DNA of 35,467 nucleotides from Bacillota bacterium (GTDB taxonomy: Bacteria; Bacillota; Thermincolia; Thermincolales; UBA2595). The notes beneath the pieces were generated by a model. It saw only the letters and a program-made list of their open reading frames with translations. It had not been told where the DNA came from and did no database searches. Shown here piece after piece: positions 1 to 35,467 of this stretch. Location of the stretch: assembly GCA_021847735.1 (NCBI GenBank), contig JAJZQD010000015.1, positions 1 to 35,467 of the forward strand, in the 5' to 3' direction. The first letter of the stretch is position 1. Each line of letters begins with the position of its first letter. Both the position numbers and the translations under genes were made by a program.

Positions 1-532
1 TGTGCCGGTCAATTTTCACTTGTCCATTTAGAAAATCGGCAATATGGCCGAGGTTTTTGGCCGGGAATACAGGTATTGTGTCTACAAGTGCTGCTTCATC
101 GGCGTTCTCCGCAGATACTATTATTCCTGCAGCGTCAGATATCTCTTGGGCTGCCATCACGCTGGGGAGAATACCGGTAACCCCTCTCACAGTGCCGTCC
201 AATGAAAGCTCTCCCAGGTAAACAAATTTCTTATAATCATCATTTATTAACCGACCGGACGCCGCCATTAACCCTACAGCTATTGGAAGGTCAAAGACCG
301 GGCCCTCCTTTCTCTGGTCAGCGGGTGCCAGGTTGACCGTAATGTGCCCCAACGGAAATTCCATACCGGAATTTCTTAAAGCTGCTCTTACCCGTTCTTT
401 GGACTCCTTTACCGCCGCTGTGGGCAAGCCCACTATATCAAGCCCGGGCAGGCCGGACGAAATATCAACCTCCACGTCAACAATAAAACCTTCAAGTCCA
501 AACATCCCGACACTCCTGACTACTGCCAGCAA
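1..532 (-). CDS. yifB: YifB/ComM-family Mg-chelatase-like AAA+ ATPase, N-terminal part only
   Basis: The gene runs off the left edge, leaving about 177 N-terminal residues. They form the Lon-protease-like N-terminal domain of the YifB/ComM family, with the conserved blocks VDVEVDISSGLPG, IVGLPTAAVKESKERVRAAL and ITVNLAPADQRKEGP; the Walker A region lies beyond the edge. I place the start at a TTG (532-530) because GGAGGG sits six bases upstream and the product then begins MLAVVRSVGMFGLEGF, which aligns with the usual family N-terminus. An in-frame ATG at 538 touches the Shine-Dalgarno and one at 505 would cut conserved sequence. Family members act in branch migration during transformation (ComM) or have unknown roles. 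It follows yraN on the same strand, separated by a hairpin-rich spacer. Confidence 0.9.
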   Translation of the reverse strand, partial: MLAVVRSVGMFGLEGFIVDVEVDISSGLPGLDIVGLPTAAVKESKERVRAALRNSGMEFPLGHITVNLAPADQRKEGPVFDLPIAVGLMAASGRLINDDYKKFVYLGELSLDGTVRGVTGILPSVMAAQEISDAAGIIVSAENADEAALVDTIPVFPAKNLGHIADFLNGQVKIDRH

Positions 533-593
533 GACCATCCCTCCGCCAAAAACAACATCAAACAAACCTTATCCTGTTTATCCCAATTCCAAG

Positions 594-684
594 ACTCCAC
601 CTTCTATAAGGTGGAGTTACATTTTTCTGCTTCAGTGGGGGTAGAGTCCCCCACTGAAGTTTCGATGTTCAGCTTTAGCTGAAC
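594..684. repeat. Three consecutive perfect hairpins
   Basis: Three back-to-back inverted repeats fill the yraN-yifB spacer: 594-603/608-617 (10 bp, loop of 4), 630-641/648-659 (12 bp, loop of 6) and 667-674/677-684 (8 bp, loop of 2). All are perfect. None is followed by a T-tract on either strand, so they do not look like ordinary intrinsic terminators. A remnant of an IS200/IS605-like end, a REP-like element or a structured RNA are all possible; no transposase is nearby. Confidence 0.75.
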
Positions 685-692
685 GAGTTCAC

Positions 693-1052
693 TTAAAAGC
701 AGTTTTCAAAAATCCTGACAGATTTCAAACTGTTATCCTGGTCAAGATACAACGAATACACGTCAAACCTGCAGCTGTGGGACATCGAAAAGTGTCCCGC
801 CAGGTACAAGGCAGCCAGGAGACGCAGCCTTTTTTGCTTCCGGAAATCCACTGCTTCTTCCGGGAACCCATATTTCAGACTCCTGCGGGTTTTTACCTCG
901 ATAAAGATTATTTTATCCCCATCCCGGGCAATGATATCTATTTCACCGTACCTGCACCGGAAGTTCTGCTCTATGATGGCATACCCTTTTTCTTTGAGCA
1001 TGCCTGCGGCCATCTCCTCACCCAGAGCGCCCAACTCTTTGCGTGTTTTCAC
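693..1052 (-). CDS. yraN: YraN / UPF0102 family predicted endonuclease
   Basis: The product of about 119 residues has the whole UPF0102 pattern: an N-terminal LGALGEEMAAGMLKEKGY helix, then RCRYGEIDIIARDGDKIIFIEVKTRR. The GEIDIIA and EVK residues match the catalytic D-ExK layout of the restriction-endonuclease-like fold. The biochemical role in bacteria is poorly known. I start it at GTG 1052-1050, where GAGGTG lies seven bases upstream, rather than at the upstream TTG (1067) that overlaps this Shine-Dalgarno. An extended -10 promoter lies just upstream. In many Firmicutes yraN sits near rnhB and yifB; here the nuo operon and its terminator lie between it and rnhB. Confidence 0.9.
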   Translation of the reverse strand: MKTRKELGALGEEMAAGMLKEKGYAIIEQNFRCRYGEIDIIARDGDKIIFIEVKTRRSLKYGFPEEAVDFRKQKRLRLLAALYLAGHFSMSHSCRFDVYSLYLDQDNSLKSVRIFENCF

Positions 1053-1072
1053 TTGTCCACACCTCAAAATTC

Positions 1073-1101
1073 ATTATAGCACACAGTTTATTCGTGGTCA
1101 G
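1073..1101 (-). promoter_or_regulatory. Probable SigA promoter of yraN
   Basis: On the minus strand there is TATAAT (1078-1073) preceded by TG one base upstream (extended -10), with CTGACC at 17-bp spacing (1101-1096). The start would fall near 1066, leaving a leader of roughly 14 nt before the chosen GTG. Confidence 0.6.
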
Positions 1102-1129
1102 TGACATCATGCTATCAAACTGCTGATAT

Positions 1130-1201
1130 CTTGCCTTAAGTGTCTCTACGCCTTACGGCTCCGAGAAAGTAGGAGGTTTGCGCAACGCAAACTTTCCGAT
1201 T
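1130..1201 (-). repeat. Two-hairpin intergenic repeat, copy A
   Basis: Read on the minus strand, it begins ATCGGAAAGTTTGCG and forms a GTTTGCG/CGCAAAC hairpin with a 3-nt loop. A weaker CTC...GAG hairpin with an inner GCC/GGC stem and a GGCAAGATAT tail follow. The same order of elements occurs on the plus strand at 13536-13594. It lies between the nuo terminator and the yraN promoter, with no coding potential. Confidence 0.55.
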
Positions 1202-1257
1202 ATAAAGAAATCCTAATGACCTTTGTGTTCTCATCTTTTCTCTGTGTTAACCTATCC

Positions 1258-1287
1258 AAAAAAAAGAAACCTGATTTCTCAGGTTTC
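1258..1287 (-). terminator. Intrinsic terminator of the nuo operon
   Basis: On the minus strand a 9-bp perfect stem (GAAACCTGA / TCAGGTTTC, 1287-1266) with a GAAA tetraloop is followed directly by eight T residues (1265-1258). It lies 25 bases past the nuoN stop, closes the operon and shows that no nuoEFG genes follow. Confidence 0.92.
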
Positions 1288-1312
1288 CTTTGACTTCATT
1301 TACTGTGACTGA

Positions 1313-2746
1313 TTACTTAAACAACGCGGCCGCGGCCATGTTAGCCAGAACTGATAACGGTTCAGGCCAAATACCAAGGAATACCGTGATAACCATTGTT
1401 ACCAGGAGTGTTGCCTTGGCGCCAGCCGGAACTACTAAGGGAGTGTTGTCAACAGGGTCTGCCATATACATTACCTTGGCTACTGACAAATAGTAGTATA
1501 CGGACGCCATACTCATCAGTAAGCCGATAATGACTAACCACAGGTAGCCTTGGTTGACAATTGCCGAGAACAGGTAGAACTTACCGGCAAAACCTGCCAG
1601 AGGAGGAATACCTGCCATGGAAAGCAGGCAAACCGTCAGAACCGAGGCCAGCAGCGGTGAGCGCTGGGCTAAACCTGCGTAATCCTTAATTTCGTCACTT
1701 CCCGTGTTAGCCGAGAAATTCATTACAACAGTAAATGCTCCGATAGTTGCGAACACATAAAGCATTGCATAGAAGGCAACACCTTTAACCCCGGCGACAC
1801 TGGCTGCTACAATACCGGTCATGATATAGCCGGCCTGGGCAATACTCGAGTATGCAAGCATTCTCTTGATATTGGTCTGGGGAATAGCAACCAGGTTACC
1901 GATTATGATAGTCAGTGCGGCCAGTGCTGCAAAAAGCAGTCTCCATTGGGACTGGAAGGCCGGGAAGGCAACAAAGAATACGCGGATAAGGACTGCAAAT
2001 GCGGCGGCCTTAGAACCAACGGCCAGAAACGCAGTGACGGGCGTCGGTGCTCCTTCATATACATCAGGAGACCACATTTGGAAAGGCACGGCGGAGATTT
2101 TGAATCCGAAACCGGCAATAAGGAAAATCATGCCCACTAACAATGCCGGAGACATACTGCCCAAAACCTTGATTTTGGCAGCGACCTCTACGATTACTGT
2201 AGTGCCAGTCATACCGTAAACAAGGCTTAGACCATAGAGCAGAATGGCTGAAGACATGGCGCCTAGAATCAGGTATTTTACCCCGGCTTCCGCCGATTTG
2301 CTGTCATTCTTCTTATAGCCGGTCAGGATATAGAAGGAAATGGTCATGGTTTCAAGGGCAAGATATAATGTGATGAAATCTCCCGAAGAAGAAAGAAGCA
2401 TCATCCCAACAGTGGCAAAAACCATCATTACAAAGAATTCGCCGTAGTTGGTGCCAATCTTCTTCACGTACAGTGTGGCAGCCATTGAAACCAAAATTGC
2501 GGCAATCAGGAACAACTGCTTAAAGAAGGTAGAGAAATCATCAATTATATACATTCCGTCGAACAGTTTGGTATTCACGCCATAAAAACTGAAGCTCAAC
2601 AGCAGGATACCGGTAAGTCCTATAGTGACCAGATAACCCAAACCGTATTTTTGCTCTTTGGGAACCAAAAGCCCGATTACTATTACGCCTATTGCCAGAA
2701 GAGTTGTAGCTATTTCAATTGAAAGCAATGAATAATTTGCATCCAT
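1313..2746 (-). CDS. nuoN: NADH-quinone-type oxidoreductase (complex I) subunit N
   Basis: The 477-residue, almost entirely hydrophobic protein is a proton-pumping Mrp-antiporter-like subunit of the membrane arm. The conserved half-channel residues can be seen: Glu in ALETMTISFYIL and Lys in GFKISAVPFQMWSPDVYEGAPTPVTAF, followed by a second Lys in GSKAAAFAVLIR. Its length is close to the roughly 485 residues of E. coli NuoN. It is the last gene of nuoABCDHIJKLMN; its ATG shares one base with the nuoM stop (TAATG), which implies translational coupling, and a strong terminator follows. Confidence 0.95.
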   Translation of the reverse strand: MDANYSLLSIEIATTLLAIGVIVIGLLVPKEQKYGLGYLVTIGLTGILLLSFSFYGVNTKLFDGMYIIDDFSTFFKQLFLIAAILVSMAATLYVKKIGTNYGEFFVMMVFATVGMMLLSSSGDFITLYLALETMTISFYILTGYKKNDSKSAEAGVKYLILGAMSSAILLYGLSLVYGMTGTTVIVEVAAKIKVLGSMSPALLVGMIFLIAGFGFKISAVPFQMWSPDVYEGAPTPVTAFLAVGSKAAAFAVLIRVFFVAFPAFQSQWRLLFAALAALTIIIGNLVAIPQTNIKRMLAYSSIAQAGYIMTGIVAASVAGVKGVAFYAMLYVFATIGAFTVVMNFSANTGSDEIKDYAGLAQRSPLLASVLTVCLLSMAGIPPLAGFAGKFYLFSAIVNQGYLWLVIIGLLMSMASVYYYLSVAKVMYMADPVDNTPLVVPAGAKATLLVTMVITVFLGIWPEPLSVLANMAAAALFK

Positions 2747-4308
2747 TAGATGTTCCCCCCTATCTGAGCGGCAGCGGCAGCCGCTGTCGTGGCCTGAACC
2801 ATCTTGGCCGCTATCGGCTGCATTCCCGAGTTAACCATATCCATGAGTAAGGAGGGGAATATCCCAAAGGTTACAATAAATACAATCAGGACTACAACAG
2901 GAATCAGGTAGGAGCCTTTGATATCCTCTACGTGATCCCACTCTTCCTTGCGTGGGCCGAAGAGTACATTGGCCACCATCCGCAAAACATATACAGCGCC
3001 TAGAACAACACCGGTCAAAGCTATAATGGAAAGAACCTGCATATTGGTCTGTTTGGTGGCAAAGGCGCCAACAAAGGTGGTGAACTCAGGTACAAAACTC
3101 ACCAACCCCGGCAGACCTGCCGAAGCCATAGCAGCCACAACAAATCCGGTTGAAGCCACCGGCATCTGATGAGCCAGGCCGCCCAAGTCCGGAATGTACC
3201 GGGACTTAGTTGCAGCATAAATGTATCCCACCATAGAGAAGAAGAGGGCTGACATTACACCGTGGGCAAACATGTTGGCCACAGCGCCGTTCAGACCGAT
3301 GATGTTCAGGGAAGCAACCCCGATCAATACAAAACCCATGTGGCTGACGGATGAATAACCAACGACATATTTCATGTCTTTCTGGGCCAGGCAAATCAAT
3401 GCGGCGTAGACCACGTTACCTACAGCCAGAATGGCTATCACCGGTGCCCAGGCCTTTGCTCCAAGGGGCAGGATAAACAAACCAATCCTAATCAAACCGT
3501 AGCCGCCAATCTTCTTCAGAACGCCGGCGTGAATCATGGAAACCGCAGTTGGCGCTCCGGCGTATCCATCGGGTGACCAGGAATGGAACGGGAACATCGA
3601 CAACAGGGTGGTAAAACCGAATGCCATCATACCAAAGGCAATAATCTGGAACTTCGCGGGGAAGTCAACCTTTGCAAGTGTTGCGATATCAAAGGTCGGC
3701 GCCCCAAGGTATACTGCGGCTTGCATATACATCCATATCATAGCCGCCAGGAGGAACGCACTTCCTATCAGCAGGTAAATGGTAAGCTTCATACCGGCAT
3801 ATTCCTTAGTGACAGCCTTAGTCTTGCTTCCGCTGCCCCAGATAATAACCATGATGTAGATGGGGATTACTACTACTTCGTAGAACAGGAAGAAGATAAA
3901 CAAGTCGCGGGCCACAAATGTTCCCATAACCCCTCCAATAAGGATCAGCAGGAGAATGTAAAATTCCTTGGCACGCTTTTCCACACTCCATGACCTGGAG
4001 AATACCGAGGTAAACCCTATAATGTTAGTCAGCAGCAGCATCGGCAGGCTAAACCCGTCAACACCGAGGGAATAAACAACTCCGAGGTCCCTAACCCATG
4101 GAATGTCTTCGGTGAAGGCGAACCCACCTGTTGCCAGGTTCTGGTTGTAGTAGATAAAATAGATGACAATTGTCAGAGCCAGTGAGGTGAAGGTGGTAAT
4201 TCCAGCTACTGCTTTGATTACTTTTGAATTTTCTTTAGGGATAAATACGGAGATAAGTGCTCCGATAATTGGCGCTAATAATATAACAGTCAAAACGGGA
4301 AAACCCAT
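2746..4308 (-). CDS. nuoM: Complex I subunit M (antiporter-like proton channel)
   Basis: The 520-residue polytopic membrane protein has the conserved TM5 glutamate at residue 144 (LFYEVVVIPIYI), the same number as in E. coli, and the PFHSWSPDGYAGAPTAV block. The TM7 lysine that the family normally has a few residues before this block (E. coli K234, AFAVKMP) is absent: the aligned residue is Leu235 in GFTTLLSMFPFH. The TM8 lysine is kept (AGVLKKIGGYG). The sequence is clean with no frameshift, so this looks like a subfamily feature rather than decay. It is coupled to nuoL and nuoN by one-base TAATG overlaps. Confidence 0.95.
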   Translation of the reverse strand: MGFPVLTVILLAPIIGALISVFIPKENSKVIKAVAGITTFTSLALTIVIYFIYYNQNLATGGFAFTEDIPWVRDLGVVYSLGVDGFSLPMLLLTNIIGFTSVFSRSWSVEKRAKEFYILLLILIGGVMGTFVARDLFIFFLFYEVVVIPIYIMVIIWGSGSKTKAVTKEYAGMKLTIYLLIGSAFLLAAMIWMYMQAAVYLGAPTFDIATLAKVDFPAKFQIIAFGMMAFGFTTLLSMFPFHSWSPDGYAGAPTAVSMIHAGVLKKIGGYGLIRIGLFILPLGAKAWAPVIAILAVGNVVYAALICLAQKDMKYVVGYSSVSHMGFVLIGVASLNIIGLNGAVANMFAHGVMSALFFSMVGYIYAATKSRYIPDLGGLAHQMPVASTGFVVAAMASAGLPGLVSFVPEFTTFVGAFATKQTNMQVLSIIALTGVVLGAVYVLRMVANVLFGPRKEEWDHVEDIKGSYLIPVVVLIVFIVTFGIFPSLLMDMVNSGMQPIAAKMVQATTAAAAAAQIGGNI

Positions 4309-6257
4309 TACCTAACACCTCCTAACAGGCCCAGGTTTACTGAGCTGGTATCCATGAAGTTCATAATGATTACAAGGATTACGATCCCTGCAAAGAGTAC
4401 TAACGCGTAGTGCTGCAGCTTACCGGTTTGAATCCTTCTAAAAGTACTGCCGAGAAGTTTGGCTGCATTCCCCACGGCGTCAATGATACCGTCGACAATA
4501 GTGGTGTCAACCCACCAGAGGAATCTGCCAAGACCGTCAATGACGTTGTGAATGATCCAAAGGTAGATTTCGTCAATATAGTACTTATTGTACAGCAGCG
4601 TATAGATAGGTTTAAATTGCTGGGCAAGTTTTTCGTGCGAAACAGACTTTTTCAGGTAAATTGTGATTGCTGTAAATATACCAATTAACGCAACAACTAC
4701 CGAACCCACCATTATTATATAGTTTGGAGCCTCGTGTTCGAATTCTCCGATCCGAACAAAGTATCCAAAGCCATGCTGCAGCCAAGGCATCCCAACAAGA
4801 CCACCAACTACAGACAAAAACGCCAGAACATACAGCGGTAAGAGCATTGAAAAAGGTGACTCATGCGGATGGGCGTGTTTGTCGCGAAGCTCACCGTGGA
4901 AGCAGATAAAGAACATCCGGAACATATAGAATGCTGTAAGTCCTGCAGTCAGGACAGCCATAACAAAGAGCAGGTAGTAAAACGGCTGGTGTTGGTGAGC
5001 AGCCATATTGTATGTTACCAGGAGGATTTCATCCTTGCTCCAGAATCCAGCAAAGGGTGGAATACCTGCAATGGCCAAACATCCCACAAGGAATGTCCAA
5101 TACGTCACCGGCATGTATTTCTTCAAGCCGCCATATTTCCATATGTTAGCCTCGTTGTGCATGGAGTGAAGAACACTACCTGCCCCAAGGAACATAAGGG
5201 CTTTGAAGAAGGCATGGGTCATCAGGTGGAACATACTGGCTGTGAGACTGCCTGCCCCAAGGGCCAGCATCATATAACCAAGCTGCGAGACCGTTGAGTA
5301 AGCAAGTATTTTCTTCATCTCTGTCTGCGTTATGGCAATCGAGGCCGCGAATAAAGCGGTAAACGCACCCATAAAGGCCACAAAGGCCATTGCACTGGGG
5401 ACAGTTTTGAAGAGAATTAAAGTCCGGCCTGTTAGGTATACACCGGCAACAACCATTGTAGCAGCGTGGATCAGGGCGCTGACCGGGGTAGGACCTTCCA
5501 TGGCATCAGGAAGCCATACATGAAGTGGAAACTGACCGGATTTGCCTATCGGTCCCAGGAACAGGATTACTGCTATAACTGTAAGAGCGCCTAAACTGAG
5601 ATGAGTGTACTGGGCGAAGTTCGGAATCATCTCTCCCAGCCTCTGCAGATCCAAGGTCCCGAAGTTAATCTGCAGCAAGAGGATACCTAGTAAGAGACCG
5701 AAGTCACCGGTCCGGGTAGTGATAAAGGCTTTCTTGGCTGCCTCTCTGGCAGAATACTTGTGAAACCAGAAACCAATCAAAAGGTATGAACATAAACCAA
5801 CAAGCTCCCAGAAAACGAACATCTGTAAAAGGTTGGGAGCAATAACCAGTCCGAGCATGGACATGGCAAACAGTGACAGGTAAGCATAAAAACGGGAGAA
5901 TCCGGGGTCGCCGTGCATGTATCCCAGGGAATAAATCTGCACTAATGATGCCACAAGGGTTACGACAAATAACATCATAGCAGAGGTGGGATCTATCTGG
6001 ACTCCCATTTCTACCTTCAACCCATTCATGCTAAACCAGGTAAAAGCCTGTTTTAGCGGGTGTTCGACAAACTCTCCGCCTTGTTGAATTACTCCAATAC
6101 CAATGCAAATCGCCAACACAAACGAGATCAGTATAAATGTAATGGCCACAAAGGCACTGACCTTCGGTAGTGGTTTAAATACAAGAGCTATAAGCACAAA
6201 TGCGACTGCCGGTAGGAGAGGAATCAACCAAGCGTTATAAAGAGCAAATTCAATCAT
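4308..6257 (-). CDS. nuoL: Complex I subunit L (antiporter-like proton channel with lateral helix)
   Basis: The 649-residue protein is the distal antiporter-like subunit. Glu151 (FVFWELVGLCSYLLIGFW) and Lys239 (GKSGQFPLHVWLPDAMEGPTPVSALIHAATMV) match the channel residues of the family. The C-terminal part (about residues 540-649) has the hydrophilic stretch and final hydrophobic segment expected for the long lateral helix and its anchor. It starts at ATG after a weak AGGTG; the gap to nuoK is 34 nt, and its stop overlaps the nuoM start by one base. Confidence 0.95.
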   Translation of the reverse strand: MIEFALYNAWLIPLLPAVAFVLIALVFKPLPKVSAFVAITFILISFVLAICIGIGVIQQGGEFVEHPLKQAFTWFSMNGLKVEMGVQIDPTSAMMLFVVTLVASLVQIYSLGYMHGDPGFSRFYAYLSLFAMSMLGLVIAPNLLQMFVFWELVGLCSYLLIGFWFHKYSAREAAKKAFITTRTGDFGLLLGILLLQINFGTLDLQRLGEMIPNFAQYTHLSLGALTVIAVILFLGPIGKSGQFPLHVWLPDAMEGPTPVSALIHAATMVVAGVYLTGRTLILFKTVPSAMAFVAFMGAFTALFAASIAITQTEMKKILAYSTVSQLGYMMLALGAGSLTASMFHLMTHAFFKALMFLGAGSVLHSMHNEANIWKYGGLKKYMPVTYWTFLVGCLAIAGIPPFAGFWSKDEILLVTYNMAAHQHQPFYYLLFVMAVLTAGLTAFYMFRMFFICFHGELRDKHAHPHESPFSMLLPLYVLAFLSVVGGLVGMPWLQHGFGYFVRIGEFEHEAPNYIIMVGSVVVALIGIFTAITIYLKKSVSHEKLAQQFKPIYTLLYNKYYIDEIYLWIIHNVIDGLGRFLWWVDTTIVDGIIDAVGNAAKLLGSTFRRIQTGKLQHYALVLFAGIVILVIIMNFMDTSSVNLGLLGGVR

Positions 6258-6291
6258 CTTGTTCTTAGCACCTACCTTTGTTAGTAGAAAA

Positions 6292-6612
6292 CTACCATTT
6301 TAACCAATCGAAGTCGTCAACATTCACCGACATACGGCTGCGGTAAATTGCGACGATTAAGGCCAGACCCACCGCAACCTCGGCAGCTGCAACAGCAACC
6401 ACAAAGATTGCAAATACTTGGCCTGTCAAAATTTCTGTGGTAACATACCTTGAAAAAGCGACCAGATTGATATTTACTGAATTCAACATAACCTCAAGGC
6501 CCATCAGAATTGCAATAACGTTTCTCTTTGCCAGGGCTCCGAAAAGACCTATGCAGAAAAGGGTGCCGCTAAAAATCAGAAAGTGATTTAATCCGATACT
6601 TGATCCGATCAT
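6292..6612 (-). CDS. nuoK: Complex I subunit K
   Basis: The 106-residue protein has three transmembrane segments and is homologous to MrpC. The two membrane glutamates needed for proton transfer are present in [18 protein letters not shown] and [17 protein letters not shown]. Its length matches the family (about 100 residues). Its start overlaps the nuoJ stop by 4 nt (ATGA), so translation is probably coupled. Confidence 0.95.
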
Positions 6613-7103
6613 GAGGTCTTTTTCACCTCTTTCGCAATAATTACCGCTCCCAATAAAGCCACTAACAGCAAGATTGCCGCAACTTCAAAAGGAACAACAT
6701 ATTTAGTTAACATCAGGTCAGCAATCAGGCTTACAGTATTGCTGGGCGGCTCGGCAGTGCTAACCGGCCAATTGGTATTGAGTACCATGAACCCGTTGAT
6801 GACAATCATTGCCAGCGAAACCAGTCCCGCTACGGCTACATGGGCCGAAAACAGGTTGGTCTGCTTCATATTTCCCCTTTGGGTAAGCATGATACCAAAT
6901 ACGAGGAAAATGGCGATGGCGCCGGCGTAAACCAGGATCTGTACGGCCGCCATAAAGTCGGCGTTCAGCATAACATATACCCCGGCCACTCCGATAAAGG
7001 TCAATACCATATAAAGCGCACTGTGAAAGATGTTTTTGTTCATGACCATTAGGAGCGCCGACCCTAATGTAAAGATGGCTACAATCCAGAACATCAAAAT
7101 CAT
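6609..7103 (-). CDS. nuoJ: Complex I subunit J
   Basis: The 164-residue protein has five hydrophobic segments. The conserved TM3 block [27 protein letters not shown] includes the pi-bulge region typical of NuoJ, which helps relay quinone-site movements to the proton pumps. It starts at ATG after GGGGTGA; a second in-frame ATG three codons later is an alternative. It lies 16 nt after nuoI and overlaps nuoK by 4 nt. Confidence 0.94.
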
Positions 7104-7119
7104 TTACCTATTTCACCCC

Positions 7120-7569
7120 TTAACTAGCCTGTGCCGATTCTTCGTCTTCTTTTGCGGACTTAGCCGGTTGGTCGTCTTCCGGGGACGGTACATAACTGCC
7201 GAACAGGTCAAGGTTAACTTCTTCCCGGGAAAACTTAGCCCTTTCATAATCATGGTTCCACATAAGGGCTTTGGTAGGACAGGCTTCCACGCAAAAGCCG
7301 CAGTAAAGGCACCTTTCAGCCATCATCTTATAACCTGTTAATTTCTTCTTATTGTTTTCGTCTTTTTCGGACTCAATCTTGATTACACTGTTAGGACATG
7401 TGTTGGCACACAGCCCGCAAGCGATACACTTGGGCACCTTCAAAGTAAAGGAGCCTTTGAAACGCGCGGGTAGTACCGGTCTCTCTTCGGGGTATTGTTC
7501 AGTAATCTTTTTCTCAAACAGGTGTCCGAGAGTAATGCCTAGTCCTTTTATTAGTCCTCTTCCAAACAC
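7120..7569 (-). CDS. nuoI: Complex I subunit I, two-[4Fe-4S] ferredoxin-like subunit
   Basis: The 149-residue subunit of the peripheral arm carries both tetranuclear cluster motifs, CIACGLCANTC-P and CLYCGFCVEAC-P, which hold clusters N6a and N6b. The last 20 or so residues are acidic and low in complexity (SPEDDQPAKSAKEDEESAQAS). In complexes lacking NuoEFG, as here, NuoI is the exposed entry side for electrons, so this acidic tail may matter for partner docking; that is inference. The start is GTG (7569-7567) after GGGTGGTGA. It lies between nuoH and nuoJ with short gaps. Confidence 0.95.
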   Translation of the reverse strand: MFGRGLIKGLGITLGHLFEKKITEQYPEERPVLPARFKGSFTLKVPKCIACGLCANTCPNSVIKIESEKDENNKKKLTGYKMMAERCLYCGFCVEACPTKALMWNHDYERAKFSREEVNLDLFGSYVPSPEDDQPAKSAKEDEESAQAS

Positions 7570-7582
7570 TTTATCACCACCC

Positions 7583-8629
7583 CTAACCTGTTATCATTCG
7601 GTAAACGTAAATTCCGATTCCTGTAACAACAATGTTGGCCAGGGAAACGGGAATCAGGAATTTCCAACCGAAATGCATCAAGTGGTCAATCCTAATTCTG
7701 GGATATGTCCATTTAACCCACATGAACAGGAATATCATGCAGTAAACCTTAAGCATAAACCACAGGAAAGGCGGTAAGAATGTCAAACCAAACGGTGCAT
7801 TCCAGCCTCCCAGGAACATAATAGTGGCAATAGCGCAGACAGCCACCAGGTTTCCATATTCTGCAATCATGAAAATCGCCCAGCGTATCCCGCCGTACTC
7901 TACAAAGTAACCTGCAACCAGTTCCTGCTCGCCTTCGGCCAGGTCAAAGGGTCCTCTGTTGGTCTCAGCGACAGTAGATATAAAATAAATGATAAAAGCG
8001 ATACACTGCGGAACTATAAACCACATATTTTTCTGGGACGCAACAATATCTGTCAGATTCAAAGACCCTGCCAGCATAACCACGCCGAGCAGAGAGAATA
8101 CCATTGGAATTTCATAGCTAATCATTTGGGCCACGGTCCGCATTCCGCCAATAAATGAATATTTATTATTGGAAGCGATTCCTGCCATAAGTAATGAAAG
8201 GGTTGCCGTAGAACCGATGGCGATGAAATAGAATATGCCGATGTTGAGGTTTTCCAGAACCATTCCCGGGCCGAAAGGGATGACCGCAATTGCCACAATG
8301 GCTGTGACAAAAGCACATGTACTGGCAATCTTGTAGATGAATTTGTCGGCCGCAGCGGGAGTAATGTCCTCTTTACCCAACACTTTAACAATGTCGACCG
8401 GAAATTGCAGAAAACCGGCAGGGCCAAGACGGTTCGGACCCCGACGTTGCTGCATAAAGGCACTGGACTTCCGTTCAATCCAAACCAGAACTATCAGGTT
8501 AATCAAAACGAAAAGAATGACGACTAATGTCCATACAGCAGTTAAGATTAGTTCTGTAGCTGTGGTAGATATTCCCATGCCTAAAATCCAAGCCCTTAAC
8601 CAATTGGCTAGATCAATAAATATTTGCAT
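7583..8629 (-). CDS. nuoH: Complex I subunit H
   Basis: The 348-residue polytopic membrane subunit forms the quinone chamber together with NuoB and NuoD. The hallmark blocks are present: WIERKSSAFMQQRRGPNRLGPAGFLQ near residues 50-75, AETNRGPFDLAEGEQELVAGYFVEYGG around the middle with its run of charged residues, and WVKWTYPRIRIDHLMHFGWKFLIP near the C-terminus. It is slightly longer than E. coli NuoH (325). The ATG follows GGGGAGAAG closely. It is transcribed between nuoD and nuoI. Confidence 0.95.
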   Translation of the reverse strand: MQIFIDLANWLRAWILGMGISTTATELILTAVWTLVVILFVLINLIVLVWIERKSSAFMQQRRGPNRLGPAGFLQFPVDIVKVLGKEDITPAAADKFIYKIASTCAFVTAIVAIAVIPFGPGMVLENLNIGIFYFIAIGSTATLSLLMAGIASNNKYSFIGGMRTVAQMISYEIPMVFSLLGVVMLAGSLNLTDIVASQKNMWFIVPQCIAFIIYFISTVAETNRGPFDLAEGEQELVAGYFVEYGGIRWAIFMIAEYGNLVAVCAIATIMFLGGWNAPFGLTFLPPFLWFMLKVYCMIFLFMWVKWTYPRIRIDHLMHFGWKFLIPVSLANIVVTGIGIYVYRMITG

Positions 8630-8676
8630 GCTTCTTCTCCCCTATAAACCCTATTTTTTAGTTTTCCTGTACACCT

Positions 8677-9780
8677 TTAACGGTCAACCTCACCGAGAAC
8701 AATATCGACTGATGCCAGGGCAACTACCGCATCCATGAGGTGGAGCCCCTCAGCCATTTCGGGGAAGATTCCCAGGTTGACAAAACAGGGTGAATAAATA
8801 TGGTTACGGTAAGGCTTTGTTGAACCATCGCTTACGAGATGAAATCCAAGATGCCCCTTAGCATTTTCAATACGGTGGTACACTTCGCCCACCGGTGGTT
8901 TAAGCACTTTCGGAACTTTTGCCATGATAGGACCTTCAGGAACATCCTTCATGGCCTGCTCGATGATTTTGATACTTTCTCTCATTTCATCAATCCGAAT
9001 CATCACGCGGTCAAAGGAGTCGCCGTTTTTCCTGACCGGTACGTTAAACTTAAACCGGTCGTAAACACTGTACGGCTCGTCTCTTCTCAGGTCGGTGTCT
9101 ATACCTGAGGCTCTGGCGTTCGGCCCGGTAATTCCGTAGTCCAGGGCCATTTCCTTGGAGACCGGCCCAACACCCACTGTCCGTGCCTGGAAGATTTCAT
9201 TCCCGGTAAGAATACCTTCGTATTCGTCGACAGCTGAAGGCATATAGTCTACTAATTCTTTGAGCAGTTTAAACCAGTTTTCGTCGAGGTCGTCAGACAC
9301 GCCGCCAATTCTCATATAGTTTGGCATCATTCTCTGGCCTGAAGCCATTTCAATCAGGTCAAGACACTTTTCCCGGTCACGGAACCCATAGAACCAGGCT
9401 GTGGCGCCGGCAGTGTCAAGGGCCATAGAAGCAAAATAAATAGCGTGGTTCGCTAGGCGCTGTACCTCAGACATAATAACCCTGATGTACTCAGCTCTTT
9501 CAGGAATCTCTTCCGTTATACCCATAAGTTTTTCAACAGCAGTTACATATGTCAGTTCATTTAACATCCCTGAACAGTAATCCAGTCTGCCGTTGTAAGG
9601 AATAAACTGGGTATAGGTGCGGGATTCCGCCAGTTTCTCCAGTCCGCGGTGCAGGTAACCCGTGTGGTTTACCGCCTTGGTAATGTACTCTCCGTCAAGG
9701 TTTAACACACAACGGAATACACCGTGGGTACTGGGGTGGTGAGGTCCCAAGTTCAGGGTCAGTTCTTGTGTTTTTAACAT
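8677..9780 (-). CDS. nuoD: Complex I subunit D (49-kDa homologue)
   Basis: The 367-residue protein is related to the large subunit of NiFe hydrogenases and forms the quinone-binding site. It has LNLGPHHPSTHGVFR at the N-terminus, the RIGGVSDDLDENW block and the C-terminal ASVDIVLGEVDR. It is separate from NuoC, unlike the fused NuoCD of E. coli. I place the start at ATG 9780, eight bases after GAGGTG; a GTG three codons upstream (9789) overlaps that Shine-Dalgarno. nuoC lies 48 nt upstream and nuoH 47 nt downstream. Confidence 0.95.
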   Translation of the reverse strand: MLKTQELTLNLGPHHPSTHGVFRCVLNLDGEYITKAVNHTGYLHRGLEKLAESRTYTQFIPYNGRLDYCSGMLNELTYVTAVEKLMGITEEIPERAEYIRVIMSEVQRLANHAIYFASMALDTAGATAWFYGFRDREKCLDLIEMASGQRMMPNYMRIGGVSDDLDENWFKLLKELVDYMPSAVDEYEGILTGNEIFQARTVGVGPVSKEMALDYGITGPNARASGIDTDLRRDEPYSVYDRFKFNVPVRKNGDSFDRVMIRIDEMRESIKIIEQAMKDVPEGPIMAKVPKVLKPPVGEVYHRIENAKGHLGFHLVSDGSTKPYRNHIYSPCFVNLGIFPEMAEGLHLMDAVVALASVDIVLGEVDR

Positions 9781-9828
9781 TATTTCCACACCTCTACAAT
9801 CCCGAAATTAAAGTCCACAGTTCTACTC

Positions 9829-10284
9829 CTATGCTTGCAAATTATAATCCTTACGCAGGGGATGGCCTACCCAATCATCAGCCAGTAAAATTCGTTTCAG
9901 GTTGGGGTGTCCGGTAAAAACTATCCCCATCAAGTCATAGGCTTCTCTTTCCTGAACATTGGCAGCCTTCCAAACTGAAGTTATCGATGGAACCTGAGGA
10001 TTTGCTTTATCTAATACAACCTTAACCGTGGCTTTATGCAGGTAGGTCAGTGAATTCAAATGATAAACCACAGTGAAATTCTCGGGATAATCCACAGAAT
10101 TGAGATTCACCAGAACTTTAAAGTCGTACTTGGGATTATCTCTTAACTCCGTCATAACATCAACAAGTTTTTCGGGCATAACCTTAATGGACTGGTTGGT
10201 ATTGTCTTCGAATATTTCGGCACAGTTGCCAAACTTTTGATTGAGCTCGCCCACTAGAGCTTCACGATCAACGATTTTATCCAT
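9829..10284 (-). CDS. nuoC: Complex I subunit C (30-kDa homologue)
   Basis: The 151-residue soluble subunit is the structural partner of NuoD. The conserved C-terminal block is clear: [43 protein letters not shown]. The protein is on the short side for the family, with little N-terminal extension. Its ATG overlaps the nuoB stop by 8 nt, so translation is likely coupled. Confidence 0.94.
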
Positions 10285-10789
10285 GTTGTTTCAACCTCGC
10301 AATTTTATTAGGGTTAGCAACCTTTTGCCGCAGCTGCAGCAACCCGTAGAACAGTGCTTCCGGCCTGGGCGGGCATCCAGGAACGTAAACATCTACCGGT
10401 AAAAAGGTATCTGCCCCCTTAACAACGTGATAGGAATCACAAAAGGGGCCGCCGCTTATGGCGCAGCTTCCCATGGCCAATACATATTTCGGCTCGGCCA
10501 TTTGTTCATACAGACGAGCAACAATCGGCTGCATCTTTTTAGTAACGGTTCCGGCAACAATCATCAGGTCACACTGCCGCGGAGACGGGCGAAAAACCTC
10601 AGACCCAAACCGGGCAAGGTCAAACCTGCCCCCGGCGGAAGACATCATTTCAATGGCACAGCAGGCAAGACCGAAAGTCAAGGGCCAGAGGGACCGTGAC
10701 CGGCACCAGTTGAACGCCGCGTCAACCGTGCTCATGATAACATTGTTGTGAACCAGCTCGTCAACTTGGTTTGGTTTTATTACATCCAT
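10277..10789 (-). CDS. nuoB: Complex I subunit B, carrier of cluster N2
   Basis: The 170-residue subunit (from the chosen start) holds the terminal [4Fe-4S] cluster N2 that passes electrons to quinone. The ligands are visible in [13 protein letters not shown] (adjacent Cys pair), [13 protein letters not shown] and [14 protein letters not shown] start it at ATG 10789 ([12 protein letters not shown]), where AGGAG lies seven bases upstream; the ATG at 10810 would place that Shine-Dalgarno inside the gene. The start overlaps the end of nuoA by 10 nt. Confidence 0.95.
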
Positions 10790-11136
10790 TCTAACGCTCC
10801 TTCCTTCCATGCGTACCAGAACCCGACTACTAGAATTGCAATAAAGATAAACATTTCAACAATGGCAAACAACCCTAGACTCTGAAATTTTATCGCCCAG
10901 GGATAGAGGAAAATTGTTTCAACGTCAAAAGCAACGAAAATAAGTGCATACATAAAATAACTGACTTTAAACTGTACCCAAGTATCACCCTGGGTATCCA
11001 AACCGCACTCATAAGTTAACAGTTTGGTCGGCGTAGGGTTTTTAGGATGAAAAACTTTAGAAAGGCCCAGCAATATTGAGGGAAATACAAACCCCCAGAT
11101 TGCAATAATAACTACCCCTGCGAACTTAGTTAGCAT
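10780..11136 (-). CDS. nuoA: Complex I subunit A
   Basis: The 118-residue membrane subunit has three hydrophobic segments and the family signature [40 protein letters not shown], including the conserved Cys-Gly and Asp-Val-Glu. The start is ATG 11136, right after AAAGGAGGG; the ATG at 11172 has no ribosome site. It is the first gene of the operon. I do not see a convincing promoter in the 148 nt upstream, which is dominated by a long inverted repeat. Confidence 0.95.
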
Positions 11137-11202
11137 TGTTACCCTCCTTTCGTTGTTATTTTTATTAAACAACTACTTCCTCTATCTACATCCATAAAAG
11201 CG

Positions 11203-11275
11203 CCCACTCCAAAGCTATTTTGAATTTTGTCACTCACTGAATATTCACAAAATTCAACGCTTTGGTTGTGGGTTG
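11203..11275. repeat. Long imperfect palindrome upstream of nuoA
   Basis: Nested arms can be paired: CCCAC/GTGGG (outer), CCAAAGC/GCTTTGG (11209-11215 with 11259-11265) and a perfect 10-bp TGAATTTTGT/ACAAAATTCA (11221-11230 with 11247-11256), with a 16-nt loop. On the minus strand it follows the HD-GYP stop and is trailed by a short CTTTT. It may be a weak terminator for that gene, a leader structure of the nuo operon, or a small repeat element. Confidence 0.6.
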
Positions 11276-11284
11276 CTTTTAAGG

Positions 11285-12430
11285 TTATAGTCCGGCCTTT
11301 TTCCTGAAATTCAGAATCTTCTTCACAAAAATTGTAGTATTATTCATTAAATCAATTTGCATTTCTTTGGTGATATCTTTTCCGTCGGCATCGATTATCA
11401 GCTTGACAACCGGCCTTGTCGGCAAAGCCCGGTTAACATTCACAACCATGCCGACGTCCCCGGTACTCAACTCAACAGTACTGCCGACGGGGTAAATCTC
11501 ACTGTTTTCAACAAATAGCCTGAGGGTTTTGGGGTCAAACTGGTATCCGCTGGAAGCAATGATAATCTCCATGGCCTCATACGGCAAAATGGCGTTTTTA
11601 TAGACCCTGTCCGCTGTTAGGGCATCATAAACATCCGCAATAGCGACTATCTTGGAATACTCGTGGACTTCTTCATCCCTGACTCCCCAGGGATATCCGG
11701 AACCGTTATAGCACTCATGATGCTGTATTGAAATCCTGGCGGCATTTGAAGTAATATCTGGGTGTTCACTGAGGAGTTCATATCCCAGGATTGTGTGCTT
11801 CTTAATTTCCTCAAACTCTTTCTCAGTCAGCGGACCACGTTTATTCAGGATTTCATCGGGAATCCTCATTTTCCCGACGTCGTGGAGCAGCGCTCCTATT
11901 CCCAACTCACGCAGCCTGATCTTGGAATAACCCATAATAATTCCTGTGGAAATAGACAGAATGCAGACATTCACCGAATGGGCAAAAGTGTAATCGTCAA
12001 GAATCCTGATGTCGGCAAGCTTGCCGACAATATGCCTGTTGTTTATAAGCTGGGTAACAATGTTCTCTACAACTTTGCGGGCTTTGTTGGTTTTAATCAG
12101 GCGGCCGGTTTTAACATCCTGCATTATCTCCTGAACTACCCGTTCGGCCTCTTCTCTGACTTCTATGGTTATCATGTCAGGAACATTGCCCTGATACATT
12201 CGTTTTAGTTCTTCCATTCCTTTAGCAGGTTTGCTTCCTTCAACAGAAACTTCATTTCCGGCGGAGCCCCCTTCGACGTACACCGTAGGGATACCGTAAT
12301 CCGCCAGCTTGTCAACCCACTCCTGATTAAGAGCCGAACCCTTACACAAAAGAAGCCGGCCGTCCCGGCTGTACACCTCTTTTGCAAGTATCATTTCGGG
12401 CTTAATGTTGTATATGGCAATCCTCTTCAC
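11285..12430 (-). CDS. HD-GYP domain protein, predicted cyclic-di-GMP phosphodiesterase
   Basis: The 381-residue soluble protein has no membrane segment. An N-terminal region of about 110 residues (GRLLLCKGSALNQEWVDKL-type) resembles the small domain often found before HD-GYP units in Firmicutes. The HD-GYP domain follows: His151 (FAHSVNV), HD at 183-184 (LLHDVGKMRIPDEIL), HHE at 237-239 and the GYP signature at 245-247 (YNGSGYP), all intact, so an active c-di-GMP hydrolase is likely. A C-terminal stretch of about 80 residues ends in a beta-rich segment (VGSTVELSTGDVGMVV). The start is GTG after GGAGG at about 10 nt. It stands between rnhB and nuoA and is probably unrelated to either. Confidence 0.88.
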   Translation of the reverse strand: MKRIAIYNIKPEMILAKEVYSRDGRLLLCKGSALNQEWVDKLADYGIPTVYVEGGSAGNEVSVEGSKPAKGMEELKRMYQGNVPDMITIEVREEAERVVQEIMQDVKTGRLIKTNKARKVVENIVTQLINNRHIVGKLADIRILDDYTFAHSVNVCILSISTGIIMGYSKIRLRELGIGALLHDVGKMRIPDEILNKRGPLTEKEFEEIKKHTILGYELLSEHPDITSNAARISIQHHECYNGSGYPWGVRDEEVHEYSKIVAIADVYDALTADRVYKNAILPYEAMEIIIASSGYQFDPKTLRLFVENSEIYPVGSTVELSTGDVGMVVNVNRALPTRPVVKLIIDADGKDITKEMQIDLMNNTTIFVKKILNFRKKAGL

Positions 12431-12577
12431 CCGGCGTCCCCCTCCGGAGATTTAGCTTTTATCCAAAGACAGTTAATATATATTCTATACCGGAACCAAA
12501 AATCCCTTCTTATTAAAAGAAAATTGCCAAAAATTCAGTATCTTTTGTACTTTTGTGTACTTTTTTAGTTCCTATTG

Positions 12578-13378
12578 TTACCAAAGGCTCCCATAAGCCT
12601 CTGAAACTAAAAAATTCTTAATAAAAGTCTTCCTGTGCAATTTGCAGCAACCATTTTTTTTGAGGGCTTCAATGTGGTCGGAAGTACCGTAACCTTTGTT
12701 CTGGGCAAACCCATACCCCGGGAACTGTCCATCAAAATCTTCCATCATCCGGTCCCGGGTAACCTTGGCAACTATTGAAGCGGCTGCAATGGTAACACTT
12801 TTGCCGTCACCTTTTATAATCGGCAGTTGGGGTGTGCCTATCCCCGGGATTCTAACAGCGTCAACCAATACATATTCAGGCGCAGGGCTGAGACCCCCGA
12901 GAGCCCTGCGCATTGCCAGCAGGGTGGCCTGGAGAATATTCAGGCTGTCTATTTCCTCGACGGTTGCCATCCCCACCGCCCAACAGACGGCCTGTCCCAC
13001 AATTTCATGGTAGAGCTTCTCTCTTCTTCCAGGCGGCACTTTTTTGGAGTCGTCTATACCCGAAATCCGGCACTTTTCCGGCAGTATCACGGCGGCAGTC
13101 ACCACAGGCCCGGCCAGAGGCCCGCGGCCGACCTCGTCAATACCGGCTATCAGCGCAAACCCTTTTCGTCTGGCTTCTTTTTCATACAAATCCATGGCTT
13201 CCAGGCGGAGGTTCTCTTTGTCCATTAAAGCCCGCTGGCGGCAAAACTGTTGATATATTTTACGCACACCTGCCCGCGGGTCACCACTGAGGGCCGTTAA
13301 CTCGTCATCCGTTAATAGTAGGCCCCGTTCTTTTAAAAGCCTTTGTATTTCACCCACCGGCATTTCATGAAACTCCAT
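12578..13378 (-). CDS. rnhB: Ribonuclease HII
   Basis: This enzyme of about 266 residues cuts RNA in RNA-DNA hybrids and removes misincorporated ribonucleotides. The metal-binding acidic residues are intact: Asp81 and Glu82 in GIDEVGRGPLAG, Asp173 in LVDAVRIPG and Asp209 in the KVTRDRMM segment, with KGDGKSVTIAAASI between. It has the N-terminal extension of about 75 residues typical of Firmicute RnhB. The start is ATG 13378, four bases after GGAGG; a start at 13420 would add a poorly supported hydrophobic leader. It is the last gene of the ylxM-to-rnhB neighbourhood, 245 nt after rbgA with an intervening repeat. Confidence 0.93.
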   Translation of the reverse strand: MEFHEMPVGEIQRLLKERGLLLTDDELTALSGDPRAGVRKIYQQFCRQRALMDKENLRLEAMDLYEKEARRKGFALIAGIDEVGRGPLAGPVVTAAVILPEKCRISGIDDSKKVPPGRREKLYHEIVGQAVCWAVGMATVEEIDSLNILQATLLAMRRALGGLSPAPEYVLVDAVRIPGIGTPQLPIIKGDGKSVTIAAASIVAKVTRDRMMEDFDGQFPGYGFAQNKGYGTSDHIEALKKNGCCKLHRKTFIKNFLVSEAYGSLW

Positions 13379-13535
13379 ACTGCCTCCATGACAAATCAGT
13401 GATAACAAGAGTGGTAACAAGTTATTTTTTCTTCTTATATTTCAAAAAACCTTCCGGCAGACGCAAAAAAGTTCACTCCTGTCCGAGCAATTACTGGTGG
13501 TAATAGGAAGTAGTGGATACAGGCCAACAAAATCG

Positions 13536-13594
13536 GAAGGTTTGCGGGAAAACCCCGCAAACCAACCATTGACCCTCGCTCCGCTCAATGCGGA
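13536..13594 (+). repeat. Two-hairpin intergenic repeat, copy B
   Basis: On the plus strand it begins ATCGGAAGGTTTGCG and forms a perfect 10-bp GGTTTGCGGG/CCCGCAAACC hairpin with a 5-nt loop. A nested CCTCG-CCGC/GCGG-CGAGG hairpin follows, and then a GGCAGATAT tail. The same arrangement occurs on the minus strand at 1201-1130. It lies between rbgA and rnhB. Confidence 0.6.
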
Positions 13595-13622
13595 ACGAGG
13601 CAGATATGCTTTTTCGCAAACA

Positions 13623-14477
13623 CTAAATTCTATCCAATGTAAAAAGCCCGATTTTACCGCCTCTAAACTCGTTTAGAACAATGGCGGCAGTTTTGAGAGT
13701 ATCAACATTTCCCCCGGAAACCAGGCACCCTCTCTTAATCCCGATTTTTCTAAGGATCTCTGACGGGTCTTCATCCAGTTCTTCAAGCTTGTACCTGGCC
13801 AGAATTTTCTCAGGCTCACTCACCGCCAGGATTTGGATTAATCTTATAGTAACCTGTTCGATATTAATTATTTCATCCTTGATAGCCCCTGTGACCGCCA
13901 GCCTGAAGCCTACCTCGGGGTCCTCAAACTTTGGCCACAGGATACCCGGAGTATCCAGCATTTCCAACCCTTTTCCGACTCTTATCCACTGTTTGCCCCT
14001 CGTCATTCCGGGCCTGTCACCAGTCCTGGTAGACCCCCTTCCCGCTAACCGGTTTATCAGGGAAGATTTGCCTACATTAGGTATCCCAACCATCATTAGC
14101 CTCACAGGCCGCGGTTTCCTGCCTTTGGCCACAAGTCTTTCGATCACTGCGGCGGCCAGATCCTGGGCAGCGCTAATCAGGTAGTTGATACCTTTACCGG
14201 CATTGGAATCAATGGGAATACACGGGCAGCCGCGCTCCTCGAGGAAATGCAGTTTCCATTTCTCCGTCTGCGCTCTGTCCGCAAGGTCGGCTTTGTTTAA
14301 AACCGTGATTCTCGGTTTGCCACCGAGAATCTCATCTATGTTGGGATTCCGGCTGCTTATTGGGATTCGGGCATCCAATAACTCGACTGCCACATCCACC
14401 AGTTTAAGATTTTCCTGAACCATTTTGCGGGCTTTAACCATATGCCCGGGATACCAATGTATGGTGCCCAATTCCAT
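13623..14477 (-). CDS. rbgA: Ribosome biogenesis GTPase RbgA (YlqF)
   Basis: The 284-residue circularly permuted GTPase acts in late assembly of the 50S subunit. The G motifs come in permuted order: NKADLAD (G4) near residue 75, then GIPNVGKSSLINRL (G1) near 130, and DTPGILWP (G3) near 175. The N-terminal IHWYPGHMVKARK block is the family hallmark. I start it at ATG 14477 after AGGTGA; the upstream ATG at 14492 has no ribosome site. Its place next to rplS, lepB and rnhB is the same as in Bacillus-like genomes. Confidence 0.94.
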   Translation of the reverse strand: MELGTIHWYPGHMVKARKMVQENLKLVDVAVELLDARIPISSRNPNIDEILGGKPRITVLNKADLADRAQTEKWKLHFLEERGCPCIPIDSNAGKGINYLISAAQDLAAAVIERLVAKGRKPRPVRLMMVGIPNVGKSSLINRLAGRGSTRTGDRPGMTRGKQWIRVGKGLEMLDTPGILWPKFEDPEVGFRLAVTGAIKDEIINIEQVTIRLIQILAVSEPEKILARYKLEELDEDPSEILRKIGIKRGCLVSGGNVDTLKTAAIVLNEFRGGKIGLFTLDRI

Positions 14478-14503
14478 TAGATCACCTGCCATGTTAGATA
14501 ACT

Positions 14504-15151
14504 TTAATGCAACACCCTTATTCTGCTAATCGGCCAATAAATGAATATGGCCTTACCGATAATGTTTTCCCTGGGCAGAGTTCCCCAAAACCGGCTGTCC
14601 TGGCTGTTGTTTCTGTTGTCACCCATCATAAAGTAACTGCCATTCGACACCCTTACCGGGCCAAAGTCTTGGTATCTCAGCCCTTTCGGTAAATACGGCT
14701 GTTCCACTACCCTGCCGTTAATATATAAAGTACTTTCCTTTATCTGAACAACTTCTCCGGGTAAACCTATAAGCCTTTTGACAAAAACGCGTTTGGGGTC
14801 AACGGGGTATTTAAAGACTGTGACATCCCCCCGCTGAGGCTTGGCAAACCGGAAGACAATCTTATTTACCACAATCATGTCACCTTCGGTTAGGGTAGGT
14901 TCCATAGAACCGGTCGGGATAACAAAAAACTGAAACAGGAAAACTCTGATTACTGTTGCCAGTATAACAGCAATGACAACAGCTTCCAGGACTTCGCGAT
15001 AAAACCCCTTTTGTCCGATGGTGTCCCCGGTTGCCACTACTTCCGGTGCTTCAGCTTTTCCCTGGTCCGGGGGGTAATTATTATCTACTTTTTTTCCCTG
15101 AAAATCTTGTTCGTTATTTTGTTGCGAATCTTCGACACCGTGTTCTGTCAC
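14504..15151 (-). CDS. lepB: Signal peptidase I
   Basis: The 215-residue membrane-anchored protease removes signal peptides of exported proteins. A polar, Gln/Asp/Glu-rich N-terminal tail of about 50 residues precedes one transmembrane helix (about 52-76). The catalytic Ser82 is in VIPTGSMEPTL and the general base Lys125 in RVFVKRLIGLPGE; the MGDNRNNSQDSRFWG box is also present. The start is GTG 15151 after AGGAGGAGG. A strong terminator lies between rplS and this gene, so it needs read-through or its own promoter. The 26-nt gap to rbgA suggests they are cotranscribed. Confidence 0.94.
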   Translation of the reverse strand: MTEHGVEDSQQNNEQDFQGKKVDNNYPPDQGKAEAPEVVATGDTIGQKGFYREVLEAVVIAVILATVIRVFLFQFFVIPTGSMEPTLTEGDMIVVNKIVFRFAKPQRGDVTVFKYPVDPKRVFVKRLIGLPGEVVQIKESTLYINGRVVEQPYLPKGLRYQDFGPVRVSNGSYFMMGDNRNNSQDSRFWGTLPRENIIGKAIFIYWPISRIRVLH

Positions 15152-15214
15152 TGGTATTTCCTCCTCCTGAAAAAAGGCTGTGAAAACGGTAGTTTCGCGA
15201 AACCCTGTCCAAAA

Positions 15215-15244
15215 GACAAAAAGGGACTGTCACCCAGTCCCTTT
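15215..15244 (-). terminator. Intrinsic terminator after rplS
   Basis: On the minus strand a perfect 10-bp stem (15244-15235 with 15229-15220) and a 5-nt loop run into TTTTTGTCTTTT. It begins just past the rplS stop (15248) and closes the rplS transcript before lepB. Confidence 0.88.
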
Positions 15245-15247
15245 ATT

Positions 15248-15592
15248 TTACCTATGCTGTTCCTTAATTCTGGCAGCTTTACCTCTAAGTTTTCTAAGGT
15301 AAAACAGTCTGGCCCTCCGTACTTTACCTCTCCGGACCACTACGATTTTGTCGATTCGGGGGGAGTGTAACGGAAAAGTCCTTTCAACGCCTACTCCATA
15401 TGAGATTCTGCGTACAGTGAAGGTTTCTCTCATACCTCCACCACGTCTCTTAATTACAACCCCTTCAAATACCTGGATTCTTTCTCTACCGCCCTCGACA
15501 ACTTTTACGTGGATTTTCACGGTATCTCCGGGCTTGAAATCCGTCAATTCACTTTTCATTTGTTCTTCTTCAAGTAATCTAATAACATCCAT
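15248..15592 (-). CDS. rplS: 50S ribosomal protein L19
   Basis: The 114-residue protein sits at the 30S-50S interface. The sequence is canonical throughout: [65 protein letters not shown]. It has its own promoter and a structured leader of about 100 nt and is followed by an intrinsic terminator, so it can be expressed independently of the upstream trmD cluster. A strong Shine-Dalgarno (AAGGAGGG) precedes the ATG. Confidence 0.97.
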
Positions 15593-15599
15593 TATGCTT

Positions 15600-15699
15600 G
15601 CCCTCCTTCCTTGGGACGTTCATAACCTGTGCTTATCCGGGCAGAGGACCGTCCTTCTTTACCCGCAACCTTTAGGATGAAGGTTCCGGGTGACTAACA
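15600..15699 (-). ncRNA. Candidate L19 ribosomal-protein leader RNA
   Basis: Between the promoter and the rplS Shine-Dalgarno the transcript can form a hairpin ACCCG-AACCTT/AAGGTT-CGGGT (about 15692-15663), then a longer-range GGACG/CGTCC pairing that ends next to the ribosome site (GAACGTCCCAAGGA). Position, size and this ending resemble the L19 leader known in Firmicutes, which is thought to bind L19 and repress translation. The match is from memory of the motif and not from a covariance search. Confidence 0.5.
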
Positions 15700-15705
15700 T
15701 CAAAT

Positions 15706-15734
15706 ATTATATCACGACAATGCTGGATTTACAA
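15706..15734 (-). promoter_or_regulatory. SigA promoter of rplS
   Basis: The minus strand shows TTGTAA (15734-15729), a 17-bp spacer and a perfect TATAAT (15711-15706). Transcription would start near 15699, giving the leader RNA before rplS. Confidence 0.8.
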
Positions 15735-15755
15735 GCAAGTTTTTCTAACAATAAG

Positions 15756-16355
15756 TTATTCTAATACCCCCGCCTGTCCCCACCACTGTTCACCCAAAAG
15801 CCTGTCCAGGATAATTGCCACCGCGCTTCTAACACTTAAGTGGTTGTATTCACCGGGACCGTATACAGGTTCCAGGATGTAGTCACTCTTTTGCATAGTA
15901 TCTTTTTCTATGCCCCAGCCCGTTCCGAAAAGGACCAGGTACGGATTTCCGTCAGCAAACTTCTGCCGCATATCCTGATACCCGATTGTATTGGGGTACA
16001 CCCGGGCATCTGTTGTTATCAAAACCGGGTCCCGGCCGTTTTCCCGCCCGATTTCAGCAAGAGTTTCTTCCAGGCTGGGAATCAGGGCAACTTTATCAAA
16101 AGCAGTCTTTCTGTCCATGTTGTATTGGGCGCCATATCCCTTTTGCCAGTAGTCCAAAATATCCCCGATAAGCTTCCTCTGGGTCTCCAGGGGGTGTATA
16201 ACGTAATACCGGCGGACACCGTAGGTACAGGAAATCCTGGCTATGTCGTGGATATCAAGGTTAGTGACAGATGTGGATATCACATCCATATTCTTATTGT
16301 AAACCGGGTAATGAAGTAATCCTATATACACATTTGGCTGGATTTGTAAGCTCAA
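15756..16355 (-). CDS. SPOUT-class RNA methyltransferase of the COG4752 type
   Basis: The 199-residue protein looks like a stand-alone SPOUT (SpoU-TrmD) methyltransferase. The knot motifs are visible: LFGTGWGIEKD near residue 147 and PVYGPGEYNHLSVRSAVAIILDRLLG near 165-190, the second with the Asn and Ser-rich loop that binds S-adenosylmethionine in this fold. The N-terminal half (VYIGLLHYPVYNKNMDVISTSVTNLDIHDIARISCTYG) matches the family that follows trmD in many Firmicutes. The RNA target is not known to me. The start is TTG 16355, eight bases after GGGGG. It lies 68 nt after trmD and before the rplS promoter. Confidence 0.8.
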   Translation of the reverse strand: MSLQIQPNVYIGLLHYPVYNKNMDVISTSVTNLDIHDIARISCTYGVRRYYVIHPLETQRKLIGDILDYWQKGYGAQYNMDRKTAFDKVALIPSLEETLAEIGRENGRDPVLITTDARVYPNTIGYQDMRQKFADGNPYLVLFGTGWGIEKDTMQKSDYILEPVYGPGEYNHLSVRSAVAIILDRLLGEQWWGQAGVLE

Positions 16356-16423
16356 ATATTTTACCCCCTTGCAGCACGGTTTATGCCATTAATTTCCCGC
16401 ATCTCAAAGACCGGTGTATTCGT

Positions 16424-17164
16424 CTAAGCCTCTTCGTCCTTCAACATTTGCAGCAGCTTTTTATCCTCTTCGGCCAGGGCTGACTTTTTGAGCAGGTCTG
16501 GCCTTCGTTTAAGGGTCCTCTTTAGAGACATCCGCCGCCGCCACACCCGGATTTTTTCATGGTCACCGCTCAAAAGGATTTCGGGAACCGTCATCCCCTC
16601 ATATTCCCTGGGGCGAGTATACTGCGGATACTCCAAAAGCCCGTCATAAAAGGAATCTGTTAAAAATGACTCCTCTTCCTTAAGCACCCCTGGGATCATC
16701 CGGGACAGGGAATCCACTAACACCATGGCTGGAATTTCCCCACCTGTCAGGACGAAATCGCCAATTGAAATCTCCTCATCAACCAGTTTTTCCCGTACAC
16801 GTTCGTCGATACCCTCGTAATGTCCGCAAATCAAAATCAGATGCGTTTCCTTGACCAGGTTCTTGGCCATCTCCTGATTAAAAACCTTCCCCTGCGGGCA
16901 GAGCAGGATTACCCGTGGAGTCGAAGGACCGCCCTTTCTCCTTACAAATTCTACGGCTTCAAATATGGGTTCGGGTTTCATGACCATCCCCGCACCACCG
17001 CCGAAAGGATAATCATCCACAACCCTGTGCTTGTCATAGGCAAAATCGCGGATGTTTGTCATATTAATATCTAACAACCCTTTGTCCCTTGCCCTTTTAA
17101 TAATACTTGAGGTCAACGGACCTTCAAACATTTCCGGGAAAAGGGTTAAAATGTCTATTTTCAT
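16424..17164 (-). CDS. trmD: tRNA (guanine-N1-)-methyltransferase TrmD
   Basis: The 246-residue SPOUT enzyme makes m1G37 in tRNAs, which prevents frameshifting. The conserved blocks are present: [14 protein letters not shown] at the start, [34 protein letters not shown] and [29 protein letters not shown] (the trefoil knot). The start is ATG 17164 ([10 protein letters not shown]) after GGGTGA; the ATG at 17188 adds eight unconserved residues. It follows rimM by 42 nt in the usual order. Confidence 0.97.
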
Positions 17165-17206
17165 ATCATTCACCCAGTTTCGAATCATTCACCAAAGGGA
17201 ATAACG

Positions 17207-17719
17207 TTATATTTCAAGCAGCCCGTCTAGGGGTTTGATGACCATAACTCCCTTTTCTTTGTCCAGGGACTTTACCACTTCCTTCAGACCGGGTATTAAG
17301 TATTCCTTGGTCTGCCCGGCAACGATATAGACGTCATTACTTCCAGTCTGGGTAATATCCCTTACCCTGCCAAGAATACGGCCGTCTTCGGTACGGACTT
17401 CCAACCCGATGATTTCAAAAATGTAATAGGTGTCTTCCGGCAGTTCGGGAAGCTGATCCCTGGTAATTTTAAGCATTCCGCCCTTAAGCTCTTCTGCGGA
17501 GCCCATATCAGGTATTTCTTTGAATTTTATTATCAGCATATTTTTTTGCGGCCTGGCTCTTTCAACGGTCAATTGCTTTGTCTGACCGTCCTTCTCCATC
17601 AACAGGACGCTGCTTGTCTCAAAACGCTCAGGAAAATCGGTAAGGGGCCTGACCTTGAGTTCCCCTTTTATACCATGTGTGTTTATTATCTCCCCAACTG
17701 AAATCAGGTTAGCATTCAT
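17207..17719 (-). CDS. rimM: 16S rRNA processing protein RimM
   Basis: The 170-residue protein helps mature the 30S head and binds S19. The N-terminal beta-barrel (ISVGEIINTHGIKGELKVRPLTDFPERF) and the C-terminal PRC-barrel part (YYIFEIIGLEVRTEDGRILGRV...SNDVYIV...YLIPGLKEVVKSLD) are both complete. Its ATG overlaps the ylqD stop by 11 nt; the nearest Shine-Dalgarno (GAAGGAG) is about 14 nt away, which suggests reliance on coupling to ylqD. Confidence 0.95.
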   Translation of the reverse strand: MNANLISVGEIINTHGIKGELKVRPLTDFPERFETSSVLLMEKDGQTKQLTVERARPQKNMLIIKFKEIPDMGSAEELKGGMLKITRDQLPELPEDTYYIFEIIGLEVRTEDGRILGRVRDITQTGSNDVYIVAGQTKEYLIPGLKEVVKSLDKEKGVMVIKPLDGLLEI

Positions 17720-18143
17720 AAGAATCGTTTATTCTCCTTCTGATTTCAATAATCTTGTTGTCACAAACCACAACTTCCATACCCATAATATCGTTCCAGT
17801 CGTCACCGACGTTGATTTGGGTCATTGATTCCAGGGTCCCCTGAACCACTTCAGCACCAATAGCCATTTTCCCAATGTTTTTTAACTGTTCCGTAAGTTT
17901 GGCCTTAGCCTGTACCCGCTTCTGTTTTTCGTTTTCCACATGCTGTTTGGCCGCGGGTATGGCGGCCGGGTTTTTCTTTTCTAACTCGGCCGCCATGCGT
18001 TTTACCTGAAAATCCAGCTGCTGCAGTTCAGCATCCAGCCTTTTCACAGCTTCCTGAACCTCAGAAGCCATCTTTTTCTTAAAATCCTCGGTGACTTTCA
18101 CCCTTACCAGTACCTGCCTTTTAATCGTCAATCCTGCTGTCAT
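17709..18143 (-). CDS. ylqD: YlqD family protein
   Basis: The 144-residue protein of unknown function belongs to the YlqD family, found in this position (khpA-ylqD-rimM) in Firmicutes. The N-terminal segment (LTIKRQVLVRVKVTEDFKKKM) is followed by a highly charged coiled coil of about 70 residues with regular Leu spacing. A small beta-rich tail (INVGDDWNDIMGMEVVVCDNKIIEIRR) comes last. The start is ATG 18143, six bases after GGAGG; the in-frame ATG at 18269 would extend it through a structured repeat and is not credible. No enzyme motif is visible. Confidence 0.85.
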   Translation of the reverse strand: MTAGLTIKRQVLVRVKVTEDFKKKMASEVQEAVKRLDAELQQLDFQVKRMAAELEKKNPAAIPAAKQHVENEKQKRVQAKAKLTEQLKNIGKMAIGAEVVQGTLESMTQINVGDDWNDIMGMEVVVCDNKIIEIRRRINDSYEC

Positions 18144-18182
18144 ATAATACCTCCACCGCACATTAACCGATGCCTTGCCACA

Positions 18183-18301
18183 GGGCTTCCCCCTGCGGCC
18201 AAAAACGGGTATAACGTGAAACCCGTTTCGCCGAAAGCCTGATGCGTACTGGCATGTACGCGAGGACATTGGTGAAACGGGCGAGTACCGGGCAGAAGCC
18301 C
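18183..18301. repeat. Nested palindromic element between khpA and ylqD
   Basis: Three concentric inverted repeats fill the spacer: GGGCTTC/GAAGCCC (18183-18189 with 18295-18301), CCCGTTTCGCC/GGTGAAACGGG with one mismatch (18222-18232 with 18271-18281) and GCGTAC/GTACGC (18244-18249 with 18256-18261). An alternative stem AAACGGGT/ACCCGTTT (18203-18210 with 18221-18228) competes with the middle arm. There is no T-tract, so it is not a standard terminator. It lies inside what is otherwise a compact operon. Confidence 0.7.
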
Positions 18302-18308
18302 CCTCTGA

Positions 18309-18536
18309 CTATACAATCTCTACTAAAACTCTTTTGCCTTCCCTGGTGGCCGCCGCTTTTATTATAGTCCTGATAGCCTTTGCTATCCTTCCCTGTTTGC
18401 CGATTACTTTACCCATGTCTTCAGGAGCTACACTTAGTTCTAAAACCAGGGACTTGTCGCTTTCCACAACCTTAACGGAAACTTTGTCCGGGTTATCGAC
18501 AAGGGATTTGGCAAGAAATTCGACTAATTCCCTCAT
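18309..18536 (-). CDS. khpA: KH-domain RNA-binding protein KhpA (YlqC)
   Basis: The 75-residue protein is a single KH domain. The GxxG loop that contacts RNA is present as GKQG in DMGKVIGKQGRIAKAIRTIIKAAA. KhpA proteins pair with KhpB/Jag and bind many RNAs. Its place after rpsP, 21 nt downstream, is conserved in Firmicutes. Confidence 0.95.
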   Translation of the reverse strand: MRELVEFLAKSLVDNPDKVSVKVVESDKSLVLELSVAPEDMGKVIGKQGRIAKAIRTIIKAAATREGKRVLVEIV

Positions 18537-18557
18537 GATTGCACCCCCTAAGCGCTA

Positions 18558-18815
18558 CTACTCGGCAGCTTTCTCATTCAACCCAGCTTTTTTCAGGAGG
18601 GCTCTAACAGTCTCTGAAGGCTGAGCCCCGCTCTTTAACCATTTTAATGCCTTCTCGCCGTCAATTTTTACATCGGCAGGGTTTTTACAAGGGTCATAAT
18701 GCCCAATTTCCTCAATAAACCTGCCATCTCTTGGTGACCTGGAGTCAGCCACCACGATGCGGTAAAAAGGCTGTTTCTTTGCACCCATTCTCTTGAGACG
18801 AATTCTTGTTGCCAT
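18558..18815 (-). CDS. rpsP: 30S ribosomal protein S16
   Basis: The 85-residue protein has the canonical sequence: [46 protein letters not shown], then the [25 protein letters not shown] helix. A strong GGAGGTGAT precedes the ATG. It follows ffh by 44 nt in the usual order. Confidence 0.97.
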
Positions 18816-18859
18816 TATATCACCTCCTCATATAGTCTTCCATATATTTCTTTTTTATA

Positions 18860-20212
18860 CTACTTAAAGAAGGGAAGTTTGAATCCCCCGCCTTTTCTAA
18901 GGTTTTTCTCCATGCCGGACAGCTGTTTCATCATCTTCTTGGTTTCTTCAAACTGTTTTAACAGCCTGTTAACATCACTCACCCTAGTCCCGCTCCCTCT
19001 GGCAATCCGTTTCTTGCGGCTATCCTTAATAATCCTTGGTTCCTTACGCTCTTTGGTAGTCATGGACTGAATGATTGCCTTCGTGTGGAGAAATTCCGAT
19101 TCATCAAGAGAACCCTTTATGTTTTTCAATTGTTTCATCTGGCCAAATCCCGGTATCATGCCAATAATCTGGTCCAGGGGACCCATACTCTTAACCTGTT
19201 CCATTTGTTCCATAAAATCCTGTAAAGTATATTCCTGGGTTTGAATTTTTCTCTGCAGTTCCTGGGCCTTCTCGATATCAACCGCTGTCTGCGCTTTTTC
19301 AATAAGACTTAAGACATCCCCCATGCCAAGTATTCTTGAAGCTATCCTGTCTGGATGAAACGGCTCAAGGGCATCAAGCTTTTCTCCCATTCCGGCAAAT
19401 TTTATGGGTTTGCCGGTTACGGCTTTTACCGATAAAGCCGCCCCGCCGCGGGTATCTCCATCAAGTTTGGTCATAATAATGCCATCAACGCCGAGTATTT
19501 CGTCAAAGGTCTTGGCCACCGTAACGGCATCCTGTCCAATAGTAGCGTCCATCACAAAGAGGATTTCATGAGGGTGGACGGACTGTTTAATGCTTTTCAA
19601 TTCATCCATTAATTCTTCGTTTATGTGCAGGCGCCCCGCAGTATCGATAATAACCATGTCATTTCCATAGGCGCGGGCCTGTTCCAAAGCGCCTTTGGCA
19701 ATGTCCACCGGGTTAGTCTTATCACCTAAGGAAAACACCGGGATATCAAGCTGTTCCCCAAGTACCTGGAGCTGCTTAATAGCCGCTGGCCGGTAAACGT
19801 CACCGGCAACCATTAACGGTCTTCTCCCCTGTTTTCTCAGTAAATTGGCCAGTTTGCCCGCCGTTGTAGTTTTCCCCGCACCCTGCAGCCCAACCAGCAT
19901 AATTACTGTAGGCGGTTTAGAGGATACGCTTATTTTGCTCTGGGTACCACCCATTAGCTCCGTCAATTCTTCATTGACGATCTTGATTACATGCTGACCC
20001 GGTGTCAGGCTGTCCAGGATTTCCTGACCGATGGCGCGTTCCTTTACTTTCTTGATAAAATCCTTGACAACCTTGAAATTAACGTCGGCTTCCAGCAACG
20101 CCACCCTGACTTCCCGCATCGCTTCATCAACGTCAGTTTCGTTGAGTTTGCCTTTACCCCTAAGTTTTTTAAATGTGTTTTGAAGTTTTTCGGCAAGCCC
20201 TTCAAATATCAT
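18860..20212 (-). CDS. ffh: Signal recognition particle protein Ffh
   Basis: The 450-residue SRP54 GTPase binds 4.5S/6S RNA and signal sequences and docks on FtsY. The N domain is about residues 1-85; the G domain has G1 at about 108 (GLQGAGKTTTAGKLA), [12 protein letters not shown] (G3) and MTKLDGDTRGGAAL (G4). The M domain follows from about 300, with methionine-rich helices (DFMEQMEQVKSMGPLDQIIGMIPGFGQM) and the RNA-binding ARGSGTRVSDVNRLLKQF. It lies 34 nt after ylxM. Its receptor gene ftsY is in the same window but separated by the salvage operon. Confidence 0.97.
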   Translation of the reverse strand: MIFEGLAEKLQNTFKKLRGKGKLNETDVDEAMREVRVALLEADVNFKVVKDFIKKVKERAIGQEILDSLTPGQHVIKIVNEELTELMGGTQSKISVSSKPPTVIMLVGLQGAGKTTTAGKLANLLRKQGRRPLMVAGDVYRPAAIKQLQVLGEQLDIPVFSLGDKTNPVDIAKGALEQARAYGNDMVIIDTAGRLHINEELMDELKSIKQSVHPHEILFVMDATIGQDAVTVAKTFDEILGVDGIIMTKLDGDTRGGAALSVKAVTGKPIKFAGMGEKLDALEPFHPDRIASRILGMGDVLSLIEKAQTAVDIEKAQELQRKIQTQEYTLQDFMEQMEQVKSMGPLDQIIGMIPGFGQMKQLKNIKGSLDESEFLHTKAIIQSMTTKERKEPRIIKDSRKKRIARGSGTRVSDVNRLLKQFEETKKMMKQLSGMEKNLRKGGGFKLPFFK

Positions 20213-20246
20213 GCCCTAACCCTCCTGTTTAGTAATTCTTTTTACA

Positions 20247-20597
20247 CTATTCAAGATTCTGAATTTCAAGTATTTCGTTAACCAGTCTACTAATTTTTTC
20301 TTTGAATAAACGATTGCCTTCCAAATCATTGAGCAACTCTAGAATCGCGGCAAGCTTTTCCCGTTCAATCGCAAACTTTTTTAAAAGGCCAAGGCTTTCC
20401 TCATAGTCCTCGAGGATTTTTTCGCTTCGTTTAAGTACATCATGGATTGCCTGGCGGCTGACATTGTATTCTTCGGCAATTTCGCCCAAGGACAAGTCCT
20501 GCTCATAATAAAGTGAAAGCATCTCCTGCTGTTTTCCCGTCAGCAGTTTCCCATAAAAATCGAACAGCATTGCCATTCGTTCAATCTTTTCAATCAC
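20247..20597 (-). CDS. ylxM: YlxM helix-turn-helix protein, SRP-associated
   Basis: The 116-residue protein matches the YlxM/UPF0122 family. Its sigma-70-region-4-like helix-turn-helix is in [51 protein letters not shown]. It nearly always precedes ffh, and in streptococci the homologue associates with SRP. The start is GTG 20597 after AAGGTGA. A SigA-like promoter and a perfect palindrome lie directly upstream, so the gene may be autoregulated; that is inference. Confidence 0.93.
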
Positions 20598-20606
20598 AAT
20601 GTCACC

Positions 20607-20640
20607 TTCTAGTGTAAAGGCATTTTGCTTTACACTAGAA
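20607..20640. promoter_or_regulatory. Perfect 13-bp palindrome at the ylxM transcription start
   Basis: The arms TTCTAGTGTAAAG (20607-20619) and CTTTACACTAGAA (20628-20640) are exact inverted repeats with an 8-nt loop. On the minus strand the element begins at the last base of the -10 box and ends next to the ylxM Shine-Dalgarno. It could be an operator covering the start site or a 5' hairpin in the leader. Confidence 0.75.
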
Positions 20641-20668
20641 TTTTAATAGACCCTAACCCGTTTGTCAA
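20640..20668 (-). promoter_or_regulatory. SigA promoter of the ylxM-ffh-rpsP operon
   Basis: The minus strand shows a consensus TTGACA (20668-20663), a 17-bp spacer and TAAAAT (20645-20640). It is the only strong promoter I see for the ylxM to trmD genes. Confidence 0.85.
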
Positions 20669-20676
20669 GAAATTTG

Positions 20677-20711
20677 CAATAAAAGACGCGTATACCTTTC
20701 GTATCCGCGTC
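20677..20711 (-). terminator. Intrinsic terminator after the 53-residue gene
   Basis: On the minus strand the stem GACGCG-ATAC/GTAT-CGCGTC (20711-20685), with one internal mismatch, is followed by TTTTATT. It separates the small gene at 20939-20778 from the ylxM promoter. Confidence 0.75.
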
Positions 20712-20777
20712 AAAATATGTACGTGAATTGCCAAACCGGCAACCGATTATCCAGTTATAATGCTTTCTGATTTTCCG

Positions 20778-20939
20778 TCACTTCTGTTCATTCATGGCCT
20801 TTGCGATATCTTCTTCCAGGTCCATAATCTTCACAAGTATCTTGGCATTATCGGTGTTTTTGTTAATCATCCAGCGGTCAATCAAGTTGTCCCTTTCCAA
20901 CCTAAGGATAGTCAGCCTATTTCTCGCCACTGCCATCAT
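20778..20939 (-). CDS. Small orphan protein, 53 residues
   Basis: A short reading frame starts at ATG 20939 (or the adjacent ATG at 20936) behind a strong GGGAGGTGA and has its own terminator downstream, so I consider it real. The product is very rich in charged residues: MMAVARNRLTILRLERDNL, then a run through IDRWMINKN to KILVKIMDLEEDIAKAMNEQK. It is predicted to be two amphipathic helices. Size and helical pattern recall Spo0E-like phosphatases, but the Ser-x-x-Leu-Asp signature of that family is absent, so I do not assign it. It lies between two terminators and is probably monocistronic. Confidence 0.7.
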   Translation of the reverse strand: MMAVARNRLTILRLERDNLIDRWMINKNTDNAKILVKIMDLEEDIAKAMNEQK

Positions 20940-21095
20940 TTTCACCTCCCAAAAGCATTCCTTTTAGTGATTTTTTTCACTTTTACTTATTTTACTTGTT
21001 TCGTCACAATTCTACAATATCCTCTTATTTTTACTACAATTAAATTATTTACACGGCTTGCTGGAGGATTTCAATTCATACACATTCCTGATTAT

Positions 21096-21120
21096 AAAAA
21101 AAGACCGGAATTTTCCGGCC
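21096..21120 (-). terminator. Intrinsic terminator of the salvage operon
   Basis: On the minus strand a GC-rich stem GGCCGG/CCGGTC (one G-U pair, 21120-21103) with an AAAATT loop is followed by seven T residues (21102-21096). It lies 33 nt past the last gene (stop at 21153). Confidence 0.9.
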
Positions 21121-21152
21121 CAGAGCTATTTGTCGTCCTCATTATGCCTATC

Positions 21153-22445
21153 CTACCCAACCAGCCTGTCTGCGCATCGTTGAACATTTTCCAGGATTTC
21201 CTGTTCGTTCATGGTCAGCACTTTCCCTTGCCTCATGATAATTTTACCGTCAACAAGCACTGTGTCCACATCTGATGATTGAGCAGCGTAGACTGTGTGA
21301 GCGATGATGTCATGCTTCGGATACAGGTGGGGTTTGTTAAAATCAATAAGAATTATGTCTGCCTTATAACCGGGCTGCAGTACACCGATATCATTGAGAC
21401 CCAGAACCTTGCCGCCGTTTTTCGTGGCCATCGCAAGGGCTTGGTCAGAAGAAATTACGCTGGCATCCATTGAGTTAACCTTATGAAGCAAAGCCGCTGA
21501 CCTCATTTCCTCCAGCATGTCGAGGTTATTGTTGCTGGCAGCACCGTCAGTGCCCAGTCCGACTTTAATCCCTTCGGCTAACATCTGGGGCACGGGAGAG
21601 ATACCGCTGGCCAGTTTCATGTTGCTTTCCGGGTTGTGGGCAACACCCACATTTTTCTCTTTCAAAATTTTTATGTCATTTTGGGTAAGATGGACGCAGT
21701 GGGCGCCTAACACGGGGGAGTCCAGCACGCCCAAATCATGGACATATTCTATCGGTGTTTTTCCATAAAGCTTCCTGATTTCATCCACTTCCGACCTGGT
21801 CTCGGCCAGGTGAATGTGAATTCCTACCTTTGCCTGTTGGGCTATGGCCAGTACTTTCTTTAGATAGTCCGGCGGGCAGGTATACGGTGCGTGGGGACCC
21901 ACCATAGTGGTAATTCTGCCGCCGGCTGCCCCGTTCCACTTCTGTACAAATTCAGCTGTCTCATCCAGAGCGAGCTGCGCTGTGGGGGCTACTCCCACCA
22001 TTCCCCTGGACAAACTGGCCCTTATTCCCGTTTTTTCTACAGCCCGGGCCACTTCATCCATAAAAAAATACATATCGGCAAAGGTTGTCGTGCCTGATTT
22101 TATCATTTCCAGGATGCAGAGCATCGTCCCCCAGTAGACATCTTCCCCGGTCAATCTGTCTTCCAGCGGCCAAATCTTGGTCAGCCATTCCATCAGGGGC
22201 ATGTCATCAGCATAGCTGCGCAGCATGGTCATGGCCGCATGGGTGTGGCAGTTAACAAAACCGGGCATCGCCACCATTCCGGCAGCATCGATGGTTTCAT
22301 CGGTATCCCACCTGTCGGAAACAGTTCCTTTAGGCCCCACTGATACAATTTTATTCCCCTCAATGGCTATTTCGCCATTTGCTATCATTTTTTCCCCGTC
22401 TGCCATCGGAATAACAGTGGCGTTTTTGATCAGAATTTTTCCCAT
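21153..22445 (-). CDS. mtaD: MTA/SAH/5'-deoxyadenosine deaminase (MtaD/DadD type)
   Basis: The 430-residue amidohydrolase has the complete mononuclear metal site: His67 and His69 (NCHTHAAM), His212 and Glu215 (HIHLAETRSE), His249 (GAHCVH) and Asp300 (LGTDGAASNN). Enzymes of this type deaminate S-adenosylhomocysteine, methylthioadenosine and, in methanogens, 5'-deoxyadenosine to the inosine forms. The exact preference cannot be read from sequence. A TrzA/AtzB-like role on other aminopurines is less likely given its neighbours. The start is ATG 22445 after AAGGAGGG. It is last in a seven-gene operon with an AhcY homologue and a nucleoside phosphorylase. Confidence 0.88.
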   Translation of the reverse strand: MGKILIKNATVIPMADGEKMIANGEIAIEGNKIVSVGPKGTVSDRWDTDETIDAAGMVAMPGFVNCHTHAAMTMLRSYADDMPLMEWLTKIWPLEDRLTGEDVYWGTMLCILEMIKSGTTTFADMYFFMDEVARAVEKTGIRASLSRGMVGVAPTAQLALDETAEFVQKWNGAAGGRITTMVGPHAPYTCPPDYLKKVLAIAQQAKVGIHIHLAETRSEVDEIRKLYGKTPIEYVHDLGVLDSPVLGAHCVHLTQNDIKILKEKNVGVAHNPESNMKLASGISPVPQMLAEGIKVGLGTDGAASNNNLDMLEEMRSAALLHKVNSMDASVISSDQALAMATKNGGKVLGLNDIGVLQPGYKADIILIDFNKPHLYPKHDIIAHTVYAAQSSDVDTVLVDGKIIMRQGKVLTMNEQEILENVQRCADRLVG

Positions 22446-22461
22446 CTCTTAACCCTCCTTG

Positions 22462-23052
22462 TTACCATTTGTTATATTGATCACTTTTCCGGTCTTTTAT
22501 CTCTCCATTGAGGGTTCTGGTAAGATAAATTATCTTACATATGTTTTCCAGGCTGGAGGTCCATTGGTAAGCCTCCTCAATTAACTGCCCCACGGCAAAG
22601 CTGCCATGGCCCCTGACCATTACTATCTTGTATTCCTTTAAATACTCGGGCAGTATCCGGGCTACCTCTTCAGAACCTACGGTATGCTCAAAACCTATAA
22701 CCGGTATTCTGTGCAGCATATACTGTCCTTCCGAGTCAATGGGAATTATTTCGTCTTCGAGGAGAGAAAGGGCTGTGGCGTATACGGGGTGGGCATGAAC
22801 TATGGCCAGGGCTGAAGTGTTTTTAAAAATTGAACGGTGGACACCGATTTCCGTTGAGGCCAGGGTTATCCGGCTGTCGTTTTTGGACAGCCCGGTTTCA
22901 ATCAAATCCGTTTCTTTTAGGTTGCCAAGCATTGACCCTCTCCTGGTAATGACAATCCTGTCGCCCAGGCGGATACTCATGTTCCCGCTGTGGGAACTGT
23001 TCAGCCCCTGTATAAACAAGTCCCGGCCTATCTGGCTGAATTCCCTGTACAT
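22462..23052 (-). CDS. Class II (zinc) aldolase, FucA/AraD family
   Basis: The 196-residue protein is an L-fuculose-1-phosphate-aldolase-like enzyme. The zinc site is intact and spaced as in E. coli FucA (73/92/94/155): Glu68 (STEIG), His86 and His88 (IVHAHP) and His149 (VRGHGSF). The phosphate-binding SGNMSIR loop is at 22-28. Next to mtnA and a phosphorylase it most probably splits 5-deoxyribulose-1-P or 5-methylthioribulose-1-P into DHAP and acetaldehyde or methylthioacetaldehyde, like the Ald2/DrdA enzymes; this is inference from context. Its ATG follows the aor stop directly, with GGAGG inside the aor 3' end, so the two genes are translationally coupled. Confidence 0.85.
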   Translation of the reverse strand: MYREFSQIGRDLFIQGLNSSHSGNMSIRLGDRIVITRRGSMLGNLKETDLIETGLSKNDSRITLASTEIGVHRSIFKNTSALAIVHAHPVYATALSLLEDEIIPIDSEGQYMLHRIPVIGFEHTVGSEEVARILPEYLKEYKIVMVRGHGSFAVGQLIEEAYQWTSSLENICKIIYLTRTLNGEIKDRKSDQYNKW

Positions 23053-24834
23053 TTACATTACCTCCAGCCCGAGTTCGGATAGCTTCTCAGCGGTAGGAAT
23101 GCCGCGGCTGTCCCACCCTCTGAACCTGTAATAGTCAGTGAGCATGGGGTCAAGTTGGACCACATGCCCCTTGGACGGGCCGGATTTCACCGGTTCTTTT
23201 AAAAGACGCCCGGGTAAAGTATCTTCCTGCCCGGAAAAACCTTCTCTGATATTATAAAGGCGTTCCAAATTCCATATTCTTTCGCCAATTACATGTAAAT
23301 CCTGCGGTTGGAATTCTTCGCCGGTGACAGCTGTCAGCAGCCTGGCGAAATACTCTTCAGCCACGGCCAAACCGATAAAGCGGCAGATAATCAGGGCATC
23401 CATTGCGGCATTAAGGTTTTGGTAAAAAATCGTCAAGCCCGCTTTTCCGTGGATCGAAAACCTATCCACCATCTTGGGGACTCCAAGAATCTCCGGTCCT
23501 ACCATATAGGCCCGGAGGTGGCACCCTCCCCGGTTGGAAGTGGCAAATCCAAGCCCCATTCCCTGGAGTCCGCGCGGGTCATATGCCGGAAGTTCCAGTC
23601 CCTTAACCTGCATAGCATACTGTTCACCACCGTATTTGGCGGCGAAACTGCGGGAACCGTCCGCCAGCTCGGCGCCGACGCCCCGCCGGTACGCAATATC
23701 CTCAATCAATGGTCTTAACTTACCGGTATCGCCAAATTTCAAGTCCCAGTCGATAAGGCCGTTGGCCGCCATTTCCATAGCGCATCCTATAGTTGAACCC
23801 ACAGAGATAGTATCCAGTCCCAACCTGTTGCAAAGGTAGTTGGCTTCGGCAATAGCCTCCAAATCACTGACCCCGCACTGCGGGCCCAGAGCCCAGATTG
23901 ATTCGTATTCCGGTCCTTCGCCCTCATCCCTGGCGGTACGTGTAACCCGGGTACACTTGACAGGGCAGCCGTAACACCCTTTTTTCCTGACGGTAATCTT
24001 TTCGGCCATTACCTCGCCCGATATTTCTTCGGCCTCAGAGAATTGTGATTCCTGAAAATTGTAAGATGGGAAAACACCGCACTCGTTAAACAGGTTAACC
24101 AGTACAGGGGTGCCAAACTCTGGCAGACCCTGGGAGGTAATGGGGTTAGCTTTTAGCCATTTGTTGGTTTCATACAGAACAAACTTCAGTTTTTCCTCTT
24201 CAGCCGCCTTAATGTTTTTGGAACCCTTTACTGCCACGGCTTTGAGGAGCTTTGAGCCCATAACGGCACCCAACCCGCCCCTGCCAAGGGCACGGGTATT
24301 GTCATTCATAATACAGGAAATCCTGGCCAGGTTTTCACCCGCAGGACCTATACACGCTACACTGTACCCGGTCCCTTCGGCGGCCAACACAGCCTTGGTG
24401 GTATCAGGAACATTGCAGCCCCAAAGCTCCCCGGCATCCTTAACAACCGCGCCGGTTTCGTTAATAACTATATATACGGGTTTCTCAGCCTTCCCCTCCA
24501 CAATCAGCCCGTCATAACCGGCCTTTTTTAACCGGGCACCCCAGATGCCTCCGGAGTTTGAGTCAAACACAGTCCCGGTCAGCGGAGATTTGGCTGTTAC
24601 TGTAAACCTTCCGGAGGTTGGCACTTTGGTGCCGGTGAGGGGGCCTGTCATAAAAATCAGTTTGTTGCCCGGGGAAAGGGGGTCGGTTTCAGGCGTAACT
24701 TCCCGCCATAGAAGGTTACACCCGAGTCCCCGGCCGCCCAGAAATTTATGGTAGCCGTCGGGCTCCGGGTATTCAATGGACACTTTTTGATTTGTAAGGT
24801 TGGCTCTCAGAATCTTTCCTGTCCACCCGTACAT
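23053..24834 (-). CDS. aor: Aldehyde:ferredoxin oxidoreductase, tungsten/molybdenum bis-pterin
   Basis: The 593-residue protein has the family's three-domain layout. The [4Fe-4S] ligands are Cys287, Cys290, Cys294 (GCYGCPVKC) and Cys484 (ALIICRF), which match the Pyrococcus furiosus AOR spacing. The catalytic-site residues Glu311 (GPEYES) and His439 (NRGGCHLR) are present. Enzymes of this family oxidise aldehydes to acids and reduce ferredoxin, but paralogues differ in substrate. Sitting between a MoaD-like gene and an aldolase that releases an aldehyde, it is well placed to consume that product. The start is ATG 24834 after AGGAGG. The N-terminal MYGWTGKILRANL and GGRGLG blocks are canonical. 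Confidence 0.93.
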   Translation of the reverse strand: MYGWTGKILRANLTNQKVSIEYPEPDGYHKFLGGRGLGCNLLWREVTPETDPLSPGNKLIFMTGPLTGTKVPTSGRFTVTAKSPLTGTVFDSNSGGIWGARLKKAGYDGLIVEGKAEKPVYIVINETGAVVKDAGELWGCNVPDTTKAVLAAEGTGYSVACIGPAGENLARISCIMNDNTRALGRGGLGAVMGSKLLKAVAVKGSKNIKAAEEEKLKFVLYETNKWLKANPITSQGLPEFGTPVLVNLFNECGVFPSYNFQESQFSEAEEISGEVMAEKITVRKKGCYGCPVKCTRVTRTARDEGEGPEYESIWALGPQCGVSDLEAIAEANYLCNRLGLDTISVGSTIGCAMEMAANGLIDWDLKFGDTGKLRPLIEDIAYRRGVGAELADGSRSFAAKYGGEQYAMQVKGLELPAYDPRGLQGMGLGFATSNRGGCHLRAYMVGPEILGVPKMVDRFSIHGKAGLTIFYQNLNAAMDALIICRFIGLAVAEEYFARLLTAVTGEEFQPQDLHVIGERIWNLERLYNIREGFSGQEDTLPGRLLKEPVKSGPSKGHVVQLDPMLTDYYRFRGWDSRGIPTAEKLSELGLEVM

Positions 24835-24859
24835 CGAGTTCCTCCTATTTATCCTCTAT

Positions 24860-25093
24860 TTAACCTCCACCGATAAGGGGAAACAGACTGACTGTGTCCC
24901 CATCTTTAAGAACACAGTCCTGCCCCGCTCTCACACCATTAACAAGTACAACAGGTGCCTCCTCCAAAGGGATTCCCTGTTGTTCAAGAAGCCGGCCGAC
25001 AGTGACCGTTAAGGTATCATTGACAGTAATTTTGTTAACTGGCTTGGCTAAATGTTTTCTTAATGACGCAAACAGTTTTAATTCAATTTGCAT
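24860..25093 (-). CDS. MoaD/ThiS-like sulfur carrier protein
   Basis: The 77-residue ubiquitin-fold protein ends in the diagnostic Gly-Gly (FPLIGGG), the tail that is thiocarboxylated for sulfur transfer. The core (IELKLFASLRKHL, VLVNGVRAGQDCVLKDGDTVSLFPL) fits MoaD-like carriers. Its position 25 nt before aor suggests it supplies sulfur for the tungstopterin of that enzyme. I start it at ATG 25093, two bases after the ahcY stop; the ATG at 25114 lies inside ahcY. A ThiS role in thiamin synthesis is less likely here. Confidence 0.85.
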   Translation of the reverse strand: MQIELKLFASLRKHLAKPVNKITVNDTLTVTVGRLLEQQGIPLEEAPVVLVNGVRAGQDCVLKDGDTVSLFPLIGGG

Positions 25094-25095
25094 AC

Positions 25096-26349
25096 CTATT
25101 CCCCGTGCTGCCAACCGTACAGGTACTGTTCCTGCTCAGGTGTCAACCGGTCAATTCCGGTGCCGAGGGACTTCAGTTTTATCTCAGCTACTTTTTTGTC
25201 TATTTCATCAGCAACCTTGTAAACCTTATTGCCGAGGTTTTTGCCGTTTTCCAGTATATATTTGGCTGACAAGGCCTGGAGGGCAAAGGACATATCCATT
25301 ATTTCCGCCGGATGGCCGTCACCTGCTGCCAGGTTAACAAGCCTCCCCTCAGCCAGTAGATATATCTTCCTGCCGTCAGGCATCGCAAATTCTTCGATAT
25401 TTTGCCGGACAACCCGGCGGCCGACTGAACGCTCGTTCAACTCGGGTTTGTTGATCTCAACGTCAAAATGCCCGGCGTTGGCCAGCAGGGCCCCATTTTT
25501 CATGTTTTCGTAGTGCTTACCCCTAATAACATCCTTGCAGCCGGTAACAGTTATGAACACATCACCCAGAGCGGCGGCATCATCCATACTCATAGCGGTA
25601 AAGCCATCCATATGGGCCTCAATGGCCTTGATGGGGTCAATTTCTGTGACAATAACCTTAGCTCCCAGACCTTTGGCCTTCATAGCAATTCCCTTGCCAC
25701 ACCAGCCGTATCCCGCCACAACAACGGTCTTTCCGGCCACGATGAGGTTAGTTGTTCTCATGATACCGGTCCAAACCGACTCGCCGGTACCGTAGCGGTT
25801 ATCAAACAAATATTTGCAGAGGGCGTCATTTACCGCAATCATGGGGAACTTCAGCAAATTTGCTTTCTCCATGGCTTCCAGGCGCATGACCCCTGTAGTG
25901 GTTTCCTCGCTGCCCCCGATAACCTGGTTTGCCATGTGGCTGCATTCATTATGTAACAGGTTAACCAAATCTCCCCCGTCATCAATAATAACATCCGGTC
26001 TCGTCTCCAAAACCTTCACCAGGTGTTCCTTATATTCTTCGGCGGTGGCGTTATACCAGGCATAAACCTGAATTCCGTCTGCAGCAAGGGCAGCGGCAAC
26101 ATCATCCTGAGTTGAAAGCGGGTTACTGCCGGTAATTACCACATCGGCCCCACCGGCTTTTAAGACCTTGGCCAGGTAGGCGGTCTTAGCTTCAAGATGA
26201 ATGCTGACTGCTACCTTCACCCCTTTAAAAGGTTTAGTCGCTTCAAATTCGCTGCGAATTTGGTTTAGAACAGGCATGTGTTCTTTTACCCAGTCAATTT
26301 TCAGTTTACCTGACGGGGCGAGGTTGATGTCTCTGACAATGTAGTTCAT
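25096..26349 (-). CDS. ahcY: S-adenosylhomocysteine hydrolase family protein, archaeal/HxExK type
   Basis: The 417-residue NAD-dependent hydrolase splits S-adenosyl- or S-inosyl-homocysteine. The NAD site ([19 protein letters not shown]), [25 protein letters not shown] and [11 protein letters not shown] are all present. The substrate-pocket motif is His51-x-Glu53-x-Lys55 ([11 protein letters not shown]), the version found in archaeal and Thermotoga-like enzymes and not the HxTxE/Q of typical bacterial and eukaryotic SAHH. Recent work links HxExK to preference for the inosine substrate; I recall this and could not check it. It is shorter than canonical SAHH (about 430-470). The start is ATG 26349 after AGAGGAGG. 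Confidence 0.93.
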
Positions 26350-26366
26350 GCTAAATCCTCCTCTGT

Positions 26367-26419
26367 AGTTAGTGGCTGGTAGCCAGTGGCCTTAAGGGCG
26401 CCTGCCCTAGCCCCTAACT
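26367..26419. repeat. Inverted repeat between mtnA and ahcY
   Basis: The outer arms AGTTAG-GGCT/AGCC-CTAACT (26367-26377 with 26409-26419, one mismatch) enclose two smaller stems, TGGCT/AGCCA (26373-26385) and AGGGC/GCCCT (26395-26408). One arm covers the mtnA stop codon. It may modulate read-through or protect the 3' end of the upstream message; there is no T-tract. Confidence 0.5.
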
Positions 26420-27448
26420 GCTAAATAACTTACTCAGATTATCCTTATAGGGTGGTCTGACAATCCCACGGTCTGTTATAATTGCCGTAATTAAACGATT
26501 GGGCGTTACATCAAAGGCCGGGTTTAATACCTTAACCCCCCGGGGAGCAACCTCCTGCCCGAAAACAGTAGTAACCTCAACCGCTTCCCGCTCCTCAATA
26601 ACAATTTCATCACCTGAACTGAGGTTCATATCTATAGTCGAAGCCGGAGCAGCCACATAGAACGGGATATTGTGTTCTTTGCATAATACCGCCACGGAAT
26701 ATGTTCCGATTTTGTTGGCAACATCCCCGTTACCTGTTATCCGGTCAGCCCCTACAACCGCCAGGTCAATAAGGCCCCTGCTCATTAAATACCCGGCCAT
26801 ATTGTCAGTTATTAAAGTAACCGGGATATTATCCTGCATCAACTCCCAGGCGGTTAGCCTTGCGCCCTGAAGCAGTGGCCGGGTTTCATCGGCAAAAACC
26901 TCGATGGCTTTTCCCGAGTCGTGGGCCGCCCTGATTACCCCCAGTGCGGTCCCATAACCTGCGGTGGCAAGGGCGCCAGCATTGCAATGGGTAAGGATTT
27001 TAGCCCCGGAGGGAATTAGCTGTTCCCCGAATTTGCCGATATTCTTGTTCATTTCTATATCTTCCGAGAGTATTTTATGGGCTTCCTGAAGCAGGAGTTC
27101 CTTAAGGTTCGCTACCTCTCCGGGGCCGTAGTTTTCCGCAACCCCCATCATTCTTCCAAGGGCCCAAAACAGGTTGACAGCTGTAGGCCTTGTGGAGCCG
27201 AGCATATGTGAAACCTCTCTGATATGCCGCAAAAAAGACTCTTTATCCGGGGACTCACATTTTAGTCCGCCCATGGCCAGGCCGTAAGCGGCCGCCGCCC
27301 CAATGGCCGGGGCCCCGCGAACCTTCATGGTTTTGATGGCATCTGCCACCTCACCGGCTGTCCTGCAATTCACATAGGTTATTTCCAACGGCAGCCTGGT
27401 CTGGTCAATCAACACAAGTCCACCGTCACGCCATTCCATTGTTTTCAT
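26414..27448 (-). CDS. mtnA: 5-methylthioribose-1-phosphate isomerase family (MtnA)
   Basis: The 344-residue protein converts the aldose-1-phosphate from the phosphorylase step to the ketose. The active-site residues Cys155 (ILTHCNAGALATAGYGTALG) and Asp235 (VVGADRI) are present, as are RGAPAIGAAAAYG at 44-56 and NKIGTYSVAVL. These set it apart from eIF2B subunits. DrdI enzymes acting on 5-deoxyribose-1-P belong to the same family, so either sugar may be the substrate. The start is ATG 27448 after GGTGG, 22 nt after mtnP; the ATG at 27523 would overlap mtnP and adds an unconserved leader. Confidence 0.93.
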   Translation of the reverse strand: MKTMEWRDGGLVLIDQTRLPLEITYVNCRTAGEVADAIKTMKVRGAPAIGAAAAYGLAMGGLKCESPDKESFLRHIREVSHMLGSTRPTAVNLFWALGRMMGVAENYGPGEVANLKELLLQEAHKILSEDIEMNKNIGKFGEQLIPSGAKILTHCNAGALATAGYGTALGVIRAAHDSGKAIEVFADETRPLLQGARLTAWELMQDNIPVTLITDNMAGYLMSRGLIDLAVVGADRITGNGDVANKIGTYSVAVLCKEHNIPFYVAAPASTIDMNLSSGDEIVIEEREAVEVTTVFGQEVAPRGVKVLNPAFDVTPNRLITAIITDRGIVRPPYKDNLSKLFSS

Positions 27449-27470
27449 TTTCGCCACCTGTTCAGGATAA

Positions 27471-28271
27471 TTATATTCCCGGCCCGAGGGAACCCAGTTC
27501 TTTGAGGGCATTTTGGCAGGCACAGTCTCTCTGCTGCGGCATTTCCTCGATGGTCCTGATGATAAGTTTCTTTAGGTTTTCGTTATTCTTCCTGATGGCA
27601 TCCAGTACTTCCGCGTGCGTTAGAGGAGTAGGTGAAATACCAGCGGCAAAATTGGTTACCATGGCAATTGTCACATAGCACATTTCAGCTTCCCGGGCCA
27701 GTACCACTTCCGGAACGCTGGTCATGCCGACAAGGTCGCCCCCCAGAAAACTGTACATCTTTATTTCTGCGGGTGTCTCAAACCGGGGCCCCTCAGTACA
27801 AACATAAGTGCCTTTGGTCTTAATAGGCATTTCGAGGTTTTTCGCGGCATTAACCACGATCTTCCGCAATGCAGAGCAATAAGGTTCAGTCATATCTATA
27901 TGGACAACACCCTTATCCCCTTCTTCAAAAAAGGTTTGAATCCGGGTCTTCGTAAAATCAATGAACTGGTCAACCAGGATAAACTCTCCCGGTCTCATTT
28001 CAAGGTTCAGGGAGCCGACGGCGCCTGTTGCAATAATTCTTTCCACTCCAAGTTTTTTCAGGGCCATTATATTTCCCCTGAAATTGACCTTATGTGGCGG
28101 AAGGGCGTGGCCCTCCCCATGCCTGGGCAGAAAGGCCACAGGCACCCCGTGGTATTCACCAACCTTGACGTTGATGGCACCAAATTCAGTTTGGACATTT
28201 TCCTCTCGGATATTTGACAGCATTTTGGGGTCATAAACCCCAGTTCCCCCAATTATCCCGATTTTAGCCAT
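27471..28271 (-). CDS. mtnP: Purine nucleoside phosphorylase, MTAP/MTIP family, probably inosine-type
   Basis: The 266-residue enzyme phosphorolyses 5'-modified nucleosides to the base and sugar-1-phosphate. Phosphate-binding elements (GIIGGTGVY, LPRHGEGHALPPHKVN), TGAVGSL and the ribose-site GMTSVPEVVLAREAE are canonical. At the base-recognition site it has Asn207 and Ala209 (MVTNFAAGIS), where MTA phosphorylases have two Asp (TDYDCW). Asn is what 6-oxopurine-specific PNP and methylthioinosine phosphorylase use. With the deaminase in the same operon I favour methylthioinosine/5'-deoxyinosine as substrate. The start is ATG 28271 after GGGGG. It lies only 32 nt after the ftsY stop. Confidence 0.9.
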   Translation of the reverse strand: MAKIGIIGGTGVYDPKMLSNIREENVQTEFGAINVKVGEYHGVPVAFLPRHGEGHALPPHKVNFRGNIMALKKLGVERIIATGAVGSLNLEMRPGEFILVDQFIDFTKTRIQTFFEEGDKGVVHIDMTEPYCSALRKIVVNAAKNLEMPIKTKGTYVCTEGPRFETPAEIKMYSFLGGDLVGMTSVPEVVLAREAEMCYVTIAMVTNFAAGISPTPLTHAEVLDAIRKNNENLKKLIIRTIEEMPQQRDCACQNALKELGSLGPGI

Positions 28272-28303
28272 TTCGTAACCCCCGTTGTAGTTGTGATAAC
28301 TTT

Positions 28304-29212
28304 TCACTCAAAAAGAGCCTCAACAAAATCCCCGGGACTGAATTCCTTCAAATCGTCAATTTTTTCCCCTATCCCGATATATTTAACCGGAATATCCATT
28401 TCTGACCTTATCCCGATTACAACTCCACCTTTTGCAGTTCCGTCAAGTTTAGTCAATACAATCCCTGTGGTGCCGCAGGCCTGGGCAAAGAGTTTGGCCT
28501 GGCTGACGGCATTCTGTCCGGTTGTGGCATCCAAAACAAGTAAAACCTCGTCAGGAGCCCCGGGCATTTCCCTGGAAATTACCCGGAATATTTTTTTCAA
28601 CTCTTCCATCAGGTTTGTCTTAGTATGCAGCCTCCCGGCAGTATCAATAATCAGCACATCGGATTTTCTCGCCCTCGCCGCCTGGATGGCATCATAAACC
28701 ACAGCAGCGGGGTCAGCACCCTCCTTGTGCTTTATCACGTCAGTACCGCCGCGCTCACCCCATATTTCGAGCTGGTCTATGGCTGCAGCCCGGAAGGTGT
28801 CACCCGCCGCCAGGAGCACCTTTTTGCCGTCCTGCCTGAGGTTATATGCAAGTTTGCCAATTGTGGTCGTCTTACCCACTCCGTTGACACCGATTACCAC
28901 AATAACTGCCGGGCAGCCATTAAGATTTAGGGTGAATTCCTCGGTGCCCATCATCCCGGCTATCAGCTCTTTTAATATATTCTTAAGTTCCTGGGCATCT
29001 TCAATGTTTCTCTCTTTGACTGTCTTTTTTAGGTTTTCTACCAAATCAACTGAGGTTTTGACACCAACGTCGGCCTGGATAAGCAGTTCTTCAAGTTCTT
29101 CGTACAGCTCTTCGTCAATCTTTTTACCCCCGCCCACAAGGTTTTCAATTTTCTCTACAAAACCCTGCCTTGTCCTGGTTAGGCCTTCTTTAAGCTTCGA
29201 AAAAAAACCCAC
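28304..29212 (-). CDS. ftsY: Signal recognition particle receptor FtsY
   Basis: The 302-residue SRP receptor GTPase delivers ribosomes to the membrane. A short basic N-terminus leads into the N domain (about 1-95). The G domain has G1 at about 108 ([15 protein letters not shown]), [13 protein letters not shown] (G3), [12 protein letters not shown] (G4) and the C-terminal [22 protein letters not shown]. The long acidic A domain of E. coli is missing, as in other Gram-positives. The start is GTG 29212 after GGGGAGG. It stands 49 nt past a 19-bp palindrome. Confidence 0.97.
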
Positions 29213-29261
29213 AATTTCCTCCCCTTTTGAACAGTACCGGATAATGGTAAACTGGTTTTGG

Positions 29262-29305
29262 TAAAATATTAAGGTTAAGGTATTATCCTTAACCTTAATA
29301 TTTTA
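29262..29305. terminator. Perfect 19-bp palindrome, probable bidirectional terminator
   Basis: The arms 29262-29280 and 29287-29305 are exact inverted repeats with a 6-nt loop. The outer part of each arm is A/T rich (TAAAATATT), so on either strand the stem ends in a short T-run. It lies 7 nt past the stop of the JAMM gene and 49 nt before ftsY. Termination may be partial, since no clear ftsY promoter follows. Confidence 0.65.
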
Positions 29306-29311
29306 TCATAT

Positions 29312-30448
29312 TTAGTGTATTATCTCAATTGGTTTGCATAAATTAGTGTACTCTTGGGCCACACCGAACTTGCGGTTTCGGATTTCCGCTTCCTCTTCCG
29401 GCGTGCCCGCATCGAAGAACCTGAGGTTTAGTTCTTCATCCTCGTCGGCAAGGTCAAACACCGTGTCGGTGTTTTCAATAACAGTGGCGCCCCGGACTTT
29501 CCCCTCATTGTCGTGGCCAATAGCCACTATTGAACGGCCCCAGGAACCGGGCCCGGCATTGGCATCCCCCATATGCATAACTCCGGTCCCTCCGGGATGG
29601 GTGTGAACAATAACGGCGTTTTCAGGAACTCCGTGGGCATAGACCTGTCTCAGGGATTTCCCGGTAATATCCACACAACTGGAAGCAAGAATTCGTGAAG
29701 GAACATAACCTATCCCCCCGACGACCGTTTCTCCCTTTTGCGTGATGTTTCCCTTTTCATCAATTACACCCATAGCGGCCACTTCTCTGCCCAGCCCGAC
29801 TTCCATTGATTTGGCCACAAGTTTCTCGGCAAAATCGGCCGATATCGATTTCACATTTATCCTGGGAAGTCTCCAGGGGGTTCTACCCTCCGGTTTGTAT
29901 TCTTCTTGGGTAGTTATTTCTACAACCTCCAGCCCGGTGGACATTTCCAGGTATTTAAGGCTTAACTCGGTGGAAGCCCGCATAATCTCTTTCTCTTCCT
30001 CGGTTGTTAGGGCCGCCAGTATTTCAAGGTCTACCTCTTCCGACTGGGTAGCCAGGTCAAAAAATTCTTCCTTAGGGAAGATAATACCCACTCCTGCCAA
30101 AGTATCCTGCTTTACTCCAACGGCAATCACGGGCATGTTGAAAAAATCAACTCCCGAGACATCGGTAATTAACCCAGTTTTTCCCGGTCTCGTGGTTATA
30201 AGCACCGAATTATCAGGTATCATTTCCAGCCCTTCGATCAGGCTTTTCCCTTTCATTTCACTGATATGGCACAGAAGCTTCCGCAGGGGCAGCCCACCAA
30301 GCCCGCCCTCTTCAATAGGGGTCATTTTAACTACGACACCCTGTTCATCAACAAACCCAAAACATCCGGCGTTACGGCCCTGGCTAATTTCCGTAGTAAT
30401 CCCGACAAGACTGTCGACAATTTGTTTCGCTATACCCTTGACCTTCAT
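29312..30448 (-). CDS. Two-domain protein with a C-terminal JAMM/MPN metalloprotease motif
   Basis: The 378-residue soluble protein is one I cannot name. The C-terminal third has a full JAMM zinc-site pattern: His282-x-His284 followed by ten residues and Asp295 (VIVHTHPGGTGVMHMGDANAG), with Glu222 (GREVAAMGV) a good candidate for the catalytic glutamate. This is the signature of JAB/MPN deubiquitinase-like and RadC-like metalloproteins. The first 180 residues have no motif I know and may be a separate alpha/beta domain. The start is ATG 30448 after GGGGGG; the ATG at 30463 has no ribosome site. It sits between smc and ftsY, where Bacillus-like genomes have nothing. Confidence 0.75.
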   Translation of the reverse strand: MKVKGIAKQIVDSLVGITTEISQGRNAGCFGFVDEQGVVVKMTPIEEGGLGGLPLRKLLCHISEMKGKSLIEGLEMIPDNSVLITTRPGKTGLITDVSGVDFFNMPVIAVGVKQDTLAGVGIIFPKEEFFDLATQSEEVDLEILAALTTEEEKEIMRASTELSLKYLEMSTGLEVVEITTQEEYKPEGRTPWRLPRINVKSISADFAEKLVAKSMEVGLGREVAAMGVIDEKGNITQKGETVVGGIGYVPSRILASSCVDITGKSLRQVYAHGVPENAVIVHTHPGGTGVMHMGDANAGPGSWGRSIVAIGHDNEGKVRGATVIENTDTVFDLADEDEELNLRFFDAGTPEEEAEIRNRKFGVAQEYTNLCKPIEIIH

Positions 30449-30559
30449 CAAATTCCCCCCCATTTTCCGGTTTTATTTTATGGCATTTTTTTCAGGGATC
30501 CAATGGTATTTTTTCCTGGGTCCGCAGGGTATATGCGGTTTAAATATATCCAGCAAAGG

Positions 30560-33500
30560 TCAGCTTACCTTACCAACCTGTTCGTCGCTAAGTTTCATTG
30601 AAACTAGTTTGGTTACGCCGGAATCGTCCATTGTCACACCATAAAGTATGTCTGCCGCTTCCATAGTTCGTTTCCTGTGGGTAATGACAACAAACTGCGT
30701 GTTTTGGGCAAATTCCTTCAGATAGACGGCGTATCTGTCGGCATTAACTTCATCCAGGGAGGCCTCAATCTCGTCAAGGACGCAAAAGGGGCTTGGTTTG
30801 GTCTTTAAAATTGCAAACAGCAGCGAAATGGCTGTTAAGGCCCTTTCACCGCCGGAAAGCAGGGAAAGGTGCTGGGTTTTTTTACCGGGAGGCTGGGCCA
30901 GGATATCAATTCCGCACTCCAGGAGATTCTCACCGTTGGTCATAATAAGTTCGGCTCTTCCGCCGCCAAAAAGCTGGGTAAACACTTCGGTAAAATTGCG
31001 TTTAATGCTGGAGAATGTTTCCTCAAATCTTTTAGTCATAATCTGGTCCATTTCATCTATGACCTTAAAAAGGGATACCTTGGCCTGATCCAGGTCATGG
31101 TACTGACCCGTTAAGAAATCGTACCTTTCTTTAACCCTCTCGAATTCATCGATGGCCCCGATATTGACATTTCCCAAAAGGGAAATTGCCTCTTTAAGTT
31201 CCTTGATTCTGGTGGCTGTTTCTCTCTTGTTTTTAATCTCTGTTTTTTTCAGAAGTGCCTCTTCATATGTAATCTGAAGCTCCTCTGTCAGCTTGGCCAG
31301 AGAGTTTTCAATGTCAAACTCCAGCCGGGCCCTTTTGACATCAGAGGCATGGATATACTCTTTATTTTGGGCAAGCTCCCGGGATAGGCTTTTTATCCGG
31401 GCCTCAGCTTCGGCCACCCCGGTGATGTAGGCTTGTTTGTCGTTTCTCAACCGGCTCAGCAAATCTTCCCGGACGCCCTTTTGTTCGCTTAGTTCCCTGA
31501 TTGCCGACTCGTGCCTGCCAATCTCACTGTCCTGCAAGGCCCTTTGGGTATCGTAATCCTTGACCTGTTCAACCTTCTTTTGAATCTGGATTTCAATTTC
31601 CCTGATAGCGTCGTTTACCCTGTCCATAATCTGGGCATAATTGATTTCTTCCTGCCTGAGGCCGGCCAGGTTAACCTTTATCTGGGTAACTGTTTCGGAC
31701 AGCCCGGAGCGCTCCTCTTCCAGCCCTGACAGTGTTTCCTGCTGTAATTCGATGGTTTTTCGAATTTCCCCGTCTTTTAGCCGAAGTACCTCTAAGTGGG
31801 CCTTCTGACTGTGGATACGGCTGTCTGTACCCTGAATTTCATTTTCGAGATTTTGTTTTTCATCCTCCAGGAGTTTTGCGGTGCTTTCAATCCTGGCATT
31901 TTCCTGTAAAACAACCTCTATATCTTTTTGCAGGGAATTTTTATCAATATTTAATCCCTGAAGCTGAACCTGAGTCTCACCTATCCTGGTCAGGCGGTCA
32001 TCATACACCTTCTGGGTAGAGGATACACTTTTTTCAAGCCCTTCGACCATTTCTTCCAGCAATTTCACGGCTGCATGGGTTTCCTCAATCTCCCTTACCC
32101 TACCCAATAAACTGGCACGGCCTTTCTGGTATACCCCTCCGGTCATTGAACCGCCCGGGTTTATCACATCCCCGTCCAGGGTGACTATCTTGGCGCTAAA
32201 GTTAATGGCCCTGGCAAGTTCGGTGGCGTTCCTGATATTGTCGACAACAAAAACCCGTCCAAGCAGGTACTCTATTATTTTAGCGTATTTTTTGTCATAG
32301 TTCACCAGGTCCCCGGCCATGCCGCAGAAGCCCTTTTGTCCGGCAATACCGGTTTTGCCGTTGTCCCGGGGGGCCGGTTTTATTACATCCAACGGCAAAA
32401 AGGTGGCCCTGCCGGCTCTGCTTTTCTTTAAGAACCCGATGGCTTTTCCGGCATCATCGGCACTTTCCGTGACGATATACTGAAGGGCGCTGCCAAGGGC
32501 GACTTCGACCGCTGTTTCGTATTGTTCCGGGACTTTTATTATTTCGGCAACAACCCCGCATATACCGCCCAAAGTATCCTTTTTACCCTCCATTAAGACC
32601 TCTTTGACGCCCCGGTAATAACCCTCATACTGCTGCTGCAGGTCCTCTAAAGCCTTCATTCTGGAAGACTTGTCGCTTAGCTCCTGCCGGGTCCGGGAGA
32701 CTTCGCCCGCGAGGTGGCCGAGTTTTTCACCAAAACTGTCTCTTTCCACACAGAGGCTGTTTTCGGTTGCTGCCAATGTTTGGATATTATGGGTAATTTC
32801 ATGCAGGTGTTTTTGGAGGGTTTTTTCCCTCCGCAAAGAGTCAAGAAGTTCACCGGCTAAGGTTTCCTGCTGCTGCTCCAATTGTCCCGTTCGCCTGATA
32901 AGGTTCTGCTTTTCAATATCAGCCGCATTGATGGAATTATTTACAGCCGCCATATCATTTAGCAAATCAATGATCTCGGCCTTTTTGTCCTCTACTTTTT
33001 GCTGGTCTGAAAGTAGTCCGGCTTCGATTTGAGAGAGTTTCTTTTCAATGACAGCCAATTCCTTTTCTTCGGAAGCAATTTTCCTTTTTAGGTCTTCAAG
33101 GGACTTTTCATCATCAGTATGTTGGGCCCTTTCCGCAATTTCTTTGGCTTTCAGGTCAGAAATTTCCTTTTGAAGGTTCTCCTTTTGGTTTTCCAAGCCC
33201 TTTTGCCGTTCACGGGCTACCATAATTTCAGCTTCGCTTTTTTCGATAAGGCTTCCGGTTTCATAAACAGACTTCTGTAAATCTGTAATCTCCTCATCAA
33301 GTTTGTTCAATTGCAGCTTTTGCCCCTCCACCCAGGATTCAAGGTTTCTGAGCACGGTCTCTGTTTCAATTATCTGTCTGTTCAGGCTGTCATCCTGGCT
33401 GCAAATCTCGGCAAGCTTCGCTTTCTGGTCTTCTACCAAATTTATTAAAAGGTTGACTTCCAAATCAACCAATTCACCCTTATAGCCAAGATATTCCCCC

Positions 33501-34135
33501 GCTTTTTTGGCTTGCTCCTCCAAAGGACCCACCTGGGTTTCCAGTTCCGTGATAATATCATTTATCCGGACGAGGTTCTGTTCGGTATCGCCCAGCTTTT
33601 TAACCGCCAGCATTTTCCTGGTCTTATATTTGACAATCCCTGCAGCTTCCTCAATAATTACTCTTCTGTCTTCCGACTTGGCGCTTAAGATTTCCTCAAT
33701 TTTGCCCTGACCGATGATTGAATACCCTTCCCTGCCAATGCCGGTATCCATAAAGAGTTCGTGGATGTCTCTAAGCCTGCAGGCGGATTTATTGATAAGA
33801 TACTCACTTTCACCTGACCGGTAAACCCTCCTGGTAACAGTGATTTCCGAGTAATCAAGGGGAAACACCGACATGCTGTTATCCAGAGTCATGGCCACCT
33901 CCGCCATTCCCACAGGCTTTCTTTTGTCACTCCCTGAAAATATGACGTCTTCCATTTTGGCGCCCCTAAGGCTTTTTATACTCTGTTCGCCCAGTACCCA
34001 CCTCACTGCATCAGCAATATTGCTTTTGCCGCTTCCATTGGGCCCCACAACAGCGGAAATACCCTGGTTAAACTCCAGCTCTATTTTATCCGCCAGGGAT
34101 TTAAAACCCTGTATTTCCAGCTTTTTCAGGTACAA
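30560..34135 (-). CDS. smc: Chromosome segregation ATPase SMC
   Basis: The 1191-residue protein is the core of the SMC-ScpAB condensin. Walker A is at 31-38 (GPNGSGKS). Two long coiled coils flank the hinge domain (about 500-680, ending in GDVINPGGSMTGG). The signature LSGGERALTAISLLFAI and Walker B FCVLDEIEASLDEVN lie near the C-terminus. The length matches Bacillus Smc (1186). I place the start at TTG 34135, seven bases after GGGGAGGA, because this gives the usual M-YLKKLEIQGFKS N-terminus; an upstream in-frame ATG (34276) would add 47 unconserved residues that run into a palindromic element. Confidence 0.96.
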   Translation of the reverse strand: MYLKKLEIQGFKSLADKIELEFNQGISAVVGPNGSGKSNIADAVRWVLGEQSIKSLRGAKMEDVIFSGSDKRKPVGMAEVAMTLDNSMSVFPLDYSEITVTRRVYRSGESEYLINKSACRLRDIHELFMDTGIGREGYSIIGQGKIEEILSAKSEDRRVIIEEAAGIVKYKTRKMLAVKKLGDTEQNLVRINDIITELETQVGPLEEQAKKAGEYLGYKGELVDLEVNLLINLVEDQKAKLAEICSQDDSLNRQIIETETVLRNLESWVEGQKLQLNKLDEEITDLQKSVYETGSLIEKSEAEIMVARERQKGLENQKENLQKEISDLKAKEIAERAQHTDDEKSLEDLKRKIASEEKELAVIEKKLSQIEAGLLSDQQKVEDKKAEIIDLLNDMAAVNNSINAADIEKQNLIRRTGQLEQQQETLAGELLDSLRREKTLQKHLHEITHNIQTLAATENSLCVERDSFGEKLGHLAGEVSRTRQELSDKSSRMKALEDLQQQYEGYYRGVKEVLMEGKKDTLGGICGVVAEIIKVPEQYETAVEVALGSALQYIVTESADDAGKAIGFLKKSRAGRATFLPLDVIKPAPRDNGKTGIAGQKGFCGMAGDLVNYDKKYAKIIEYLLGRVFVVDNIRNATELARAINFSAKIVTLDGDVINPGGSMTGGVYQKGRASLLGRVREIEETHAAVKLLEEMVEGLEKSVSSTQKVYDDRLTRIGETQVQLQGLNIDKNSLQKDIEVVLQENARIESTAKLLEDEKQNLENEIQGTDSRIHSQKAHLEVLRLKDGEIRKTIELQQETLSGLEEERSGLSETVTQIKVNLAGLRQEEINYAQIMDRVNDAIREIEIQIQKKVEQVKDYDTQRALQDSEIGRHESAIRELSEQKGVREDLLSRLRNDKQAYITGVAEAEARIKSLSRELAQNKEYIHASDVKRARLEFDIENSLAKLTEELQITYEEALLKKTEIKNKRETATRIKELKEAISLLGNVNIGAIDEFERVKERYDFLTGQYHDLDQAKVSLFKVIDEMDQIMTKRFEETFSSIKRNFTEVFTQLFGGGRAELIMTNGENLLECGIDILAQPPGKKTQHLSLLSGGERALTAISLLFAILKTKPSPFCVLDEIEASLDEVNADRYAVYLKEFAQNTQFVVITHRKRTMEAADILYGVTMDDSGVTKLVSMKLSDEQVGKVS

Positions 34136-34259
34136 TCCGGCTTCCTCCCCGTTCCTTCTAATCAGGATGCTTACTATGAATTCTACGCCAGGCGTAACTT
34201 TCCTTCTTTGGAAATTAACTGTTACTCCAGCAAAAAAGGAGCAGCCTTGTCCGGCAAAA

Positions 34260-34377
34260 AAGGAAGAGGCAGGCATGTTCCGCAGAGCGAGGCTGACATC
34301 CGCCGACCCACTATCCGCGTTAGCGGGAGTGGTTTACCGGCGGAAGTTGCTCGTCGGAATTTACCTGCCTCTTCCTT
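34260..34377. repeat. Large nested palindrome upstream of smc
   Basis: A 14-bp perfect outer arm (34260-34273 with 34364-34377) encloses TTCCG/CGGAA (34278-34282 with 34355-34359), then CCGCCG/CGGCGG, CCACT/AGTGG and a CCGC/GCGG tip with a GTTA loop. The whole 118-nt unit can fold into one long interrupted hairpin. Two copies of CAAAAAAGGA lie at and just upstream of its left end. No T-tract or coding potential is seen. Confidence 0.75.
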
Positions 34378-34415
34378 GCTATGCTGCCACAAATAGGTTG
34401 TCTTTTTAGCCCCAT

Positions 34416-35420
34416 TTACCCTGCTTTAGAGTACACCCGGTTTCTCCCGGCTCGTTTGGCTTCATAAAGGAATTCATCGGCCTTTTTCATCAGGTCGTCC
34501 ATGTTGCGCGCCTGGATAGGGTAACTGGCCAGGCCGCAGCTGATTGTGATATATATCGGATTGGCCACATTACTAAACCTAAATGTTGCTTTCTCCACCG
34601 CGTTGCGGATTCGTTCGGCTATTTCCAAAGCTATTTCAGACCCTTTCCCAGGTAAAGTGACTATAAACTCTTCGCCCCCGTAACGGGCAACAAAGTCTAT
34701 TTCCCGGAGATTGGACTGGATAATACCGGCCAGTTTTTCCAGGACCAGGTCTCCTACCTTGTGGCCGAATTGGTCGTTCACCGCCTTAAAGTTGTCGATG
34801 TCAATCATAATTATACTTAGGTTGTCTTTTTCAGCTGCCGCTTTATTTATTTCGAAGTCTAATGACTGTTCCATAAAGGTCCTGTTGTAAGTACTGGTGA
34901 CATAGTCCGTGATGGCCAGTTTCTGGTGTTTTTTCTCCAGGTAAGCCAGGTAAGACCCGGTGATTCCCACCAGCCAAATGTATATTACTCTAACTGCCAG
35001 TTTCCTGATTTCTACGTCGGTAGGCGCTGTTAACAGGACCGAGCAAGTGTACAAAACAGTGCTTAAAAACCCACATGCCAGGGCCTGTCTAACTCCAAAA
35101 ACAAGGCCGGCCTGTAAAATCACCAGGTAGTACAAGTTAAAGCTTTCACTGTGAATACCGCTGCGGCCCAATACCATCAAGCTGATGGAAACCAGGTCAA
35201 CAATGTGAATAATGCCCCATTGATATGGTTTGATGAACCGTTTTTTAGCATAGCATAGAGTTATTATTGAAGTAACACCAAAGAAAATGAAAATTCCCCA
35301 CATGTCATAGGAGTGTGCCCACAGCCTGCTTACACCGCACAAGACCGGTACCAGCCCGATAATTACCCATCGCATGGTTATTATAAAGGTTTGGCTTTTA
35401 GAAATTGTGTAAAATCTCAA
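34416..35420 (-). CDS. Membrane-bound GGDEF diguanylate cyclase
   Basis: The 334-residue protein has about six hydrophobic segments in the first 165 residues, then a short linker and a GGDEF domain. The active site is GGEEF (248-252) with IDIDNFKAVNDQFGHKVGD upstream. An I-site RxxD (REID) lies five residues before GGEEF, so product inhibition is likely. It should make cyclic di-GMP. The membrane part resembles MASE-type sensor domains, but the signal is unknown. I prefer a TTG start at 35420 after AAGGGG; a TTG at 35453 and an ATG at 35375 are alternatives. It occupies the place upstream of smc where rnc is usually found. Confidence 0.85.
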   Translation of the reverse strand: MRFYTISKSQTFIITMRWVIIGLVPVLCGVSRLWAHSYDMWGIFIFFGVTSIITLCYAKKRFIKPYQWGIIHIVDLVSISLMVLGRSGIHSESFNLYYLVILQAGLVFGVRQALACGFLSTVLYTCSVLLTAPTDVEIRKLAVRVIYIWLVGITGSYLAYLEKKHQKLAITDYVTSTYNRTFMEQSLDFEINKAAAEKDNLSIIMIDIDNFKAVNDQFGHKVGDLVLEKLAGIIQSNLREIDFVARYGGEEFIVTLPGKGSEIALEIAERIRNAVEKATFRFSNVANPIYITISCGLASYPIQARNMDDLMKKADEFLYEAKRAGRNRVYSKAG

Positions 35421-35467
35421 CGTTATGATCCCCTTTGGGCAAACCGTTTTCAAAATCGATTTTGCAG

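Follow-up and report, generated by a model that had tools for sequence, protein, structure and literature searches.

The window analysed here (a stretch of 35,467 nucleotides from contig JAJZQD010000015.1, part of a draft Bacillota genome of 2.18 Mb that is 62% complete) carries on its minus strand, at 27471–28271, a homologue of mtnP whose product we suggest, with a probability of roughly 0.73, to be an MTAP-family phosphorylase for 5'-modified 6-oxopurine nucleosides (chiefly 5'-methylthioinosine and 5'-deoxyinosine) that works in an operon in which deamination comes first. Given a predicted base pocket for deaminated nucleosides and a deaminate-first operon, the usual label of MTA phosphorylase would name the wrong substrate, as a preliminary description of this DNA had proposed. 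The support for this explanation rests on residues, family, gene order and co-occurrence. Neither methylthioinosine phosphorylases nor a deaminate-first route is new; what is useful here is the complete operon and a mislabelling that extends across the clade.

The phosphorylase gene runs from an ATG at 28271 to a stop at 27471 and encodes 266 residues (an in-frame GTG at 28307 is an alternative start that would add 12 amino acids). Its closest named kin by protein are from Thermincola, together with Firmicutes MAGs, and no other MTAP-like protein was found in the incomplete assembly. The Ser-Asp-Asp (S-D-D) adenine pocket of characterised MTAPs is absent from this protein, which instead has Glu165 (codon 27777–27779), Asn207 (27651–27653) and Ala209 (27645–27647; all codons on the minus strand and computed from the ATG at 28271). 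The latter two lie in the motif Thr206-Asn207-Phe208-Ala209-Ala210-Gly211 (TNFAAG, numbered from the ATG), at which human MTAP has TDYDCW in the HMMER alignment, human PNP has Thr242-Asn243-Lys244-Val245 (N243 verified on PDB chains) and the Pseudomonas aeruginosa enzyme PaMTIP has VNPAAG (taken from the chain of PDB 3ozb, titled 5'-methylthioinosine phosphorylase with hypoxanthine). The preliminary description had set Asn207 and Ala209 against the two Asp residues of MTAPs and had taken Asn as the 6-oxopurine choice in PNP and MTIP; the first point is borne out by Asp220 and Asp222 of human MTAP and the second by the PNP and PaMTIP sequences, and a third switch residue, Glu165, had been overlooked. 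Glu165 stands in GPRFET, aligned with GPRFSS of human MTAP (Ser178), GPSFET of human PNP (Glu201) and GPRLET of PaMTIP (Glu), and this site and that of Asn207 lie 42 residues apart both in the window protein and in the human MTAP and PNP. As the alignment has no gaps across both sites, PaMTIP included, it is unambiguous and another register is not credible; at the level of sequence, comparison with human MTAP, human PNP and PaMTIP placed no other residue at the base site.

Both the base-binding Glu and the base-binding Asn of trimeric PNP (Glu201 and Asn243 in the human enzyme) are thus present, and the Glu-Asn-Ala (E-N-A) triad is identical to that of PaMTIP. In calf PNP, the purine N1 and O6 are hydrogen-bonded by Glu201 and Asn243 (PMC9916683), and adenosine-based nucleosides, which wild-type human PNP does not cleave, are substrates of its E201Q:N243D variant (PMC2799393); the positions mutated in that variant are those that differ between the window protein and MTAP. 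The triad, its identity to that of PaMTIP, the human PNP mutant, the deaminase in the operon and the hydrolase motif described below all argue for the inosine-type base recognition that had been proposed. The phrase 'inosine-type phosphorylase' holds for the base preference and does not specify the 5' group (that is, methylthio, deoxy or hydroxyl).

The same residues sort the wider family. Among 202 MTAP/PNP-family sequences surveyed from genome contigs, Bacillota genome regions and plasmids, the triad is S-D-D in 36 (loci L113, L144, L154 and 33 others), E-N-A in 150, E-N-G in 15 and E-N-C in 1; the E-N total of 166 includes 9 ordinary PNPs, leaving 157 non-PNP copies. As none of the 202 sequences mixes the S-D-D and E-N residue sets, the E-N-A triad is not a product of chance. 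Most of the Bacillota 'MTA phosphorylases' sampled here resemble the window protein. A tree of 162 sequences has a single change of type, with S-D-D forming one clade (SH-aLRT 99) that persists without the three triad columns and two long rows. The PNP outgroup, weakly resolved in this tree, is of E-N type, which suggests a tendency rather than a firm polarity, with E-N as the older state and adenine specificity derived. Of the nine plasmid-borne relatives, eight are MTAPs of the S-D-D type and one is a divergent copy of the E-N-G type, and there is no deaminase among the listed neighbours of any of them.

Family models leave the name of the window protein undecided, as it passes both the TIGR01694 cut-off (MTAP; 308.8 versus 274.85 bits) and the NF006599 cut-off (S-methyl-5'-thioinosine phosphorylase, EC 2.4.2.44; 253.8 versus 223 bits), so that an annotation pipeline could give either name; all PNP cut-offs failed (NF006054, 153.7 versus 218 bits; TIGR01697, 137.8 versus 197.1). 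HMMER scores are 194 bits for human MTAP and 58 bits for human PNP. In an AlphaFold2 model (mean pLDDT 78, pTM 0.81) the best fold matches are MTAPs, with a TM-score of 0.74–0.82 for 3ozb; the loop at 108–123 is poorly modelled, and the model thus supports the fold, not the geometry. The TIGR01694 score and the fold matches would also suit an MTA phosphorylase of the ordinary kind whose base site has drifted and that remains true to its label. We consider this very improbable and rejected drift of a plain MTAP, given that the three base-site residues switch together in 156 of 156 non-PNP E-N-A/G sequences, that the MTIP model is also passed by a protein with the PaMTIP triad, and that the hydrolase encoded nearby is of the S-inosylhomocysteine (SIH) type.

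The 5' pocket is mixed, with one MTAP-like and one PNP-like histidine. His124 aligns with His137 of human MTAP and Phe159 of human PNP, and at this position PNPs have Phe and 155 of the 157 non-PNP E-N copies have His. His219 aligns with His257 of human PNP, with Val233 of human MTAP and with Met in PaMTIP, and its match to the PNP residue could, on alignment, be a sign of 5'-hydroxyl preference; His also occupies this position in 23 of the 36 S-D-D copies, and for that reason His219 by itself was not used to rank 5' specificity. His219 and the PNP-like base triad would be expected of a genuine 6-oxopurine nucleoside phosphorylase that uses inosine (and guanosine), clears the inosine from SIH hydrolase and has no special role for 5'-modified substrates, and an MTAP-family protein of Pyrococcus furiosus is reportedly a PNP for inosine and guanosine. 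That the MTAP state is kept at His124, that mtnA lies directly next to the phosphorylase gene in 123 of 157 E-N loci and that all seven near relatives (7/7) have a separate PNP, so that inosine cleavage need not be the job of the window phosphorylase, together make such an enzyme unlikely. The mtnA adjacency and the separate PNPs in relatives favour 5'-deoxy and 5'-methylthio substrates for the window phosphorylase; inosine, as an expected product of the SIH hydrolase, is plausible as an additional substrate.

The gene run on the minus strand reads ftsY (28304–29212; TIGR00064, 366.7 versus 260.7 bits), mtnP, mtnA, an adenosylhomocysteinase homologue, a MoaD-like gene, an aldehyde:ferredoxin oxidoreductase (AOR) gene, a class II aldolase gene, a deaminase gene, a terminator-like hairpin and ylxM-ffh, with gaps of at most 64 bases from mtnP to the deaminase and some genes overlapping. 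For mtnA ((methylthio)ribose-1-phosphate isomerase, 26414–27523; NF004326, 489.9 versus 271 bits; TIGR00512, 458.1 versus 279), the longest open reading frame shares 53 bases with the end of the phosphorylase gene, and translation probably begins at an ATG inside this frame (MKTMEWRDGG). The adenosylhomocysteinase homologue (25096–26349; nearest structures PfuSAHH 7r37 and S-inosyl-L-homocysteine hydrolase 7r3a) contains His51-Leu-Glu53-Ala-Lys55, that is, the HxExK motif, which assays have linked to SIH-preferring enzymes, as they have HxTxE/Q to SAH-preferring ones (PMC10978960). The SIH preference predicted from this motif is separate evidence for an operon that acts on hypoxanthine compounds. 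Further downstream are a small MoaD/ThiS-like protein (24860–25114; Pfam PF14451/PF02597), the AOR (23053–24834; Pfam PF01314/PF02730; best PDB matches 9mqx and 1aor) and an aldolase of the fuculose-1-phosphate-aldolase type (22462–23052; NF006413, 254.5 versus 203 bits; PDB 2fk5). Four other loci (L047, L049, L128 and L209) have an AOR with 64–79% identity at this place, flanked by hydrolase and aldolase genes in the same order as in the window; three belong to relatives from the clade of the window protein and one to a genome from another family. The deaminase that had been placed in the same operon is indeed there, last in the gene run: an amidohydrolase homologous to MTA/SAH/5'-deoxyadenosine deaminases (21153–22445; best PDB match 4f0r, an MTA/SAH deaminase) in which the metal-ligand motifs HTH, HLxE and HCVH and the stretch GTDGAASNN are conserved in alignment with TM0936 and 4f0r. 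A terminator-like hairpin with a T tail (21102–21121, minus strand; a consensus match only) follows directly, and the window has no match to any Rfam family and hence no known SAM or SAH riboswitch.

On the basis of this gene content, we envision a pathway in which the deaminase would act first, turning MTA, 5'-deoxyadenosine and SAH into the corresponding hypoxanthine compounds. The HxExK hydrolase, judged by its published fingerprint, would then split S-inosylhomocysteine into inosine and homocysteine, and the phosphorylase would release hypoxanthine and 5-(methylthio/deoxy)ribose 1-phosphate, with Glu165 presumably bonding to N1-H and Asn207 to O6 and N7 of the base, by analogy with PNP. 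The sugar phosphate would be isomerised by MtnA and the resulting 5-(methylthio)-deoxyribulose 1-phosphate cleaved by the aldolase to DHAP and an aldehyde (acetaldehyde or methylthioacetaldehyde), which the AOR, to judge from the position of its gene, may oxidise. We regard as an even bet the broader proposal that many anaerobic Bacillota recycle MTA, SAH and 5'-deoxyadenosine only after deamination, by way of one hypoxanthine-type operon (including the AOR in some lineages), and that adenine-specific MTA phosphorylase arose once from a 6-oxopurine ancestor.

Co-occurrence across genomes is consistent with a deamination step tied to the E-N type. With copies clustered at 80% identity, 95 of 123 of the E-N type and 2 of 29 of the S-D-D type have a deaminase no more than 8 kb away; where the motif of a neighbouring hydrolase was readable, the E-N loci have HxExK in 52 of 54 cases and the S-D-D loci HxTxE/Q in all three (3/3). 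Given the single origin of S-D-D, these deaminase and hydrolase counts are not independent, and the deaminase association represents approximately one evolutionary event; a purely statistical claim from a Fisher test was rejected, as with this single origin on the tree it overstates independence. Genomes with both E-N and S-D-D copies (n = 12) are a better control than the locus counts. A deaminase is present in 7 of these 12, each time clustered with the E-N copy (in one case as a weaker, 230-bit match), with the S-D-D copy elsewhere in five and all three genes in one cluster in two. The other five genomes (G112, G036, G183, G094 and G250) lack an MtaD-like deaminase above the threshold of the search, which indicates that the link between E-N copies and deaminase is strong and not strict, and that E-N copies can exist without a deaminase. 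Genome-wide, a deaminase scoring at least 300 bits occurs in 29 of 36 sampled E-N genomes versus 4 of 14 S-D-D-only genomes.

That 12 sampled genomes retain separate E-N and S-D-D copies suggests divided labour, which bears on the further possibility that the window enzyme is fully promiscuous, accepting 6-amino and 6-oxo nucleosides alike, and that the residue switch carries little weight in the cell. Precedent for this exists in Methanocaldococcus jannaschii MtiP (MJ0060), described as promiscuous in a review in which it acts on six purine nucleosides (PMC6302742). As two residues suffice to alter base choice in human PNP (PMC2799393), and in view of the divided labour, we find full promiscuity quite unlikely.

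Compared with known systems, the proposed phosphorylase for 5'-modified 6-oxopurine nucleosides is close to PaMTIP, with which it shares the MTAP fold and the triad, and which in P. aeruginosa follows an MTA deamination step (PMC6302742); the window protein differs in having His219 in place of Met, a C-terminal CxC motif and a seven-gene salvage operon around it. The M. jannaschii pathway of MtiP and DadD/SIHH has the same deaminate-first route, SIH hydrolase and MtnA as the next step, but is archaeal, whereas the window genes form one run that includes the aldolase and AOR. Human MTAP (1cb0) shares family, fold and the His at the 5' position contributed by the neighbouring subunit, and differs at Ser178-Asp220-Asp222 (versus Glu165-Asn207-Ala209) and Val233 (versus His219); human PNP (1ula and others), of a distant family, shares the equivalents of Glu201, Asn243 and His257 and differs in having Phe159 where the window protein has His124. 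The DHAP shunt (mtnP or mtnN+mtnK, mtnA and a class II aldolase) similarly places mtnA and a class II aldolase beside the phosphorylase. As described, it begins with adenine nucleosides (PMC6079011, PMC10986504), whereas in the window a deaminase and a hypoxanthine-type phosphorylase would take the first steps.

With the automated label of MTA phosphorylase, pathway models of anaerobes release adenine straight from MTA and 5'-deoxyadenosine. If our reading is correct, the released base would be hypoxanthine and the deaminase the first step, and clostridial schemes in which 5-deoxyribose 1-phosphate is formed directly from 5'-deoxyadenosine (PMC6079011) would need checking. The three-residue test tells the two enzyme types apart from sequence alone, and genomes with both types provide a natural comparison.

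Between ftsY and smc, also on the minus strand (29312–30463), lies a gene for a 383-residue protein that has no Pfam or NCBIfam match even at an E-value of 5 and that contains HTHPGGTGVMHMGD, which loosely resembles a JAMM metal-binding motif.
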